DNA of 64,000 nt from an uncultured bacterium (GCA_903919715.1 CAIXJC010000010.1:1-64000), one strand, 5' to 3'. Positions 1 through 64,000 are shown, counted from the stretch's first letter. Numbers and translations are program-made. Notes: a model not told the origin generated them from the sequence alone.

Positions 1-1
1 C

Positions 2-112
2 GGCGGCTGTTGGTACGGCAACTCCAACCATTGCCGTGGCTCGCAGCGCTTCAACTTTCCCCCGAGCAGCGCCTTCGACAACTTCGGCTTCCGCGTCGTC
101 AGGACTCCGTAG
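2..112 (+). CDS. C-terminal end of a formylglycine-generating-enzyme (FGE-sulfatase/SUMF1-like) domain protein, 5' truncated
   Basis: The reading frame enters from the left edge and ends at TAG 110-112, leaving 36 residues. It contains GGCWYGNSNHCRGSQR and, at the very end, DNFGFRVVRTP. The pattern GGSW(6)CRxxxR ... GFRVVR is the conserved C-terminus of the FGE-sulfatase fold, used by true formylglycine-generating enzymes and by many planctomycete relatives of unknown substrate. The catalytic part lies outside the window, so activity cannot be judged. The identification rests only on this short tail. Confidence 0.75.
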   Translation, partial: GGCWYGNSNHCRGSQRFNFPPSSAFDNFGFRVVRTP

Positions 113-440
113 GACGAGTTCGCAGCCTTCGCTGCGGATGGTGCGGCGTCCGCCATGGTTTGGTGGCTGTCGTTCTGAAAAACAAAATCAAAAGTGCAAG
201 GCAGGGTGATGATGTTTGATTCGCGAGTGTGGGCCCGCGAGCGTTAGGCGATCGACAAGGACGAGATGATCCACCACGGTTCGCTTGCGCCAATTCAATC
301 TTCTTTGTTCATCTTTTTCGCGAGCATTATGACACCAATGAAACCTGCAATGACGAGTGGTACCGCAAGAATAAAGCAATGCATTCGTGGACTCGGCTAC
401 GTTTGTTTGTGCAATTGATAAACACGGTGAAGCAATGATT
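113..440. other. Intergenic stretch between the FGE-like tail and the DUF2132 gene
   Basis: No convincing long gene lies here. The overlapping frames of 60-86 codons do not resemble protein families and lack consistent codon bias. The only item I can point to is the short hydrophobic reading frame at 295-384 on the minus strand, listed separately. I saw no strong hairpin with a T tract. Confidence 0.5.
295..384 (-). CDS. Possible 29-residue single-span membrane peptide
   Basis: An ATG at 384-382 opens a 29-codon frame ending at TGA 297-295. The peptide has one hydrophobic segment rich in Val, Ile, Leu and Phe followed by a basic tail (AKKMNKED), the layout of small bacterial membrane proteins with the positive end in the cytoplasm. 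An in-frame stop lies five codons upstream of the ATG. No clear Shine-Dalgarno sequence precedes it. It sits downstream of the minus-strand operon that ends at 441, so it could be a last operon member. It may also be a chance frame. Confidence 0.3.
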   Translation of the reverse strand: MHCFILAVPLVIAGFIGVIMLAKKMNKED

Positions 441-668
441 TCATCCAATCCCGCGCCGCAAGTCGTAGAGATACCACGCCTCGACCTTCTGTCGCGCCCA
501 CGGTGTCTTGCGTAGAAATGTCAGGCTGGACTTGATGCTCGGATCGTTTGTGAAGCAGCGAACGTTGATGCGCTGCGCCAAGGTTTCCCATCCATGCCGC
601 TCGACCAACAGCGTCAAGATCGCCTCAAGCGTCATGCCGTGAAGCGGATCGTGAGGGTGGTCGTTCAT
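441..668 (-). CDS. VF530/DUF2132 family protein
   Basis: The 75-residue product begins [18 protein letters not shown], then [17 protein letters not shown] and [17 protein letters not shown]. This is the full-length VF530 (DUF2132) domain, a small helical fold described as DNA-binding in the Vibrio protein; its cellular role is not established. An ATG eight codons further upstream exists, but the family typically starts at MNDHP, so I chose 668. The rhodanese gene ends 30 nt upstream, which suggests it is the last recognisable gene of a minus-strand operon reaching back to the TPR gene at 4665. Confidence 0.85.
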
Positions 669-698
669 AGTGCAAAAAATCTGGCAATTCAACAGGCG

Positions 699-1085
699 TC
701 AATACATCGGCACCGTCGGATCGATATCGATCGACCACAGGTGAATTCCACCTGCGAGGCTTCTGACATCGTCGAATCCTGCTTGACGCAGAACTTCGGT
801 GACTTTCAAACTTCGCATTCCCTGATGACAGTGAACGACGATGGCAGACGTTTCATGTTCCCGAAGCGAATCGATATGTTGAGAAAGCGACTGCATCGGG
901 ACATGAATCGAACCTGTGATTTGTGCGAGATCTCGCTCTGAGTTTGTTCGACAATCGATCAGGACAATCACTTCGCCAGCACTGCGTCGACGGTGCAGTT
1001 CTCGAGGCGTGATTTCCCATTCGGAGTTGAATGGATAGCCGCGGGGAAGGCCGTCTTTGCTTGGATCATTCGGCAGGTGTGTCAT
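699..1085 (-). CDS. Rhodanese-like domain protein
   Basis: The 128-residue protein is one rhodanese domain. WEITPRELHRR and VIVLIDCRTNSE form the first strand and loop. The active-site loop HCHQGMRS puts the catalytic cysteine at about residue 86, and LAGGIHLWS is the usual closing motif. Single-domain rhodaneses carry sulfur as a persulfide; the acceptor here is unknown. The ATG at 1085 is preferred over a TTG at 1109. It lies between DUF2132 and a phosphatase-cytochrome fusion, in an operon with other redox genes. Confidence 0.88.
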   Translation of the reverse strand: MTHLPNDPSKDGLPRGYPFNSEWEITPRELHRRRSAGEVIVLIDCRTNSERDLAQITGSIHVPMQSLSQHIDSLREHETSAIVVHCHQGMRSLKVTEVLRQAGFDDVRSLAGGIHLWSIDIDPTVPMY

Positions 1086-1122
1086 TGCAGCCAAGATTCT
1101 AGCGAGCAAACTCTGTCGCAGA

Positions 1123-2052
1123 TCAATCTCGATACTTCACATGACACTCTTTGCAACTTGCGCCAATCGCAGCCAAAGTTTGTGACATCTCCGCAGTCTT
1201 TGCTCTTGGATTCTCCAGCATGCACTCCAGTTCGTTTGCTTTCATTCCCTCAGCCTTGAGCCATAGATGAATTTGAGCAAGTCTTTCTGCTTGTTCTTGC
1301 GGATTTTGATTTGGCTTTGCGGGAGGTTCGCCGATCAGTCGAAAAAGATCCGCGAGTTTCCCTGCATCGCTGATGGGCGCAAGATCTGGATGATCTTTCG
1401 GCGCGAGCCATCCATTTTTCTCGGCAAGTTTCAAGCGATCAAGTGTTTCGTCGATCTCCACCATGGATGCGACGAATGAATCTGGCTTAGTGATCTTGGG
1501 GAAATCGCTGGTCGCAGCATCGATGGCAATTGCAGTCATCGGCGCAGCAGCAGCGGTACACGCCCAGAGTCCTTTGTATCCCGCTGCAGTTCCGCAAACT
1601 TTCATCCGCGTCGCTGCTTCATCATTCGTCAACCACCCGAGCGAAACTGCAATCGTCCCAGCAGCTGCTGCACTTCGATGCTTTCCATGATGACAGTGCA
1701 AATAAATTGGCTTTGGAAGATCGCGCACTGCTCGCACCAACTGCGCTTTGCGTGCATCGTCAAATCCGTCGTATCCGATTGGGAGATGGACATACCGCAT
1801 GCCGTGTTTCGCGGCCAGTTCAATTTCTGGGATTGCACCGTCGACCGAAAGAATCGTCTTGATCCCAAGCGAGGAAAGACTGTCAAATCCCGCATCGCCA
1901 GCAGGTGCACTCCCGGAATAGAAGCCATCATGAAATGCGACAACATTGCAAAGACCAGCAAAGTCCTTCGGTGCAGAATCAATTGGTCGATCTGACTGCC
2001 ATGCAATCACAGTCGCAAGCAGCAGAACAAATGCGAGTTTCAAAGCAATCAC
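1123..2052 (-). CDS. Secreted dual-specificity-phosphatase-like protein fused to a C-terminal cytochrome c domain
   Basis: The 309-residue protein starts at GTG 2052 with a hydrophobic signal segment (residues 1-18). Residues about 35-165 form a cysteine phosphatase domain: GLCNVVAFHDGFYSG is typical of the planctomycete DSP-like group, and HCHHGKHRS supplies the CX5R loop with Cys120 and Arg126. Residues about 215-309 are helical and end with CKECHVKYR, a CxxCH haem-c site (Cys300, Cys303, His304) placed as in cytochrome c'/c556. So a phosphatase loop and a covalent haem are predicted in one exported polypeptide. Its GTG overlaps the stop of the old yellow enzyme gene by four bases, which implies translational coupling. 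The substrate is unknown. Confidence 0.8.
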   Translation of the reverse strand: MIALKLAFVLLLATVIAWQSDRPIDSAPKDFAGLCNVVAFHDGFYSGSAPAGDAGFDSLSSLGIKTILSVDGAIPEIELAAKHGMRYVHLPIGYDGFDDARKAQLVRAVRDLPKPIYLHCHHGKHRSAAAAGTIAVSLGWLTNDEAATRMKVCGTAAGYKGLWACTAAAAPMTAIAIDAATSDFPKITKPDSFVASMVEIDETLDRLKLAEKNGWLAPKDHPDLAPISDAGKLADLFRLIGEPPAKPNQNPQEQAERLAQIHLWLKAEGMKANELECMLENPRAKTAEMSQTLAAIGASCKECHVKYRD

Positions 2053-3140
2053 GCGTGAAGTGTACTTCTCACTTGAGCATCGAGGGCTGGATAGTCGGTG
2101 TATCCCGCAGGACCTTGCGAATAGAAATTCGCTGGCTTCAATTCGTTGAATGCTGATCCAGCTTTGATGCGCGCAGGCAAGTCTGGATTCGCGATGAAAT
2201 ACTTTCCAAATGCAACGGCATCTACCAAACCATTCTTAATTGCATCATCGGCCTCTTGAATCGTGTACCCCATGTTGGCGATAATCGATCCCTTGAAGGC
2301 TTTGCGGAGCGGTGTCAGCACGTCGCCCGATTGCCGACCTGCAAAGTCTGCTCGCATGACGTGCAAAAATGCGAGGTTTAATGCATTGAGATTTTCGGCA
2401 AGTGACGTGTAGGTGCCAACAGGATCACTGTCGATGACATCATTAAAACTATTGAGCGGCGAAATACGCAGGCCGACTCGCCCAGCATCCCAAGAACCGC
2501 AGATAGCTTGGAGAATCTCCATCAGAAATCGCGCTCGATTTTGTACAGATCCACCATAGGGGCCTGTTCGTTTATTACTGCCGTCCCTCAGAAACTGATC
2601 GACTAAATAGCCATTCGCACCGTGCACTTCAACGCCGTCAAAGCCAGCGTTTTTTGCATTGACCGCGGCAAGCCGGAAACCTTCCACGACACCTGGAATC
2701 TCGGCATCTTCGAGTGCACGGGGCATTGCGTGGGGGACTGCGCCATTGGGAGTTGTGAAGTTGGAATCTAAAATCGCAATCGCACTCGGCGCAATGGGTT
2801 GCTGTCCGCCGTTGATGAGCGGGTGGCACGCGCGCCCACCATGCCACAACTGGAGAACGATTCGTCCGCCATTGGCATGGACTGCACTCGTCACTTTTCG
2901 CCAACCTTCAACTTGAGCGGGGGAATAAATCCCAGGCTCATTGGTAAACGCAGCGTTCCCTTCGATGACCATCGTCGCCTCTGCAATAATCATTCCAGCG
3001 CTTGCGCGCTGCGCGTAATACGTTGCCATGAGCTCAGTCGGAGTGTGACCGATCGCACGACAGCGCGTCAGTGGAGCCATCATGATTCGATTGGATGCTT
3101 GAATTGCGCCGATTAAAATAGGCGAGAACAAAGTAGACAT
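2049..3140 (-). CDS. Old yellow enzyme family NADH:flavin oxidoreductase (NemA-like ene-reductase)
   Basis: The 363-residue protein has full family length. [26 protein letters not shown] opens the FMN-binding TIM barrel, [12 protein letters not shown] matches the WHxGR element, and [27 protein letters not shown]-type sequence carries the HxANG and R.GGS motifs (here [10 protein letters not shown]). These proteins reduce activated double bonds or nitro compounds with NAD(P)H. The closest family members by eye are N-ethylmaleimide reductase and xenobiotic reductases. It starts at ATG 3140, ten bases after the lipoprotein gene, and its stop overlaps the phosphatase-cytochrome start. Confidence 0.9.
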   Translation of the reverse strand: [363 protein letters not shown]

Positions 3141-3150
3141 TTAAAACATT

Positions 3151-3687
3151 TCACTTTGTATTTGGTGCTTCGACCCATTCCCAATTCACACCATGAGAAG
3201 GCAATTCTTTCGCAGGAACCAGTTGAAATTTGCCAGTCGGATCTCGTTTCGTTTGCATCGGCCATTCGCCGCCAACCATTTTCACCGGAGCAGCGATAAA
3301 AAGAACCGTCGGCCAGAGAGGCTCAATGAGTCCTTCAAACACGACAGAACTCGTGGTTGACTTGCCCTGAAGCGAAGTAGTGATCGTTGGATACGTTCCT
3401 GCATCCCGTGCAGTGCCCGTGGCAAGTTCGAGATTTTCGGAGTACGTGGGCTGAACTTCCACTTGACCTCGGGGAACAGAAACAGTGACAACATCCCAGT
3501 TGCGACGATCCAAACCTTGCAATGAAGGCCCTTCGGATTGACTGATGCTTGATGGACTCTCGGCAACAAGCGCTGGCAGAGCATCAGGCGAAGTTCCCAT
3601 CACCCCGTTCACCTGATTCAGACCGCCAGTGCATCCTGTAAAGAGCGCAACTGAACCAAGACAGATGGTGTAGAAAATGTTATTCAT
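3151..3687 (-). CDS. Putative lipoprotein of unknown function
   Basis: The 178-residue product has a lipoprotein signal: a short N-region, a hydrophobic core and the lipobox LFTGC, with lipidated Cys near residue 19. The rest shows no family I recognise. The C-terminal half has a run of hydrophobic residues (PLWPTVLFIAAPV) and ends WEWVEAPNTK. The ATG at 3687 is preceded by AAGGAA at a suitable distance, so I prefer it to the TTG at 3696. Its start lies eight bases inside the end of recX, so it is co-transcribed with it. Confidence 0.7.
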   Translation of the reverse strand: MNNIFYTICLGSVALFTGCTGGLNQVNGVMGTSPDALPALVAESPSSISQSEGPSLQGLDRRNWDVVTVSVPRGQVEVQPTYSENLELATGTARDAGTYPTITTSLQGKSTTSSVVFEGLIEPLWPTVLFIAAPVKMVGGEWPMQTKRDPTGKFQLVPAKELPSHGVNWEWVEAPNTK

Positions 3688-4354
3688 CGAAATCAATTCC
3701 TTCTTTGCGAAGCGCGTCCTCTATGATAGCGCTCTCGATTCCTTTGCGAAGCAATGTCGCCGCGACCGCAAGCGCACTCCGACGCCCTCGCTCGCAAATC
3801 GCCTTACGTGCAATCGCGAGAGCCTTCTTGCGAGAATCAGGATTGCTGGCGACACGGCGCGCTTCTCGCTGTGCACGCGCAGAATCAACACCTTCCCACT
3901 CGAGTGACTGTGAAAGAAAATCCTCACTTGCCCCTGGGCGAGAACGACTGACGCTGTCTGCGCGAACCGCCGCATGTGTGTCATCATTCAGCCATCCATC
4001 CGCCGTCAACTGTGCGATGGTTTCATCGACAACTGCCGAATCAAAGCCACGCCGTTCGAGGCGCCGTGCGATCGTCGTTCCATTTTGGGTACTTCTCGCC
4101 AACAAACCCATCGAATATTCGCGCGCTTCTCGCCGAGTCGTGAACTGCGCCACGCGCTTTGCGACGGCCGACGTCCAACTCATTCCATCTCGAATGCGAA
4201 GTTCCGTCAGTGACTCACGCGGCAATCGTGCGACTGCGCGGGTGACTCCCTTGAGAAAAATCTTTGCCCAACGAGGATCCTTGGAATCACTGTCGATGCG
4301 TTCGACCTTGCGAGCCGACGCTTTACGTGAAGTCGTTGCGCTCGGCCTGCTCAT
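3680..4354 (-). CDS. recX: RecX family regulatory protein
   Basis: The 224-residue protein has a basic N-terminal extension (about 45 residues) and then RecX-type three-helix repeats: EYSMGLLARSTQNGTTIARRLERRGFDSAVVDETIAQLTADGWLND is the signature R..GF....I...I..L...G.L.D repeat, and later LLRKGIESAIIEDALR repeats it. RecX binds RecA filaments and limits recombinase activity. recA is not adjacent here, which is common in this phylum. The gene overlaps both neighbours by a few bases (TPR gene upstream, lipoprotein downstream), so the three are translated together. Confidence 0.82.
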   Translation of the reverse strand: MSRPSATTSRKASARKVERIDSDSKDPRWAKIFLKGVTRAVARLPRESLTELRIRDGMSWTSAVAKRVAQFTTRREAREYSMGLLARSTQNGTTIARRLERRGFDSAVVDETIAQLTADGWLNDDTHAAVRADSVSRSRPGASEDFLSQSLEWEGVDSARAQREARRVASNPDSRKKALAIARKAICERGRRSALAVAATLLRKGIESAIIEDALRKEGIDFDE

Positions 4355-4665
4355 GTCAGTTGATCGAGGAGAGATTGAATTTCAGAAATTGCGTGCGCAT
4401 CACCCGACGCTCTTGCACGTTCGAGACCAGCCCGCAGCGTCGCAGTCGCATCGTCGATTTGACCCGCTTGCTCGAGCGCACGTGCCTTGTGGTAATACGC
4501 ATAGCAGTAATCCACATCTGACTCGATCGTCTTATCGAACCAGAGAACAGCGGTGGCGTAGTCGCCCGCCTTCAAGTACTCCTGCGCCATTCCGTAACGA
4601 CAGAAGGCATCCTTGGGATCCTGTTCAAGCATTTTTTGCAGGAGTTCGATCCGTCCTTGGCTCAT
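4351..4665 (-). CDS. Small tetratricopeptide-repeat protein
   Basis: The 104-residue product MSQGRIELLQKMLEQDPKD ... is helical, with two to three TPR units: DAFCRYGMAQEYLKAGDYATAVLWFDKTIE and DYCYAYYHKARALEQAGQIDDATATLRAGLERA carry the W/Y-L-G-Y-A-F-A-P spacing. TPR units mediate protein contacts; no partner is evident. I chose ATG 4665 because longer starts would run under the divergent lipoprotein gene at 4703. It is the first gene of the minus-strand operon ending at 441, and overlaps recX by four bases. Confidence 0.75.
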   Translation of the reverse strand: MSQGRIELLQKMLEQDPKDAFCRYGMAQEYLKAGDYATAVLWFDKTIESDVDYCYAYYHKARALEQAGQIDDATATLRAGLERARASGDAHAISEIQSLLDQLT

Positions 4666-4702
4666 GCGTTGCAGAATACCACTCTGCGCTAAACTTTTGA
4701 GC

Positions 4703-6226
4703 ATGGTTGTGCTTTCGACAAAAAGAATTTTTCTGATCTGCGCAAGTGTCCTGCTCTGTTTGGGCGGATGCCTCACGACCTATACGCCGACCGCTCAAGC
4801 TGATGATCGCCCGAAAGAGATCTACATCAGCCACGCTGTCGGCGGAACGCACTGGCGAACATTGGTTGACAACGGGACATGGTTTCAGGGATTTGGTTCG
4901 ACGCTCCTTGTTCTCAGCACGAAGAACGGTGCGACCCTCGACAAACTTGTTTGTTTTCCAGTCGGAAAATCTGGCGCACTTGTCGATCTTGTGAAATATC
5001 AGGGCGACCTCATCGCAGTCCTTGATCGCACAGCAGTCATTCGGATCGACCGAACAAATCCAACTGCGTTGATGGTGGTTGAGAGCATCACTGAAAAGGC
5101 GATGGGAATTCGCCCAGAAAGCATCTCTGTGGTCGATGGAGAGTTGTATGCCAGTGGACTCGGCGGTGTGGTCCGTCTTGATACTGGCGAGCGGTTCCTA
5201 GCGGGAAGCGATGTGTGCGGCCGTGTTGTGGGCACTTCGATTGGTCGAGTGGCGACTCGAGGCGGGGAAATTGTCCGCCTCTCCGATGGCAGTGTTCGCG
5301 GGCGTGCGACTGATCTTCAAATGCTTAACGCAGGCGGTGGATCCACCAGTTTGATCGCATTCGTCGACCAAGAAAAAGATTCGGCGCATGTGGGAATCTT
5401 AGATCCAAACTTGAAAGAGGTCGCGTCAGTTGACGTTGTTGGAGAGGTCAGTCGCTTGCGTGAAATTGATGGACGATTGTGGGCCATTACGCCGAGTGGA
5501 ATAACAACATGGAAAGTCAGCGGCGCAACCATGAGCGACGAACGAAAAATTCGCGTTCGCGGCGCACTCGACATCGATATGTTGGACAGCAATACCTATG
5601 CGGTTGCAGGAACATTTGGCAGGGCGCTGTATCGACTCGAGGCTGACGATCAGGGAGCCGCAGACGAATTCTTTGCAACAACCCGCGAAGCTGGGCGATT
5701 GGAGCGCGTTCTTTCTGACGGACGGCGCATTGTTGCTGGGAGTGAAGAGGGAAACTGGCTCTATGTGGGTGGCGGAACGTGCGAGCCGAGTTCCAATCCA
5801 ATTCAAACCGTCAATCCGCCAAGTTCCGTTGCGATGGGGGAGTTTGGCAAGGCGACGATCGAGGGAGCTGACAGCAGTGTCTACACCGTCGAGAGCGCTC
5901 CGCGTGTTGTCGTCGAAGAAAAAGGCACACGGCAGATCATTCAAATGCCCCAAGGTTCCTATGCGAGAACGATTGCGACCATCGGAAGCGATTTATGGAT
6001 TGGGCACGATGACGGAATCGATGTGTGGCGATTAACGAACGGAAAAATGGTGCGCGTAGGCCGATTGCGCTTGCAAGGACCCGTGACAAATATTTATCCC
6101 CGTCGAACGAATGATGGAGCAAGTTGGGTCAGTCTCTATGGTGGTATGGGAGTGGCGATGTGGCGCCCAATTGAAGATTCAGCTACCGCATCGACCCCGC
6201 CAGCAGCAACAGCGTCATCGAACTGA
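4703..6226 (+). CDS. Lipoprotein with beta-propeller-like repeats, function unknown
   Basis: The 507-residue protein starts MVVLSTKRIFLICASVLLCLGGC, a lipoprotein signal with lipobox LGGC. The mature part is beta-rich, with recurring units of about 40 residues that end in motifs such as VVDGELYASGLGGVVRL, LREIDGRLWAITPSGITTW and SDLWIGHDDGIDVWRL. These recall WD40/PQQ-like propeller blades, but no strict family motif is visible. The likely location is the periplasmic face of a membrane. The ATG at 4703 is chosen because upstream in-frame ATGs are antisense to the TPR gene. Its end overlaps the end of nth on the opposite strand by 12 bases. Confidence 0.7.
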   Translation: MVVLSTKRIFLICASVLLCLGGCLTTYTPTAQADDRPKEIYISHAVGGTHWRTLVDNGTWFQGFGSTLLVLSTKNGATLDKLVCFPVGKSGALVDLVKYQGDLIAVLDRTAVIRIDRTNPTALMVVESITEKAMGIRPESISVVDGELYASGLGGVVRLDTGERFLAGSDVCGRVVGTSIGRVATRGGEIVRLSDGSVRGRATDLQMLNAGGGSTSLIAFVDQEKDSAHVGILDPNLKEVASVDVVGEVSRLREIDGRLWAITPSGITTWKVSGATMSDERKIRVRGALDIDMLDSNTYAVAGTFGRALYRLEADDQGAADEFFATTREAGRLERVLSDGRRIVAGSEEGNWLYVGGGTCEPSSNPIQTVNPPSSVAMGEFGKATIEGADSSVYTVESAPRVVVEEKGTRQIIQMPQGSYARTIATIGSDLWIGHDDGIDVWRLTNGKMVRVGRLRLQGPVTNIYPRRTNDGASWVSLYGGMGVAMWRPIEDSATASTPPAATASSN

Positions 6227-6937
6227 AGGCTTGGACTTTGCCGCAGGCTTGGACTTCGCTTCAACACAAAACTCTTTGCAAATCGCATCATTGGTGCAAG
6301 TATTCCCTCGCGCCTTACAAACAACTCTGCCATGGGATATGAGGAGATGCGATAGTTGACACCAATCCTTGCGAGGAAAGAGCGCCATCAAATCTTGTTC
6401 GATCTTGACTGGATCTGTTTCACGCGTCAGACCAAATCGCTGCGACAAGCGCGCGACATGAGTATCAACAACAACGCCTTCATTGATGCCGAATGCGTTG
6501 CCAAGAACAACGTTTGCAGTCTTGCGTGCGACGCCGCGAAGTTGGAGCAACTCATCCATCGTCGAAGGCACTTTTCCGCCATGACTCTCTTGAACTTTCT
6601 TCATCGCTTCAACGACGGCCTTGGCCTTATTGCGCCAAAAGTTGAGCGTCTGGACGAATGGTTCGATATCACTCGGCGTGCTCTTAGCGAATGCCGCGGG
6701 AGACGGGAATGCTTTGAAGAGTGCGGGAGTCGCCTTGTTGACGCCGACATCCGTCGACTGCGCCGACAGAATTGTTGCGATGAGCAACTCATGCGGCTGT
6801 GACCAGGTGAGCGCGCAGTGAGCATCGGGATAGCGCTGAACAAGCGCTGCCCATAAACGGGCCGCTCGATCGAGCTGACTTTGGGATTTTCGCTTGAGAG
6901 TTTGAGACGTGGAAGTGGTGGGAGGTTTCAACGACAA
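6215..6937 (-). CDS. nth: Endonuclease III (bifunctional DNA glycosylase/AP lyase)
   Basis: The 240-residue enzyme removes oxidised pyrimidines. The helix-hairpin-helix is LRGVARKTANVVLG with catalytic Lys139, followed by VVDTHVARLSQRFGL with catalytic Asp158. ILSAQSTDVGVNKATPALF is the usual N-terminal signature. An iron-sulfur region follows with cysteines at 207, 214, 220 and 224. Their spacing is CX6CX5CX3C instead of the standard CX6CX2CX5C. The N-terminus (about 20 residues) and the Lys/Pro/Ser C-terminal tail are extra. It is divergent from the TIM-barrel gene at 6955. Confidence 0.92.
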   Translation of the reverse strand: MSLKPPTTSTSQTLKRKSQSQLDRAARLWAALVQRYPDAHCALTWSQPHELLIATILSAQSTDVGVNKATPALFKAFPSPAAFAKSTPSDIEPFVQTLNFWRNKAKAVVEAMKKVQESHGGKVPSTMDELLQLRGVARKTANVVLGNAFGINEGVVVDTHVARLSQRFGLTRETDPVKIEQDLMALFPRKDWCQLSHLLISHGRVVCKARGNTCTNDAICKEFCVEAKSKPAAKSKPSVR

Positions 6938-6954
6938 AACGATAACCTCAAGTC

Positions 6955-7740
6955 GTGCTCAATCAAATCGCATCCCAATTGCCTCCACTCGCAGGCACGA
7001 TTGCGCCGCTGTCAGGCGAAGTGATCGAATCGCTTCGTGCACTCTCGCAAATGGGATACCGAGCAGTTCAATTGTCGGCAACTCAGGTTGGGACTCGTCC
7101 GCGCGATCTCGATGTGAGCGGCCGAAAGGATCTCATGGTCCAAATGCGCAAACTGGGATTGATATGCGCCGGGCTTGACCTGTGGATTCCGTCATCACAC
7201 TTTGCCGATCCCGCATTTATTGATCGCGCAATTCACGCCGTTGAACAGTCAGTCTCACTCGCTGCGGCACTTGGTCGTTGCTCGGTCAGCATCGCCCTCC
7301 CTGAACAATCCGATCAGAATGCGAATCAACTCCGTGATGTTCGTCAGGCTCTTCAAGCATCTGCGGAGCATGAAGGAATCTGGCTCGCAGATCACGGACT
7401 TGATGCGGTGACGGGAAAATGGCGGTGTGAATCCTCAAGTTTTCTTGGAGTCGCAATAGATCCTCCTGCGTTGATGGCAGCAGGGCACGATGTTCCCGCA
7501 GCCGTTACTCGATTGGGTGGATCGATCGTCATCGCACGCATCGTCGATCTCTTACGGTCAGGCATGCGAGGTCCGCCGAATGAACCGAATAACTCGCGAC
7601 TTGATTTCGGTGCATATGCCGCAGCGCTCGCAAGTCTTCCGCTGCGAACATCTCCCGTCGCTGATGCGCGCCAATGGACAGACCCGCGGGCTGGACTTCG
7701 TGCAACGCTCGAGAGATGGACTGGAGATGTCATCAAGTGA
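6955..7740 (+). CDS. Sugar phosphate isomerase/epimerase-like TIM-barrel protein
   Basis: The 261-residue product starts at GTG 6955. The pattern fits the xylose-isomerase-like (AP_endonuc_2) fold: LRALSQMGYRAVQLSA at strand one, GLICAGLDLWIP at strand two, and later EGIWLADHGLDAVTG and FLGVAIDPPALMAAGHDVPAAVTRLGGSI, the last like the metal-ligand D-x-x-H segment. The substrate cannot be inferred. Its TGA overlaps the GTG of acpS (GTGA), so the two are translationally coupled. Confidence 0.65.
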   Translation: MLNQIASQLPPLAGTIAPLSGEVIESLRALSQMGYRAVQLSATQVGTRPRDLDVSGRKDLMVQMRKLGLICAGLDLWIPSSHFADPAFIDRAIHAVEQSVSLAAALGRCSVSIALPEQSDQNANQLRDVRQALQASAEHEGIWLADHGLDAVTGKWRCESSSFLGVAIDPPALMAAGHDVPAAVTRLGGSIVIARIVDLLRSGMRGPPNEPNNSRLDFGAYAAALASLPLRTSPVADARQWTDPRAGLRATLERWTGDVIK

Positions 7741-8150
7741 ATTCTCCTGCGCATGCAATCGTCGCTCACGGAATTGACTTGGTTGATATCGAGCGGATTC
7801 AGCGATTGCTGACCGAACATGGCGAACAATTTCTTACTCGAGTTTTTACCCTTTCGGAACAGGAGTATGCGAGGTCTGGTGGAGTTCGATGCGCAGAGAG
7901 ATTGGCCGTGCGCTTCGCAGCAAAGGAGGCGGTGTTGAAAGCGATCGGGACCGGCCTGCGATCAGGAATGAAATGGACCGATATCGAAGTTAGCGTTCTG
8001 CCTTCGGGTCAGCCAATTGTCGCAACAAGCGGTGTTGTGGCGAACATTGCGGCAGATCGAGGAATCTCCAACTGGCTCATTTCGCTCTCCCACTCCGGCG
8101 GGTTTGCCATTGCGAGCGTCATCGGTACTTCAGCGGCTCCAACGGGGTGA
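7737..8150 (+). CDS. acpS: Holo-[acyl-carrier-protein] synthase
   Basis: The 137-residue protein transfers 4'-phosphopantetheine from CoA to acyl carrier protein. HGIDLVDIERI (residues 11-21) gives Mg-binding Asp14, and RFAAKEAVLKAIGTGL gives Glu64 and Lys63. SLSHSGGFAIASVIG is the conserved C-terminal strand pair. The length is normal for AcpS. The start is GTG 7737, sharing bases with the TGA of the upstream gene; a longer frame from 7674 would duplicate upstream coding sequence. Confidence 0.93.
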   Translation: MNSPAHAIVAHGIDLVDIERIQRLLTEHGEQFLTRVFTLSEQEYARSGGVRCAERLAVRFAAKEAVLKAIGTGLRSGMKWTDIEVSVLPSGQPIVATSGVVANIAADRGISNWLISLSHSGGFAIASVIGTSAAPTG

Positions 8151-8165
8151 TACTCTTGCACATCA

Positions 8166-8849
8166 ATGACTAAGGGCGCAAGAACTCTCTATGAGGCTCG
8201 TCGAGCAAAAGACGGTGTCGCAGATTCGCCGATCGCATCTGCGCCGCGAGCGCTGCGGGTTCCAATTGGCTTTGCCGTTGTAGTCCTCGCGATCATCATT
8301 GCAATTGCTGTTGGAATTTATTTTCTTGGGTACCGCGCAGGACGGGCAGCAGGGGAAAATGAAGGAGTCGACGCTCGACAAGGGCTTGCGCAGACGAGGG
8401 ATCCACTCTTGCTTCCTCAAGCGAATGCTGGCGCAGAGCGATCCACTGATCCTCAACGACCTCGAGCCAATCAGCCCAAAGGTGTTGATGCAGGCCAATC
8501 CAAGGGCGAATCACCACTTGAATCGCCACTGGGAGCGCCTCCAGCAGGTGATCCAAGGCAGTCTGGCCTCAATTATTTCATCATCGCAGACGGGATGTCC
8601 AGCGACCGAACTGCAGAAATGGTTTCATTTTGTAGAGGCTTAGGGCTTGATGCCGTGGCGATTCCAAGTCATAATGCTCGGTCTCAAGTCATTGTCCTTC
8701 CCGGGTTCGGGTGGGATGATCGAGCTGGGGCGCCAGTGAAGGCACTGGAAGCAAATATTCGAGCGGTCGGCGCAAAGTGGAAGGCGCTTGGTCGTGGCAA
8801 TGGTGACTTCCGCGATTTTTATCCCAAACTCTTCAAAGGTTCGTCATGA
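8166..8849 (+). CDS. Single-span membrane protein with a Pro/Gln/Gly-rich linker, function unknown
   Basis: The 227-residue protein has about 32 cytoplasmic residues, one transmembrane helix (about 33-56, IGFAVVVLAIIIAIAVGIYFLGY), a disordered linker (about 60-130) and a compact C-terminal domain (about 135-227). That domain starts LNYFIIADGMSSDRTAEMVSFCRGLGLDAV and somewhat resembles a SPOR-like fold, but I cannot confirm it. Its stop overlaps the start of the small basic protein gene by four bases, so both are made together. Confidence 0.65.
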   Translation: MTKGARTLYEARRAKDGVADSPIASAPRALRVPIGFAVVVLAIIIAIAVGIYFLGYRAGRAAGENEGVDARQGLAQTRDPLLLPQANAGAERSTDPQRPRANQPKGVDAGQSKGESPLESPLGAPPAGDPRQSGLNYFIIADGMSSDRTAEMVSFCRGLGLDAVAIPSHNARSQVIVLPGFGWDDRAGAPVKALEANIRAVGAKWKALGRGNGDFRDFYPKLFKGSS

Positions 8850-9154
8850 GCATTCATCCAAGTCTGAAACAAAAGTCCGGCGCCCTCAATCAACACCGTA
8901 ATGTCTTGTCACGCGCTGAGCGCATCGCGAAGTTGACCGAGCTCGATCTATTCAGCCCATCCAAGAACACGGCACTCTCGTTGCCGAAGGTTCGCTCAAT
9001 CAAGGCAGCTGTTGCCAAGAAGCCAAAGAAGGATGCTGCAGGAGTTGCGATTGAAGGCGCAGCCGGTGGAAAGCCTGCAGCGGGCGCAAAGGCAGCAGGC
9101 GCGAAGCCAGCCGCCGGTGCGAAGCCAGCAGCAGCAGCAGCCAAGAAAAAGTGA
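8846..9154 (+). CDS. PVC-type small basic protein with Ala/Lys-rich tail
   Basis: The 102-residue product begins MSIHPSLKQKSGALNQHRNV, then LSRAERIAKLTEL and LPKVRSIKA. This matches, from memory, the small basic protein family (TIGR04137-like) found in Planctomycetes, Verrucomicrobia and Chlamydiae. The conserved part ends near residue 57. The rest is low-complexity GKPAAGAKAAGAKPAAGAK repeats ending in KKK, which looks like a nucleic-acid-binding tail. The function is not established. ATG overlaps the TGA of the upstream membrane protein gene, and the aminotransferase ATG follows two bases after its stop. Confidence 0.8.
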   Translation: MSIHPSLKQKSGALNQHRNVLSRAERIAKLTELDLFSPSKNTALSLPKVRSIKAAVAKKPKKDAAGVAIEGAAGGKPAAGAKAAGAKPAAGAKPAAAAAKKK

Positions 9155-9155
9155 T

Positions 9156-10325
9156 ATGACATCCTCCCAGAATGCGGGGGATATCGATATCGAAAGACTG
9201 TTCTCCCACCGAGTGCGGTCGATCGATGCGTCTGGTATTCGCCGTGCTTTCGACTTGGGTGCCTCGATCAAGGATCCGATCAATCTTTCGATTGGTCAGC
9301 CAGATTTCCCAGTCGACGAACGAATCAAGCGAGCCGCAATTCGTGCGATCGAAGAGAATCGCAACGGGTACTCGCTGACGCAAGGACTTCCGGAATTGCG
9401 ATCAGCTATTTGGTCGCATCTTGAAAAAGACATCGGTTGGAAACCAAGCGACGAGACTGACCTGATGGTGACGGTCGGAACGACTGGCGCATTAGTCTTG
9501 GCAGTGATGGCATTGATTGAAGCAGGCGACGAGGTCATCATGCCGGACCCGTACTTCGTTGCATATCCGCAATTTGCGAAAATGGCCGGTGGAACCCCGG
9601 TCTTTTGCGATACCTATCCTGATTTTCGAATGACAGCGAAGCGAATTGCTCCGTTGATCACTCCACGAACAAAGATGGTCATCATCGATAGCCCAAGCAA
9701 CCCGTGCGGCGTCGTCCTAACCTCGGCAGAACTCTTAGAAATCGTCGAACTCTGTCGCGACCGAGGGGTCTTGCTGGTCTCCGACGAAATCTATGACGCA
9801 TTCACATTTCCAGAGGCACTCGATGATGGTCGCTGCCCAAGTCCAGCGCGATTCACTTCATCGATGCTTCTTGTACGCGGATTTGGAAAAAGTTATGGCT
9901 GCACGGGATGGCGACTTGGATACGCCGCTGGTCCGAAGCCACTCATCCAGCAGATGGCGAAATTGCAGCAGTATCTTTTCGTTTGCGCACCGACGCCATT
10001 TCAGGCTGCGGCGGCTGAATGCTTTCACGTCGACCTCTCGCCAATCATCGAGCGCTATGTCGCGCGCCGCGATATGGTGGTGCGAGCACTCTCAGATGTA
10101 ACCAATGTCACGGCTTCACAAGGCGCGTTTTATGCCTTTATTGAAATCCCGAAGCGGCTTGGGATGACGGGAGCTCAGTTCGCTGAAAACGCCGTCGCAG
10201 AAAAACTCATCGTTGTACCTGGCGGAGTATTCAGCTCTCGAGATACACACATACGAATCAGCTTCGCAGCGCCTGAACAAAAACTCGCCGAAGGACTGAG
10301 CGTCATTCGGCGAATGATGAGTTGA
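9156..10325 (+). CDS. Pyridoxal-phosphate aminotransferase, class I/II (AspC/PatA-like)
   Basis: The 389-residue protein has INLSIGQPDFPVDERI at the N-terminus, NGYSLTQGLPELRSAI, the SPSNPCG substrate-binding segment, VSDEIYDAFTF with the PLP-contacting Asp and Tyr, and GFGKSYGCTGWRLGYAAGP with the Schiff-base lysine. C-terminal R-I-S-F fits the substrate-carboxylate arginine. Family members transaminate aspartate, alanine, aromatic or related amino acids; I cannot choose one. ATG 9156 is used because the frame upstream is antisense-like overlap of the small basic protein gene. Confidence 0.88.
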   Translation: MTSSQNAGDIDIERLFSHRVRSIDASGIRRAFDLGASIKDPINLSIGQPDFPVDERIKRAAIRAIEENRNGYSLTQGLPELRSAIWSHLEKDIGWKPSDETDLMVTVGTTGALVLAVMALIEAGDEVIMPDPYFVAYPQFAKMAGGTPVFCDTYPDFRMTAKRIAPLITPRTKMVIIDSPSNPCGVVLTSAELLEIVELCRDRGVLLVSDEIYDAFTFPEALDDGRCPSPARFTSSMLLVRGFGKSYGCTGWRLGYAAGPKPLIQQMAKLQQYLFVCAPTPFQAAAAECFHVDLSPIIERYVARRDMVVRALSDVTNVTASQGAFYAFIEIPKRLGMTGAQFAENAVAEKLIVVPGGVFSSRDTHIRISFAAPEQKLAEGLSVIRRMMS

Positions 10326-10333
10326 GATACTGA

Positions 10334-10373
10334 AATCACCCGGAATCACCCGGAATCACCCGGAATCACCCGG
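10334..10373. repeat. Four exact tandem copies of a 10-nt unit after the aminotransferase stop
   Basis: The unit AATCACCCGG occurs four times without a break, starting nine bases after the aminotransferase TGA. One turn of B-DNA per unit and perfect identity suggest recent slippage expansion. No open frame crosses it. Confidence 0.95.
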
Positions 10374-10377
10374 TTGG

Positions 10378-10417
10378 AAAAGGCCAGAAGGAAAAGCTGG
10401 AAGGAAAAGCTGGAAGG
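10378..10417. repeat. Two and a half copies of a 13-nt unit
   Basis: AAAAGCTGGAAGG occurs twice exactly (10392-10404 and 10405-10417), and a degenerate copy precedes at 10378-10391. It follows four bases after the 10-nt repeat, making a compact cluster of independent tandem repeats. Confidence 0.9.
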
Positions 10418-10432
10418 AAACCAGCGAATCCG

Positions 10433-10472
10433 GTCTTTACTTCTTCTTGCCCCTTTTACTTCTTCTTGCCTT
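10433..10472. repeat. Tandem duplication of the 3' end of the small lipoprotein gene
   Basis: TTTACTTCTTCTTGCC occurs twice about 20 bases apart. On the minus strand the first copy is the Gly-Lys-Lys-Lys-stop end of the lipoprotein gene (stop at 10456) and the second is an untranslated copy just downstream, again ending in TAA. Confidence 0.8.
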
Positions 10473-10662
10473 TTGTAACGCCAGTTGGGGCTTCGGTCGT
10501 CGATGAAAGACCAATCTTGCTTGGTGCGCTGTCGGCAATTGGCGCCTTGAGCACTGGCTTGCTCTGGTTTGCTTGTGGATCGTTCGTTGATGCGGTGTCT
10601 CCGCCACAGCCGACGAGGAAAGCGGCAGCTGAACAAACGAGAATGGATGTAATTGTCTTCAT
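10456..10662 (-). CDS. Small lipoprotein of unknown function
   Basis: The 68-residue product begins MKTITSILVCSAAAFLVGCGG, a clear lipoprotein signal with lipobox LVGC. The mature part is about 49 residues, rich in Ser, Thr, Lys and Pro, with no recognisable domain, and ends GKKK. Small lipoproteins of this kind are common in planctomycetes. It lies beyond the terminator at 10722-10757, so it should have its own promoter in 10663-10721; I could not assign one. Confidence 0.65.
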   Translation of the reverse strand: MKTITSILVCSAAAFLVGCGGDTASTNDPQANQSKPVLKAPIADSAPSKIGLSSTTEAPTGVTKGKKK

Positions 10663-10721
10663 GATGGAAATTTAGGGGAGCACTCGATCGAAGTCAAGAC
10701 AGCGATGTGCGAAATAGAAAC

Positions 10722-10757
10722 AAAACCCCGCCGACATATGAAACTAGGTCGGCGGGG
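10722..10757 (-). terminator. Rho-independent terminator of the pyrF-SBP-DUF971 operon
   Basis: CCCCGCCGAC (10726-10735) and GTCGGCGGGG (10748-10757) form a perfect 10-bp stem with a 12-base loop. On the minus strand the stem is followed by TTTTG TTTC, giving a terminator for transcripts coming from DUF971. It separates that operon from the lipoprotein gene. Confidence 0.88.
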
Positions 10758-11029
10758 CGGAGGGGAGAAAGATGTCCGTACTTCCCGGTGACTCGTGCGC
10801 CAGCGGGACGAGATGTTTTTCGGACAATCAATGGATTTGTCGCCACAAATTAATAAGTTTCTTATTCCCAATACGCGCCGAAATCGCCTCTCAAGTTTCA
10901 ATGCACTCGCTGCGCCAGAGATGAGATTTGGATGAATGGCGACCTTGAATCGCAAGTCACTGCAGTAACCGAAGTTGCGTTGTAGGAAGCGGAAGTTTTT
11001 TGAGCCGCCTCGCAAGGCATTGGCTGCGA
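10758..11029. other. Untranslated stretch between DUF971 and its terminator
   Basis: About 270 bases lie between the DUF971 stop and the terminator. The minus-strand frame through it (11069 down to 10659) starts inside DUF971, runs through the terminator and has an unlikely composition. A 3' untranslated region or a small RNA released from it is possible, but I see no known RNA family motif. Confidence 0.5.
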
Positions 11030-11401
11030 TCATCGAGGCGTGGGATCGATCTCGCGCAAATATCTCCATGAAAACAACCCCGTGTCATGGCCGTCATTGA
11101 AACAAATTCGCACCGCATAATTGCCGACAAGATCCGCCGTCAAAGCTTCAAGCGGCAGGTTGCTTGGAGAACTCGTGAGCACAGTGAGCGGATTGCTTGC
11201 CAATGACTCGCGTATTGCACGCGCATCAGCTGATGGAGACATTCTGCGCAGAAATGCGATGGGGAAAAACGAAATTTCTCCTCCACGCCAACGAACTTCA
11301 AGTCCATCTCGCCGTCGCAATTCCAAATGTTCTGGTGCGTCGTCAGTTTCCACTCGTCGAGTGTAGAGCCTCGGAAGCGCTCGCGTTACAACGTGGGTCA
11401 A
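11030..11401 (-). CDS. DUF971 domain protein (gamma-butyrobetaine-hydroxylase-like N-terminal domain)
   Basis: The 123-residue protein has LELRRRDGLEVRWRGGEISFFPIAFLRRMSPSADAR and, near the end, VGNYAVRICFNDGHDTGLFSWRYLREI. The pattern W.DGH..GLY.W.YLR is diagnostic of DUF971, a small beta fold found alone in bacteria and as the N-terminal domain of gamma-butyrobetaine hydroxylases. Free-standing forms have been linked to iron-sulfur cluster work, but the role here is unproven. Its start overlaps the end of the solute-binding protein gene by four bases. Confidence 0.85.
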   Translation of the reverse strand: MTHVVTRALPRLYTRRVETDDAPEHLELRRRDGLEVRWRGGEISFFPIAFLRRMSPSADARAIRESLASNPLTVLTSSPSNLPLEALTADLVGNYAVRICFNDGHDTGLFSWRYLREIDPTPR

Positions 11402-12972
11402 GGAGTGAGCGTCGCTGCCGATTCAACGATCATTCGGTACTGATTCTCGAAAAATTGGTTGAACTGCCGCCGCATAATCGTGCGAGGTTGATCGCGTTCA
11501 TCCCAAAGACCGCTTCGATCAAATCCGCCTTTGATCCAACCTTTTCGTGCTGCAGCAAGTGCCGTCGGATCGTTGAGGTCGAGCATCGTTCCACCTGGTG
11601 CCGCAATCGTTGGCAGTGCGTCGAATGCTTCGATCCATTTTTTCAAGGTTGGATCGGACACATCTTCCGCGCTGACGATTCCATTTCCCGCTGGATATGC
11701 CGGATGGGAGATGATCGCATGCCAGGCGCGTCGAAGCAGATCTGTATTCGTGATCGACATCGGAACGAAAATTGGGGAAACGAAGTCGCGAAAATTCGGA
11801 TCGCTGACGAATGCGGATTGGTCGTCGAATGGATTGAACTGATCCACGAAACATTTTTCGCAGCATTCATATGCCGCGCGGCGCACTGGCATGCGGCGAA
11901 GGGAATAACTTTGAGGCTGTGGAGATCCGCACAATTCTCCTGTTCCGTGTGGAAGTTGCCAGAGCAATTGCCCATCCATTGAAAGGCAATAGAGAACAAA
12001 GTGCTCAGCAAGATCTTGATTCGGCGCCCCCCGAAGAATCGCAACCGGGTCTGCGTCGACAACACTTTGTCCCTTGGGCGTTCGGAAATCGAGTCGGTTG
12101 ATCGATGGGATATTCGTACGAAGCGCCTCGTCGGCCATTGCCTGAACTTGGTACCTGCCATAAAAATCAATTGCGATTCCAGTCCAGGATTCGCCATTTC
12201 CAACTGTTGTCGGAATCACCGAACTTGATGCGAGGATCTGATTCGAATTGGCAGATGCACGCCGCATGATTTGCCAACCACGTCTCCATCCCATTCGTTG
12301 CAGAATCGTTTCGAATGCTGTCGCGACCGATCCGCTCTGGGCGGGATTGACCAATGCGACTGATTCGAACAGTCGCGGGTCTGCTAGATCTTCCCATGTG
12401 TCAGGAAGATCGATGCCGTGCGCCTTGAATTTTTCAGTGTTCGAGACGATTCCAAAAGTGCTCAGTGCAGCGCCGAACCAATGGAGTTCTTTGTCATAGA
12501 GAGGGTGTCCCTCAATCTCATTTGGACCATAAATCTCTTGGAGTTTCTCCGGACTCATCCAATCGCACGGCTGAAGAATTGTCGTCTTGCGTTGCGTCGA
12601 TCCAGAACCAACGGAGATCGATCGCCCCATTGCTTCGTATTCGTACGAACCACCGCCGAACACGATGTCGGCATCGCCCCCAACAGGGAGATCTGCACGC
12701 AATGCGGATTCGTACTGAGCCACCAACATTCGCCGAATCTCTGACGTTCCGCCAGGCGTATTCCATGCAACACTCACACGCTCACCGTATTGCTTTTCAT
12801 TCCAGCGCACGAATCCATCAGCAAATTCGCGGCGAATCTGCTCGTTGTGCGGAGTCACGATAATCAGAGTTCGCTTCGTCGATTGCCTTGGCGAACCCTT
12901 GTAGAGCAACACGGGCGTCACTGTGAGTACAGCGACCGCTGCGAGGGCGAAAGAAAGTTGAATACGACTCAT
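11398..12972 (-). CDS. Extracellular solute-binding protein (iron/thiamine-type SBP), long form
   Basis: The 524-residue protein has an N-terminal signal or anchor (residues 5-25) and then the cluster used by type-2 periplasmic binding proteins: TLIIVTPHNEQIRREFADGFVRWN, VAWNTPGGTSEIRRML, GGDADIVFGGGSYEYEAM, WFGAALSTFGIVSNTEKFKAHGIDLPDTWEDLADPRL and ALVNPAQSGSVATAFETIL. This is the Fe3+/thiamine/phosphonate SBP pattern. About 150 extra C-terminal residues are atypical. No permease or ATPase gene is next to it. It overlaps pyrF upstream and DUF971 downstream by four bases each. Confidence 0.82.
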   Translation of the reverse strand: MSRIQLSFALAAVAVLTVTPVLLYKGSPRQSTKRTLIIVTPHNEQIRREFADGFVRWNEKQYGERVSVAWNTPGGTSEIRRMLVAQYESALRADLPVGGDADIVFGGGSYEYEAMGRSISVGSGSTQRKTTILQPCDWMSPEKLQEIYGPNEIEGHPLYDKELHWFGAALSTFGIVSNTEKFKAHGIDLPDTWEDLADPRLFESVALVNPAQSGSVATAFETILQRMGWRRGWQIMRRASANSNQILASSSVIPTTVGNGESWTGIAIDFYGRYQVQAMADEALRTNIPSINRLDFRTPKGQSVVDADPVAILRGAPNQDLAEHFVLYCLSMDGQLLWQLPHGTGELCGSPQPQSYSLRRMPVRRAAYECCEKCFVDQFNPFDDQSAFVSDPNFRDFVSPIFVPMSITNTDLLRRAWHAIISHPAYPAGNGIVSAEDVSDPTLKKWIEAFDALPTIAAPGGTMLDLNDPTALAAARKGWIKGGFDRSGLWDERDQPRTIMRRQFNQFFENQYRMIVESAATLTP

Positions 12973-13853
12973 CGCAGATCTGTTGTCGTCGGAGCGGCGA
13001 TTGGAATTCCACGCTGAATTTCATCGGCGAATGATTCCGCCGCACGCTGGATGGGTGAAATCCAGTCGGAACCATTTGCGCCAGAGGGGAAAATGACGCT
13101 TCTGCTTGCAGTCACGATCGCGCCTCGACCGTCTTGATGGAAGCATGGGCGTACATCTTCCACCGTCCCACCTTGCGCACCAAATCCAGGAACAAGAAAA
13201 ATCTGTTGAGGCATGAGCTCTCGAAGCGCTGCGGCTTCGCGAGGCTTCGTCGCACCAACAACTGCGCCAAGCGCACTGAAACCGCGACGGCCAACCATAC
13301 TCCGTCCCGTTTCAGCCACCAGACTTGCAACGGTCTCTGCGATGGTCAGTCCGTGAATTGTCTGAATAGATTGCAATGCATCCGATCCAGGGTTTGAGGT
13401 TCGAACGAGTGCGAATGCGCCGCCACGCGATAAAAATGGCGTGATTCCATCCATCCCCAAATATGCGCTCACAGTCGACCACTGTGCGTTGTACTGCTCG
13501 TACATCGCCGAAGAATAATGTTCCGCCGAAATGCCGATGTCCCCACGCTTTGCGTCCAAGATTGTCACGAGACCGACCTCGCGAGCTGCTTCCATCGTTT
13601 CCGCAAGCACGCGCATTCCGTCTGGACCGAATCGTTCATAGCACGCAGACTGAATCTTTACACATGGAACGATTCCTTTGAGAGCTCGAACGATTCCGAC
13701 ACTGAATGAACCCAAAGCCGAAACCTTCGAAAGCGATTGAAGTGCCAATGGCAGTTTTTCAAAGACAGGATCGAGGCCGACGCAGACTGGCGAACCAATG
13801 GCATCGATCGCTTCGAGGAGGTGGTCGGCGGGATGTGGTGTTGGGGTCATCAC
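12969..13853 (-). CDS. pyrF: Orotidine 5'-phosphate decarboxylase
   Basis: The 294-residue enzyme makes UMP from OMP. VCVGLDPVFEKLP contains the first catalytic Asp region, VKIQSACYERFG follows, and TILDAKRGDIG holds the Asp-Lys-Asp tetrad members (Asp100, Lys102, Asp105). IFLVPGFGAQGG is the phosphate-binding segment. The length and GDI motif fit the longer subfamily (PyrF type 2, about 280 residues) found in planctomycetes and mycobacteria. It heads the minus-strand operon and is divergent from cinA with a 37-bp gap. Confidence 0.92.
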   Translation of the reverse strand: MMTPTPHPADHLLEAIDAIGSPVCVGLDPVFEKLPLALQSLSKVSALGSFSVGIVRALKGIVPCVKIQSACYERFGPDGMRVLAETMEAAREVGLVTILDAKRGDIGISAEHYSSAMYEQYNAQWSTVSAYLGMDGITPFLSRGGAFALVRTSNPGSDALQSIQTIHGLTIAETVASLVAETGRSMVGRRGFSALGAVVGATKPREAAALRELMPQQIFLVPGFGAQGGTVEDVRPCFHQDGRGAIVTASRSVIFPSGANGSDWISPIQRAAESFADEIQRGIPIAAPTTTDLR

Positions 13854-13890
13854 GCAAGAGATAGTAACGCTTCGACGCTACGCTCATGCG

Positions 13891-15219
13891 ATGTCACTGC
13901 GCGCCGCTGTCCTTTCCATAGGTGATGAACTTACGCTCGGTCAGATTGCCGAGCGAAATGCTGGGTGGATCGCTCAGGAATTCCTGCGCCATGGTGTTTT
14001 GGTCTTCGAGCACCGAACGGTCCGCGATGACCGCGAATCGATTGCATCCGCACTCTTGCAACTCGCTGGCGAGTCCGAGATTATTGTGGTCACCGGAGGA
14101 TTAGGACCGACGGATGATGACTTAACCCGTGAAGCATTGGCGGATGCCCTCGGTGGCGTCGATTTGGTCGAAGATGCTCACTCACGAGCGGCGCTTCGAC
14201 AACGTTTCGAGGAGCGCGGCCGACCGATGCCTGCGATGAATGCGAAGCAGGCACTCTGCCCAGTGGGAGCGCGTTGCATCGCGAATCCAAATGGAACCGC
14301 ACCAGGCTTGAGCGCCCGTGTCGGACAATCGCTTGTTTTCTGTCTGCCGGGTCCACCCAATGAAATGCAGCCGATGATTCGCAGCGATGTTCTGCCGATC
14401 ATTGATTCGTTGGTTGGAGCTGCGGGGGGAGTTCAATCAAGTGTCTGTGCAATTCACAGTTGTGGACTACCTGAGAGTGTCGCTGCTGAGCGCATTCGCC
14501 CAATGATGGATCGCAGCGCGAATCCGCTCGCAGGCACAACCGCCAGTGGTGCGATTGTGACCGCGAGAATTCGTGCGACTGGTTCCGCTGCGCATGATGG
14601 TTCGATCGAGCGCGCCGTGCAGGAAATCGAACGCGCTTGGGCTCCCTATGTATTTGGACGCGATGAGACAACACTTGCGCATGCAGTGGGAGAAGTCTTG
14701 ATGCGAACGAAAGATAAAGTTGTAGTTGCTGAAAGTTGCACTGGCGGGGGGATCGGTGCATTTTTTACAAGCGCCGCAGGCTCCAGTGAGTGGTTCAGCG
14801 GTGGATGGATCACGTATTCAAACGAGATGAAGGTTCGAATGCTCGGCGTTGCACCTGAATTGATTGAAGCGGACGGAGCCGTCAGCCAATCGGTTGCGTG
14901 TGCAATGGCGCTGGGTGCCGCAATTCGCGCCAATGTTCGATTCGCAGTCAGTGCGACTGGCATCGCTGGTCCTGAAGGTGGAACAGAGAGCAAGCCTGTT
15001 GGAACGGTTTGGCTCGCAGTTGCCGATCGTCGTGAAACGAATCCATCGAATATCACTCGTGCAAGGCGCTTCGTGTTTCCAGGGGATCGTGCGACGGTAC
15101 GAGAGCGAACTGTGCGAGTCGCCGCACAGCTCGTTCGACTCGCTGCCATCGGAGAGTCAGATGTGCCAGTACTCTGGGAAGTACCAATGAGCGCAGAAAG
15201 TTCCAGGAACATACGGTGA
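13891..15219 (+). CDS. cinA: CinA-like protein: molybdopterin-binding-fold pyrophosphatase plus nicotinamide-nucleotide amidase
   Basis: The 442-residue protein has two domains. Residues about 1-170 form the MoCF-like domain (LSIGDELTLGQIAERNAGWIA, VVTGGLGPTDDDLTREALA, FCLPGPPNEMQPM). Residues about 280-440 form the CinA C-terminal amidase (KVVVAESCTGGGIGAFFTSAAGSSEWFSGGWITYSNEMK, VSATGIAGPEGGTESKPVGTVWLAV) with the nucleophilic Ser-Cys-Thr-Gly-Gly region. The pair recycles pyridine nucleotides. ATG 13891 is used because an earlier GTG would overlap pyrF. folK begins at GTG 15216 and overlaps its stop. Confidence 0.9.
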   Translation: MSLRAAVLSIGDELTLGQIAERNAGWIAQEFLRHGVLVFEHRTVRDDRESIASALLQLAGESEIIVVTGGLGPTDDDLTREALADALGGVDLVEDAHSRAALRQRFEERGRPMPAMNAKQALCPVGARCIANPNGTAPGLSARVGQSLVFCLPGPPNEMQPMIRSDVLPIIDSLVGAAGGVQSSVCAIHSCGLPESVAAERIRPMMDRSANPLAGTTASGAIVTARIRATGSAAHDGSIERAVQEIERAWAPYVFGRDETTLAHAVGEVLMRTKDKVVVAESCTGGGIGAFFTSAAGSSEWFSGGWITYSNEMKVRMLGVAPELIEADGAVSQSVACAMALGAAIRANVRFAVSATGIAGPEGGTESKPVGTVWLAVADRRETNPSNITRARRFVFPGDRATVRERTVRVAAQLVRLAAIGESDVPVLWEVPMSAESSRNIR

Positions 15220-15731
15220 ATGAGCGTGTCTTTATTGGACTTGGTTCGAATATTGGTGATCGAGCCGCGACGATTGATCGTGCGCTTGATTCGCTCGCGC
15301 GCTCTCCAAAGTGCAGCGTTGTTGAGTGCAGTTCGCTCTGGGAAACGGAACCAGTCGGTCCGCCACAACCCAAATTTCTCAATGCGGCCGCAGAGCTATC
15401 GACGGAACTCTCGCCTCGCGATCTGCTGCAGGCGCTCCTCGATATCGAACGGTCGCTGGGACGCATTCGATCTCCGCAAGAACGGAATGCCTCACGCACA
15501 ATCGACTTAGATTTACTGCTCTATGGCGATCGAATCACGGACGAGCCAGAACTGGAAATACCACATCCACGGCTTGGAATTCGGCCATTTGTACTCATAC
15601 CGCTGCTTGAAATTGACGCAACACTGCGGCATCCTGGCACGGGCGACCTGCTAGTATCGTTCCACTCTGCAGAACGAGGAAACGATGGTGTTGTCATGTG
15701 GCGCACCCGTACAAATCCCACCGTTGCATAG
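15216..15731 (+). CDS. folK: 2-amino-4-hydroxy-6-hydroxymethyldihydropteridine pyrophosphokinase (HPPK)
   Basis: The 171-residue enzyme passes pyrophosphate from ATP to the pterin in folate synthesis. VFIGLGSNIGDRAATIDRAL, SSLWETEPVGPPQPKFLNAA, LLDIERSLGRIRSPQERNASRTIDLDLLLYGD and IPHPRLGIRPFVLIPLLEI cover the entire HPPK signature, including the DLDLL metal-binding Asp pair. It starts at GTG 15216, in the stop of cinA. Its end is 16 bases before the TlpA-like gene. Confidence 0.95.
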   Translation: MNERVFIGLGSNIGDRAATIDRALDSLARSPKCSVVECSSLWETEPVGPPQPKFLNAAAELSTELSPRDLLQALLDIERSLGRIRSPQERNASRTIDLDLLLYGDRITDEPELEIPHPRLGIRPFVLIPLLEIDATLRHPGTGDLLVSFHSAERGNDGVVMWRTRTNPTVA

Positions 15732-15747
15732 AACTATTGGAAAAGAC

Positions 15748-17115
15748 ATGAATACATTTCAACGACTTGTTGCGGCCTCGACACTCTTGATCGGATCATC
15801 CGCCTTTGCGATGCAGACTGCTCATTCACCCGCACCAAACAATGTCGCACCGCCTGCTGGCGACCAGACTGCTGCTGGTACTCCAGTGCCAGTCGATCCT
15901 GAAAATGCGCCAATGGACGAAGCTCAAATGGCTGCGATGTTTCCAAAGTCGCCGATGAACGCAGAGTCGTTCGATGCGGCTGCGACATCACCAGAGGCAA
16001 TCGCCAAGGGAACTGCCCTGATCAATCAAATTGCTGCTGCATATCGAGCTGCTCCAACGCTGACCGACACGGTCTCTTGGAGCGTCAAGGTTCCAGGATC
16101 CGAGCAGAAGGATTCCATCGCTGTCACGATGGGAAAGGGACAAGACATGCAAATCAAAGCTGGCAGCAGCCAATTGACCTGCGTGAACGGCAAGGTCTAT
16201 TACGCTGACGATGGAGTGACTGACAAGTTTATTGAAGTGCCACTTGATGGAACACTTCTCAACACGCTCGATACGAAGTTCCCTGGGCTCGATTTTCCTT
16301 GCCCGCACTTAGCCCTTCGCGCGGGTGCCCCAGACAAGGCACTTGAAGCGTTCAATTTCGGCGGAGGCTCGTTCGATAAAGTCGCTGGCTATCAAGAGAA
16401 AGATGGCTCCGCTCAGGTCTTGATCGCTGGCGGAGACAGCGACTTGATGCTGACTGTCAATCCACAGACGAAACTCGTCACAGCGATGTCGCTCGTCATG
16501 AGCCCTCCTGGAGCACCAGCAGGAATTCGTTTCACGGTCAATTTCACAATGGACCCCAAGACGCTCGACACGCTCGCGACGCCGATTGTGTTTGATCCAG
16601 CTGGACGCAAGGCTGTGGCATCCCAAGAAGAGATGGCTCCAACGCGACCAGAAGCAATCGCAGTCGGCGCAGAAGCCCCAGGCTTCACTCTGCAAGACCT
16701 CAGCGGCAAGACGGTGACCCTCGCTGATCTGCGTGGCAAAGTCGTCGTCGTTGATTTCTGGGCAACATGGTGTGGCCCATGCCGCAAGGGACTGCCTGCG
16801 ATCAACGCTCTGGCGAAGTGGGTGGAAGAAACAAAGCAGCCCGTCGTTGTGCTGGGAGTCAACGTCTGGGAGCGTGGCGAAAACACAGTCGAGAAGTCGA
16901 AGGAATTCTGGACCAAGCAAGGGTTCGTCTTTCCAACTCTGCTTGATCACGAAGGAAACGTTGTGAAGAAATACGGCTTCGACGGCATTCCCGCAACGGT
17001 CATCATCGGTACGGATGGCAAAGTTGTGACCGTTCATCAAGGTTTCGACCCAAAGAGCGACTTAACTGGCGATCTCAAGGCTGAAATTCTCAAGGCGCTT
17101 GGAACCAAGGGCTGA
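15748..17115 (+). CDS. Secreted TlpA-like thioredoxin with N-terminal substrate-like domain
   Basis: The 455-residue protein has a signal peptide (residues 1-20, ending SSAFA), a Pro/Ala-rich linker, an N-terminal domain (about 75-300) like the LolA/DUF2092 outer-membrane lipoprotein carrier fold, and a C-terminal thioredoxin domain (about 310-455). The redox site is VVDFWATWCGPCRKGLP, and the cis-Pro segment is FDGIPATVIIG. TlpA relatives reduce periplasmic disulfides, often of haem-apoproteins. The pairing with a LolA-like domain is typical of planctomycetes. Start ATG 15748 gives the signal peptide. Confidence 0.85.
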   Translation: MNTFQRLVAASTLLIGSSAFAMQTAHSPAPNNVAPPAGDQTAAGTPVPVDPENAPMDEAQMAAMFPKSPMNAESFDAAATSPEAIAKGTALINQIAAAYRAAPTLTDTVSWSVKVPGSEQKDSIAVTMGKGQDMQIKAGSSQLTCVNGKVYYADDGVTDKFIEVPLDGTLLNTLDTKFPGLDFPCPHLALRAGAPDKALEAFNFGGGSFDKVAGYQEKDGSAQVLIAGGDSDLMLTVNPQTKLVTAMSLVMSPPGAPAGIRFTVNFTMDPKTLDTLATPIVFDPAGRKAVASQEEMAPTRPEAIAVGAEAPGFTLQDLSGKTVTLADLRGKVVVVDFWATWCGPCRKGLPAINALAKWVEETKQPVVVLGVNVWERGENTVEKSKEFWTKQGFVFPTLLDHEGNVVKKYGFDGIPATVIIGTDGKVVTVHQGFDPKSDLTGDLKAEILKALGTKG

Positions 17116-17154
17116 TTCTCGTTTTCAAATCATTCATCTTGAAAAGTTCTGCGC

Positions 17155-20100
17155 GTGTCCGTCAACGATGACATTTTCTATGTTATTGATGGGCACGCGC
17201 AGTTTTTTCGTGCCTACTACGCAATACGTGGAGGGATGACGAGCCCGACAACGAACGAACCGACCCACATGGTGTACGGGTACGTCGGGATGATGATGCG
17301 GTTACTGCGCGAACAGCGCCCGACATCGCTTGCTCTGGTGATCGATGCGGCAGGAGATCAGCGGACTTTTCGTTCGCAAATTTATCCGCAGTACAAGGCG
17401 AATCGTTCACCGCCACCACTCGATTTTCATGGTCAAGTTGAACGATGCCTTGAATTCACCAAGCTTCTTGGGATACCAGTCTTTGCAATAGAGCAAGTTG
17501 AGGCAGATGACGTGATCGCCACGATTGCTCGGCGGGTGCAGCGAGAAATGACAACGATGCGGATGCGCATTGTTTCGCGCGATAAAGATCTTTCACAGTT
17601 GGTTGATGCACAAACAACGCTCTTCGACCCTCAGACAGGAATCGACCTCGGTCCAGAACAACTCTTTGAAACCAAGGGAGTACGTGCCGATCAGGTTGCG
17701 GACATGCTTGCACTGATGGGCGATTCGTCGGACAACATTCCAGGAGTCGCTGGCATTGGTCCAAAGACCGCGGCGCAATTGATCACGACATATGGATCGC
17801 TCGATGGACTTTTGGCGAACCTTGACGCACTCACTCCAAAGCGGCGCGATTCGATCGTGGCTTCGCAGAGCACACTCTCACTTGCACGACAATTGGTTGC
17901 GCTGAAGGATGATTGTGAAATCGACTTCTCGTACGACGCTGCTCGGCTGGATCTCAAGCGCGCAAATGTTCCTGCCATCCTGTCGCTTCTTGGATCGCTT
18001 GGATTTGGACGACTGCGAGGCGAAGTCGAATCGCTGCTGACGGGCACGACATCGCTTGCATCCACGGATGCACAAGTCCAATCCAAACCTGCGCCACAAA
18101 CGCCTGCGTCTGCGCCAAAAACTTCTCGTCGAACATCTGCAGACGATGCGAACGATGCGCCGCTGTTCGCGTCGTTCATCATGAGTACTGCGCAAGGTGA
18201 TCACCCGCAGTCATCCTCGGGTGACGCAATTCCTCACTCGCATCCAGTCCATACCGCGGAGTATTCCACGGCACGAACTGTGGAAGAAATCCAAGCGGTC
18301 ATCGCTGCCGCGCGCGCCGCTTCTGCACAGGGTGCGCGGATCGCATTCGACACGGAAACAGATTCTCTCAACACCGTCGTCGCAAGACTCTGCGGCGTGA
18401 GCCTTTCTTGGCGCGAGGGACAGGGGGTCTACATCCCGACCCGATCACCAGATCCTGCGTCACATTGCTCCACGGAGACGGCGCTGGAACTTCTTCGTCC
18501 ATTCTTCGAAGATGCAACGATCGGCAAAGTGGCACACAACGCCAAATTTGATTTGCACATCCTTCGCCGCCACGGAGTCCGCGTTGGTGGACTCGTCGGT
18601 GATTCGATGGTCGCTTCTTATGTCGTGGACGCAACCCGAATGAGCCATTCTTTGGACTCGCTCGCACAATCGCAGTTGGGATACACCTGCGTCCCGATCA
18701 AAGACTTGATTGGCAGTGGGGATTTTCAACGAACATTTGATCACGTGTCGCTCGCACTTGCCGCGCCATATGCCGCAGAAGATGCGGATATCGCGCTCCG
18801 ACTTGATCGTCTCTTGACCGCTCGGGTGGATGCGGATGGACTTGGAAGCTTGTACCGAGATATTGAAGTGCCACTGATCTCGGTGCTCGCAGAACTGGAA
18901 TTCAACGGCATCCTTGTTGATGCGGACGAACTGCAACGACAATGCCTGCGCCTCTCTGCGATAACAGAAGAATTTCGAAATTCGATTATTGCGCTCGCAC
19001 CTCACTCATTCAATCCAGATAGCCCCAAGCAACTCTCTGCGGTGTTGTTCAATGCGCCGACAGATCAGCCGCCAGGATTAGGGCTGAAGGCATCGAAAAA
19101 AGTGCAGGGGGGACCGAGTACAGGAATTGAAGTACTCGAAAGGTTGTCTTCAGATCCAAGCGTCGAAAGTGAATTGCCAACGCAGATGATTGAATATCGA
19201 CGGCTGAAGAAATTAGTTGGAACATATCTCGAAGCGCTGCGACACGCCATCGAACCATCGACCAGTCGCATACATGCTTCCTTCCATCAGACCGGAACAG
19301 CAACTGGACGCTTGTCTTCAAGCGATCCCAACATGCAGAACATCCCAATTCGCACGGCGGTTGGACGGGATATTCGGCGGGCTTTTATCGCACCACCCCG
19401 TCACGAACTGCTTGCGTGCGATTATTCACAGATCGAACTCCGAGTCCTTGCCCACTTGGCAAACGACGAAGCAATGATCGCCGCATTCCAAGCAGGCATC
19501 GATATTCACACGGCTGTTGCGGCTGAAGTGAATGGCATCGATCCAGCGCAGGTGACCGATGAACAGCGCAGTGGCGCCAAGATGGTCAACTTTGGGATCA
19601 TCTACGGAATCACTCCATGGGGTTTAGCGCGCCGCCTTGGCGGTGGGACGACTCCTTCACGCGCTCGGGAGATCATCGATGGATACCGACAACGTTTCTC
19701 TGGTATCGATGCGTTTCTAATCAAGTGCGTGGAGGAGGCCAAGAGCCGTGGGTTCGTCACAACGCTCTTTGGTAGGCGCCGAGCAGTTCCACAGGTTCTC
19801 TCCCCAAATGCGGGCGAGCGATCGCTTGGCGAACGCATGGCGATCAACACAGTCGTCCAAGGGACAGCGGCTGATCTGATCAAGATCGCCATGATCAACA
19901 TCCATCGAGAACTGCCTACGGCATTCCCAAACGTGCGAATGTTGCTGCAAATTCATGACGAATTGCTGTTCGAGGTTCCTGCCATCGACCTGAGCACCGT
20001 CCAGCCGTGGATCGTGCAGCGCATGGAATCCGCAGTGAAACTGCGCGTTCCGCTGCGCGTCGAATCGGCTCACGGCGTCAATTGGTTTGACGCAAGTTGA
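17155..20100 (+). CDS. polA: DNA polymerase I
   Basis: The 981-residue protein has all three PolA domains. The 5'-3' exonuclease (1-300) has VIDGHAQFFRAYYAI, VEADDVIATIARR and MGDSSDNIPGVAGIGPKTA. The 3'-5' exonuclease (about 385-560) has intact IAFDTETDSL and HNAKFDLHILRRHG, so proofreading looks functional. The polymerase (about 600-981) has ATGRLSSSDPNMQNIPIRT, ACDYSQIELRVLAHL, AKMVNFGIIYGI and LLQIHDELLFEVP. It starts at GTG 17155. A linker rich in Ser/Ala near residue 310-355 is longer than in E. coli. Confidence 0.96.
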   Translation: MSVNDDIFYVIDGHAQFFRAYYAIRGGMTSPTTNEPTHMVYGYVGMMMRLLREQRPTSLALVIDAAGDQRTFRSQIYPQYKANRSPPPLDFHGQVERCLEFTKLLGIPVFAIEQVEADDVIATIARRVQREMTTMRMRIVSRDKDLSQLVDAQTTLFDPQTGIDLGPEQLFETKGVRADQVADMLALMGDSSDNIPGVAGIGPKTAAQLITTYGSLDGLLANLDALTPKRRDSIVASQSTLSLARQLVALKDDCEIDFSYDAARLDLKRANVPAILSLLGSLGFGRLRGEVESLLTGTTSLASTDAQVQSKPAPQTPASAPKTSRRTSADDANDAPLFASFIMSTAQGDHPQSSSGDAIPHSHPVHTAEYSTARTVEEIQAVIAAARAASAQGARIAFDTETDSLNTVVARLCGVSLSWREGQGVYIPTRSPDPASHCSTETALELLRPFFEDATIGKVAHNAKFDLHILRRHGVRVGGLVGDSMVASYVVDATRMSHSLDSLAQSQLGYTCVPIKDLIGSGDFQRTFDHVSLALAAPYAAEDADIALRLDRLLTARVDADGLGSLYRDIEVPLISVLAELEFNGILVDADELQRQCLRLSAITEEFRNSIIALAPHSFNPDSPKQLSAVLFNAPTDQPPGLGLKASKKVQGGPSTGIEVLERLSSDPSVESELPTQMIEYRRLKKLVGTYLEALRHAIEPSTSRIHASFHQTGTATGRLSSSDPNMQNIPIRTAVGRDIRRAFIAPPRHELLACDYSQIELRVLAHLANDEAMIAAFQAGIDIHTAVAAEVNGIDPAQVTDEQRSGAKMVNFGIIYGITPWGLARRLGGGTTPSRAREIIDGYRQRFSGIDAFLIKCVEEAKSRGFVTTLFGRRRAVPQVLSPNAGERSLGERMAINTVVQGTAADLIKIAMINIHRELPTAFPNVRMLLQIHDELLFEVPAIDLSTVQPWIVQRMESAVKLRVPLRVESAHGVNWFDAS

Positions 20101-20230
20101 GCGAAAACTTCGCCAGAGAGATCGTTGTTCCCCCCAAAGTTTGCCCGCCGATGTCCATCAGGTTGACGAACATGAGCGCTGCGATAACATCCATCGTTCG
20201 GAATCGTTCAGCGGTTTCGGAGTTACGTTT

Positions 20231-20304
20231 GGGGCGGTAGCTCAATTGGTTAGAGTACCGGCTTGTCACGCCGGTGGTTGCGGGTTCGATTCCCGTCCGC
20301 CTCG
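20231..20304 (+). tRNA. tRNA-Asp (anticodon GTC)
   Basis: The acceptor GGGGCGG pairs with CCGCCTC allowing one G-T. D arm GCTC...GAGT, anticodon stem CCGGC/GCCGG with loop TTGTCAC, and T arm GCGGG/CCCGT with TTCGATT are all present. No CCA is encoded. Confidence 0.95.
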
Positions 20305-20310
20305 TTTCAC

Positions 20311-20346
20311 ACCTCCGTTCATGCATCAGCATGCGGAGGTTTTTTA
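20311..20346 (+). terminator. Rho-independent terminator after tRNA-Asp
   Basis: ACCTCCG and CGGAGGT form the outer stem with ATGC/GCAT inside it, then TTTTTT follows. It would end transcripts from polA and tRNA-Asp, six bases after the tRNA. Confidence 0.9.
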
Positions 20347-20351
20347 TTGCA

Positions 20352-20924
20352 TCAAGTAGTCGCCGAACTGTGCGCCTTCCACTTGATGTTGCAACCCATC
20401 GACGGCCGTTGATCAGCCGCGGGTGCACGACCATTCAATATTGCATCGAGTGCCGCACGCAAATCGCTCCCAGTCACGAGCGTTGCGCTCTTGGGTCGAC
20501 TGTCATCGAGTTGACCGCGATACACCAATTGATGTCCTGCATCGAAGAGAAAAAAGTCTGGCGTGCATGCAGCATGAAAAGCTCGCGCAACTTCCTGTGT
20601 GGCATCATGCAAGTATGGAAAAGTCCAAGTGTTTTTCTTCGCCATCTCAACCATGTGCGTTGGCGAATCGCTTGGGTGGGACTCCACATCGTTTGAGCAG
20701 ATGCCAACCACCGCAATTCCGCGAGCAGCATATTCCTGCCCCAGATGAGCTAACTCGCTCTGAACATGAACGACGAACGGGCAGTGGTTACAGAGAAACA
20801 TAACCAACAGCGGCTTGCCCTTGAAATCGGTGTCGCGATACATCTTTCCTGACATCGTGTCGGTCAATGCGAAAGTGGGGCAGGAAGTTCCTAGCGGAAT
20901 CATTGTGGACGGGGTCAGAGCCAT
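20352..20924 (-). CDS. Thioredoxin-fold (AhpC/TSA-like) protein, one-Cys-pair type
   Basis: The 190-residue protein has GTSCPTFALTDTMSGKMY, then KPLLVMFLCNHCPFVVHVQSEL with the CNHCPF redox motif and CTPDFFLFDAGHQLVYRGQLDDSRP. This is the RedB/peroxiredoxin-like subgroup of the thioredoxin fold common in planctomycetes. The exact redox partner is unknown. The ATG at 20924 is used, since the longer frame starts without a family match. It is convergent with the tRNA-Asp terminator and divergent from the zinc-ribbon gene. Confidence 0.85.
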   Translation of the reverse strand: MALTPSTMIPLGTSCPTFALTDTMSGKMYRDTDFKGKPLLVMFLCNHCPFVVHVQSELAHLGQEYAARGIAVVGICSNDVESHPSDSPTHMVEMAKKNTWTFPYLHDATQEVARAFHAACTPDFFLFDAGHQLVYRGQLDDSRPKSATLVTGSDLRAALDAILNGRAPAADQRPSMGCNIKWKAHSSATT

Positions 20925-20993
20925 GGATGAGATCTCCAGAGTTATTTCGACTGGCGTCGATGCGGAAGAATGACGATGATGACATAGTAATCC

Positions 20994-21284
20994 ATGACTC
21001 CCAAGAGACCAGATGACGATGAACGGGATGAAGATCCCAGCGACGAGGATGTCGAGCGGTTTTCCGCGCCTCGAACTGGGCGCTGCCAAGACTGTGGGCA
21101 TGAAGTATTTGAGGGCGCGGATATCTGCCCCAAATGCCATGCGTTTCTCTGGGAGAGTCCCAGCGCACAACCATCTTCGAAGCGGAAAACATGGCGTGCA
21201 GTTTTTATTCTGCTGACGATCGTGTTGATCGTTACTTTGAGCGGTCTACTCGCACTGCTGCTTCGCTCAAAACTGGCGCCGTAA
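20994..21284 (+). CDS. Small zinc-ribbon membrane protein
   Basis: The 96-residue product has an acidic N-terminus (DDDERDEDPSDEDVE), a zinc ribbon CQDCGHEVFEGADICPKC (two CxxC knuckles, about residues 31-48) and one transmembrane helix (about 67-90). The role is unknown; such proteins are often anchored sensors or scaffolds. Its 3' end overlaps the opposite-strand gene by 53 bases. Confidence 0.75.
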   Translation: MTPKRPDDDERDEDPSDEDVERFSAPRTGRCQDCGHEVFEGADICPKCHAFLWESPSAQPSSKRKTWRAVFILLTIVLIVTLSGLLALLLRSKLAP

Positions 21285-22128
21285 GAACTGGCGCGAAGTG
21301 AACAAGCACTGCGACAGGGGGTTGTTTTCCTGCGGAGAGCTGAACGAGGCTGAGTGCGATGGAATGAACCAGACCTTCGACATGGAGGCGCGCCATGCGC
21401 TCTGCTGCGAAGAGACACTCTGGCCGTCGCGCAATCTCGAGTGCCCGAGGTTTCAACTCTGCCTTCGCCCGTACGGTCAGTGCGTTCTTTCCAGACCATG
21501 GATTGATTGTTTGAATTCCACTTCCAAGGGAAAGCGTTTCAATTGCAGCTTCGTCGATTGCGATGAACTCATCGTCGACCTGCGGTGCAGGCAGTTGGCA
21601 ATACACGGCGATTCCTCGCTCACCTGTTGCTTGATCGACTGTGAAACTCCAACGAAAATTTTCCGTACTCAGTCCGTCGAGTGCAATAAAATATTGCACC
21701 CCAACTTCGCGCGCAGATGCTTGTCCCAGCACCGTGCCAATCGCAGATGTCTCGACAATCTGCGCCATCACATCCACTCGTAGCGATCCAACAACGAGTT
21801 TCCCATGGTCGTCGAAGCGACGAATACCAGCCAAGATCGCTGTGCGAATTTCGATCTTCGGTTTGAGAATTCCACCAAGCCAATCGAACACGCCACGAAC
21901 TGCGCCACTACCAGCCTGAAAAAGCGTCACTGGCAACCGCACAATTTCCCGAACGACATGCGCCACACCAAGCACTGCGGCGCAGAGCACCACGACCGCT
22001 GCGAGCACCAAGAGACTGAGTGTTGATTGCCCCTGTTGAAACAGTGCGACGGCAACAGCAACAAGTAGCAAAAAAGCTATTGCGCCGATCAGCGCAGGAG
22101 CGCCAAATTTTCGTGGCCAAATCGTCAC
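21232..22128 (-). CDS. Membrane-anchored protein of unknown function (possibly DUF4230-like)
   Basis: The 298-residue protein has two transmembrane helices near the N-terminus (about 12-30 and 37-57), then a soluble domain with GILKPKIEIRTAILAGIRRFDDHGKLVVGSLRVDVMAQ and IAIDEAAIETLSLGSGIQT. The layout resembles DUF4230 proteins, but I am not certain. It is followed on the same strand by tRNA-Lys about 28 bases upstream of its start. Confidence 0.6.
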   Translation of the reverse strand: MTIWPRKFGAPALIGAIAFLLLVAVAVALFQQGQSTLSLLVLAAVVVLCAAVLGVAHVVREIVRLPVTLFQAGSGAVRGVFDWLGGILKPKIEIRTAILAGIRRFDDHGKLVVGSLRVDVMAQIVETSAIGTVLGQASAREVGVQYFIALDGLSTENFRWSFTVDQATGERGIAVYCQLPAPQVDDEFIAIDEAAIETLSLGSGIQTINPWSGKNALTVRAKAELKPRALEIARRPECLFAAERMARLHVEGLVHSIALSLVQLSAGKQPPVAVLVHFAPVLTAPVLSEAAVRVDRSK

Positions 22129-22156
22129 AGTCGCACCGCGCCCCGGAAAAAAGAAA

Positions 22157-22229
<73 letters not shown>

Positions 22230-22270
22230 GCGATGCGGGCAGGAAGTATAGCGGTCTTGAGATTCTGTGG

Positions 22271-25200
22271 TCATTTCTTGGCGCAGCACTGTTTGAACTT
22301 CTTACCCGAGCCACATGGACATGGCTCGTTTCGACCCACAGCCATCGGACCATCCGTTGCCACGACGGCTCTGGAAGGACGAGCCATGGATGTTCCCGAG
22401 GCTGCAACGGCTGCAGCAGTACGCCCAGTTGGCGCACCCGCTTGTTCGGCGATCGCAATGTCGCGCTCCTGTGCCTGAGTCGGCACCACCGCAGCGATGG
22501 GGGCGTCTGGAGTGGATGTAGAAGGCGGTAGTGCCGCTTCATCCGTGGGAGTTCCAGCTGGCACCGCTTGTGGCGTTGGCGGACGCATCGCTTGAGGCGA
22601 CAGTTTGCCCTTGAACACCAAGTCGGTGACTCTTTCACGAACATTCGAAAGCATTTCACCGAAGAGACGTGATGATTCTTTCTTAAATTCAATTCGAGGA
22701 TCTTTCTGACTGAACGAACGGAAGGAGATCGAATCCCGCATCTGATCCATACTGTGCAAATGATCCTTCCATGCCTGATCGAGAATCTGGAGTAGGACGA
22801 AGCGCTCGAATTGCTCGAGCTCTTCTCGCAAGAGCCGGGTGATGCGCTGAGTCAGGAAAGTTGTCGGATCCTTCTTGACTTCCGCTCGTTCAACATCAGT
22901 CAAACGCACAAACACATTCTGCACAAACCACTGGTCGACCGCATTGGTCCGTTGTTCAGCGTCGTCATCCGAACTTGACGCAGTTGTTCCGTCTGCCGTT
23001 CCAAGCGAGGCAAGAATCCGTGCAACCCGTTCACTCACGCGTTTCGCATCCCATTGCTCTGCCTCTGCGAGCAGCAATTTCCGAAGATCAGCAGGATCGG
23101 CAGATGGAAGAGTCTGTGGCGTCCAGTTCAATTCATACCGACCGCGCGCCCACCCGCAAAACTGCGAGATCGACGCTTCGGGGAATGCCTGAATATTGAC
23201 GTTCACAAATTCGATTGCGAAGTCGATGGGATATTCCAACTCGCGTCGTCGATACGCACTCCGTACCGCCTCTTGCAATCGGCGCGTCGCTTCGGCTGGT
23301 TCGCGAATGCCCTGCAGAAGATCCACATCGAGTGGGAATCCGAGCATCCGACTCGCCCAATGCATGAGATCCTTTGCGCCATACCCAGGTTGTAGGAATG
23401 GCTCGATTGGACTCAGGTCGATCTTTGAAAATCGCTCCAATGCTGAGGATTCAATGCGTTGGATCACTCCCAAGCGACCCTCGTCGTCGATGATTTCATC
23501 AGTGATCACAGCACCGTAGGCTTTCATCGCCCATTCGATAACTCCTGCACGATCCCATTCTGATGGATCGGAATCCTCTGGGATGTACTCACCAATTGTG
23601 ACATTGATCTGCGATGACGCCTCTTCGGGCGCATCGGTGGCAATCGTCTTGACTACATGATCGCGGTCTTTCCCCTTGAAACGTTCGGCCTCAATCATGA
23701 CTCCAAACGCTTCCCATACCCACTGCGAAATCGCACCAGGAACATGCATGGGAGAGAGATATGTCGCCGCAGCATCTGCGACGGCTTCGTCGAGAAACTT
23801 GAAGACGACTTCTTTGATCCCACGACCCTCGAGAATCGGCTGACGACGACCATAGAAATTTCGACGTTGAACCTCCATTGGTTCGTCGTAATCCAAAATC
23901 TGCTTACGCATTTGGAAGTTGCGTTCTTCAACTTTGCGCTGGGCTTTTTCAACAGCACGCGAAAGCATTGGCGCCTCGATTGCATCGCCTTCCTTCATTC
24001 CCATTCGGCTCAACACATTCAGGGTCGTTCGGCCTGCAAACATCTTCATTAAATCGTCATCGAGGGCGAGGTAAAACCGCGTTTGTCCCTGATCACCTTG
24101 GCGACCCGATCGACCTCGCAATTGGTTATCGATACGGCGACTCTCATGACGTTCTGTTCCGACGATATGCAAACCACCGAGCTCATTTACGGATGAATAA
24201 AATTTCAGACGGTGAACGCTCCACCCAGCTTGATCAAGCTCGGATTCCAGCGCCTCATTCGACATTGATTCGATCTTCTTCGGTGCAATGTCGCGCGCTT
24301 CGGCCACCCAGTGCTGCAGCAACTTTCGTCGAATGTCATCAGCCTGCATCGCATCCAATTCCTTCGGTTGCGTTCCAAGCACACGTCCTGCAAGGTGACG
24401 GTGGATGAGCGCAATGCATGCTTTTTCGCCAAGGGATGGATCCGCTTCGCGAGGTGCCAGATCACGCCGCTTCCAATGTTCGATCAATGCCGCTGGCTCA
24501 AGTGGAGTCAGTTTGATATCTGTTCCACGACCGGCCATGTTGGTCGCGATCATGACTGCGCCGAGTTGTCCCGCACCGATAATGATCTCCGCCTCGCGTT
24601 CATGTTGCTTGGCATTGAGAACTTCGTGCCGAATCCCATGCTTTTCTGTCAGCATGCGACTGAGCATCTCACTCTTTTCAACACTCGTCGTTCCGACAAG
24701 AACAGGGGCGCCCGTATCGTGAATACGCTTGACTTCATCCACGATTCGTTCCCATTTGTCCTTCTGTGAAAGAAAGACGAGATCTTGGCGATCGATGCGA
24801 ACGATCGAAACATTCGTTGGGATCGAAACGACGGAGAGACCATAAATCTCGTGAAATTCCGTCGCTTCTGTGTCGGCGGTTCCGGTCATGCCCGAGAGTC
24901 GTTGATAGAGTTTGAAATAATTCTGGATGGTGATCGTCGCCATCGTCTGGGTCTCTTCTTTGATGCGCACGCCTTCCTTCGATTCAACGGCCTGGTGGAG
25001 CCCGTCTGACCACTGACGACCAACCATTTTTCGGCCGGTGTTCTGATCAACGATCACAACGCCCATCTGGCCATCTTCATCTGGCGCAACAACATAGTCA
25101 CGGTCAAGTTGGTACACGGTGTGAGCGCGCACCGATTGCTCGAGAAGATGGGGCATATCCATATTTTCGCCGACGTAAAACGATCCGATCTTCGCCTCTT

Positions 25201-26446
25201 TCTGAGCCTCTTCCACACCTTCGTGTGTCAACGTCGCACGCTTCTTATCCATCTCAAGTTCGTAGTACTGAATGAATCGATCGCGCTCACGTTCGAGCAC
25301 TGGGAACTGTTTCCGAGCATCATCAAGCCGCTTTTTAATCGCTGGAACTGCCGCCTTGTCTCGTGCATTGCGGATATCGCCTTCAGCTCCTGCCATCGCT
25401 GCGCGACAATGCTGCAACTTATCTTCAGCAGTTTGCCACTCTTTTTGGCGACCGACGAGATGAATCGCGAGCCGATTCGACAATTCATAGCGCGGTTGTT
25501 GGTTGTATGCAGGTCCAGAAATGATCAAAGGGGTACGCGCCTCATCGATCAGCGTCGAATCCACTTCGTCCACGATTGCAAAGTGACGTGATCTTTGCAC
25601 TTGATCGATTGCACGCACCTTCATGTTGTCACGCAGATAATCGAAGCCGAATTCGCTGGTCGTTCCGTACACCACGTCGCATGAATATGCGGTGATTTTG
25701 TCGCTCGGCCGCTGCATATGCATCGGATGAATCGCACCCACGGTCAATCCGACCGCATAGAAGAATGGGAAGGTCCAATCACGATCTCGCTGCACGAGAT
25801 AGTCGTTGACGGTGACAACGTGGACTTGTTTCTCTTCGCATGCGGCCAAATAGCACGCCAATGGTCCAACAATTGTCTTGCCTTCTCCTGTCTTCATTTC
25901 GGCAATTCGGCCCTCGCTGAGCACGATTCCACCGATAATTTGAACGTCAAACGGCCGCGCTCGAAAGGGGGGACGACTCTCGGGGAAGACCTCGCGAGCA
26001 GCTTGATACACAGCGACTGGGATGTCGACCAATTGCCATCCAGCAATATCCGCATGGCAACCTCGAAGGTCGCCCGATGGTTCGCGGGGCGCCGTAGCAG
26101 CCATGATTGCCTGCGTCTCAAGAAATGCGGTTCGGGCAGACTGCGAGAGACGCTGCGGATCAAATCCAAGCGCAGGGTTGAAGATATTGCGAATTCCAAC
26201 CGATCGATCCATCGCTTCGCGAGCGCACGCAAAGATCTCAGGGATCATGTCATACGGCCGTTCGCCCTTGCGAACACGCTCGCGGAAAATCAGGATCATC
26301 CCGCGAAGTTCGGCGTCGCTCATCACTGCGAACTTCGATTCGAGATCACTTACCTTATCGACGATGCGCAGGTAGCGACGCACCATGCGTTGATTTTGAG
26401 TCCCAAAGGTCTTGCGGATGAAGAAGTCGACAACTGGAATTGGCAT
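22271..26446 (-). CDS. secA: Preprotein translocase ATPase SecA, enlarged form
   Basis: The 1391-residue motor drives proteins through SecYEG; E. coli SecA has 901 residues. Visible elements include Walker [30 protein letters not shown], the PPXD region, [38 protein letters not shown] and the C-terminal zinc motif [16 protein letters not shown]. Extra length lies in a coiled segment after the first helicase domain (about 350-410), about 115 residues between MAGRGTDI and GGLHIVG, and a long insertion in the C-terminal helical domain, which also has a Pro/Ala-rich linker before the zinc motif. Start ATG 26446 (MPIPVVDFF) fits the family better than 26545. Confidence 0.95.
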   Translation of the reverse strand: [1391 protein letters not shown]

Positions 26447-26569
26447 TGGAGAAAACTTTCGAAAAAATGCGGAGGATTCCGCAGAGGAATTTGAATCGTT
26501 CAAGATGCACGCAGAGACACTTGCAACAAGTGTCGGAGAATCCAAGAACTCGCCGAGGGCGAGATCTCG

Positions 26570-26920
26570 TCAAATCTGATCGTGCGGAGGGGGCGCTGCG
26601 CCTAGGCAGGCGGCAATCGATGTCCGATGCCACTGAGTCGAAGACGCTGCGATGCTGATGCTGTGAGAGTTCCCAGAAACGCAACTGCCGGATGCTTGGT
26701 GACCGTCATTCCTCGCTGCGACAGAGATACGACCTGCCATCGACGGCGAATCAACCGCAACCACAATTGAGCCAGCAAACACCATTGAACTTCCATTGCA
26801 AACCAATGGGACACCCAATGCCGCAATCGTCAGCATGAGGGTGAACAGAGTTGGTTGCAGAAGCGGAATCACGGTTCGTGCTATTGTGGCACCAATTCGG
26901 AGTCTCGGCAAGTTATGCAT
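26570..26920 (-). CDS. Possible small membrane/exported protein upstream of secA
   Basis: A 116-codon frame lies between tRNA-Met and secA. The product has a basic N-terminus and one hydrophobic stretch (about 20-42, LLQPTLFTLMLTIAALGVPL), then a Ser/Ala/His-rich tail with no known family. Codon pattern is not clearly coding, and another frame overlaps part of it. In gammaproteobacteria an exported peptide upstream of secA (SecM) regulates it. There is no sequence sign of an arrest motif here, so that is only a comparison. Confidence 0.3.
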   Translation of the reverse strand: MHNLPRLRIGATIARTVIPLLQPTLFTLMLTIAALGVPLVCNGSSMVFAGSIVVAVDSPSMAGRISVAARNDGHQASGSCVSGNSHSISIAASSTQWHRTSIAACLGAAPPPHDQI

Positions 26921-26936
26921 GTATTCTTTTTCACTT

Positions 26937-27010
26937 GGGGTGGTAGCTCAGCGGTCCAGAGCCCCTGACTCATAATCGGTGAGACCTGGGTTCGAATCCC
27001 AGCCGCCCCA
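26937..27010 (+). tRNA. tRNA with CAT anticodon (elongator Met or Ile2)
   Basis: GGGGTGG pairs with CCGCCCC (one T-G). The D arm is AGCTCAGCGGTCCAGAGC, the anticodon loop CTCATAA, the T arm CTGGG/CCCAG with TTCGAAT. Whether it is elongator Met or lysidine-modified Ile2 cannot be decided by eye. It is not initiator tRNA, because position 1-72 pairs. Confidence 0.9.
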
Positions 27011-27044
27011 TTTCGTTTGCGCCCCCGGCGCTAACCTTCGCTTC

Positions 27045-27845
27045 GTGTCGACGCATATAACTCGCATCTTCGATTCGCTACGGACTGAGCAACGAACTGG
27101 ATTGATGCCATTTGTGACGGGTGGTTATCCGTCATTGGATGTGACAACTGCGGCAATCGAAGCGATTGCGAACGCGGGTGCTGCGATCATTGAAGTTGGT
27201 ATTCCATTCAGCGATCCAATCGCAGACGGTCCGATTATTGCCGCCAGCATGCACGATGCGCTGCAGAGTGGCGCAGATCCTCATAGTGTTTTCCGTGCTG
27301 TGCGCGCTGCACGTGCAAAAACATCTGTCGGATTGATTGCGATGGTCAGCGTTTCCATTGTCACAAGAATCGGCGAAGAATTGTTTGTTTCGCAAGCTGC
27401 CGATGCAGGGTTCGATGGCCTCATCGTTCCAGATCTTGATCTTGCGCGTGCGCGTGAACTTTCTCTTCTCTGCGAACGACGCAGTATGGCGTTAGCACTC
27501 CTCGTCGCTCCGACGACTTCGGTTGACCGAATGGCGCAGATCACTGATGCATGCCGAGGTTTTATCTATCTACTCGCTCGAGCAGGAGTGACCGGCGAGC
27601 GTGATTCAAGCCCAGAAATTTCTGGATCGGTGAAATCCATTCGGGCATTCAGCAAACTTCCAATCGCCGCTGGATTTGGCATCTCGACCCCAGAGCATGT
27701 TGCCGCCGTTACGAAGTATGCCGATGCAGCAATTGTCGGCAGCGCACTGGTACGGCGCATGGGCGAGAGCGATCCCGTCAACGCTGCCGCCGAATTCACT
27801 CGTCGGCTTGCGACTGGCCTTCGGACGGGCGCTCCAACAACCTGA
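27045..27845 (+). CDS. trpA: Tryptophan synthase alpha subunit
   Basis: The 266-residue TIM barrel cleaves indole-3-glycerol phosphate. MPFVTGGYPSLDVTTA, AAIIEVGIPFSDPIADGPII (catalytic Glu50 and Asp61), LIVPDLDLARARELS, GFIYLLARAGVTGERDS and AAGFGISTPEHVAAVTKYADAAIVGSALV cover the family. The start is GTG 27045; the upstream in-frame sequence is the tRNA. No other trp gene is adjacent. Confidence 0.95.
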   Translation: MSTHITRIFDSLRTEQRTGLMPFVTGGYPSLDVTTAAIEAIANAGAAIIEVGIPFSDPIADGPIIAASMHDALQSGADPHSVFRAVRAARAKTSVGLIAMVSVSIVTRIGEELFVSQAADAGFDGLIVPDLDLARARELSLLCERRSMALALLVAPTTSVDRMAQITDACRGFIYLLARAGVTGERDSSPEISGSVKSIRAFSKLPIAAGFGISTPEHVAAVTKYADAAIVGSALVRRMGESDPVNAAAEFTRRLATGLRTGAPTT

Positions 27846-28146
27846 AATCTCGGCGCTCAACTTTTCTCGTTGGAATTCACGAACATTCGCTGCAGAGAAA
27901 TTCGTTGGGCCAACCATATTTCAAAGTCGTGCGCGACTATGCGCTTCGGTACATGGCGGGAAATCACATTCATGAAGGGTTGTCATTCTTCCTCAACTTC
28001 GAGAACTCCATGACGAGTGGGCAAGACAGGATCAATCTCGGGGCGAACCCAACAATGAAGTCACGAAGGCAGCAGCCGCAGCCCAGGTCATTCAATTCAT
28101 CGAAAACATTCCTGAAGACCGATTGACCCTCAACAAATTTCAGTAG
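27846..28146 (+). pseudogene. Probable frameshifted remnant of a small gene between trpA and the ABC cassette
   Basis: Two partial frames look protein-like but do not join. Up to about 27980 the frame with QPYFKVVRDYALRYMAGNHIHEG reads well. From 27976 another frame reads QLRELHDEWARQDQSRG and later AAAAAQVIQFIENIPEDRL, ending TAG at 28144-28146, with no ATG, GTG or TTG at its head. One frameshift near 27975 would fuse them into a product of about 80-100 residues. It may be a decayed gene or a sequencing error. I do not recognise the family. Confidence 0.4.
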
Positions 28147-28158
28147 CCTTCGCCAGCA

Positions 28159-29796
28159 ATGGTTGCGCTGCCACATTTCGACGAATCTTCCCAGCGCCCT
28201 TCGATTGAGCCTGATTCGGCGAAGGCTGATTCGGCAGAGGCGCTTCTCGAGGCGCACGCTGTCACCGTCGATTACCCAGGAGTTCGAGCGCTCGATGCCG
28301 TCTCGATCACCTTTCGCGGCGGCGAAATCCATGCCGTTGTGGGCGAGAATGGGGCGGGAAAGAGCACGATGATGAACGTGCTCTCTGGTGTTGTGCGCCC
28401 GACGTTGGGGAGACTCACCATGAAAGGGATCCCGACCGAGTTCACACGGCCATCAGATGCGATTCGCGCTGGCATCGCAATGGTGCATCAAGAATTGCAC
28501 CTCATCGAGACACTCAATGTTGCGGAAAATGTGATGCTCGGTCGCGAACCAACTCGTTTCTTTGGATTCGCGGTCGATCGAGCAAGTCAACGAACCCGAG
28601 CAGGACAACTCCTGCGCATGCTTGGTTCCGACCTGAATCTTTCGACAACTGCATCAGAGCTATCAATTGCGCAAGCGCAATTTGTCGAAATCGCAAAGTG
28701 TCTCGCCAGCGATGCGCAGGTTCTCATCTTCGACGAACCGACGGCTGTCTTGGGAGAATGCGATTCAGATCGCCTCTTCACCGTCATGAGACGACTCCGC
28801 GACGAAGGGCGATGCATCGTTTTTATATCGCATCATCTCGACGAGGTGATTGCTGTTGCCGATCGAATCAGCGTGTTGCGCGATGGGCGACTTGTCCAAT
28901 CCTTCCAACGCGAGGCTGATGGCGTCATCAGAGGGAAGGATGGGATCGCTGCTGATGAAGGCACTCTTGCCCATGCGATGGTCGGCCGCGAACTCGAATC
29001 AATCTATCCCGCAAAGGGCAGCGCAAGCGGTGCGCGAGCGGCGATTGAACTCGTCGACTTTGGAGCGCGACGAAAATCCCATGGAATCTCATTGTCAGTC
29101 GCTCCAGGAGAGATCCTTGGTATCGCTGGCCTTGTCGGAAGCGGACGAACTGAAACAGCTGAAGCAATCGTTGGCCTTCGCCAACGCGACGGCGTTGTGC
29201 GCATCGATGGGTGCGAGGTTCAGTTCGCAACTGTTCGTGCTGCCAAGCAAGCGGGCGTCGCATATGTCAGCGAGGACCGAAAGGGGCGCGGTCTGCACAC
29301 CACACTGTCGTCTCTCTGCAACATGACGCTGCCCTCGCTTGACGCATGCACGAAACTTGGCGGACTCCTGATTGATTCCAAATCCGAGCGGAAAATCTCG
29401 CAGCACTGGATCAACGCTTTTCAAATTAGATGCGCACGACCGATGCAGCCCATTTCCTCCCTCTCGGGAGGCAATCAACAGAAATTCGCACTCGCACGTT
29501 GGCTTGAGACCAAACCAAAGGTGTTGATCATTGATGAACCAACGCGCGGCGTCGATGTGGGGGCGCGTGGAGAGATCTATCGCATCATTGCCAAACTCGC
29601 ATCAGATGGACTCGCATGCATCGTCATCAGTTCAGAACTTCCAGAGTTGATCGGCATTGCGCACCGCGTGGTCGTCATGCGCTTGGGAACAATTGCAGGG
29701 GAAGTTCCGCGTGATCGGCTGGCACTTGCAGACTGTCAAGAGCGCATCGTCCGAATCGCATCTGGACTCCCAGAAGAAAACGAGCACCGCCAGTGA
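28159..29796 (+). CDS. Sugar ABC transporter, dual ATP-binding protein (RbsA-like)
   Basis: The 545-residue protein has two nucleotide-binding domains. The first has GENGAGKSTMMNVLSG, ELSIAQAQFVEIAKCL and VLIFDEPTAVLG. The second has the degenerate Walker A GLVGSGRTETAEA, SSLSGGNQQKFALARWL and VLIIDEPTRGVDVGARGEIYR, as usual for the CUT2 (ribose/galactose/xylose) family. It powers uptake through the permease encoded next to it, whose GTG overlaps its TGA. The transported sugar is unknown. Confidence 0.93.
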   Translation: MVALPHFDESSQRPSIEPDSAKADSAEALLEAHAVTVDYPGVRALDAVSITFRGGEIHAVVGENGAGKSTMMNVLSGVVRPTLGRLTMKGIPTEFTRPSDAIRAGIAMVHQELHLIETLNVAENVMLGREPTRFFGFAVDRASQRTRAGQLLRMLGSDLNLSTTASELSIAQAQFVEIAKCLASDAQVLIFDEPTAVLGECDSDRLFTVMRRLRDEGRCIVFISHHLDEVIAVADRISVLRDGRLVQSFQREADGVIRGKDGIAADEGTLAHAMVGRELESIYPAKGSASGARAAIELVDFGARRKSHGISLSVAPGEILGIAGLVGSGRTETAEAIVGLRQRDGVVRIDGCEVQFATVRAAKQAGVAYVSEDRKGRGLHTTLSSLCNMTLPSLDACTKLGGLLIDSKSERKISQHWINAFQIRCARPMQPISSLSGGNQQKFALARWLETKPKVLIIDEPTRGVDVGARGEIYRIIAKLASDGLACIVISSELPELIGIAHRVVVMRLGTIAGEVPRDRLALADCQERIVRIASGLPEENEHRQ

Positions 29797-30815
29797 ACCC
29801 ACGCATTTCCCATGCCGTTCGTGAGACGCAACGCACACTCGAGCGGTGGGGGGTTCTCGTTGCGTTCATCATTCTCTTTGTCGTCAGCACAGCGAAACAA
29901 GGATTCGATTTCTTCAATCCTGAAAATTTCCGCTCGCTGCTCAACTCCAATGCACCGGTTGGAATTCTCGCAGTCGGCATGACACTTGTCATTATCTCAG
30001 CTGGCATCGATCTTTCGGTCGGCAGTATGGTGGTCCTTGCGGCAGCGATCGGCATGACCGCGATGAATGCGCTGATCGAACACGGCACTTCGGAATTGAA
30101 TGCTGTCCTACTTGGAGGAGCGATCACAATTCTTGCTGGAACTGCTGCAGGAGCATTCAACGGCGTCCTGATTGTCTTCGGTCGCATCGCCCCCTTTATT
30201 GCAACACTCGGTGGACTCGCCGCATTCAGGTCGATGTCACTGGCCATCGCGGATGCTGGAGAAATCCGTTCACAAAGTGCGACAATGTTCAGTGCGCTCG
30301 GACGCGGGGGAATCCCACTTCCTGGGTTGGAAAACTCTGCTGGCAAGCCGCTCACGCTTTCGATCAGCACGGTGATCTTCTTCGTAGTCGCTGCCATTGC
30401 ACAGTGGTTTCTCTCGCGCTCTCGATTCGGCCGACAACTCGTTGCAGTCGGCGCGAATGAAATGGCGGCGCGTTACGCTGGCATTTCAGTTTCGTGGGTG
30501 AGGCTCCGCGTCTATACGGTCATGGGACTTCTCGCAGGGATCGCCGCACTCGCGCAGAGTTCACGTATGAATTCTGTATCGACGGCTCAACTTGGACTCG
30601 GCAGTGAACTCGATGCGATCGCCGCAGTCGTCATCGGTGGAACGAGCCTACGAGGTGGATTTGGGCGCGTCTGGGGAACTGTTGTGGGGGTACTCATATT
30701 GGGAATGATCACCAACATTCTTACGATTTCTGGCGTCAGCCCATACTGGCAAGGCGCCGTCAAAGGGGCGGTCATTGTGCTTGCGGTACTTGTCCAGCGA
30801 AGTTCTCGGGAGTGA
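29793..30815 (+). CDS. Sugar ABC transporter permease (RbsC-like)
   Basis: The 340-residue integral membrane protein has about nine to ten hydrophobic segments. ILAVGMTLVIISAGIDLSVGSMVVLAAAIGMTAM and YAGISVSWVRLRVYTVMGLLAGIAALAQSSRMNS and GGTSLRGGFGRVWGTVVGVLILGMITN are the CUT2 permease signatures. Start GTG 29793 overlaps the ATPase stop. Confidence 0.93.
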   Translation: MNPRISHAVRETQRTLERWGVLVAFIILFVVSTAKQGFDFFNPENFRSLLNSNAPVGILAVGMTLVIISAGIDLSVGSMVVLAAAIGMTAMNALIEHGTSELNAVLLGGAITILAGTAAGAFNGVLIVFGRIAPFIATLGGLAAFRSMSLAIADAGEIRSQSATMFSALGRGGIPLPGLENSAGKPLTLSISTVIFFVVAAIAQWFLSRSRFGRQLVAVGANEMAARYAGISVSWVRLRVYTVMGLLAGIAALAQSSRMNSVSTAQLGLGSELDAIAAVVIGGTSLRGGFGRVWGTVVGVLILGMITNILTISGVSPYWQGAVKGAVIVLAVLVQRSSRE

Positions 30816-30853
30816 TTTGATTCGTTCGCAATTGAATCCGCTGTGAGCAGGAC

Positions 30854-30876
30854 GGGAAAGGAACGTATACCTTCCC
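30854..30876 (+). promoter_or_regulatory. Intercistronic stem-loop ahead of the binding-protein gene
   Basis: GGGAAAGG (30854-30861) can pair with CCTTCCC (30870-30876) with one bulged A, leaving an 8-base loop. It ends four bases before the ATG at 30881. Intercistronic stems between permease and binding protein often stabilise upstream RNA or adjust expression of the binding protein. It holds the only nearby Shine-Dalgarno-like AAAGGA inside its left arm. Confidence 0.4.
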
Positions 30877-30880
30877 AAAC

Positions 30881-31891
30881 ATGCGCCCATCTCACACTCT
30901 CGTTCTTTCATCCATTCTTGTTGCGGCAACCTTTTTGGGGTTTTCTGCAGCAGATCCTTCTGCGGGTCAAGTTGCTGCAACGCCGGCGGTTGCTCAGCGA
31001 GCAAAGATCAAGATCGGCGTTTCAATTCCAGCTGCGGACCATGGCTGGACTGCTGGCGTTGTGTGGTGGGCGAAGGAGTGCGCAAAGCTTCACCCTGAAA
31101 TCGAATGGACAATCGCAACCGCCGAAACTCCTGAAAAACAGATCTCCGATATCGAAGCGTTCATGGCGAAAAAGGTAGATGGGCTTGTGATCCTTGCCAC
31201 CGAATCGGCTCCGATCACTCCAGTAGCGGAGGAAGCGCACAGTCGTGGAATTCTGATCGTCAATGTTGACCGAGGTTTTCTTACACCAGCCGCTGACATA
31301 TTCATCGAAGGCGACAACACGGCATTTGGACGAAAGAGCGCAGAGTTTATTGTTGAAAAACTCGGCGGAAAAGGCAAGGCAAAGGGAGAGATCATCATCC
31401 TTGAAGGCATACCTTGCACCGTCAATACGGCACGCGTATCAGCAGCCTTGGCCGTTTTTAAGAACGAACCTGGCATCAAGATTGTTGGACAGCAAGCGGC
31501 AAATTGGAATCGTCAAAAAGCGCTCGAAGTAACTGAGACTTTGTTGACCAAGTCACCCAAGGTCAATGCGATCTGGGCTTCCGACGACGATATGGCACTC
31601 GGCGCAGAGCAAGCGCTCACAGAAAAGGGGATCTCTGGAGTGTGGATTCTTGGGGGTGCAGGCATGAAAGACATTGTGAAGCGGGTGATCGACAAGGATC
31701 CCATGTTTCCAGCCGACATCACCTATCCGCCATCGATGATTGCGACAGGAATGGAATTAGCAACAACGGTTCTCGTTGGTGGTCAACGTGCGGCGAAGTT
31801 GCAGTACATCCCTCGGCACTTGATGATCGATGTCGACCTCATCTTGCCCGCAAACGCAAAGAGCTACTACTTCCCGACTAGCATTTACTGA
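30881..31891 (+). CDS. Periplasmic sugar-binding protein (RbsB-like)
   Basis: The 336-residue protein has a signal peptide (about 1-24), then IKIGVSIPAADHGWTAGVVWWAKECAKLHPEIE, DIEAFMAKKVDGLVILATES, GILIVNVDRGF and NAIWASDDDMALGAEQALTEKGI. These are type-1 periplasmic binding protein features, with the Asp-Asp hinge residues for sugar binding. It is the ligand receptor for the RbsA/RbsC-like pair. The last codons (AGC ATT TAC TGA) lie in the first copy of a 14-nt tandem repeat. Confidence 0.93.
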   Translation: MRPSHTLVLSSILVAATFLGFSAADPSAGQVAATPAVAQRAKIKIGVSIPAADHGWTAGVVWWAKECAKLHPEIEWTIATAETPEKQISDIEAFMAKKVDGLVILATESAPITPVAEEAHSRGILIVNVDRGFLTPAADIFIEGDNTAFGRKSAEFIVEKLGGKGKAKGEIIILEGIPCTVNTARVSAALAVFKNEPGIKIVGQQAANWNRQKALEVTETLLTKSPKVNAIWASDDDMALGAEQALTEKGISGVWILGGAGMKDIVKRVIDKDPMFPADITYPPSMIATGMELATTVLVGGQRAAKLQYIPRHLMIDVDLILPANAKSYYFPTSIY

Positions 31892-31951
31892 TTGGCATTT
31901 ACTGATTGGCATTTACTGATTGGCATTTACTGATTGGCATTTGCTGATTGC
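31882..31951. repeat. Five tandem copies of a 14-nt unit containing the binding-protein stop codon
   Basis: CATTTACTGATTGG is repeated five times; the first four are exact and the fifth differs at two positions (CATTTGCTGATTGC). The first copy includes the last codons and TGA of the sugar-binding protein. Because 14 is not a multiple of 3, each copy recreates the stop in a new frame. Confidence 0.97.
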
Positions 31952-31969
31952 CGCCTGGTTTGAACCGGC

Positions 31970-32587
31970 TCAATACCGACGCATCACGCCAATCACGACA
32001 CCTTGGATCGTGCACTCACGAACGATGATCGGTTCGAACGCAGGATTCGAAGGCTGAAGTCGAATCGAACCATCTCGCTCTTTGAAATAGGACTTCAGCG
32101 TGGTCTCGCCGTCTGCTAGCAAAGCCACGACTCGCTCACCGTTTCGCGCTGTCGACCTTCGTTCCACGATCACATAGTCACCGTCGAGAATTCCCTCGTC
32201 GCGCATCGATTCCCCTTCAACTTGAAGAGCAAACATCTCGCCTCGTCTTGCCGTTGTTCGGCCGAAGATCTCCTCGAGCTGAAGTTTCTCATCTTGTGCG
32301 CAGCGCTCAATAGGCATACCAGCGGCAATGCGCCCAAGAAGCGGGAACGAAAGTCCAGATCCTTCGTCTGGTCGAACCGCATCCTCGACCTCAGATAAAG
32401 AGCGAGCCTTGTTCGGATTGCGTTTCAGCGCACCTTTCTCCACGAGCGCCTCCACATGTTCGAACACGGTGACCTTGCTCACGGCGAGTTCGTCCGCGAT
32501 TTCTTGCAGAGTCGGGGAGTATCCGTTCACCAGTCTGAACTGGCGAACAAAGTTGAAAATCCGCATTTGTTTGGGGGTGAGATTCAT
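31970..32587 (-). CDS. lexA: LexA repressor
   Basis: The 205-residue SOS repressor has a winged helix (MNLTPKQMRIFNFVRQF, TLQEIADELAVSKVTVFEHVEALVEKGALKR), the self-cleavage site Ala89-Gly90 (GRIAAGMPIE), catalytic Ser127 (VEGESMRDEGI) and Lys165 (ETTLKSYF). It is likely transcribed from a promoter near 33100, through the unknown ORF ahead of it, where a candidate operator lies. Confidence 0.95.
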   Translation of the reverse strand: MNLTPKQMRIFNFVRQFRLVNGYSPTLQEIADELAVSKVTVFEHVEALVEKGALKRNPNKARSLSEVEDAVRPDEGSGLSFPLLGRIAAGMPIERCAQDEKLQLEEIFGRTTARRGEMFALQVEGESMRDEGILDGDYVIVERRSTARNGERVVALLADGETTLKSYFKERDGSIRLQPSNPAFEPIIVRECTIQGVVIGVMRRY

Positions 32588-33041
32588 TTGTTTGAGTCAT
32601 CCTTTCTTGTTCATGCGATTCAGCTGATTCATTTGATTTATTGAGTTCATTTGAAAGAGTCATAGCGACTCGTCGATAGACATACACGGTTGGTGGTGGC
32701 GCTCCACGTGCGCCTTCATTTCGAATCATCGAAAGCGCTCGGCCTGCGGTCGTCGAATTGGGATTTTTCAGACCATTGGCGGTGGGGGGCTTCGGCGATT
32801 CTTGAGCAGAATGACCAACGAGGCGTGCGCCAATTCCAAGAAGCCTTTCCAACCAATCGATCGGCTCTTCGACGAAGCGCACTGCTTGCGCTGTGACATC
32901 ACTCGAACGTTGCGAGACTGAAATCATTTCCCCGCATTCATCAGCGACAATTTGAGTTACGAAATCGCCCCCAGGCCCGAAACATACGAGGGGTTCGCTG
33001 AGTGCGTGAAGCGCGAGGTTGGCATTTGGGATTGCGTTCAT
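32391..33041 (-). CDS. Unknown ORF upstream of, and overlapping, lexA
   Basis: The 216-codon frame begins MNAIPNANLALHALSEPLV, and the first 130 residues look coding (FVTQIVADECGEMISVSQRSSDVTAQAVRFVEEPIDWLERLLGIGARLVGHSAQ). The rest is Ser/Asn/Glu-rich, and the last 65 codons lie inside lexA in another frame and are surely shadow-like. A real product may end earlier or the overlap may be genuine. It sits between the candidate operator and lexA, so it would be damage-inducible. In many bacteria a small division inhibitor sits beside lexA, but no such motif is evident. Confidence 0.45.
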   Translation of the reverse strand: MNAIPNANLALHALSEPLVCFGPGGDFVTQIVADECGEMISVSQRSSDVTAQAVRFVEEPIDWLERLLGIGARLVGHSAQESPKPPTANGLKNPNSTTAGRALSMIRNEGARGAPPPTVYVYRRVAMTLSNELNKSNESAESHEQERMTQTNESHPQTNADFQLCSPVQTGERILPDSARNRGRTRREQGHRVRTCGGARGERCAETQSEQGSLFI

Positions 33042-33084
33042 GATTTCTCTTTCATCGGACGGGGGAGTTCTTGTTCTCTACATT

Positions 33085-33101
33085 TGTACGGTATATGTTA
33101 G
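33085..33101 (-). promoter_or_regulatory. Candidate LexA operator upstream of the lexA transcription unit
   Basis: On the minus strand CTAACATATACCGTACA matches CTAACAGATACCGAACA at 60613-60629 upstream of imuA in 15 of 17 positions. It lies 44 bases before the ORF that precedes lexA. The shared motif in front of the SOS repressor and an SOS-type mutagenesis operon suggests a common regulator, most simply LexA itself. Confidence 0.6.
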
Positions 33102-33162
33102 CCTGACGTATGGTCGGGTTACCGCCCCTTTTTCTTGCGTTTCAAATAGGATTACTGTTTCC

Positions 33163-34368
33163 ATGCCCCCGACCCCAAAGGACCAAGGAATTCAGCCCCC
33201 TCCGCGATGCACGGAAGACGTCTGGGGAGCTTTCAGGCTTGAGAAAGGCATCGTATTCCTCAATCATGGCTCGTTCGGTGCCGTTCCAGAACCGGTCCGA
33301 GCCGCCGCAGAGTCATGGCGCGCGAAAATCGAAGCGAGGCCGATCGAAATGATCGGACGCCGTATGACGGACCTGCTCGATACGGTCAGATCCGCAGTCG
33401 GCGAGTACGTCGGAGCGGATCCCTCACGAATTGGACTCGTGACGAATGCGACAACTGGTGTTGGTTCGGTGCTGGGAAGTATCCCCTGGAACAAGGGCGA
33501 CCGAATCGTTCTCACGAATCAGGGATACAACGCCGTGCGGCAAGCAGTGCACTATTGCTGTGAGCGATACGGATGCGAAACGGTCATCGTCGATCTGCCA
33601 CTTCCACTTGATCGCCCGAAAGAAATTTGTGCGCGCTTCATGAATGCGATCGATCGTCGAACGCGTTTAGTCATCGTCGACCACATTACAAGCCCGACAG
33701 CAGTCGTCTTGCCCGTTGCCGAAATTGCTCAGGCATGTCGACGACTTGGCGTCCGATGTTTGATCGATGGAGCGCATGCGCCAGGAATGGTTGATTTGCG
33801 AATCGATGAAATCGGCGCAGATTGGTACACGGGGAATCTTCATAAATGGGTCTGCGCTCCCAAGGGATCTGCATTTCTCGTTGCGTCCGCCGAGGTCGCA
33901 CCGTGGACTCATCCAGAAACCAGAAGCCACTGCCATGGTCGCGGATTCGCTGCGGAATTTGATTGGCAAGGAACACGCGACTTCGCAAATTGGCTTGCGA
34001 TTCCAACTGCAATCGACTTTGTACGCAGCGGCTTTCCTGGGGGAATACAACAACACAATCATCAACTTGCCGTCTGGGCACAACATCGACTTTGCAATGA
34101 CTTCGGCACTCGCCCGATTTCCCATTCAGACGGATCGGACATTGGCTCGATGGCGACGATTCCGCTTCCGCCTGAAATCTCAATGCGCTTCGCATGCGCC
34201 ACACTTTTTCAAGCTGCGCTGTATGACAAACATCGAATCGAAGTCCCAATTATCGACTGGGGAGGATCGTGGTACGCCAGAGTTTCAGCTCATGCACACA
34301 ACCGAGTCGAAGATTATCTAGCGCTGTCGTCTGCAGTCTCTGCCGAAATGGTCGCTGGCGGAGTTTGA
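33163..34368 (+). CDS. Class V aminotransferase-fold protein (isopenicillin-N epimerase-like)
   Basis: The 401-residue protein has VFLNHGSFGAVPEPVRAAAESW, VGADPSRIGLVTNATTGVGSVL, VDHITSPTAVVLPV, CLIDGAHAPGMVDLRIDEIGADWYTGNLHKWVCAPKGSAFL (the Lys of the LHKW segment is the PLP lysine) and GFAAEFDWQGTRDFANWLAIPTAI. These are typical of the isopenicillin-N epimerase-like group, most members of which are cysteine desulfurase or lyase-like enzymes of unknown substrate. ATG 33163 is chosen over an upstream frame in the lexA control region. It overlaps the opposite-strand gene end by 55 bases. Confidence 0.88.
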   Translation: MPPTPKDQGIQPPPRCTEDVWGAFRLEKGIVFLNHGSFGAVPEPVRAAAESWRAKIEARPIEMIGRRMTDLLDTVRSAVGEYVGADPSRIGLVTNATTGVGSVLGSIPWNKGDRIVLTNQGYNAVRQAVHYCCERYGCETVIVDLPLPLDRPKEICARFMNAIDRRTRLVIVDHITSPTAVVLPVAEIAQACRRLGVRCLIDGAHAPGMVDLRIDEIGADWYTGNLHKWVCAPKGSAFLVASAEVAPWTHPETRSHCHGRGFAAEFDWQGTRDFANWLAIPTAIDFVRSGFPGGIQQHNHQLAVWAQHRLCNDFGTRPISHSDGSDIGSMATIPLPPEISMRFACATLFQAALYDKHRIEVPIIDWGGSWYARVSAHAHNRVEDYLALSSAVSAEMVAGGV

Positions 34369-35372
34369 GTCTTCTCGGCAGGCGGAACTGTTCGTGGGGC
34401 AGTTGGTTCAGTTGGAGGAACAATTGGCATCTCGGGCGGGAGTGCTGGTTTTGCATTCGCCGCCGCTTGCGCCTGCTTGAATGGAACATATTCCGTGTTA
34501 AACCAACTCCACCAACGCTTCATGTCCCAACCGTAGTCAGCGGTGGACTGTCCAAAGTCTCTTGAAGTCAGAGCGATCAATGACTGATGCGCATCGGTTC
34601 GATAGTTGTAAACCATTGCGTCTTGAACTCGCATGAGCACACCAGTCTGAATCGTGCCGATGACGGGCTGAAACGCACCCGCATTATCTCCAACAACTGC
34701 AGTCACATTTGCGATGTAGTGCGTGTTCGTTCCAATTGCAATCCATGCCAAATCGCCCGCGGTCTTCTTTTCATCGGCGGTGACTTGCGCAAAGATCAAC
34801 GAGGGAATAACCGCGAATGCATCAACTTTGCCTGCAAGTAGCCCAGCTTGATTGACAACAAGATGTCGATCATCACGCAGTCCCAGTTCGATCATCGCCA
34901 CAACTTCGTCACACGCTGGGCGTTCGATTCGCCTCGACGCTTCGTGACGCATCGGCGACTCTTCACTACGAATTGCGATCTTCGCAAGCATGCCTTGCCC
35001 CATGCCGCCCTGACTTGCCAAATGATCCATGAATGCCAATCGCACATCGTCCTTCTCATTTTTCATTGCATCCCAGAGCGCCTGCCATGATGCGGGATCT
35101 TTCCACTGACTCAACTGCTCCAAATTCTGCACTCGGGTCGTTCCGCGACGGGACGCGAACTTGGAGTGGACAAAGTCCTTTGCGCTGCGTTCATAGGACT
35201 GAGCCGAACTGCCGGGGGGGCTTGCTGACTTTAAGATCGCAGGATCAACCGCTGGGGGAATAGGCCCACTCGAAGGGATCGGTCTCAATAACGATGGCGG
35301 AATCGATTGGACGGGGGGCACCGCGCTCAAAGACGCAGTCAAGAAACATGCGAGAGTGATGGCGATTCGCAT
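34314..35372 (-). CDS. Secreted HEAT-like repeat protein, function unknown
   Basis: The 352-residue product has a signal peptide (about 1-22), a Pro-rich section, helical repeats (about 70-230, ALWDAMKNEKDDVRLAFMDHLASQGGMGQGMLAKIAIRSE), a domain with DAMVYNYRTDAHQSLIALTSRDFGQSTADYGWDMKRWWSWFNTEY, and a Pro/Ala/Thr-rich C-terminal tail. Helical repeats mediate binding; I do not recognise a family. It is divergent from the haemoglobin gene at 35392, so the two starts share a 19-bp gap. Confidence 0.65.
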   Translation of the reverse strand: MRIAITLACFLTASLSAVPPVQSIPPSLLRPIPSSGPIPPAVDPAILKSASPPGSSAQSYERSAKDFVHSKFASRRGTTRVQNLEQLSQWKDPASWQALWDAMKNEKDDVRLAFMDHLASQGGMGQGMLAKIAIRSEESPMRHEASRRIERPACDEVVAMIELGLRDDRHLVVNQAGLLAGKVDAFAVIPSLIFAQVTADEKKTAGDLAWIAIGTNTHYIANVTAVVGDNAGAFQPVIGTIQTGVLMRVQDAMVYNYRTDAHQSLIALTSRDFGQSTADYGWDMKRWWSWFNTEYVPFKQAQAAANAKPALPPEMPIVPPTEPTAPRTVPPAEKTQTPPATISAETADDSAR

Positions 35373-35391
35373 GCTTCATAGGATAGCACTG

Positions 35392-35805
35392 ATGACGAAC
35401 AATCCACAGAACTCTCCCCAAGCGAAAGATCCCGATCCTCGAGAACTCTTTGCAAGGCTCGGCGAAGAATCGTTCTGGCGTATTGCGCGCGCTTTCTATG
35501 CGCGGATCGATCGCGATCAATTTCTACGCCCAATGTTTCCAGTTGACCTTGAAGAACCTATTCGCAATCAGGCTGAATTTCTCATTCAGTATTTCGGCGG
35601 ACCAGAGACATACAGCATTCGCAAAGGTCATCCACGCCTACGCATGCGGCATCATCCATTTTCGATCGGCGTCGCCGAACGCAATGCCTGGGTCGAGGCA
35701 ATGAACAACGCCCTCGAAGACGCACAAATACCAGAGCCTGATCGATCGGTGATGACCCGCTACTTTGCAAATACAGCGACATTCTTGATGAACCGCGACG
35801 AGTGA
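35392..35805 (+). CDS. Truncated haemoglobin, group II-like (GlbO-like)
   Basis: The 137-residue globin has LFARLGEESFWRIARAFYARIDRDQFLRPMFP, QAEFLIQYFGGPETYSIRKGHPRLRMRHHPFSIGVAERNAWVEAMNNAL and a short C-terminus. YFGGP and the HPxLRxRHxPFxIG segment with the proximal His fit the group II truncated haemoglobins, which bind O2 or NO. ATG 35392 is preferred; upstream ATGs overlap the divergent gene. Confidence 0.9.
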   Translation: MTNNPQNSPQAKDPDPRELFARLGEESFWRIARAFYARIDRDQFLRPMFPVDLEEPIRNQAEFLIQYFGGPETYSIRKGHPRLRMRHHPFSIGVAERNAWVEAMNNALEDAQIPEPDRSVMTRYFANTATFLMNRDE

Positions 35806-35849
35806 CTTGAGACTTACATCCCGGAACTGAAATGAAACACATCTAGAGG

Positions 35850-36785
35850 TCAGTCGGGATCGATCGCACCGACCATGAGATCGTGTCGAGCGATTGAGTT
35901 GAGGACCTTTTCTGCTTCTGCTCTCGTCGGCCATGTTCCAATACGCACAGCAAAGAGATCTTCTCCCTTGACCGTATGAACCGTATCGACTCGAGCCATC
36001 GGAGCCTTCGTTCGCTGCAAGTCCTTCGTCAATTCCTTCGCACGCTTTTCTGCTGCGCTTTGCGAGCTGTAACTTCCCGCGCGAATTGTGAACGAGCGAT
36101 CTCCAACAGAATGCTTTGATACTTGTGACGCCAGCGCGACTCTTTCCGAAATAGCCACAGCTTCGGGCGCAACGACCTTCGGCGCAATGGGAGACGAAGC
36201 ACCCTTCTTTGAAGCAGGTTGAAAATTCTGCGAAAGCGTCCATGCAGGGGCGGGAGCTACTTCCGCATCATCGGACTTGTCGCGCTCCTTGACGATCACG
36301 ACCGCCGTGGGTGCGGGCGGAGTTGCCGCCATGGCCTGCGCGCGCTGAGCGCAATCGCGTGCATGAATTGCATCAGCTCCAGAAAGTTTCGCAGCCGCCT
36401 GAGAATAATATTGACCTGCCTCCTGCGGACGGTGCTGCAACAATCTCACATCGCCCAACAAAACCAAAGCGGAACCAGACACCGTTCGATCCTGAGATGA
36501 ACTCGCTTTCGTTGCAAGTCGCTGCGCTTGATCGATGTTTCCAAGTTTGTAAGAACTCATTGCCCCAATCAATGCGCCCTGAGCAGCTGTCGCACCATCA
36601 TCGCTACGCATGAGAGGCTCGCTCTCCGACAAAGCAGCTGCGTATCGTCCCTCTTCATATCGTGAGACTGCAGAGGAAAAACTGCCCGTTTTTTGTTGGC
36701 TCTCACAGGACACGCTGACAAAAAACATTGCGGTCCAAATGAATAAATTGTTTGCGCGATACTCGCGCTGGTTGCATCCTTGCAC
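35850..36785 (-). CDS. Lipoprotein with TPR-like region and C-terminal SPOR domain
   Basis: The protein (about 311 residues from GTG 36785) has a hydrophobic lead NNLFIWTAMFFVSVSC with a lipobox-like VSVSC, helical TPR-like units (SRYEEGRYAAALSESEPLM, SSYKLGNIDQAQRLATKAS, GQYYSQAAAKLSGADAIHARDCAQRAQAM), a linker, and a SPOR domain RSFTIRAGSYSSQSAAEKRAKELTKDL ... DLFAVRIGTWPTRAEAEKVLNSI. SPOR binds denuded peptidoglycan at division septa. The start is uncertain: GTG 36785 gives a basic n-region, ATG 36728 a shorter signal. Confidence 0.78.
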   Translation of the reverse strand: MQGCNQREYRANNLFIWTAMFFVSVSCESQQKTGSFSSAVSRYEEGRYAAALSESEPLMRSDDGATAAQGALIGAMSSYKLGNIDQAQRLATKASSSQDRTVSGSALVLLGDVRLLQHRPQEAGQYYSQAAAKLSGADAIHARDCAQRAQAMAATPPAPTAVVIVKERDKSDDAEVAPAPAWTLSQNFQPASKKGASSPIAPKVVAPEAVAISERVALASQVSKHSVGDRSFTIRAGSYSSQSAAEKRAKELTKDLQRTKAPMARVDTVHTVKGEDLFAVRIGTWPTRAEAEKVLNSIARHDLMVGAIDPD

Positions 36786-36826
36786 GTGGGGTATCGTACT
36801 TCGAAGTCGCCTAGTGGCGCAAGTCA

Positions 36827-38284
36827 ATGAAACTCCTCCGCGACATTCAACGCAACATATTTCTGCGACCGATGCGTATCGCGGTCGTTGATGACCAGCG
36901 ATCATGGCGAGCATTTGAACTGCAGTGCGTCGCATGGCACCTGGCGAAAAAAATCAAGTCCGTCTCAGATCGACCTCGAATCGGGATCATGCTCCCAACC
37001 TCTGGACTCTTTCCGCCAGCGGTCATGGCTAGTTGGATGCTTGGACGAACGATCGTCCCGTTGAACTACCTGCTTTCCAAGGGTGATTTGGAGTATGTCT
37101 GTGCGGATGCAGGAATTGACGCATGCATTACGGTCGGGCCGATGATTGACCTCATTGGCGGTCTCCCAGCGGGCGTCACCGCCATCCGTATGGACGCAAT
37201 GAAATTTGGGGGATTCCCACCGATTCGCCTTGCTCAGCGCATGAAATCGGACGATCTCGCTATCATTCTCTACACATCTGGAACGAGCGGGCGTCCCAAG
37301 GGCGTGATGCTGACAGCTGGAAACTTGGAGGCAAACATCGATCAAATTGTGGATCGCGCTGAGTTTGGCCGCCACGACACAATGCTGGGGGTATTGCCGC
37401 AATTCCATACCTTTGGCCTGACGGTGCTGACGCTGTTGCCACTGGCGATTGGTTGCCGTGCGATCTATACGGCACGGTTCATTCCCCGCAAGCTCGTCGC
37501 CTTGTCACGGATGCACCGACCGACAGTACTCGTGGCTATTCCTTCGATGTTCGCAGCGCTGCGCCTTGTCAAAGATGCCACGAAGGAGGATCTGAGCAGC
37601 CTTCGATATGTCGTCAGCGGTGGAGAACCACTCTCCAGATCCGTTTCTGACAGCTTCTTTGAGCGATTCGGCATTCGCATTAGCGAGGGTTATGGTTTGA
37701 CCGAGACCGCACCAGTTACCAATTGGTGCCTTCCATCCGAATGGAAGTGGCGGAGTGTTGGACGACCACTCAAGCACATTACCCAGCGCATCGTTGATGG
37801 AGATGACCGAGACGTCCCAGCAGGGGGCGAAGGTGAAATTCGAATCCATGGACCGAATGTGATGGCGGGCTATTGGAATCTGCCCAATGAGAGTGCTGCC
37901 GCTTTCGATGATCGGGGATTCTTCCGAACTGGCGACATGGGGCGCATTGACGAAGATGGACATCTCTTCATCACTGGTCGGATTAAAGAGATGATGATCA
38001 TCGCTGGAGAAAATGTATTCCCACGCGAGATCGAAGAGGTTCTCGACCATCATCCGTCGGTCAAGGCGAGCGCGGTCATCGGAGTATCAGACGAATCGCG
38101 AGGCGAAATACCAATCGCCTTCGTCGAATTGAAAGAAGGGCAGGTATTTGACGAGGTCACACTTCGTTCGTGGTGCCGCGAACACCTCGCCCAATTCAAA
38201 GTGCCTCGGGAAATTCGCCATCTTGATCCACTCCCGCGCAATCCAACGGGCAAGATCATTCGCAGGGCGTTAAAAACCTCGTAA
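36827..38284 (+). CDS. AMP-forming acyl-CoA synthetase / ligase
   Basis: The 485-residue adenylating enzyme has DDLAIILYTSGTSGRPKGVMLTAGNL (A3 core), RISEGYGLTETAPVTN (A5), EGEIRIHGPNVMAGYWNLPNESAAAF, FFRTGDMGRIDEDGHLFITGRIKEMMIIAGENVFPREIEEVL (A7-A8) and NPTGKIIRRAL with the C-terminal catalytic Lys. It activates a carboxylic acid, probably a fatty acid, as an acyl-AMP and transfers it to CoA or a carrier. The substrate cannot be read. It is divergent from the SPOR gene, with starts 41 bp apart. Confidence 0.92.
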   Translation: MKLLRDIQRNIFLRPMRIAVVDDQRSWRAFELQCVAWHLAKKIKSVSDRPRIGIMLPTSGLFPPAVMASWMLGRTIVPLNYLLSKGDLEYVCADAGIDACITVGPMIDLIGGLPAGVTAIRMDAMKFGGFPPIRLAQRMKSDDLAIILYTSGTSGRPKGVMLTAGNLEANIDQIVDRAEFGRHDTMLGVLPQFHTFGLTVLTLLPLAIGCRAIYTARFIPRKLVALSRMHRPTVLVAIPSMFAALRLVKDATKEDLSSLRYVVSGGEPLSRSVSDSFFERFGIRISEGYGLTETAPVTNWCLPSEWKWRSVGRPLKHITQRIVDGDDRDVPAGGEGEIRIHGPNVMAGYWNLPNESAAAFDDRGFFRTGDMGRIDEDGHLFITGRIKEMMIIAGENVFPREIEEVLDHHPSVKASAVIGVSDESRGEIPIAFVELKEGQVFDEVTLRSWCREHLAQFKVPREIRHLDPLPRNPTGKIIRRALKTS

Positions 38285-38287
38285 CTC

Positions 38288-38313
38288 TTCCAAATATTCC
38301 TTCCAAATATTCC
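38288..38313. repeat. Tandem pair of a 13-nt unit between convergent genes
   Basis: TTCCAAATATTCC occurs twice exactly, starting four bases after the TAA of the acyl-CoA synthetase gene, which the unit does not include. It resembles the tandem repeats after other stop codons in this window. Confidence 0.93.
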
Positions 38314-38326
38314 ATAGAGAGCAAAC

Positions 38327-40009
38327 TCAGGGACAAGCGCCCCAACCACTGAGCAATAAGGTGAGGTCTGCTCCGTCGGTCTGACCATCTCCAGTCACAT
38401 CGCCACCGGGAGAGTTCCATGCAGAAAGCAGAGTGGCCAAATCAGAGCCGTTGCGCTGACCATCGCTGTTGTAATCACCCGCACAGAGCTCACACGCTGT
38501 CAACGATGACGTCACGGTCAAAGTGCCAGCGCCGATTGATCCGTTGACACTCGTAATGCGAACGAGATATTCCGAACCGCACTGTGCCGAGAAATTCACA
38601 AGCGCGCTGAGTGGGTTGGTCGGGCACAAATCGTTATCGTCATTGCATGCGATCGCAGTCGCTGTCGCGCTACACGGATATGGATAAACCATGAGTGCGG
38701 TGTTGAGATTTCCAGTACCACACGTCCGCACCGTCACAGATCCTCGAACATGTTGCAGGCGATACCAAACATCGGCACCGACAACATTTGGAGCGGTGAT
38801 GCATCCTGCTGGAATCGAGTTGCTTCCTGCAGTTGCGGCGACAAGGGTGAAGGGGACTTCTCCAAGCGAAATCGGCGTGGCTTGGGCGCATAGATCGTTT
38901 GCTGGCGTTGGGGGATTACAGTGGGACACTGCGATATCAACGCACGCTTGATCCCATGATTTTTGGCAGCAAACTGGATCGATTGCACAGACCGTATTGC
39001 AGCAAGTCGCTACTTGACACCCAGCTGTGCCGTGTTTGGCGAAGCAATCGCCCGTTGAACCACACGGACTCGAGCATTGATCATCCCACGTGACTTTGAG
39101 GTTGTAATTCTGGACCGCATCGCAAGCGTAAATGAACGGTTGCGCTGCCGGAAAAGTTCCTCGTGCGACGACGACATACCACGTTCCACTTGGCACGCAT
39201 TGGGTGACCTGCTGCACTGCGCATCCAGTCGTCTGAACTGAAATGGTTGCCGAAGAAAGTGGGAGACATGGCTGCGATAACAGGGCAACGAACGTCGGAA
39301 TCGTTCCACTTTCTTGAGTTCCATATTCAGCTTCAATCTGAATGTTCAGTCGAGCCATGCCATCGCCGTTGGGATCTGTCAGCACGAGTTTGTAGGCATC
39401 CAAATCTGGTATGCCCGTGGATCCGTCTGAAACGAATCGGAAATTTCCACAGACCGTCTTGGTATTTTCAATCGTCAAGAGCGTCGTGTTTCCAACGCCA
39501 TTGATGCAAGGAGAATTTCCCAAGCCAACCGTGTTGCACGGCTCGTTCTCAGCCATCGACTGCGGCGGACATGCTGGTGTGCAGAGTGATGCGCACGTTG
39601 CGTTTGCTGCGGCAACGCATGTCTGATCCCAGGCGACGGAGCAACAGAATGCATAGACCGAACAGACGGCTTCACAGCATGATGCGTCAGAGCATGATGG
39701 TGTTGAGTGAACGACATTGCAAAGACCCGCAGCCGCCGATCCGCACGGAAGTGGCGGAGCAGTCTGGCAGTTGAGTTGCGCAATGAATGCGCACTGACCA
39801 TCCCACGCTGCCATGCAGCAGTAAGGATCGATCAGACACACGGTGCTGCAACAGACTGGGTCGGCGCAACCCGGCGTGGGATGTGCCACAACACAAAGTC
39901 CAGTCGCAGTCGGTGGGCATGTTTGACCAGTGGCAGTCTGCGGCAAAATCGCGCACACAAGAGCTGCGCCCGCCACGAATTTCGATAGGGGAAGAATGAA
40001 ATCAAACAT
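38327..40009 (-). CDS. Large secreted Cys-rich protein with C-terminal dockerin-like repeat
   Basis: The 560-residue product has a signal peptide (about 1-28). Cys-rich modules recur: DPVCCSTVCLIDPYCCMAAWDGQC, ASCCEAVCSVYAFCCSVAWDQTC and ATCCNTVCAIDPVCCQKSWDQAC, each following the pattern CC-V-C-D-CC-W-D-C. Between them are pre-peptidase-like beta domains (ACNDD...LVRITSVNG). The end CAGDYNSDGQRNGSDLATLLSAWNS ... DVTGDGQTDGADLTLLLSGWG has two calcium-loop repeats as in dockerin type I. It is probably an extracellular or surface protein. ATG 40009 gives the signal peptide. Confidence 0.85.
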   Translation of the reverse strand: MFDFILPLSKFVAGAALVCAILPQTATGQTCPPTATGLCVVAHPTPGCADPVCCSTVCLIDPYCCMAAWDGQCAFIAQLNCQTAPPLPCGSAAAGLCNVVHSTPSCSDASCCEAVCSVYAFCCSVAWDQTCVAAANATCASLCTPACPPQSMAENEPCNTVGLGNSPCINGVGNTTLLTIENTKTVCGNFRFVSDGSTGIPDLDAYKLVLTDPNGDGMARLNIQIEAEYGTQESGTIPTFVALLSQPCLPLSSATISVQTTGCAVQQVTQCVPSGTWYVVVARGTFPAAQPFIYACDAVQNYNLKVTWDDQCSSPCGSTGDCFAKHGTAGCQVATCCNTVCAIDPVCCQKSWDQACVDIAVSHCNPPTPANDLCAQATPISLGEVPFTLVAATAGSNSIPAGCITAPNVVGADVWYRLQHVRGSVTVRTCGTGNLNTALMVYPYPCSATATAIACNDDNDLCPTNPLSALVNFSAQCGSEYLVRITSVNGSIGAGTLTVTSSLTACELCAGDYNSDGQRNGSDLATLLSAWNSPGGDVTGDGQTDGADLTLLLSGWGACP

Positions 40010-40075
40010 ACGTATAGCCAACATACGAGAAAATCGTCGATTCACTTCAATGAATCTGGAAAATGGGCAAGAAAG

Positions 40076-40112
40076 AACAAAAACCCCCCCAGTCTTTCGA
40101 CTGAGGGGGGTT
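40076..40112 (-). terminator. Rho-independent terminator of the 40155-42821 gene
   Basis: AACCCCCCC AGTC and GACT GAGGGGGGTT pair across a TTTC loop. On the minus strand the stem is followed by TTTTTG. It lies 43 bases after the stop of the long secreted protein gene. Confidence 0.88.
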
Positions 40113-40154
40113 GGAATCTATAAATCAACCACGAGTGGATCGAAGCACCTCACA

Positions 40155-42821
40155 TTACTGTGGGCACGTTCCCCAACCGCTGAGCAGAAGGGTGAGATCG
40201 GAAGCGTTGGTCAGACCGTCACCTGTGACATCGCCATCTGGTGTTCCCCAGTAGAACAACAAGTATGCCAAGTCAGCGCCGTTGCGTAATCCGTCATGGT
40301 TATAGTCCGCAAGGCATGGAGTTCCGCAACTCACTGGACTTGCAACGGTCACATGAAGTGTTCCTGTTCCAAGCGCTGTTGTCGCGGAATATCCGCCGAT
40401 TGCAATTATGTACTCAATTCCACAGCTGAGCTGCACATCCAGAATGGATGTGAAGCCAGTACAACCCGCACCGTCGTCATTGCAGGCAATCACCGTCGTC
40501 GTATCGCAGGAAGTCTGCGCCGAGAGTCGGGTGTCATGCGTTGCACTGTTGCAAGTGGAGAATGTGTACAGACCACTTTGGGTTGGACTGAATTTGTAGA
40601 AAATGACATTGTTATTGACATCGGTTCCAAACGGACCCATATCGCAAATTCCGGTGTAATCCAAATCAACTGTTGCACCAGCGCGGGTGAAAACTGTGTC
40701 GCCCATAGCAAGCGTCACTGCTTCAGCACAGGTCAAGCCTGCACCGCCACCACCACCGCCGCCACCGCCCGACGCTGAAATATCAAGCGATCCAGTACCG
40801 AAGTTTGCGGCACCGTAACCACCGATTCGGATGCGATAAGAAGTTCCGGCAGTCGCCGCGAGGGTGACTTCCGAAGAAAGACCGCATGCACCAGAATCTG
40901 CGTCGTCGTTGCAAACAACAATCGTTCCACCACAACTGGTGTAGATGTCAAGACGAGTGTCCCAACCGGCCGTGCAAATCGACACGAGATAGTTCTCTGT
41001 CGTCGGCGCTGTGAAGCTGAACCAGACGTCGTTGTAGAAAGACGCACCAAATGCTCCACATGTTGCATCCGTTGGATTTGGTCCGTCGGTTGTCGATCCG
41101 TTCGTATCAAACGGATTCGCACCGACGATTGCGACAGTTGCGTTTGCGCAATCATCGTTTTCAGGACCAACTGGAGCACCTTGTGAGATGTTCAGTTCTG
41201 TCGAGCCTGTTGCACCGTTCCAACCGCCGACTCGGATGATGTATGTCTGCCCACTGGTGAGATCTGCAGATGCCAAGGAGGAAAAGTTCGGGCAACCAGG
41301 ACCGTCATCATTGCAGGCGAGAAGGTTTCCGCCAGCATCTGGACATCCGTCCCACACTTCGATGCCTGTATCAAACGGCGCACTCGAATCGCATGTCTGG
41401 AAGGTGAATCCATCGGTCGCAGGAGCGACGAAGGAGAAGAAGACATCCTTGGTGAACGGTGCGCAATTGACCACAGTCCAACTTGTTCCAGCATTCACGT
41501 TGGTGAATGGATTGGCTCCAAGTTGAGCAATCATCGGCGCATCGCAATTGTCGCCAGCAGGGGGCGTGAAATCGCAAGTCGTCGAGGAGATCTGCAGCGT
41601 GTATTCACTACCCAAACCACCTCCGCAAGGGAGCTCAATAAACTGGCTTGGGAGAGCAACGACATAGTAATCACCAGGGCCGATGCAGATGGTCGTCGTG
41701 CTTGGGCAAGTTCCTGCACTCGCCGCACCAATAATTGAACAACCTGGGTTGTCAACGATGGCGCAGAAGGATGGCAGGTTGCTATAAAGACTCAACGTGA
41801 TCTCAGTTCCTGTTGTCACCGTGAAGCTGTACCAGTCGGTGTCTCGCGTGGCGGTACTCGCATAGAAAGTTCCGCCGATAGATGTATTGAGCGAAGACAA
41901 AGGCTCGCTCGCTCCGCCACCATTGCAACCACCGTTGGTGTCATCACCACAAGCTTCTTGTTCTTGAGTCGCAGCTGGGGGAATCTTGCAACCACCAGCT
42001 CCGCAAGCGGGACAGAGAGTTGCAGCTTCGTCCGCGCAGGTTGCGTCCCATTCCGTCGTGCAGCAATATGCATCCGAAGCGCAGACGGTGTCGCAGCAAG
42101 TTTGATCGGCGCAGCATGTGGTTCCTGGATTGGCAACGCAGCAATCGCCGCCGCCGCCGCCGCCGCCACCGCACGCTGGACAGAGAGTTGCAGCTTCGCC
42201 CGCGCAGGTTGCGTCCCATTCCGTCGTGCAGCAATACGCATCCGCAGCACAAACAGTGTCGCAGCACGTTTGATCTGCGCAGCATGTGGTTCCTGGATTC
42301 GCAACGCAGCAATCGCCGCCGCCGCCGCCGCCGCCACCACTGCCTGCTGTGATCGACATTGTTCCTGCCCCACCAGCAGTCGTTGCGCTATACACGCCGA
42401 CTGCAAGGAAGTACTGAGTTCCAGCAGTCGCTGAGAATGTCATGAGACTCGAAAAAGTTGCGCATCCGATGCCGTCATCGTTGCAAGCAATCACAGATGC
42501 TGCGGTGCAATCTGTCTGCGCCGAAAGGCGGGTATCAACTCCGCCTGCGGTTCCGCAAGTCGAGACTGTGTACGTATCTGTCGTTGAAGCCGTCCACTTG
42601 AACCATACTGTGTTGTAATTGAAGTCGGTTCCAAATGCGCCCATGTCGCAAAAACCGGTGTAGTCCATATCAACAGTCCCTGCGGCGTTGTTGTATGCAT
42701 TGACGCCATCTGTCGCCACAATTGCAGCGGCGCAATTCACACCACCTTGTGCATAGGCTCCGACGGTCGTACATGTGGCGAGTACTGCTCCAACCACAAA
42801 CATTAGTGTCTTCTTAGTCAT
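40155..42821 (-). CDS. Very large secreted Cys-rich protein with duplicated modules and dockerin-like end
   Basis: The 888-residue product starts MTKKTLMFVVGAVLATCTTVGAYAQ, a signal peptide, and a GGAG Shine-Dalgarno lies six bases before ATG 42821 (ATG 42824 and 42833 are alternatives). It alternates four or five beta domains with ACNDDG...CTGF / FSAT..YFLAVG patterns and two nearly identical Cys modules (DCCVANPGTTCCADQTCCDTVC ... CCTTEWDATC) joined by Gly6 to Gly8 linkers. The end LADYNHDGLRNGADLAYLLFYWG ... DVTGDGLTNASDLTLLLSGWG is dockerin-like and matches the neighbour at 38327. It is a paralogue of that gene, likely surface-exposed. Confidence 0.87.
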   Translation of the reverse strand: MTKKTLMFVVGAVLATCTTVGAYAQGGVNCAAAIVATDGVNAYNNAAGTVDMDYTGFCDMGAFGTDFNYNTVWFKWTASTTDTYTVSTCGTAGGVDTRLSAQTDCTAASVIACNDDGIGCATFSSLMTFSATAGTQYFLAVGVYSATTAGGAGTMSITAGSGGGGGGGGDCCVANPGTTCCADQTCCDTVCAADAYCCTTEWDATCAGEAATLCPACGGGGGGGGDCCVANPGTTCCADQTCCDTVCASDAYCCTTEWDATCADEAATLCPACGAGGCKIPPAATQEQEACGDDTNGGCNGGGASEPLSSLNTSIGGTFYASTATRDTDWYSFTVTTGTEITLSLYSNLPSFCAIVDNPGCSIIGAASAGTCPSTTTICIGPGDYYVVALPSQFIELPCGGGLGSEYTLQISSTTCDFTPPAGDNCDAPMIAQLGANPFTNVNAGTSWTVVNCAPFTKDVFFSFVAPATDGFTFQTCDSSAPFDTGIEVWDGCPDAGGNLLACNDDGPGCPNFSSLASADLTSGQTYIIRVGGWNGATGSTELNISQGAPVGPENDDCANATVAIVGANPFDTNGSTTDGPNPTDATCGAFGASFYNDVWFSFTAPTTENYLVSICTAGWDTRLDIYTSCGGTIVVCNDDADSGACGLSSEVTLAATAGTSYRIRIGGYGAANFGTGSLDISASGGGGGGGGGAGLTCAEAVTLAMGDTVFTRAGATVDLDYTGICDMGPFGTDVNNNVIFYKFSPTQSGLYTFSTCNSATHDTRLSAQTSCDTTTVIACNDDGAGCTGFTSILDVQLSCGIEYIIAIGGYSATTALGTGTLHVTVASPVSCGTPCLADYNHDGLRNGADLAYLLFYWGTPDGDVTGDGLTNASDLTLLLSGWGTCPQ
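42002..42337. repeat. Two tandem copies of a 168-bp module inside the secreted protein gene
   Basis: Bases 42002-42169 and 42170-42337 are closely similar. Each codes for one CC/W/C module plus a glycine linker, and the unit is 56 codons, so the copies stay in frame. Differences are mostly silent or in the CAADAYC / CASDAYC residue. It looks like a recent duplication. Confidence 0.9.
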
Positions 42822-43018
42822 CATTTTCTCCATTGGAAGTTTCAACCCGAATCAAACACAAAGGCCTTTGGCAATGCCTGTTTACTTCGGTTTTTTCCGC
42901 GTCATGCTTCATGAACCGAGCAACGTTCACAACCAATGAAAACGCAAACAGTGCATCTCCATCTAGTGGAACATAACACTTAAAACACGAAATTCCAAAA
43001 CAAAAGCCTTATTTCTAC
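42822..43018. promoter_or_regulatory. AT-rich upstream region of the large secreted protein gene
   Basis: About 200 bases with A/T-rich patches (TTAAAACACG, AAATTCCAAAAC) precede the gene on the minus strand. It is the probable promoter and leader region, but I cannot fix -35 and -10 elements. No open frame was found. Confidence 0.4.
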
Positions 43019-43060
43019 AAAAAAAAAAACGATCGGTCTGGTGGGAGTTGATGAAAGTCA
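43019..43060 (-). terminator. Possible terminator after the CvpA-like gene
   Basis: Eleven T residues on the minus strand (43029-43019) follow GACCGATCG, and the region upstream can form weak pairs (GGTG with CACC). The T tract is strong but the stem is poor. It lies 48 bases after the stop of the gene at 43077. Confidence 0.4.
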
Positions 43061-43076
43061 CCCCAAGTCACCTGTC

Positions 43077-44747
43077 TTAGTCAGATCGTCCATTCTTGGC
43101 TGTAACGGCACATTTGCCGATAAGGGTTTTCCCCATTCGGACCCCGACGATGTCCGTATTGATCGGCACGACAAAGACAAGTTTCAACTTGTGTTCGCCG
43201 GAGCTTGGTTGTGGAGGAAGATCTGAAATTTTCTGAAAAGGAGTCGAAGGGTCGTAACTCATTTCCACATCTGCTTGGCGTTCCCAGACATAGCCGATTG
43301 GTTTGTAACCCTTCCCGTGAGAATCAACCAACTCGAGTGAAACATTCGATCCCAACTCCTTAAAAGCCTTGGATCGATCTCCCCACATATCCAAACCTTG
43401 TGGGCGCCTCGATGCGTCAACCATAACTATTTCAGTGGATGCTGAATGATTGAATCCACTAATTCGCTGCGAACGCGAAATTTGCAGTGAAGAACCTTTC
43501 TTGAAAGTCCCTTTGCCTTTGCTGAGGAAATTCCCGGCGTCGCTTGTCGCAACGTCCATTGATTCAGCCATATTGACATTCAGAACGACAGGTTTGATCG
43601 AGTTCTGAACTGAAACATAGTCAGTCACATCCTTCACAAACCCACCGTCTGGATTTGAGTCGTCCTGCTCAACCACAACGGCTCCACCTTCTTCTGCAAA
43701 CTTGGCTGCTAGGTCGGTCTCTGCGGTTGGCGCGCCGAGTACAAAGCGAAGACCCTTCAGGAAAAAGATAGTTGGTGGCTTGGTCTTGTCGGGGAAGGAA
43801 TCCGCAGGAAAAAGCAGCACGATCTTGGCTTCTTGTTCTGCAGGAACGCTTGTTGCGTAGTTGCCAGTGTCTTCGAAAGTAAACACTTTCCACTCGCCGC
43901 CCTCGAGTGGCTGCCTGAATTTCGTTGGATAAGCAACCTTTGGATTCCGATCCGTATTCGAAATCTTTGCTTGTGAACAAGAGAGGATGAACTGCTCTCC
44001 ATTGTCATATGCGCCAGTCGTTACGGTGAACTCAACGGCGTATGCGCCTGGACCGCCACCGTCCGACGCTTGGAATTTCGGGTCATACAAGAGACTTCCA
44101 ACTACGACATCCTTTGGAGCGATCGCAACTCTTCCATCGCCATTTCGAAATGTATCGCGATGCAGACTGAGTGCCGTATTGGCGAGTCGTGGATAATGCG
44201 TTGCGAGGGCATATTTCCCAGACGGCGCAAGTGACCCCAACGAGAGTTGACTATAAAAACTTTCGGTCAAATTCGCAGCTGGCACCCACATGTCGTTGAA
44301 CTGCTTTGGTGCGCCTTTTGAGTCTGCTCCACGCGCCCACCCCAAGAAACCCATGATCTCCGTCGGCCCCTGAACGAATCCGCAGGCAATCGAAGCCATT
44401 CCGATTGTCAACACTCCAGCAATGAAACCAAATGCACCGCCACCAATCGTATTCAAGATGGGAGGCAATGAAATATCAAACGGAAGCAGGAGATCGGCGG
44501 TGACGCGAAAGATGAGAAGGAAAGCAAAGAAAAGCAAACCGAGCGCCATTCCCCAAGAGTAATTATCAAAACTGCTCCCTTTGAGAAGGTAACCCAACAC
44601 CACTGGCTCCCAAAGAGCGAACGCAAGCGCGCCAGCAAGAATGACGCAAATGCAGTGGAGGATTGCGCTAAATAATCCTTGGTTCGACCACCAATAGGCA
44701 ATCAGAAGAATGAAGGCAAGTACGAGGATGTTGAAGAGTCCATTCAT
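43077..44747 (-). CDS. CvpA-like membrane protein with a large extracytoplasmic domain
   Basis: The 556-residue protein begins MNGLFNILVLAFILLIAYWWSNQG and has four hydrophobic segments in the first 160 residues, a CvpA (colicin V production)-like layout. Residues about 170-556 form a soluble, beta-rich domain: it has FVLGAPTAETDLAAKFAEEGGAVVVEQDDSNPDGG and ends near TLIGKCAVTAK. Its function is unknown. ATG 44747 shares its A with the TAA of the ATPase-like gene, so the two are coupled. With PilT and the dead GspE-like gene it forms a three-gene module. Confidence 0.72.
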   Translation of the reverse strand: MNGLFNILVLAFILLIAYWWSNQGLFSAILHCICVILAGALAFALWEPVVLGYLLKGSSFDNYSWGMALGLLFFAFLLIFRVTADLLLPFDISLPPILNTIGGGAFGFIAGVLTIGMASIACGFVQGPTEIMGFLGWARGADSKGAPKQFNDMWVPAANLTESFYSQLSLGSLAPSGKYALATHYPRLANTALSLHRDTFRNGDGRVAIAPKDVVVGSLLYDPKFQASDGGGPGAYAVEFTVTTGAYDNGEQFILSCSQAKISNTDRNPKVAYPTKFRQPLEGGEWKVFTFEDTGNYATSVPAEQEAKIVLLFPADSFPDKTKPPTIFFLKGLRFVLGAPTAETDLAAKFAEEGGAVVVEQDDSNPDGGFVKDVTDYVSVQNSIKPVVLNVNMAESMDVATSDAGNFLSKGKGTFKKGSSLQISRSQRISGFNHSASTEIVMVDASRRPQGLDMWGDRSKAFKELGSNVSLELVDSHGKGYKPIGYVWERQADVEMSYDPSTPFQKISDLPPQPSSGEHKLKLVFVVPINTDIVGVRMGKTLIGKCAVTAKNGRSD

Positions 44748-46498
44748 TATGAATCCTTCTTGACGGCTTTCGCAACTGGAGGCGTGGGAGTTGATGGAGA
44801 TTGGGTCGGTGCTGCGGCTGCTGTCGCAGACTTTGCTGGCGCAGGTGTCTTGGGTGCGAAAACACGGGCGATTTCTTCGAGACTTGTTTCGCCACTGCGC
44901 ACTTTGAGCAGCGCACATTCTTGCGTGAGGGGAGTGCGAAACGCACGACGCATTTGCTGATAGGCGTTGGCGACATCACCGCTTGCAAGAATTTCTTTGC
45001 CGCGATCGTCCGGACGAATGACTTCGAATACTCCAAGGGTTCCGACGAAACCAGTTCCTTGGCAGTTTCCGCAATCAACGATTTCATTCTTGAGTTGAAT
45101 CTTTCCACTCGAGCGAAAGAGTTGGAGTGACTTGCCAGCGGCTCCCCCGAGTCGCTTTGCCTGTTCCGCAGAAGCTTGGAATGATTGCCGACACTCGGGG
45201 CAGAGTTTTCTCACCAAACGACCAGCGACTACGGCGCGAAGTGAATTTGCTGCGGCTTTGGGATCCCCAATCGCTTTGAGATACGTGGACAGACCGACAA
45301 GAACAGAGTCGGTCGGAATCAGCACATAGAACAAAGTCCCTTGGCTATTTGGATTTGTCAGGACTGGCCCCGTTCCTTGATCCGTGATGTCCGAGACCAA
45401 CATCACATTGGGTCCACGTCGGACGATCGACTGGAGAGTCGTTGCATATTCAGTCGTTGATTCGCCTGCAGCCCATGCGGTTTGCGTGACTCCCTCGAGT
45501 CGGCGATCCACCTGCCTTTCAATTGTTTTGATATCGCTGGTGTACGGATTATGCTGAGAAAGCAGGGCGTATCCCAATGTTGTCAACCCATGCCCTGGTG
45601 GCACAAGAACAAGAACGACGCCACCTGGGACAGTCGAGATCGACTCTTTCAAAGTCTGCACTTGGATCGGAAGCAAACCAGTTTGTTCGAATGGAATGCT
45701 TAGTTGCTTCTCGCGGTCCATTTCAAGCCGAAGGATTTGACCCGCCGACGAACCCCAAGTCGAAAGCAAAAACTTCACATCGCCTTCGCCGATTTTCATT
45801 CCCAGCGTTCCAGTTTGTCGCTTTCGGCGCTCCTGAACATCAAGACCCGCAGCTGTCTTGAGATAGTCAATCATGCGAACGGCAACATCGGGTGGATATA
45901 TTTCCCGACGCGCCTTCACCGTGTCAACTGTTTGAACCGTGAGGTAGCCCGTTCCAACTGGAGCAAGCTCGACGCGACTTGCTCGGGCTGGAAGCGAAGG
46001 CACCAAGAGTCGCTCTGTATTGATATGCGTCTCAAATTGCGGAGCTTCTTTTTCTGGAGGCGTCTGCATCTTGCCTTTTCCGTTGCTGTAAGACGCCGTG
46101 ACCTCATTGAACGCATTCTTCGTTCGACGATTCGCACGGAACGCAGCAAGCTTCGTCGCAAAGATGTCAAACTTGTCCGCGGATGCAACTCGTGCGTCTC
46201 GGAATTTCCAATATGCGTATGGAACCGCGGCAAACAGCAAGATCATGATCGGCAAACCGACCCAGAACCATGGGACGAACAGCATGATTGTGACGCCGAC
46301 GACAAGCACTGACAAACTGACTGCAGCCCATCGTTCAGGAAACAATCGGCGCTTGCGACTGTCCATCTCGATCACAGTTGAAATCACCCATGCATATGGG
46401 AGGAGAACCAAGAAGATCACGATCGGTTTGTAAATCGAAACGAGATTGATCGCCAAAGGATCGACGGCAAGAAAGTATGAATTTACTGCAGAAATCAT
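44747..46498 (-). CDS. Membrane-anchored GspE/PilB-like protein with degenerate ATPase motifs
   Basis: The 583-residue protein has two to three transmembrane segments (about 20-105) and then a secretion-ATPase-like domain. Every ATPase signature is broken. The Walker A position reads VPPGHGLTTLGY, so the phosphate-binding Lys is Leu. The Asp box reads TIERQVDRR. The Walker B segment reads RGPNVMLVSDITD instead of the usual NPDVIMVGEIRD, and the His box lost its His (YVLIPTDSV). The zinc pair CPECRQSF ... CGNCQGTGFVG is intact, so the fold probably folds. It is next to an intact PilT-like ATPase gene. ATG 46498 is chosen over TTG 46504. Confidence 0.85.
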   Translation of the reverse strand: MISAVNSYFLAVDPLAINLVSIYKPIVIFLVLLPYAWVISTVIEMDSRKRRLFPERWAAVSLSVLVVGVTIMLFVPWFWVGLPIMILLFAAVPYAYWKFRDARVASADKFDIFATKLAAFRANRRTKNAFNEVTASYSNGKGKMQTPPEKEAPQFETHINTERLLVPSLPARASRVELAPVGTGYLTVQTVDTVKARREIYPPDVAVRMIDYLKTAAGLDVQERRKRQTGTLGMKIGEGDVKFLLSTWGSSAGQILRLEMDREKQLSIPFEQTGLLPIQVQTLKESISTVPGGVVLVLVPPGHGLTTLGYALLSQHNPYTSDIKTIERQVDRRLEGVTQTAWAAGESTTEYATTLQSIVRRGPNVMLVSDITDQGTGPVLTNPNSQGTLFYVLIPTDSVLVGLSTYLKAIGDPKAAANSLRAVVAGRLVRKLCPECRQSFQASAEQAKRLGGAAGKSLQLFRSSGKIQLKNEIVDCGNCQGTGFVGTLGVFEVIRPDDRGKEILASGDVANAYQQMRRAFRTPLTQECALLKVRSGETSLEEIARVFAPKTPAPAKSATAAAAPTQSPSTPTPPVAKAVKKDS

Positions 46499-46525
46499 GG
46501 TCAAATTCGGCTCGCAGTCTGGTCT

Positions 46526-47665
46526 TTACGTGATGCCCTTCAGGCGCATCTTGAGTTCTTCGGGACGAGGAGTCGATTCAATCGCGACACGTTGATGCAC
46601 CATTTCGCTCTCGACAAGTTCAACAAGAGCTGACGTGAAATCGAGCATTCCTTCATCCTTGCCTGCTTTGAGAACCTCAAGAAGATCGCCTTCTCTTGCT
46701 TCCAAAATGTATTTCTGAACAACGGGCGTGTTGAGAAGAATTTCAAGTGCAGGAATGCGTGCAATTTCAGGCTTGAGGGTTGGCAACAGTTTCTGATAGA
46801 CGATCGCGCGCAGGTTGTACGCAAGTAGTTTTCGAATCTGATCGCGCTCATTTTCTGGGAACAAGTCGTAAATACGACCGAATGTTTGCCACGCACTCGA
46901 CGCATGAATCGTTCCGAAGACCAAATGGCCCGTTTCGGCTGCGCGCACGGCGGCTTCGAATGTTTCGTAGTCGCGCATTTCGCCCACGAGGCAGATATCT
47001 GGATTTTCTCGCACGAGAGCCCGCAGCGCATCGTCAAAATTCGTGCAATCAATGCCGATTTCGCGCTGATTGATCGTTGCCTTGACATCTGTAAAGATGT
47101 ATTCGATCGGATCTTCGATCGTGACAATGTGCACCTTCTTGCGCTCATTGACATACTGAAGCATTGCAGCGATCGAAGTACTTTTCCCAGATCCAGTGAC
47201 TCCAGAGAACAGAATCAAGCCCTGAGCCAACATTGCGATATCGCCAAGACTTGGTCGCAGTCCGAGTTCTTCAAAGGTCTTGATCTTGCTTGTAATAAGT
47301 CGCGCCGCAACCGCAGGACGACCTCGAGCCATAAACAAATTCACTCGGAATCGCCGACCTTGATCGAAGTCAAATGCAAAGTCCATCGAACCATTTCGGC
47401 GGAAGTGATCAAGCTGATTCGGGTCAAGAATATCCTTCGCCACTTGGAACATCAGGTCTTCAGTGATCGGCGGAGTTGCCAAATCACGGAGCGCTCCTCT
47501 GTGTCGGATGCGCGGCGGAAGCCCTGACTTCACGATGAGATCACTTCCTTCAATCTTGATGATCGCTGTCAACCATGAATTCCAGGCTTTGCGACCTTCG
47601 CCTGGTTGCGTCCCGCGATTATCGAGTGGAACTGGAGTGAGAAGTTCGTTGCGTGAATGGCTCAA
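46526..47665 (-). CDS. PilT-type secretion/twitching ATPase
   Basis: The 379-residue ATPase has VTGSGKSTS (Lys161 Walker A), HIVTIEDPIEYIF (Asp box), NPDICLVGEMRD (Walker B) and GHLVFGTIHASSA (His box), all intact, plus NLRAIVYQKLLP. These are the marks of PilT, the pilus-retraction ATPase. The start is TTG 47665 with GAAGGAA just upstream. It lies 27 bases before the dead GspE-like gene, so it is the active motor of the module. No pilin, PilQ or PilC gene is nearby, so the pilus assignment is only by family. Confidence 0.9.
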   Translation of the reverse strand: MSHSRNELLTPVPLDNRGTQPGEGRKAWNSWLTAIIKIEGSDLIVKSGLPPRIRHRGALRDLATPPITEDLMFQVAKDILDPNQLDHFRRNGSMDFAFDFDQGRRFRVNLFMARGRPAVAARLITSKIKTFEELGLRPSLGDIAMLAQGLILFSGVTGSGKSTSIAAMLQYVNERKKVHIVTIEDPIEYIFTDVKATINQREIGIDCTNFDDALRALVRENPDICLVGEMRDYETFEAAVRAAETGHLVFGTIHASSAWQTFGRIYDLFPENERDQIRKLLAYNLRAIVYQKLLPTLKPEIARIPALEILLNTPVVQKYILEAREGDLLEVLKAGKDEGMLDFTSALVELVESEMVHQRVAIESTPRPEELKMRLKGIT

Positions 47666-47773
47666 GGCGGTTCCTTCGGTGCATTTCTATCGTGAATCGA
47701 GAGAGTAGCAGGGGAGCGACTTGAATGGGAGCGCCGACTTGACGAGAACAAGAAATCCTCCGATCATCCCCCA

Positions 47774-49261
47774 ATGGAAGACAAGATTTCTCAAGACGGG
47801 ATCACCTTTGACGATGTCCTTCTGATTCCGCGATTCAGCGCAGTCGTTCCTGACTCCGTTGACATTTCCACCAGACTAACCCGCAATATCTCGATCGGTT
47901 TACCGCTGATCTCTGCACCGATGGACACGGTGACCGAAGCAACTTTGGCGCGTGCCCTCGCGCAAGAAGGGGGCATCGGGATCATCCATAAGAACATGAC
48001 TCCTGAGCAGCAGGCGAGCGAGGTCGCCAAAGTGAAGCGCAGTGAGAATGGGATCATCGTCGACCCGATCATTTTGAGCCCAAACGAGTCTGTGGCACGC
48101 GCATTGGCATTGATGTCGGAGCAAGGGGTGAGCGGATTTCCAGTGACGGAAGATGGAACTCGCGGCGGAAAACTGGTCGGAATTCTCACTCGACGCGATA
48201 TGAAGTTTGTAGCAAAGGCAGCTGCGACAACAACAGTCGGTGATTCGATGACGAGCAAAAACCTGACAACTGGTCGATTGAATACGCCACTCGCCGAGGC
48301 CGAAGCGATCATGATTCGTGCGCGTGTCGAGAAGTTGCCACTCGTCGACGATTCGGGGCGCTTGACCGGATTGGTCACGATGCGAGACATCGACAACACC
48401 CGTCGTCATCCACGCGCATGCAGAGATTCTCGAGGAAGGCTTCGCGTTGGAGCATCGGTCGGAGTTCGTCAATATGACCGCGTCGAAGCGCTCATCGCAG
48501 CTGAAGTCGACGTGATCGTCGTCGACACGGCGCATGGTCATAGTCAGAATGTCCTCGAAACCGTGCGAGAACTGAAAAAACGCTATTCCATCGAAGTCAT
48601 CGCTGGAAATGTTGGGACTGCCGATGGTGCGAAGGCGCTGATCGATGTGGGTGCTGATGCGATCAAGATCGGTATCGGGCCTGGCTCAATTTGCACGACC
48701 CGCGTCGTTACTGGAGTGGGAATGCCACAAATCACGGCGATCATGAACGCCGTCTCGGCTGCGGAAAAGGCTGGGATTCCAGTCATCGCAGACGGGGGCA
48801 TTCGACTCTCGGGCGACATTGCCAAGGCGATCGCCGCTGGTGCGCACTCGGTGATGCTCGGCGGGCTCTTTGCCGGGCTAGATGAAAGTCCAGGCGAACT
48901 CGTCCTTCATAGCAACCGCCGATTCAAGGTCTATCGAGGCATGGGGAGCGAAGGCGCAATGAACGCTGGAAGCGCCGATCGATATTCGCAAGCGGGCTCT
49001 CGAAAATTCGTCCCAGAAGGGGTGGAAGGGCGCGTTCCGTACAGGGGCACGCTCTCCGATTTCGTCTATCAAATGATCGGAGGACTGCGCAGCGCAATGG
49101 GTTATTGCGGTTGCAGCACGATCGAAGAACTTCGCACTAATGCGAGATTCGTGAGAGTCAGTGCTGCGACTGTGGTCGAGAACCATCCGCACGATATTCA
49201 GATCACCAAGGAATCCCCTAACTATTCCAGAGGAGTCTCCAACGGAATGATCGGGGAGTGA
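47774..49261 (+). CDS. guaB: Inosine-5'-monophosphate dehydrogenase
   Basis: The 495-residue enzyme oxidises IMP to XMP in guanine synthesis. [49 protein letters not shown], two CBS domains (about 95-215, [11 protein letters not shown] and [12 protein letters not shown]), [27 protein letters not shown] with the catalytic Cys, and [15 protein letters not shown] ... [14 protein letters not shown]-like sequence are present. It is single-gene, followed by tRNA-Leu on the other strand. Confidence 0.96.
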
Positions 49262-49272
49262 TGCTGAATCAG

Positions 49273-49358
49273 TACCGGCGACAGGAATCGAACCTGCACG
49301 AGGTATTAGCCCCAATGGATTTTGAGTCCATCGCGTCTGCCAGTTCCGCCACGCCGGC
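49273..49358 (-). tRNA. tRNA-Leu (anticodon CAA)
   Basis: On the minus strand GCCGGCG pairs with CGCCGGT (terminal G-T). The D arm TGGCGGAACTGGCAGACGC, anticodon stem GATGGA / TCCATT with loop CTCAAAA, a long variable arm typical of class II tRNA, and T arm GCAGGTTCGATTCCTGT are present. Discriminator A. Confidence 0.95.
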
Positions 49359-49458
49359 TTGAACTGATCGCAGGATAACAAGAACAGAGAATTGCGCTAC
49401 CTTCCCGACTCGATATTCGCCCTTTGATATTGGCCGTTTGAGATTTGAGAAAACACCG

Positions 49459-50529
49459 ATGCCTCTGTTGAGAAACTTCCTCTTCATCTTGTCCATCGCG
49501 ATCGCAGTAACTGCGCTGCAATCTGCCGCTGGGGCCGAAGTCGTTTCGCCAGCGGTGGTGTGCGCTCCGTCGAGCGGCAATATCAATGGTGGCGATCTGA
49601 GCATTTTCAGCCCGGCAAGCCCTCCAGCGCATGAAATCCGAGAGATTGCGTGGCTTGTCCTTGGAATTTGTGCAGTCATTTTCGTGGTCGTTGAAGGCGT
49701 CTTGATCTGGTCGATCATTCGATTCCGCAAGAAGGCGCGCGATGCTGGCGAACCCCTTCAAGTTTTCGGCAGCAACCCCGTCGAACTCGCATGGACGGTG
49801 ATCCCGACGATCATCGTGTTCGTTCTTGCGCTTGCAACGCTGCGAACAATCCGCGAAGTGGAATTGACGGAGCCACCAGCAGGTTCACTCAACGTCGATG
49901 TGATTGGGCATCAATGGTGGTGGGAATATCGACTTCCAAATCTGCAAGGCGACGGAACGATTGTCACCGCAAATGAACTCGTCGTGCCGGTTGGACGACC
50001 AATCTGGCTGACACTTCATTCGGCGGATGTCATCCATTCTTTCTGGATTCCGCAACTGAATGGCAAGACCGACATCATCCCAAACAATGTTGGGCACACA
50101 TGGTTTCAAGCTGATCGCCAAGGAATCTTCCTTGGTCAGTGCGCTGAATATTGTGGGATGCAACATGCGAATATGTTGCTGCGCGTGACCGCAGTTGATG
50201 ACGCTGCATTCGCTGCTTGGTGCACGATCCAATCGAGCGCCGCCGTTTCAAATACAACTGTTGAGCAGGGGCGCAATATGTTTCTTGATCTGGCTTGTAT
50301 GAATTGTCATGCGATCGACGGAACTTCCAACGGATCGTTCGGACCCAATCTGACGCATCTCATGAGCCGAACGACGATCGGGGCGGGAGTTGCACCACTC
50401 AACGCGGAAACGCTGCGGGCGTGGGTCGACAATCCACAGAACCTCAAGGATGGCTGCAATATGCCAAGTCTCGAACTCGAACCAAGTCAACTTGATGCGA
50501 TCGTCGCATACCTCTTGACCCTGAAATAA
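49459..50529 (+). CDS. ctaC: Cytochrome c oxidase subunit II with C-terminal cytochrome c (caa3 type)
   Basis: The 356-residue subunit has a signal peptide (about 1-24), two transmembrane helices (about 60-85 and 105-130), then the cupredoxin domain: VIGHQWWWEYRLP, SADVIHSFWIPQLN and the CuA site CAEYCGMQHANM. The C-terminus adds a cytochrome c domain (ACMNCHAIDGTSNGSFGPNL, a Met ligand in NMPSLELEP). It accepts electrons for the caa3-type oxidase. ATG 49459 gives the signal peptide; the first gene of a nine-gene operon. Confidence 0.95.
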   Translation: MPLLRNFLFILSIAIAVTALQSAAGAEVVSPAVVCAPSSGNINGGDLSIFSPASPPAHEIREIAWLVLGICAVIFVVVEGVLIWSIIRFRKKARDAGEPLQVFGSNPVELAWTVIPTIIVFVLALATLRTIREVELTEPPAGSLNVDVIGHQWWWEYRLPNLQGDGTIVTANELVVPVGRPIWLTLHSADVIHSFWIPQLNGKTDIIPNNVGHTWFQADRQGIFLGQCAEYCGMQHANMLLRVTAVDDAAFAAWCTIQSSAAVSNTTVEQGRNMFLDLACMNCHAIDGTSNGSFGPNLTHLMSRTTIGAGVAPLNAETLRAWVDNPQNLKDGCNMPSLELEPSQLDAIVAYLLTLK

Positions 50530-50534
50530 ATCAC

Positions 50535-52217
50535 ATGACGACTGCATCACATCCTCACTCCATTCCTGATGAAGTGCGACTTACATTCGGCGCTCGTCTT
50601 CATTCTTGGGCTGTCTCCGTTGATCACAAGCGACTCGGAATGATGTATGTCGGTTTCGGTCTGTTCTTCTTCGTGATTGGAGGAATCGAAGCAGCGCTGA
50701 TGCGAATGCAACTTGCGCAAGCGGCGGGCAAGATCATTGATCCCGCAACATTCAATCAACTTTTCACGATGCACGGCACCACGATGGTCTTTCTTGTGGG
50801 AATGCCGATTCTGCTTGGAATTGGAAATTATCTGATCCCGTTGATGGTTGGTGCGAGAGACATGGCGTTTCCTCGTCTCAACGCATTTGGGCTCTGGCTC
50901 TTCGTCTTTGGAGCATGCCTTCTGTACTACTCATATGTTGGCGCACAAGGGCTGTACGGAACATCGGCTGCGCCAGATGTCGGATGGTTTGCATATGCGC
51001 CCCTGACATCGAAAACATTTTCTCCAGGGAACTCAACGGACTATTGGATCTTGGGAATCTTGGTCAGCGGTTTAGGAAGCATCACAACTGCAATCAATAT
51101 CGTTGCAACGATCTTGGTCATGCGCTGCCCTGGAATGACGCTCATGCGGATGCCGCTTCTCTGCTGGATGATGTTGGTGACGGGCATCCTTGTGATCATT
51201 GCGATACCAGTGCTCACTGGCGCCCAAGCGATGCTGATCTTGGACCGATTTCTCGGCGCACACTTTTTCGACACCCAAAACGGCGGTTCGGCAGTGCTTT
51301 GGCAACATCTCTTCTGGTTCTTCGGGCATCCTGAGGTCTACATTCTCGTCCTACCAGCCTTTGGTTTTCTCAATGAAATCATCCCAGTTTTCAGCCGAAA
51401 AGTGATCTTTGGATATGCGCTGATGGTTGCTGCGACCGTGGCAATCGGCTTCATTTCTCTCAGCGTTTGGGCGCATCACATGTTCTCAATCGGGATGTCA
51501 CCCGAAGTCAATTCATTCTTCGCTGCAACGACATTTCTGATTGCGGTTCCAACGGGGATCAAGATTTTTACATGGCTTGGAACAATGGTCGGTGGAAGAA
51601 TTCACTTCGCGACCCCAATGCTCTTTGCTGCGGGATTCATTGCGATGTTCACCTTCGGCGGACTGACTGGCGTGATGCTCGCCGTCGTCCCATTCGACTG
51701 GCAATTGTCGGACAGCTATTTCGTCGTGGCGCATTTTCACTATGTGCTTTTCGGCGGAACAGTCTTTGGGATTTTCGGCGGTGTCTTCTATTGGTTTCCA
51801 AAGGCCACAGGGCGAATGCTTTCGGAACGGCTTGGAAAATGGTTCTTCTGGTTCTTGTTCTTCGGATTCAATCTGACTTTCTTACCGATGCACATTTCTG
51901 GGATTCTGGGAATGCCACGACGCATCTACATGTATCAACCAGATCGAGGGTTGGAGTTGTGGAACATGCTTTCATCAATCGGAGTTTTCTTTCAAGCGAT
52001 TGCGATCATCCTCTTTGTCTGGAACATCATCCGTTCTCTTCGCAGTGGCAAGGTGGCGGGGAATAATCCATGGAATGCATGGACACTGGAGTGGGCAACC
52101 TCGAGTCCACCACCCGAATGGAACTTCGATCAAGTTCCCACCGTTGGTTCCGCACGTCCACTCTGGGATGTCGCTAATCCGCAGGATCCAGATTCTCGGC
52201 ATGAGGAGCACCTATGA
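50535..52217 (+). CDS. ctaD: Cytochrome c oxidase subunit I
   Basis: The 560-residue protein has 12 expected transmembrane helices. TMHGTTMVFLVGMPILLGIGNYLIPLMVGARDMAFPRLN carries one of the haem a His ligands, LFWFFGHPEVYILVLPAFGF has the CuB His and cross-linked Tyr, SVWAHHMFSIGM the two further CuB ligands, and AHFHYVLFGGTVFGIFGG the haem ligands. It is the catalytic subunit reducing O2 to water. The start follows ctaC by five bases; ctaE overlaps its stop. Confidence 0.97.
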   Translation: MTTASHPHSIPDEVRLTFGARLHSWAVSVDHKRLGMMYVGFGLFFFVIGGIEAALMRMQLAQAAGKIIDPATFNQLFTMHGTTMVFLVGMPILLGIGNYLIPLMVGARDMAFPRLNAFGLWLFVFGACLLYYSYVGAQGLYGTSAAPDVGWFAYAPLTSKTFSPGNSTDYWILGILVSGLGSITTAINIVATILVMRCPGMTLMRMPLLCWMMLVTGILVIIAIPVLTGAQAMLILDRFLGAHFFDTQNGGSAVLWQHLFWFFGHPEVYILVLPAFGFLNEIIPVFSRKVIFGYALMVAATVAIGFISLSVWAHHMFSIGMSPEVNSFFAATTFLIAVPTGIKIFTWLGTMVGGRIHFATPMLFAAGFIAMFTFGGLTGVMLAVVPFDWQLSDSYFVVAHFHYVLFGGTVFGIFGGVFYWFPKATGRMLSERLGKWFFWFLFFGFNLTFLPMHISGILGMPRRIYMYQPDRGLELWNMLSSIGVFFQAIAIILFVWNIIRSLRSGKVAGNNPWNAWTLEWATSSPPPEWNFDQVPTVGSARPLWDVANPQDPDSRHEEHL

Positions 52218-52810
52218 GCGTTGCTGTATCAAAGACATCTCAACCTGTGCAGTGGCAACCTTCGCGTGGCAAGGTTGGAATGATCTGTTTGATTGCAGCA
52301 GAAAGTTGCATCTTCCTGACTTTCGTTGTGGCGTATCTGTTCTACATCGGTAAGAGCGCAACGGGCCCTCAGCCTAAAGACGTGATCGAGATGCCGCTTG
52401 TGATCGTGAATTCGATTGCACTCATTTCGAGCTCATTCACCGTGGTCTTCGCCGTGAAAGCACTCGAACGACAGAAAAAAGGTCTCTTTCTCGTCTGGCT
52501 GGCCTTGACGATTGTGCTGGGGCTTTGGTTCGTCGGTGGAACAGCGTCCGAGTGGAAAGGGATGATGGAACAGCATGGTCTTTACATCGGGACCAATCTC
52601 TTTGGCACAACTTATTATGCACTCGTCGGTCTGCATCTCCTTCATGTGGTTGTGGGGCTGACGATGCTGAGCATTGTGTTGATACTGGGAACGCTTGGGT
52701 GCGTTCGCTGCCGCCACGCGCACGCGTTTGACATGTTGAGTTGGTATTGGCATTTCGTCGATGCGGTATGGATCGTCGTTTTCACAACGGTCTACGTGAT
52801 TGGACGTTGA
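52214..52810 (+). CDS. ctaE: Cytochrome c oxidase subunit III
   Basis: The 198-residue protein has five hydrophobic segments, with WQPSRGKVGMICLIAAESCIFLTFVVAYLFY, a conserved HGLYIGTNLFGTTYYALVGLHLLHVVVGLTML and WYWHFVDAVWIVVFTTVYVIGR at the C-terminus, all typical of short (five-helix) subunit III. It starts at ATG 52214, overlapping ctaD. Confidence 0.95.
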   Translation: MSVAVSKTSQPVQWQPSRGKVGMICLIAAESCIFLTFVVAYLFYIGKSATGPQPKDVIEMPLVIVNSIALISSSFTVVFAVKALERQKKGLFLVWLALTIVLGLWFVGGTASEWKGMMEQHGLYIGTNLFGTTYYALVGLHLLHVVVGLTMLSIVLILGTLGCVRCRHAHAFDMLSWYWHFVDAVWIVVFTTVYVIGR

Positions 52811-52830
52811 TTGAGAAACAAGGCGCACAC

Positions 52831-53673
52831 ATGAAGCAGAACGAAGACAAACATCTCGCAACCGCCGCACAAGACGGACGAATTGAAACTCCATATAACC
52901 GCGCGATTCCAGAGCCGACTTCGGGTCCGATCGTGACGGCTTTGGGCGTGGCACTTCTTGCGGCAGGACTCGTCACGGATTACTGGGTCTTGGCTGTCGG
53001 TGCGATACTGGCCGTCTTTGGAATGGTCGTCTGGTTTAAAGACATCTTTCCGCAAGAGTGTCTCGAACCGATCCCTGCTGATCTCTTGGCCAAAGCAGGA
53101 CCGGATTACGCAGTCGAGGGCGAAGGCCCTAAAGTCGAAAGACCACTATTCCCTGCAGAAGTTCATCCATATCGCTCAGGGGTTGTGGGAGGGCTCGTGG
53201 GCGGTGTTGCGATGGCGATCGTGGCGTGCATGTGGGGAATCGTCAAACATGGCAGCGTCTGGTTACCGATCAACCTTCTCACTGGCGCTGTCATTCCAGA
53301 AGTGGGAACGGCAGATCTTGCAACACTCGAAGTGTTGCATCCTGGATGGTTTGCAATCGCAATTGGAATTCATCTTGCGATGTCTGTTGCCGTTGGATCG
53401 CTGTACACCACAGCACTGCCGATGATGCCGCGTCGCCCCATTTTCGCAGGTGGAGTGCTCGTGCCAATCATTGTCACAGGTTTAGTCTGGGCGACACTTG
53501 GCGTCGTCAATCCAGCACTCGAAAAATACATTTCGTGGCCGTGGTTCATTGGAAGTCAATTGGCATTTGGAGTCGCCTGCGGTTGGTGGGTCAGCCGAGG
53601 AGAGATGGTCTCGACGATGACCAACAAAACACTTGCACAGCGATTGCGAATTGAACGAGGAGGCGACGAATGA
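52831..53673 (+). CDS. Multispan membrane protein of the oxidase operon, function unknown
   Basis: The 280-residue protein has about five to six hydrophobic segments. An N-terminal piece (GVALLAAGLVTDYWVLAVGAILAVFGMVVWFKDIFPQE) resembles the subunit IV accessory of caa3 oxidases. The rest (VVGGLVGGVAMAIVACMWGIVKHGSVWLPINLL, GGVLVPIIVTGLVWATLGVVNP) resembles unnamed planctomycete proteins at this position. Its place between ctaE and the cytochrome c gene makes a structural or assembly role in the oxidase likely. ATG 52831 is used. Confidence 0.72.
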   Translation: MKQNEDKHLATAAQDGRIETPYNRAIPEPTSGPIVTALGVALLAAGLVTDYWVLAVGAILAVFGMVVWFKDIFPQECLEPIPADLLAKAGPDYAVEGEGPKVERPLFPAEVHPYRSGVVGGLVGGVAMAIVACMWGIVKHGSVWLPINLLTGAVIPEVGTADLATLEVLHPGWFAIAIGIHLAMSVAVGSLYTTALPMMPRRPIFAGGVLVPIIVTGLVWATLGVVNPALEKYISWPWFIGSQLAFGVACGWWVSRGEMVSTMTNKTLAQRLRIERGGDE

Positions 53674-54449
53674 TGTCCCCACAAACATACCGCTTGCTTG
53701 CGTGCGTTCTTGTTTTTTCAGCCATCGTGTTTGCCTTTGTTGGCTGTGACCGCTTGCACGGGAAACCAACCGAAGCTGCTCCAACTGTGATTGGATCGCC
53801 ATCGTGGACACAGTCGACCTTCAATACAAGTTGCCTCGGTTGCCATTCGAAAGGTGCCGAGGGTGCAGCAATACCGCTTATGAACGCTGGTTATTGGAAA
53901 GTTGCAACTGATGCGCACGTGATCCAAGTTCTCTCGCACGGGCAGGGAGTCTCGATGCCGAACTATTTGGATTCCGATGGCGGCCCGCTGACCTCCGATG
54001 AAATCGCAGCGTTGGTCAAAGGAATGAGATCGATGTGGGGAGCTGGATCACTTGGAGGGCAGGGAGCGCAGGGAGGGCATGCGGGACAGGGCGATATCTC
54101 AGCAACTGTGGTTGCTGGCGACGCTGCGTCTGGTGCGAAAGTATTTGCGACCGCATGCGCTTCATGTCACGGAACTGGCGGTTCTGCAGGAAGCGTGACT
54201 GATCCGATGTATCTGCGGCTCATCTCTGACCAAGGATTGTGGAGCGCCGTCGTCTACGGCCGAACCGAACTCGGAAGCCCCGCGTGGAATCAACCCATGC
54301 CGAATCATCCAACAGGATTGACGACGACTGAGGTTGCTGATGTCGTCAGTTGGATTGCGCAGGCGAGACCAGTTTCCAAAGCGCAAGGTCAAGCAAAGGT
54401 TCAAACGAAAAGCCAACCGAAAAACCAGAATGCGAGCGATACGAAATGA
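53670..54449 (+). CDS. Diheme cytochrome c lipoprotein
   Basis: The 259-residue product has a lipoprotein signal (YRLLACVLVFSAIVFAFVGC, lipobox FVGC) and two haem-c sites: FNTSCLGCHSKGAEGAAIPLM (first) and TACASCHGTGGSAGS (second). Met ligands could be in MNAGYW/MPNYL and QPMPNH. It is an electron carrier between the bc-type complex and the oxidase. ATG 53670 overlaps the previous gene; the Rieske gene overlaps it by four bases. Confidence 0.92.
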   Translation: MMSPQTYRLLACVLVFSAIVFAFVGCDRLHGKPTEAAPTVIGSPSWTQSTFNTSCLGCHSKGAEGAAIPLMNAGYWKVATDAHVIQVLSHGQGVSMPNYLDSDGGPLTSDEIAALVKGMRSMWGAGSLGGQGAQGGHAGQGDISATVVAGDAASGAKVFATACASCHGTGGSAGSVTDPMYLRLISDQGLWSAVVYGRTELGSPAWNQPMPNHPTGLTTTEVADVVSWIAQARPVSKAQGQAKVQTKSQPKNQNASDTK

Positions 54450-55027
54450 GTGACAACACAAAAGGCGAAACGAAGAAAGAAGGCTGCGTTGGATGCGGTT
54501 GTGGTGGTGGCGGAGGCGGACGTCCAGCTGCTGTGCCACAAGATGCGCGTCGCGGATTCATGTTCAAAATTGGCGCCGGATTGCTTGGGATAGGCGGAGC
54601 GCTCGCAGCTGTACCAATCGTCGGATACATCGTTGGACCAGCGCGAAGTCGCTATCGCAACCAATGGGTCGATCTGGGAGCAACCACGGCATTTCCTTCG
54701 GGCCAAACTCGTTTCGCGACATTCCTGAATCCGATTCGACAACCCACCGATGGAGATGCCGCAAAAACCGCATGTTGGGTGCGCTGCGTCGAAGCTGGAA
54801 AGTTCCAAGTCTTTGCAATCAATTGTGCTCACCTCGGATGCCCAGTTCGTTGGTTCGAGCAATCGAAATTGTTCATGTGCCCATGCCACGGCGGGGTGTA
54901 TTACCAAGATGGATCTCGTGCGGCAGGACCGCCACCGCGCGGTCTCTTTGAATACAAGTGGAAAGTCGAATCGGGAAAACTCCTCATTGATGCCGGCCGA
55001 TTGCCGGGATTGGAAGAGTCGGTATGA
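54446..55027 (+). CDS. petA: Rieske iron-sulfur protein
   Basis: The 193-residue protein has an odd N-terminus rich in Gly and Cys (CVGCGCGGGGGG, about residues 13-27), one transmembrane helix (about 38-62), and the [2Fe-2S] site in two boxes: CAHLGC and CPCHGG, each with Cys-X-His. It passes electrons in the bc-type complex. The N-terminal Cys-rich stretch is not part of the Rieske fold and may bind a metal. ATG 54446 overlaps the stop of the diheme cytochrome gene. Confidence 0.95.
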   Translation: MSDNTKGETKKEGCVGCGCGGGGGGRPAAVPQDARRGFMFKIGAGLLGIGGALAAVPIVGYIVGPARSRYRNQWVDLGATTAFPSGQTRFATFLNPIRQPTDGDAAKTACWVRCVEAGKFQVFAINCAHLGCPVRWFEQSKLFMCPCHGGVYYQDGSRAAGPPPRGLFEYKWKVESGKLLIDAGRLPGLEESV

Positions 55028-56562
55028 ACCGCGAAGTCATTCTCAAACTTCTCAAGAGTCCCGCGCAGTGGATTGAAGAACGCACGGGTGTTGTGGCGTT
55101 CAGTGCGCCACTGCTCTTTCACCATGTGCCTCGAAGTGCAAAGTGGTGGTACGTCTTTGGAAGCGCGACTCTGATGTTCTTCACAATTCAGATTGTGACT
55201 GGAATCTGCCTTGGAACGATGTATGCCCCGAGCGCATCAAATGCTTGGGAAAGCCTTCGTTTCATCGACGAAGAGATTCCATTTGGATGGATGCTGCGAG
55301 CGCTCCACGGTTGGTCGAGCAGTGCGATGGTGGTCATGATGGCGATCCACATGCTGCAAGTCTTCATGCACGGTTCGTTCAAATTCCCGCGCGAGTTGAA
55401 TTGGATCACGGGCGTGTTCTTGCTACTGACGGTGCTTGCACTGGCGTTCACGGGACAAGTCATGCGCTGGGATCAAGATGCATACTGGGGACTTGGAATC
55501 GGTGCAGCGATCGTTGACCGCGTTCCTGTCTTCGGCGATCAGATGCGTGCGCTCATGCTGGGCGGACCAATCATCGGCGGCGAAACGCTCAACCGATTCT
55601 TTGCGCTCCATGTTTTCATTCTGCCAGGTGCCGCCATCGCGTTGGTCGGACTTCACATGACGCTGATCATCAAGAACGGCATCAGCGAAATGCCGAAGCC
55701 TGGCGAGATCGTGGTGCCTTCGACATATCGAGAAGGTTTCGAAGAGCGCATGAAAAAAACTGGGGTGCCGTTCTTCCCAGACGCAGTGCAGCGCGACATG
55801 GTTTTCTGCGGAGTCTGCCTCCTTCTGCTCGTCTTCTTGGCTGCGTATTACGGCCCGTTCGGTCCAGGCGGAATGCCAGATCCAACGCTCATCAATACCA
55901 ATCCACGGCCGGACTATCCCTTCATGTGGATCTTTGGAGCAGTCAGCCTTCTTCCGCCTGCATCTGAAACAGCCATCATGTTGGTTGCACCAGTTGTTGG
56001 GATTGTCATCTTGGTGGCAGTTCCATTCCTTGCAAACTCTGGCGAACGCGCTCCGAGTCGTCGTCCTGGAATGATGCTGCTTGCAGTTGTTGTTGTGATG
56101 GCAATCGTCGCACTGACATGGGAGGGAGTAACAAGCCCATGGTCGCCAGTCATGGACGGTTGGTCGGCACTGCCAACACCGACTCAATTTGTAAAAGGTC
56201 GCACGCCACTTCAAATGCAAGGAGCAGTCGTCTTTCAGTTTGCACAATGTCGCAACTGCCATGAACTTGGTGGCTTTGGCGGCAAGCGTGGTCCTGCACT
56301 CGATGAGGTTGCAACTCGCATGTCACCTGATCAACTCATCCGTCAAGTCCAACAGGGCGGTGGCAATATGCCCGCATTCGGAAAGAATCTCAACAGTGCG
56401 CAGATGACCGCCATCGTCGATTTCCTCAGCACGCTTCACCCTGAAAACGAAGCGGATTCGGCGATTCCTGGGGCGCAGTTGCCACTGCCGATCAAGTCGC
56501 CACTGACGATGAATACGGTTTCGAGCGGAGCAGAGACGCCAGCAGGAATTCATTCGCGCTGA
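55024..56562 (+). CDS. petB: Cytochrome b (b6-type plus subunit IV-like part) fused to a C-terminal cytochrome c
   Basis: The 512-residue protein has the haem-b pairs LHGWSSSAMVVMMAIHM (13 residues between His) and LHVFILPGAAIALVGLHM (14 residues between, the b6-type spacing). Residues about 270-390 form the subunit IV-like part (LINTNPRPDYPFMWIFGAVSLLPPASE). After that comes a c-type haem domain, QCRNCHELGGFGGKRGPALDEVA and the Met ligand in NMPAFGKNL. The quinol-oxidising complex and its cytochrome c exit are thus in one polypeptide. Start overlaps the Rieske stop by four bases. Confidence 0.93.
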   Translation: MNREVILKLLKSPAQWIEERTGVVAFSAPLLFHHVPRSAKWWYVFGSATLMFFTIQIVTGICLGTMYAPSASNAWESLRFIDEEIPFGWMLRALHGWSSSAMVVMMAIHMLQVFMHGSFKFPRELNWITGVFLLLTVLALAFTGQVMRWDQDAYWGLGIGAAIVDRVPVFGDQMRALMLGGPIIGGETLNRFFALHVFILPGAAIALVGLHMTLIIKNGISEMPKPGEIVVPSTYREGFEERMKKTGVPFFPDAVQRDMVFCGVCLLLLVFLAAYYGPFGPGGMPDPTLINTNPRPDYPFMWIFGAVSLLPPASETAIMLVAPVVGIVILVAVPFLANSGERAPSRRPGMMLLAVVVVMAIVALTWEGVTSPWSPVMDGWSALPTPTQFVKGRTPLQMQGAVVFQFAQCRNCHELGGFGGKRGPALDEVATRMSPDQLIRQVQQGGGNMPAFGKNLNSAQMTAIVDFLSTLHPENEADSAIPGAQLPLPIKSPLTMNTVSSGAETPAGIHSR

Positions 56563-56612
56563 GCGCAGCCGCCGCCATTTTCAACAGTTGGAATATCGAC
56601 CCATGGCTGGTC

Positions 56613-58856
56613 GTGGGAATCGCATGCGCCTGCGCGTTGTATGCACGAGGCGTGCGAGGAATCGTCGGGCGTGTTCGCGGATTCCCTCGTTGGAGACCCA
56701 AGTGCTTTGCTGCGGGAATGGCGATTCTCTTTCTCGCTCTTGCATCGCCGATCGACTCGCTCGGTCACATGCTGTTATGGGTGCACATGGTTCAACACTG
56801 GTTGTTAATCATGATTGCTGCACCGCTGATTCTCTTAGGAGCGCCAGGCATTCCAATGCTGCGGGGACTACCAAACGTGGTTCGTCGGCAAGCACTCGGC
56901 CCATTTCTTGCCAGCCCTTTCCTGCGCAAATGTCTTGGCGTCATACTGCATCCAGTCAGCGGATGGATTGCATTCGCACTCGTCAACTGGGTCTGGCACT
57001 ATCCAACTTTTTATGGCGCTGCGCTCGAGTCAACATTCGTTCACCGATTTGAACACGCTTCGTTTCTTGCGGGCGCCATGCTGTTTTGGTGGCAGATTAT
57101 TGCGCCGTGGCCGTGGCACGCACGGTGGCCCGATGCAGCGCTCGTTGTCTATCTGCTTGCCGCCGATGTGCAAAACACGATCTTCTCTGCAATCGTGACC
57201 TTTTCCGACTCAGTGCTCTATTCAAACTATCTCGCAACCGCACCCGCACTCGGCTGGACTGCGCTTCGCGATCAGCGAACCGCTGGGGCATTCATGTGGA
57301 CCGCTGGTCAAGTCGTCATGCTGCCAGCTGCAATTTTTCTGATCTTGCGGGCACTGAAAATTGTTCGCCCCAATCGATTCGCGGCGCCTCAGCGTGACGC
57401 TCTTGCCGTGCATCACCAAAAGCGCTTTGACCTGCTTCAAGTCGCATGGATCGGCGGGTTCCTGCGCAATCGTGCAGCGAGAGAGTCGCTGAGATGGACG
57501 CTGGTGGCGGTTGCACTCGTCATTGTGGTGGATGGATTTGCAGGTCCATCTGACTCACCATCAAACCTCGCTGGGACATTGCCGTGGACTCATTGGCGCG
57601 GCGTCATCGTGATTGCACTTCTCTTTGGAGGCAATTTTCTTTGCATGTCCTGTCCATTGATGGCACCCCGAAATCTCATGCGCCGATGGTGGACTCCGCA
57701 CTTTCGTTGGCCAAGCGCCTTGCGTTCCAAGTGGTTGGCAGTTGGGCTTGTTGCGATCTGGCTGATTTCATACGAGGCCTTTGATCTTTGGTCGAGTCCA
57801 ATAGCGACCGCATTCATCATTGTCGGATACTTCACCGCAGTTCTTGTGATCGATGGCCTCTTTCGAGGTGGCAGTTTTTGCAAATGGGTCTGTCCCATTG
57901 GGCAATTTCATATGACACAAAGTCTCGTCTCACCACTTTCGGTTTCCGTCAGCAATACAGCGGTATGCGCAACATGCACGGGACGAGAGTGCATTCGCGG
58001 CTCGAATTCTGGCCACATCAAATCATCGAGTGTCGCACTGCGGATCTCGGTGCCTGGTTGCGAGTTGGAACTCTTTCAGCCCGCCAAGCGCGGCAACTTG
58101 GACTGCACATTCTGTTTGGACTGCGTCGATGCGTGCCCGCACGACAACGTTGGAATTTTAACGCAGTCACCTCGCATAGGCCTGACTGATCGGCGATGGG
58201 GATCATCGATCGGACGGATCGCCTCTCGGATCGATATCGCCGCATTGCTCGTGCTCTTGGCATTCGGCGCCTTCGCTAATGCAGCAGGGATGACCGTGCC
58301 GTGGCTTGATTTTGTCGATGGCGTAACGCAGTCACTTGGTCTCACGTCGACTGTTCCCGTCGAAGCGGGAATGACGACGGTGGCGATCGTGATCGTGCCA
58401 TTGATTCTGATGTCAGCCTCTGCACTTATCTCGTCACAAATCGCAAAGCGGCCATGGCGCGAAGAGTTCTGCCGAGGTGCACACGCGCTTGTTCCCATCG
58501 GTGCATCTATGTGGTGTGTGCACTGGTTCTTTCATCTCGCAACGAGCGCTTCGACAGCAATTCCAGTCATGCAGCGAGCCCTCAATGACCTTGGATTCGC
58601 ATGGTTCGGCGAACCACAGTGGGCGGCTTCATGTTGCGGTTCCGTTCCAACGTGGTTGATACCGATTGAACTTCTCTTGCTGCAGTTGGGGTTGGTCGTC
58701 TCGGGTTGGATGGTCTGGCGCGGAAATGCGCAGCGAATAGGGGGGCGATCAATCGTGACAGCGCTTCCGTGGTGGATTCTGGCACTGACCTTATGGCTCG
58801 TTGGCGTTTGGATCGTCTTTCAACCAATGCAAATGCGTGGGACATCAACGCTATGA
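56613..58856 (+). CDS. Fusion of a CtaG (Caa3-assembly) domain with a CcoG/NapH-like polyferredoxin
   Basis: The 747-residue product joins two systems. Residues 1-260 resemble caa3_CtaG (copper delivery to the oxidase): LWVHMVQHWLLIMIAAPLILLGAPGIPML and FEHASFLAGAMLFWWQIIAPWPW. Residues about 300-600 have about six transmembrane helices and FCKWVCPIGQFH, then CTFCLDCVDACPHDNVG, a [4Fe-4S] ferredoxin site of the NapH/CcoG kind. GTG 56613 is the first usual start, but SWNIDPWLVVGIA upstream is in frame and typical of CtaG N-termini. CTG 56559, which overlaps the cytochrome b stop, may be the true start. Confidence 0.85.
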   Translation: MGIACACALYARGVRGIVGRVRGFPRWRPKCFAAGMAILFLALASPIDSLGHMLLWVHMVQHWLLIMIAAPLILLGAPGIPMLRGLPNVVRRQALGPFLASPFLRKCLGVILHPVSGWIAFALVNWVWHYPTFYGAALESTFVHRFEHASFLAGAMLFWWQIIAPWPWHARWPDAALVVYLLAADVQNTIFSAIVTFSDSVLYSNYLATAPALGWTALRDQRTAGAFMWTAGQVVMLPAAIFLILRALKIVRPNRFAAPQRDALAVHHQKRFDLLQVAWIGGFLRNRAARESLRWTLVAVALVIVVDGFAGPSDSPSNLAGTLPWTHWRGVIVIALLFGGNFLCMSCPLMAPRNLMRRWWTPHFRWPSALRSKWLAVGLVAIWLISYEAFDLWSSPIATAFIIVGYFTAVLVIDGLFRGGSFCKWVCPIGQFHMTQSLVSPLSVSVSNTAVCATCTGRECIRGSNSGHIKSSSVALRISVPGCELELFQPAKRGNLDCTFCLDCVDACPHDNVGILTQSPRIGLTDRRWGSSIGRIASRIDIAALLVLLAFGAFANAAGMTVPWLDFVDGVTQSLGLTSTVPVEAGMTTVAIVIVPLILMSASALISSQIAKRPWREEFCRGAHALVPIGASMWCVHWFFHLATSASTAIPVMQRALNDLGFAWFGEPQWAASCCGSVPTWLIPIELLLLQLGLVVSGWMVWRGNAQRIGGRSIVTALPWWILALTLWLVGVWIVFQPMQMRGTSTL

Positions 58857-59425
58857 AACTCGATGCAATGATGAAATGGATCGCCCGTGTGCTTGCAGTC
58901 GCATGTTGCATCCGAGCGCATGCAGATGGAGGAGCTGTCGTCGATCGCGGCCACTACGGAGCGTTTGACGTGACCGTTTTTCTCTCACCAGTTCCGCCGT
59001 GCGCAGGCGCAATCGATTTTTCAATCCTCGTCTCTCGAAATGGAGAACCCCAGTTGAGTACCCCCGTGCATGTGCGTGCGGATGGTCCCGGCGGTGCGTG
59101 GAACGAAGTCGAGATGCACAGTGCAGATTCCGGCAATCGACTCTTGCGTGCATGTTCGTTGACACTTGGATCACCTGGCGTATGGCGAATTTCCATTCTG
59201 ATTGGTGATGGCGTCTCTGATCGTGGTTCGTTCGATATCTCTGTGAATCCCGCACCGCCACCGTGGCGCGCATCGCTTCCTTGGATGGTGTTATGGATTC
59301 CAGCTGCACTGATTCTGGTGGCACGAGAAAAACTGATAACGAATCAACGTCGTCGCCGCGGTGCTTGGAGGGAATCGGACCAAGCTGGATCAAATCCGGA
59401 ACGATTTTCAGCGAGTATTCTGTGA
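58853..59425 (+). CDS. Secreted Ig-like protein with C-terminal membrane anchor (FixH/YtkA-like position)
   Basis: The 190-residue product has a signal peptide (about 1-24), a beta-rich domain (about 30-130, with YGAFDVTVFLSPVPPCAGAIDFSILVSRNGEP), a Pro-rich stretch and one transmembrane helix (SLPWMVLWIPAALILVA). In other oxidase operons FixH or YtkA-like proteins hold this spot, and the Ig-like fold agrees, but no strict motif is visible. ATG 58853 overlaps the stop of the fusion gene by four bases. Confidence 0.6.
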   Translation: MKLDAMMKWIARVLAVACCIRAHADGGAVVDRGHYGAFDVTVFLSPVPPCAGAIDFSILVSRNGEPQLSTPVHVRADGPGGAWNEVEMHSADSGNRLLRACSLTLGSPGVWRISILIGDGVSDRGSFDISVNPAPPPWRASLPWMVLWIPAALILVAREKLITNQRRRRGAWRESDQAGSNPERFSASIL

Positions 59426-59430
59426 TCACC

Positions 59431-60555
59431 ATGACCGCGACTGAAGGAGCCATACCGAAGGATTTGTCAGCTGACGAACTGTCGAAGCTCTACCGCATTG
59501 ACGACTTCGAGATGATTGCGCGTGAGCGACTTTCACAAATGACATTTGCGTACTACGCAGGGGGAGCAGGGGACGAACGCACACTGTCGCGCAATCGAGC
59601 CGCATGGGAGGCACTCTCGATCTGGTACCGAGTGATGATCGATGTCTCCAAGCGATCGCCCGCAACAACGATGTTGAATATGCCACTGTCCTTTCCACTA
59701 CTCGCAGCGCCAACTGCACTTCACAAGATGGCGCACCGCGACGGAGAAGTTGCGACAGCGCGCGCATGCGGTACCGCAGGCATTCCGATGGTGGTCAGCA
59801 GTCTTTCGACAACATCCATCGAGGAGATTTGTGCGGCTTCGAGCTCGCCAATTCTCTTTCAGTTATACATCGGTCAAGACCGCGGATTCTTGGGCGAGTT
59901 GGTTCATCGAGTCGAACGTGCTGGATGCGTCGCATTGCAATTGACTGTGGATACTCCAGTCTGGGGACTGCGTGAGCGAGAAATGAAAACTGGGTTTCAC
60001 GTTCCCCAAGGCATGGGCATTGTGAATCTCCAACGATCAGGCGCCGATGCAAATGGTCACACAGGCGTTGGCATGGCACAAACATTGGGATGGACGATCA
60101 CGCCAAGTTTGTGTTGGAAAGATCTTGAATGGCTCTGCGGATTGACGAGACTTCCTGTGATGGTCAAAGGAATCTGCCGAGCTGATGATGCGCTCACCGC
60201 CGTGCGCTGTGGAGCGAAGGGAATCGTTGTCAGCAACCATGGGGGACGACAACTCGACGGTGCGCCGCCGACTGCTGAGGCATTACCGCGCATTGCACAG
60301 GCTGTGGCGAGTCGCGTTCCAGTGGTCGTCGATGGTGGCATTCGGCACGGCGGCGACATTCTCAAGGCATTGGCGCTCGGCGCAACAGCTGTTCAGATCG
60401 GGCGACCAATTCTGTGGGGGCTTGCGACGGCAGGTGAGCATGGCGCGCGCCGAGTGATCGACATTCTTTCAAGCGATTTCGATCGAGTGATGGCATTGGC
60501 CGGATGCCCAACCATCGCCAGCATCACGCACGATTTGCTTGAACCTTCACGCTAA
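59431..60555 (+). CDS. FMN-dependent 2-hydroxyacid oxidase/dehydrogenase (lactate or glycolate oxidase family)
   Basis: The 374-residue TIM-barrel enzyme has FAYYAGGAGDERTL, ILFQLYIGQDRG, LQLTVDTPVWGLRERE, IVVSNHGGRQLDGAPPTAEALPRI with the catalytic His and substrate Arg, and VVVDGGIRHGGDILKALALGATAVQIGRP. This is the L-lactate/glycolate/mandelate family; YAGGAGDE is close to lactate oxidase and lactate 2-monooxygenase. It follows the respiratory operon by five bases. GTG 59422 overlapping the previous stop is another possible start. Confidence 0.9.
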   Translation: MTATEGAIPKDLSADELSKLYRIDDFEMIARERLSQMTFAYYAGGAGDERTLSRNRAAWEALSIWYRVMIDVSKRSPATTMLNMPLSFPLLAAPTALHKMAHRDGEVATARACGTAGIPMVVSSLSTTSIEEICAASSSPILFQLYIGQDRGFLGELVHRVERAGCVALQLTVDTPVWGLREREMKTGFHVPQGMGIVNLQRSGADANGHTGVGMAQTLGWTITPSLCWKDLEWLCGLTRLPVMVKGICRADDALTAVRCGAKGIVVSNHGGRQLDGAPPTAEALPRIAQAVASRVPVVVDGGIRHGGDILKALALGATAVQIGRPILWGLATAGEHGARRVIDILSSDFDRVMALAGCPTIASITHDLLEPSR

Positions 60556-60612
60556 CTTTGCCGGCGCATTTTCAACCAATTCAATCTTGACGGACTTGCT
60601 TGCGCGTATACC

Positions 60613-60629
60613 CTAACAGATACCGAACA
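60613..60629 (+). promoter_or_regulatory. Candidate LexA operator upstream of imuA
   Basis: CTAACAGATACCGAACA matches CTAACATATACCGTACA at 33085-33101 in 15 of 17 positions. It lies nine bases before the imuA ATG. Together with the upstream TATACCC it makes a near-direct repeat (ATACC-C-TAACAG and ATACCG-AACAG). GAACAGTTC just after it is a short palindrome. TTGACG at about 60588 could be the -35 box. Confidence 0.6.
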
Positions 60630-60637
60630 GTTCTGCC

Positions 60638-61468
60638 ATGGGTCGAATTCCAAATGAAATCATCGCACGGATTGCTGCACTGACGAAACAGAAGAGTCCG
60701 TCCTTGCCCTATGAAGTTGGGCATGTTGAACATCCTCAAGAACGTGAGCATCATGGTCTTGGCGATCTTGAACTTCCGCTTGGATTACCGCTTGGATTAC
60801 CGCTTGGATTACCGCTTGGATTACCGCTTGGAACAGTTCATGAATGGATGACCCGTGACGATCTGGATTCACACGGCGAAGAATGGCTCGCCCCACACGG
60901 CGTGATGATTGAGCTCGCATGGCGGATGGTTCGACTCGATGAGGTTCGACTGATCGCATGGATCGGGCGACGTACATGGCCCGCGCCGCGCGCGATGATC
61001 GATGCGCACGGTTCACGCGATCTCTTGGCGCGCTCCATCTTCGTTGACACACATTCCAACAATCGCACAAGTGAAAGAGAAAACCGAATATGGGCTGCCC
61101 AACAATCGCTCTCCTGCGATGGAACGATGGTTGTCGTTTGGGATGCCAGCGGATTCGACATGATCGCAAGCCGTCGCATGCAATTAGCGGCAATGCGCAC
61201 TGAAGATCGACCGCCCGTTCTCGCACTGGCCGTGAGACCGTGGCGAGAGAGAACGACTTTGAGCGCCGCCGCCACGAGGTGGGCCGTCTGCGCACATTCG
61301 CCCCATTCACAAACAACGGAATCAATTGAGTGCGAACACTTGAATTCAATGCATGAACATAGACCAACGTGGAAAGCAGAATTGCTTCGTGGCCGAGGTT
61401 CTATCGGCAATGACGCCGCTGAGAATCGGAAGTTCTTTCGTGCAACATGGTCGTGGAGCGGCGGATGA
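60638..61468 (+). CDS. imuA: ImuA, SOS mutagenesis accessory protein (RecA-like)
   Basis: The 276-residue protein has the ImuA layout: GLPLGTVHEWMTRDDL is the family's G.P.G..HE motif at the start of the RecA-like core, RIWAAQQSLSCDGTMVVVWDASGFDMIASRRMQLAA is the characteristic later part, and VLALAVRPWRERTTLSAA the end. It binds RecA and helps the ImuB/DnaE2 translesion machinery. No intact Walker A is visible, in line with weakly conserved ATPase motifs in this family. A 12-nt tandem repeat adds PLGL units near residue 48. imuB starts inside its stop. Confidence 0.82.
   Translation: MGRIPNEIIARIAALTKQKSPSLPYEVGHVEHPQEREHHGLGDLELPLGLPLGLPLGLPLGLPLGTVHEWMTRDDLDSHGEEWLAPHGVMIELAWRMVRLDEVRLIAWIGRRTWPAPRAMIDAHGSRDLLARSIFVDTHSNNRTSERENRIWAAQQSLSCDGTMVVVWDASGFDMIASRRMQLAAMRTEDRPPVLALAVRPWRERTTLSAAATRWAVCAHSPHSQTTESIECEHLNSMHEHRPTWKAELLRGRGSIGNDAAENRKFFRATWSWSGG
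60776..60832 (+). repeat. 4.75 copies of a 12-nt in-frame repeat inside imuA
   Basis: CCGCTTGGATTA is repeated four times exactly, then most of a fifth. Each unit codes Pro-Leu-Gly-Leu, so the copies stay in frame and extend the GLPLG motif that begins the ImuA core. Identity is perfect, which suggests a recent, possibly variable, expansion. Confidence 0.97.
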
Positions 61469-62997
61469 GTCTGCCAATAAACACTTCGAACAATGCGCCA
61501 AGAAACACCGCAGCCCAGAGGCGACTCTTGGCAATTGTTCTCCCACATTGGAGTGTGGATTGCGCACGCAGAAGTGCCCGTCAAAGAGGTCAACGAATCA
61601 CAGAACAGACGATCATGCTGATCATTCGATCACATGGCGGCATACGCACAGTCTGCGCATGTTGTCAGCGCGCTTCACGCTGCGGCATTCGTCCAGGGAT
61701 GGCGCTCGCTCATGCCCGAGTTCTCTCTCCGCCACGACGCATCGAAGAAGAGGAAATGCAGAAGCGTGATATGGCACTCTTATGTGCCTGTGCTATCTGG
61801 TGTCAACGGTATGCGCCGATCACGATGATCGAGTCAACGCCAGGTCCTGCGGCCATCATCGTTGACATCACGGGATGCGAACGAGTGCATCCATGCGAAA
61901 CACGTCTGATGAACCGAGTCGTCGATGAGTTGGCAGCGCGCGGCGTGAGTGCCCGCGTCGCAACTGCATCAACTGCAGCCGCTGCAGTCGCAATTGCGCA
62001 ATCCAGCAGACAGTCGAAGGCGAACTCGAATGCCACAATCAACCTTGAAGGATGCTCCGTGCGAGCTCTACGCATCGATCGAGATGCCATCGATTCGCTT
62101 GCACAAGTCAATGTACGAACGATCGGTGAATTGTCGAAACTCCCGCGTACTGGAGCGACGATTCGTTACGGCTCAGCTGTACTGCGACGCCTCGACGAAG
62201 CGCTCGGCTTTGCTGCCGAATATCTCCAGCCGATTCGGTCAATGCCACCACCGTCGATGGAGCGGGTCTTCGACGGCCCTGTCACCAATCTCGAAGGCAT
62301 TCAACTTTCAGTTCGGTTCTTACTGGATGCTCTCTGCGAGCAACTCAATGAGCGCATACGCGGCGGACGAGAATTTGAACTCGTTGCGACATGCGCCGAT
62401 GCACCAGCATCATCAGTTCGACTGACTTTGGGAGCGCCAAGTTGCAATGCAAAACACCTCGCCAACATGTTCGCTCCCATGGTCGAGCGCATCAATATGG
62501 GTGTGGGAGTCGAATCAATTCGCATTTCCGTTCTGCGAATGGGGCGTCGTGGCGCTGGTGAAGCGGTCGGTGAATGGGTCGACACCTTGACGGCACGGTT
62601 GGGAAATCGAGGAGTCTTTCGCGCAGGGTTCGTCGAAGATCATCGACCCGCTCATTCCATTCGTTGGATTCCAGTTTCGCAGTCTGGTTTCGCATTGCGA
62701 ATTGCCACTCGAGATGCGATGGTGAAAGCGGTCAGTGCGTGGCGACCTTCGCACCAATTCATGAGACCCGAACAAGTGATCGTCTCTGCGCCATATGCCG
62801 CACGAATTGTATTGCGCGGGCGCAGCGTGGCGATACGGCACTGGGTCGGTCCTGAGCGCATCGTTTCGTCTTGGGAATCGAGCCAAACTGACAATTCGGA
62901 GGGATGTGATTTCTGGCGCGCTGAAGCAGAAGACGGTCGCTGGTTCTGGCTGCGCCAAGCGCAAAGTGGATGGACGCTCGTCGGCATCTGGAGTTGA
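61465..62997 (+). CDS. imuB: ImuB, catalytically inactive Y-family polymerase-like protein
   Basis: The 510-residue protein has a Y-family core: RRLLAIVLPHWSVDCARRSARQRG, GIRPGMALAHARVLSPPRRIEEEE, ITMIESTPGPAAIIVDITGCERVHPCE and VRTIGELSKLPRTGATIRYGSAVLRRLDEALG (helix-hairpin). The last third (EQVIVSAPYAARIVLRGRSVAI ...) is the ImuB C-terminal region that interacts with the beta clamp and ImuA. The usual catalytic Asp-Glu of the polymerases is replaced, which is normal for ImuB. It starts at ATG 61465, four bases within imuA, and precedes dnaE2 by three bases. Confidence 0.9.
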   Translation: MSLPINTSNNAPRNTAAQRRLLAIVLPHWSVDCARRSARQRGQRITEQTIMLIIRSHGGIRTVCACCQRASRCGIRPGMALAHARVLSPPRRIEEEEMQKRDMALLCACAIWCQRYAPITMIESTPGPAAIIVDITGCERVHPCETRLMNRVVDELAARGVSARVATASTAAAAVAIAQSSRQSKANSNATINLEGCSVRALRIDRDAIDSLAQVNVRTIGELSKLPRTGATIRYGSAVLRRLDEALGFAAEYLQPIRSMPPPSMERVFDGPVTNLEGIQLSVRFLLDALCEQLNERIRGGREFELVATCADAPASSVRLTLGAPSCNAKHLANMFAPMVERINMGVGVESIRISVLRMGRRGAGEAVGEWVDTLTARLGNRGVFRAGFVEDHRPAHSIRWIPVSQSGFALRIATRDAMVKAVSAWRPSHQFMRPEQVIVSAPYAARIVLRGRSVAIRHWVGPERIVSSWESSQTDNSEGCDFWRAEAEDGRWFWLRQAQSGWTLVGIWS

Positions 62998-63000
62998 TCC

Positions 63001-64000
63001 ATGAGCGATGGATGTCCATATGTTGAGCTTGATGTCATCAGCAATTTTTCCTTCTTAGAAGGGGCGAGTCATCCAGAAGAACTCATCGCATGTGCGGCGG
63101 CACTGGGATTCACGTCAATCGGATTAGCTGACCGCATGACGATGGCAGGAATGGTTCGTGCGCATACTGCGGCGCTCAAACATGGGATTGATCTGTGCGT
63201 TGGGGCTCGACTGAATCTGCGACTCGATACGCACAGTGAATATTCGCACGGGAAAGCGAGCCACTCGTTGCGACAATTGGAATCGATTGAGATCATTGCA
63301 TACGCAACGGATCGTTCGTCATACGGTCGATTGTGCCGAGCAATCACTCTCGGTCGAACGCACGAAGAACCTCTGAGCGAAGATGCGCAGACATTCGAGC
63401 GCACATGTTGGGATCTGACCATTCATCAGTTCATCGAACTCTCCGAAGGATTCGAAATGATCGTCCTGCAACCAAGTGGCAGCGAATTCATGTCGCACCG
63501 CTTGGTCGAAGTTCTCAGTGGTCTGCGCAGACACGCACCAGGACGCGTCTCGCTGGCTGTCTCACGCCTTGGTGAGCCCGAAGAGTGCCTGCGCATTCGT
63601 CAATGCCGCTGGCTGGCCCATGAGTGCGCCGTTCCGCTCGTTGCGACCAATGGTGTTCGATTTCACGACCCAACGCGCCGAAAACTGCATGATGTGTTGA
63701 GTGCGATCAAATTCGCAACGACCGTAGCCGCTGCGGGATTTGCACTTCTGCCGAACAACGAACGCCATCTACGCACGCCAAGTTGCATGCATGCGCGTTG
63801 GCGTGATCTGCCGCATGCTGTCGAGCGATCGAAGGAAATCGCCGAGCGCTGCCGCGGTTTTTCGCTTTCCCAGTTGCAATACCAGTATCCGCGAGAAGTC
63901 GTTCCCGACGGGACAACAGCGATGAGTCACCTACGCAATCTGACTCGACAAGGAGCGCAGGAGCGATACCCATCAGGCGCTGAACAAAAAGTGTGCGCGC
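63001..64000 (+). CDS. dnaE2: Error-prone DNA polymerase DnaE2, N-terminal part (runs off the window)
   Basis: The 333 visible residues begin MSDGCPYVELDVISNFSFLEGASHPEELIACAAALGFTSIGLAD, the PHP domain start of DnaE2. The residue that is His in most PHP motifs reads Asp here (ELDVISNF), which is in keeping with the degenerate PHP site of DnaE2. Later VATNGVRFHDPTRRKLHDVLSAIKFATTV and CHARWRDLPHAVERSKEIAERC match the expected polymerase III alpha layout. DnaE2 makes mutagenic bypass synthesis with ImuA and ImuB. The polymerase active site lies outside the window. Confidence 0.93.
   Translation, partial: MSDGCPYVELDVISNFSFLEGASHPEELIACAAALGFTSIGLADRMTMAGMVRAHTAALKHGIDLCVGARLNLRLDTHSEYSHGKASHSLRQLESIEIIAYATDRSSYGRLCRAITLGRTHEEPLSEDAQTFERTCWDLTIHQFIELSEGFEMIVLQPSGSEFMSHRLVEVLSGLRRHAPGRVSLAVSRLGEPEECLRIRQCRWLAHECAVPLVATNGVRFHDPTRRKLHDVLSAIKFATTVAAAGFALLPNNERHLRTPSCMHARWRDLPHAVERSKEIAERCRGFSLSQLQYQYPREVVPDGTTAMSHLRNLTRQGAQERYPSGAEQKVCA

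Follow-up and report, generated by a model that had tools for sequence, protein, structure and literature searches.

The window analysed is a stretch of 64,000 nucleotides from an uncultured bacterium, and the genes and motifs considered here all lie on its plus strand (Table 1). They belong to an operon that encodes, in this order, caa3 oxidase subunits II, I and III, a small membrane protein, a di-haem-c cytochrome, a Rieske protein, a cytochrome b/c protein, a fused gene and a small periplasmic protein. The caa3 setting described in an earlier note on this DNA was confirmed by Pfam, which places the three oxidase subunits at 49438-52810. The region 49438-56562 unites, in an operon conserved across three phyla, the caa3 oxidase and a Rieske/cytochrome b complex that carries additional cytochrome c domains; the two look like a dedicated supercomplex. 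Of the 54 fused loci with room for them, 48 have the oxidase and bc genes upstream in conserved order. In most members of the genus the operon is directly followed by a gene that, named by eye, resembles an FMN-dependent hydroxy-acid dehydrogenase (59263-60555).

Table 1. Genes, domains and motifs of the caa3 operon and its fused gene (positions counted from the first letter of the window).
Feature	Position	Strand	Basis or remark
caa3 subunit II with C-terminal cytochrome c	49438..50529	+	PF00116, PF00034
caa3 subunit I	50535..52217	+	PF00115, E 1e-158
caa3 subunit III	52214..52810	+	PF00510
Cytochrome c (two haem-c domains), Rieske protein, cytochrome b with C-terminal cytochrome c; three genes	53670..56562	+	Pfam
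Fused gene, 765 aa	56559..58856	+	Single open frame; CTG start overlaps upstream stop
Caa3_CtaG domain, seven predicted TM helices	56634..57356	+	PF09678, E 7.8e-56; model pLDDT mostly >90
H76-M77-x-Q79-H80, candidate copper ligands of CtaG	56784..56798	+	Invariant, 65-protein alignment; predicted periplasmic side
Further invariant candidate ligands of CtaG	H147 56997; H162 57042; H166 57054; D238 57270	+	Same 65-protein alignment
NapH-superfamily membrane ferredoxin half: nine predicted TM helices and cytoplasmic 2x[4Fe-4S] domain	57420..58853	+	TIGR02163; hhalign
C362-x2-C365-P (CX2CP) membrane motif, cytoplasmic end of TM9	57642..57656	+	Invariant in all architectures
C441-x3-C445-P motif	57879..57896	+	Both cysteines invariant
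Two [4Fe-4S] motifs: C470, C473, C478, C501; C516, C519, C522, C526	57966..58136	+	Invariant, 82/82 fused
H655-x3-H659 in TM14, C-terminal extension	58521..58535	+	Invariant in fused, sister and YHS groups
QPMQMRG, end of last helix, predicted periplasmic	58821..58841	+	81/82 fused; remaining one gapped there
YtkA-like periplasmic beta-sandwich protein, signal peptide, C-terminal TM	58853..59425	+	3' partner in 53/61 fused loci with room

The fused gene is read in one frame of 765 codons with zero internal stops, which is bounded 5' by an in-frame stop and measures 803 codons from stop to stop. The CTG at 56559, given as the start in the earlier note, forms a CTGA overlap with the TGA that ends the cytochrome b gene before it, and it is retained in the ten other genus members that align there. 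The earliest ATG, GTG or TTG in frame is the GTG at 56613, an alternative start that is disfavoured because residue W11, 92% conserved among fused proteins, sits 5' of it and would be lost. Since W11 is conserved and the CTG is retained across the aligning genus members, a start at 56559 is plausible and this CTG is the probable start codon. At loci L126 and L168 of genome G385 the open frame of the fusion reaches far 5' of CtaG (1021 codons) and overlaps the cytochrome b gene; this long upstream part is probably just an open frame and non-coding. A frameshift or an assembly chimera is ruled out by uninterrupted fusions in many independent assemblies, among them those on the chromosome of Lacipirellula limnantheis and on that of Planctomycetes bacterium Pan216. 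The claim that CtaG and a NapH/CcoG-type membrane ferredoxin form a single polypeptide therefore holds.

The N-terminal half was compared with CtaG profiles, as the earlier note had suggested. Residues 26-266 match Caa3_CtaG (PF09678) with 189.5 bits against a cut-off of 27.7, covering positions 1-235 of the 237 in the profile, and the NCBIfam equivalog TIGR02737 is not reached (61 versus 279 bits). On these profile scores the half classifies as a member of the Caa3_CtaG domain family and not as the Bacillus-type equivalog; the Pfam scan of the fusion gave no match to Cox11_CtaG (PF04442). Caa3_CtaG is needed for active caa3 oxidase in B. subtilis, is distinct from Cox11 and has a tentative role at CuB (PMC9145763, PMC13344008). 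Of the earlier statement that CtaG places CuB, the identification of Caa3_CtaG thus stands, whereas the CuB role is itself tentative for this family (PMC9145763), which is not that of Cox11_CtaG. Like B. subtilis CtaG, the half comprises the whole domain with seven helices and conserved periplasmic His/Asp candidates and is encoded in a caa3 operon; only the fusion carries an attached iron-sulfur protein of nine helices. H76, H80, H147, H162, H166 and D238 are unchanged across 65 aligned fused proteins, and the candidate ligands are predicted to face the periplasm.

The signature of the C-terminal half consists of CX2CP, CX3CP, eight ferredoxin cysteines, HxxxH and QPMxMRG. All 12 cysteines and both HxxxH histidines are invariant in each of the 82 fused proteins with an intact ferredoxin, and QPMxMRG is found in 81 of them, the last one being gapped at the site. 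Both iron-sulfur motifs quoted in the earlier note are present and their cysteines belong to this invariant set. In the Pfam scan residues 288-765 gave weak Fer4 matches, and the fusion gave no thioredoxin-like domain. The best curated model for this half in NCBIfam was NapH (TIGR02163, E 6e-7), at 29 bits against a cut-off of 213, and PRK09477 (NapH) gave 17 bits, also below its threshold (234). A sequence search of the PDB returned ferredoxin-motif matches alone, with E 0.01 or worse. By hhalign the half aligned over about 160 residues to CcoG (Prob 94%) and to a polyferredoxin of a NapA-like cluster (93.7%).

This half had been taken for CcoG, which was called a cuprous-oxidase-type reductase. 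The term is imprecise, as CcoG is described as a cupric reductase supporting cbb3 oxidase assembly (PMC7558416), and the assignment fails. The fusion gives no match to the CcoG equivalog TIGR02745, FixG_C (the C-terminal Ig-like domain of FixG) is absent from its Pfam scan, its C-terminus is helical in the structural model, and the genome holds a separate, true ccoG. Shared with CcoG/RdxA/FixG (TIGR02745) are the two [4Fe-4S] motifs, the paired membrane cysteine motifs and the oxidase-assembly setting; CcoG, however, has CX3CP as first motif, as a comparison with the CcoG of this genome showed, along with FixG_C and a cbb3 oxidase, while the fusion has CX2CP, no FixG_C, a unique C-terminal extension and a caa3 oxidase. 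With the module of NapH, NosR and RdhC it has in common the core with two cysteine motifs, electron transfer, TIGR02163 as best curated match and relatives in NapA-like clusters; it differs in scoring far below the NapH cut-off, in its CtaG partner and in its five-helix extension with HxxxH and QPMxMRG, and no FMN domain was detected. The features that define the superfamily, a membrane core, two CX3CP-type motifs and a ferredoxin, are found with CX2CP as the first motif. Judged by its sequence, the C-terminal half is a distinct branch of the NapH/NosR/CcoG superfamily, marked by CX2CP and by the five-helix extension.

An AlphaFold model of the 765-aa fusion has a mean pLDDT of 89 and a pTM of 0.68. 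It contains sixteen helices whose loops alternate between basic and non-basic, as the positive-inside rule predicts. Topology was derived from these model helices together with the charge rule: both termini are predicted to be outside, as are the CtaG ligands and QPMxMRG, and the ferredoxin is predicted to be inside together with both cysteine motifs of the membrane part. A Foldseek search of the whole model against the PDB gave nothing at E <0.001, so that the whole has no solved relative there. With clusters inside and CtaG ligands outside, as predicted, any reduction of Cu(II) followed by hand-over must cross the membrane, and a simple hand-over on one side would be impossible.

The YtkA-like partner downstream is predicted to fold as a beta-sandwich; its N-terminus resembles a signal peptide and its C-terminus is a helix. 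Its closest structural match is the copper protein CrdA of H. pylori (E 2.4e-4). Eleven of 34 members match PF13115, with E up to 0.05. The resemblance to CrdA counts for a copper function, whereas the lack of any conserved His or Met in the partner counts against it.

The fusion is common to Planctomycetota, Verrucomicrobiota and Acidobacteriota. In the search for relatives, the fusion turned up at full length in most members of the genus and also in several further genera of its family. When a collection of species genomes was scanned with the C-terminal half, 276 relatives were obtained, and the best 80 of these 276, in named genomes, comprise 74 fused proteins and 6 cut at a contig end; as these 80 are the nearest, 74 of 80 overstates generality and an even sample of the phylum is fairer. 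In such a sample of 343 planctomycete genomes, 19 had a CtaG over the cut-off, of which 4 were fused and 15 unfused, as judged by co-location of CtaG and C-half matches, and CtaG function in general therefore does not depend on the ferredoxin. The fusion is the sole CtaG in 12 of 15 carrier genomes; CcoG is absent from 27 of 30 fusion-bearing genomes and Cox11 from all 30. In a tree of 76 C-half sequences all CtaG-fused ones fall in one clade (98/94), with mostly standalone genes as sister group. The tree topology indicates a single origin of the fusion, which was retained across the three phyla. CcoG joins this tree on a branch of length 9.9, which makes its placement unusable.

Elsewhere the C-half family pairs with copper or metal domains (a YtkA neighbour, YHS, HMBD, cupredoxin), which counts for copper. 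Two standalone sister genes were viewed in context and both adjoin a PF13115 YtkA gene, and at L175:1501-3420 and L180:1495-3468 the membrane ferredoxin is fused to HMBD and to a cupredoxin/COX2-like domain. The YHS-fused relatives form a separate single group in the tree, and several of them have a NapA-like molybdoenzyme and NapG-like ferredoxins encoded in the same cluster. YHS fusion as pure copper evidence is weakened by this placement. Moreover, HxxxH and QPMxMRG are invariant in these relatives, where the acceptor is not necessarily copper, which speaks against the copper reading. The loci L036 and L156-L162 hold C-half relatives of this kind, many of them YHS-fused, with the molybdoenzyme and ferredoxins and in some cases a small beta-rich-looking protein; the clusters are apparently an atypical nitrate-reductase-type system of planctomycetes. 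One CtaG fusion of the same family (L027:934-2916, minus strand, genome G023) has its two-cluster ferredoxin segment deleted in frame and retains CX2CP, CX3CP, HxxxH and QPMxMRG. Either the copper path is separate from the clusters, or the deletion reflects decay or an assembly error; if real, it is a possible natural test, free of clusters, of what the clusters do.

The genome content of the source organism was checked family by family. It encodes three haem-copper oxidases in all, two besides the caa3 of the operon, and includes a fused CcoN-CcoO cbb3 followed by the true CcoG (406 bits with TIGR02745). Of the two separate genes for which the earlier note proposed to look, ccoG is thus present beside the cbb3 oxidase and ctaG is not, the fusion being the only Caa3_CtaG. 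Cox11 (PF04442) was not found in this genome. A second A-type oxidase (L187, G000:C20:24000-36000) lies in a cluster that, named by eye, resembles alternative complex III and contains a Sco gene.

An intact CtaG with invariant ligands, the invariant motifs of the C-terminal half, the fixed position in the caa3/bc operon and the status of sole CtaG all count for reading the fusion as an assembly factor. NosR and NapH transfer electrons with the core that the C-terminal half shares, and NosR is considered to activate a copper enzyme (PMC5928378). As CcoG is a cupric reductase and NapH and NosR transfer electrons through that core, the fusion most likely supplies electrons for Cu(I) at the CtaG site. 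Copper reduction by CcoG is placed in the cytoplasm (PMC13038864), and a local cupric reductase has been argued to be necessary for B. subtilis, which is without CcoG (PMC13344008).

Our preferred reading, which we hold with evenly divided confidence, is that the fusion assists in assembling the caa3 oxidase of its own operon and has two modules, a CuB (or CuA) inserter or chaperone of the Caa3_CtaG type and, joined to it, an electron carrier that keeps copper as Cu(I). The N-terminal module would face the periplasm and serve in insertion or as a chaperone. Electrons from a cytoplasmic or quinol donor would enter the two cytoplasmic [4Fe-4S] clusters and pass through the paired CX2CP/CX3CP cysteines to the transmembrane HxxxH site; their delivery would maintain the copper inserted by CtaG as Cu(I), with the periplasmic QPMxMRG end and the YtkA-like partner on the delivery side. 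Both this electron path and copper as its acceptor are what we infer. The idea that one protein reduces copper and hands it over, which the earlier note put forward, is favoured by the copper context of the relatives and by the absence of CcoG from most carriers, while the CcoG of the source genome and the fusion without ferredoxin in L027 count against the proposed role. In its fullest form, to which we give rather less than even credence, this would be a transmembrane "reduce and insert" machine: a new cupric reductase branch joined to a caa3 CuB inserter in three phyla, replacing CcoG and Cox11 where both are absent.

A different acceptor is conceivable, though we consider it unlikely. As in NosR, the C-terminal half, oxidising quinol or fed from the cytoplasm, could reduce the nascent oxidase (the CuA thiols of subunit II, disulfides, haem a3 or the assembled CuB) and not free or chaperone-bound copper. 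NapH is the closest curated model and, like NosR, supplies a partner enzyme with electrons, with NosR thought to activate the copper enzyme NosZ (PMC5928378); the module recurs in NapA-like clusters, and the caa3 operon also encodes a quinol-oxidising bc-type complex. Nevertheless, the module also recurs with copper or metal-binding domains, it is fused to CtaG and not to subunit II, and no thioredoxin-like domain is present.

Distinctly less probable is a copper translocation unit, in which the C-terminal half would bring cytoplasmic Cu(I) to CtaG in the manner of CopD, with the clusters mainly guarding redox state. The precedent is CtiP of Corynebacterium glutamicum, a fusion of CtaG and CopD (PMC9145763) proposed to be a copper importer (PMC9145763, PMC13344008). 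CtiP likewise joins CtaG to a copper-related membrane module and serves the bc1-aa3 supercomplex, but its partner includes CopD and is N-terminal to CtaG, whereas here an iron-sulfur protein is C-terminal to it. The cysteine motifs at the cytoplasmic end, the membrane HxxxH and the periplasmic-end MxM could form a path, and L027 retains all path motifs without the ferredoxin; yet there is neither transporter homology nor a solved fold match, and relatives in NapA-like clusters have identical residues. That the clusters sense redox state or oxygen and thereby gate CtaG is very improbable, for although two [4Fe-4S] clusters occur in an aerobic assembly factor and one relative (L027) lost them but kept CtaG, an entire electron-carrier module, including the cysteine motifs of the membrane part and the five-helix extension, is retained in three phyla and exceeds the needs of a sensor.

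The two families were already known; new are the joining of the halves, the distinct subfamily of the C-terminal half and its spread. What the analysis establishes is the fusion and how it is conserved, the operon, which residues are invariant, and the domain architectures among the relatives. No description of a CtaG-iron-sulfur fusion was found in the literature searched, whose coverage excluded most subscription papers, and the reviews on oxidase assembly factors that treat Caa3_CtaG fusions name CopD and no iron-sulfur partner. Neither the route by which Cu(I) reaches CuB in A-type oxidases nor the function of Caa3_CtaG has so far been settled (PMC9145763, PMC13344008), and the natural joining of CtaG to an electron carrier hints strongly at a need of CtaG for electrons; the fusion also offers testable residues. 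The finding suggests that carrier bacteria may combine the loading of copper and the supply of electrons in a single machine. If the preferred reading is true, caa3 would add a third theme of respiratory assembly, beside CcoG for cbb3 and NosR for NosZ.
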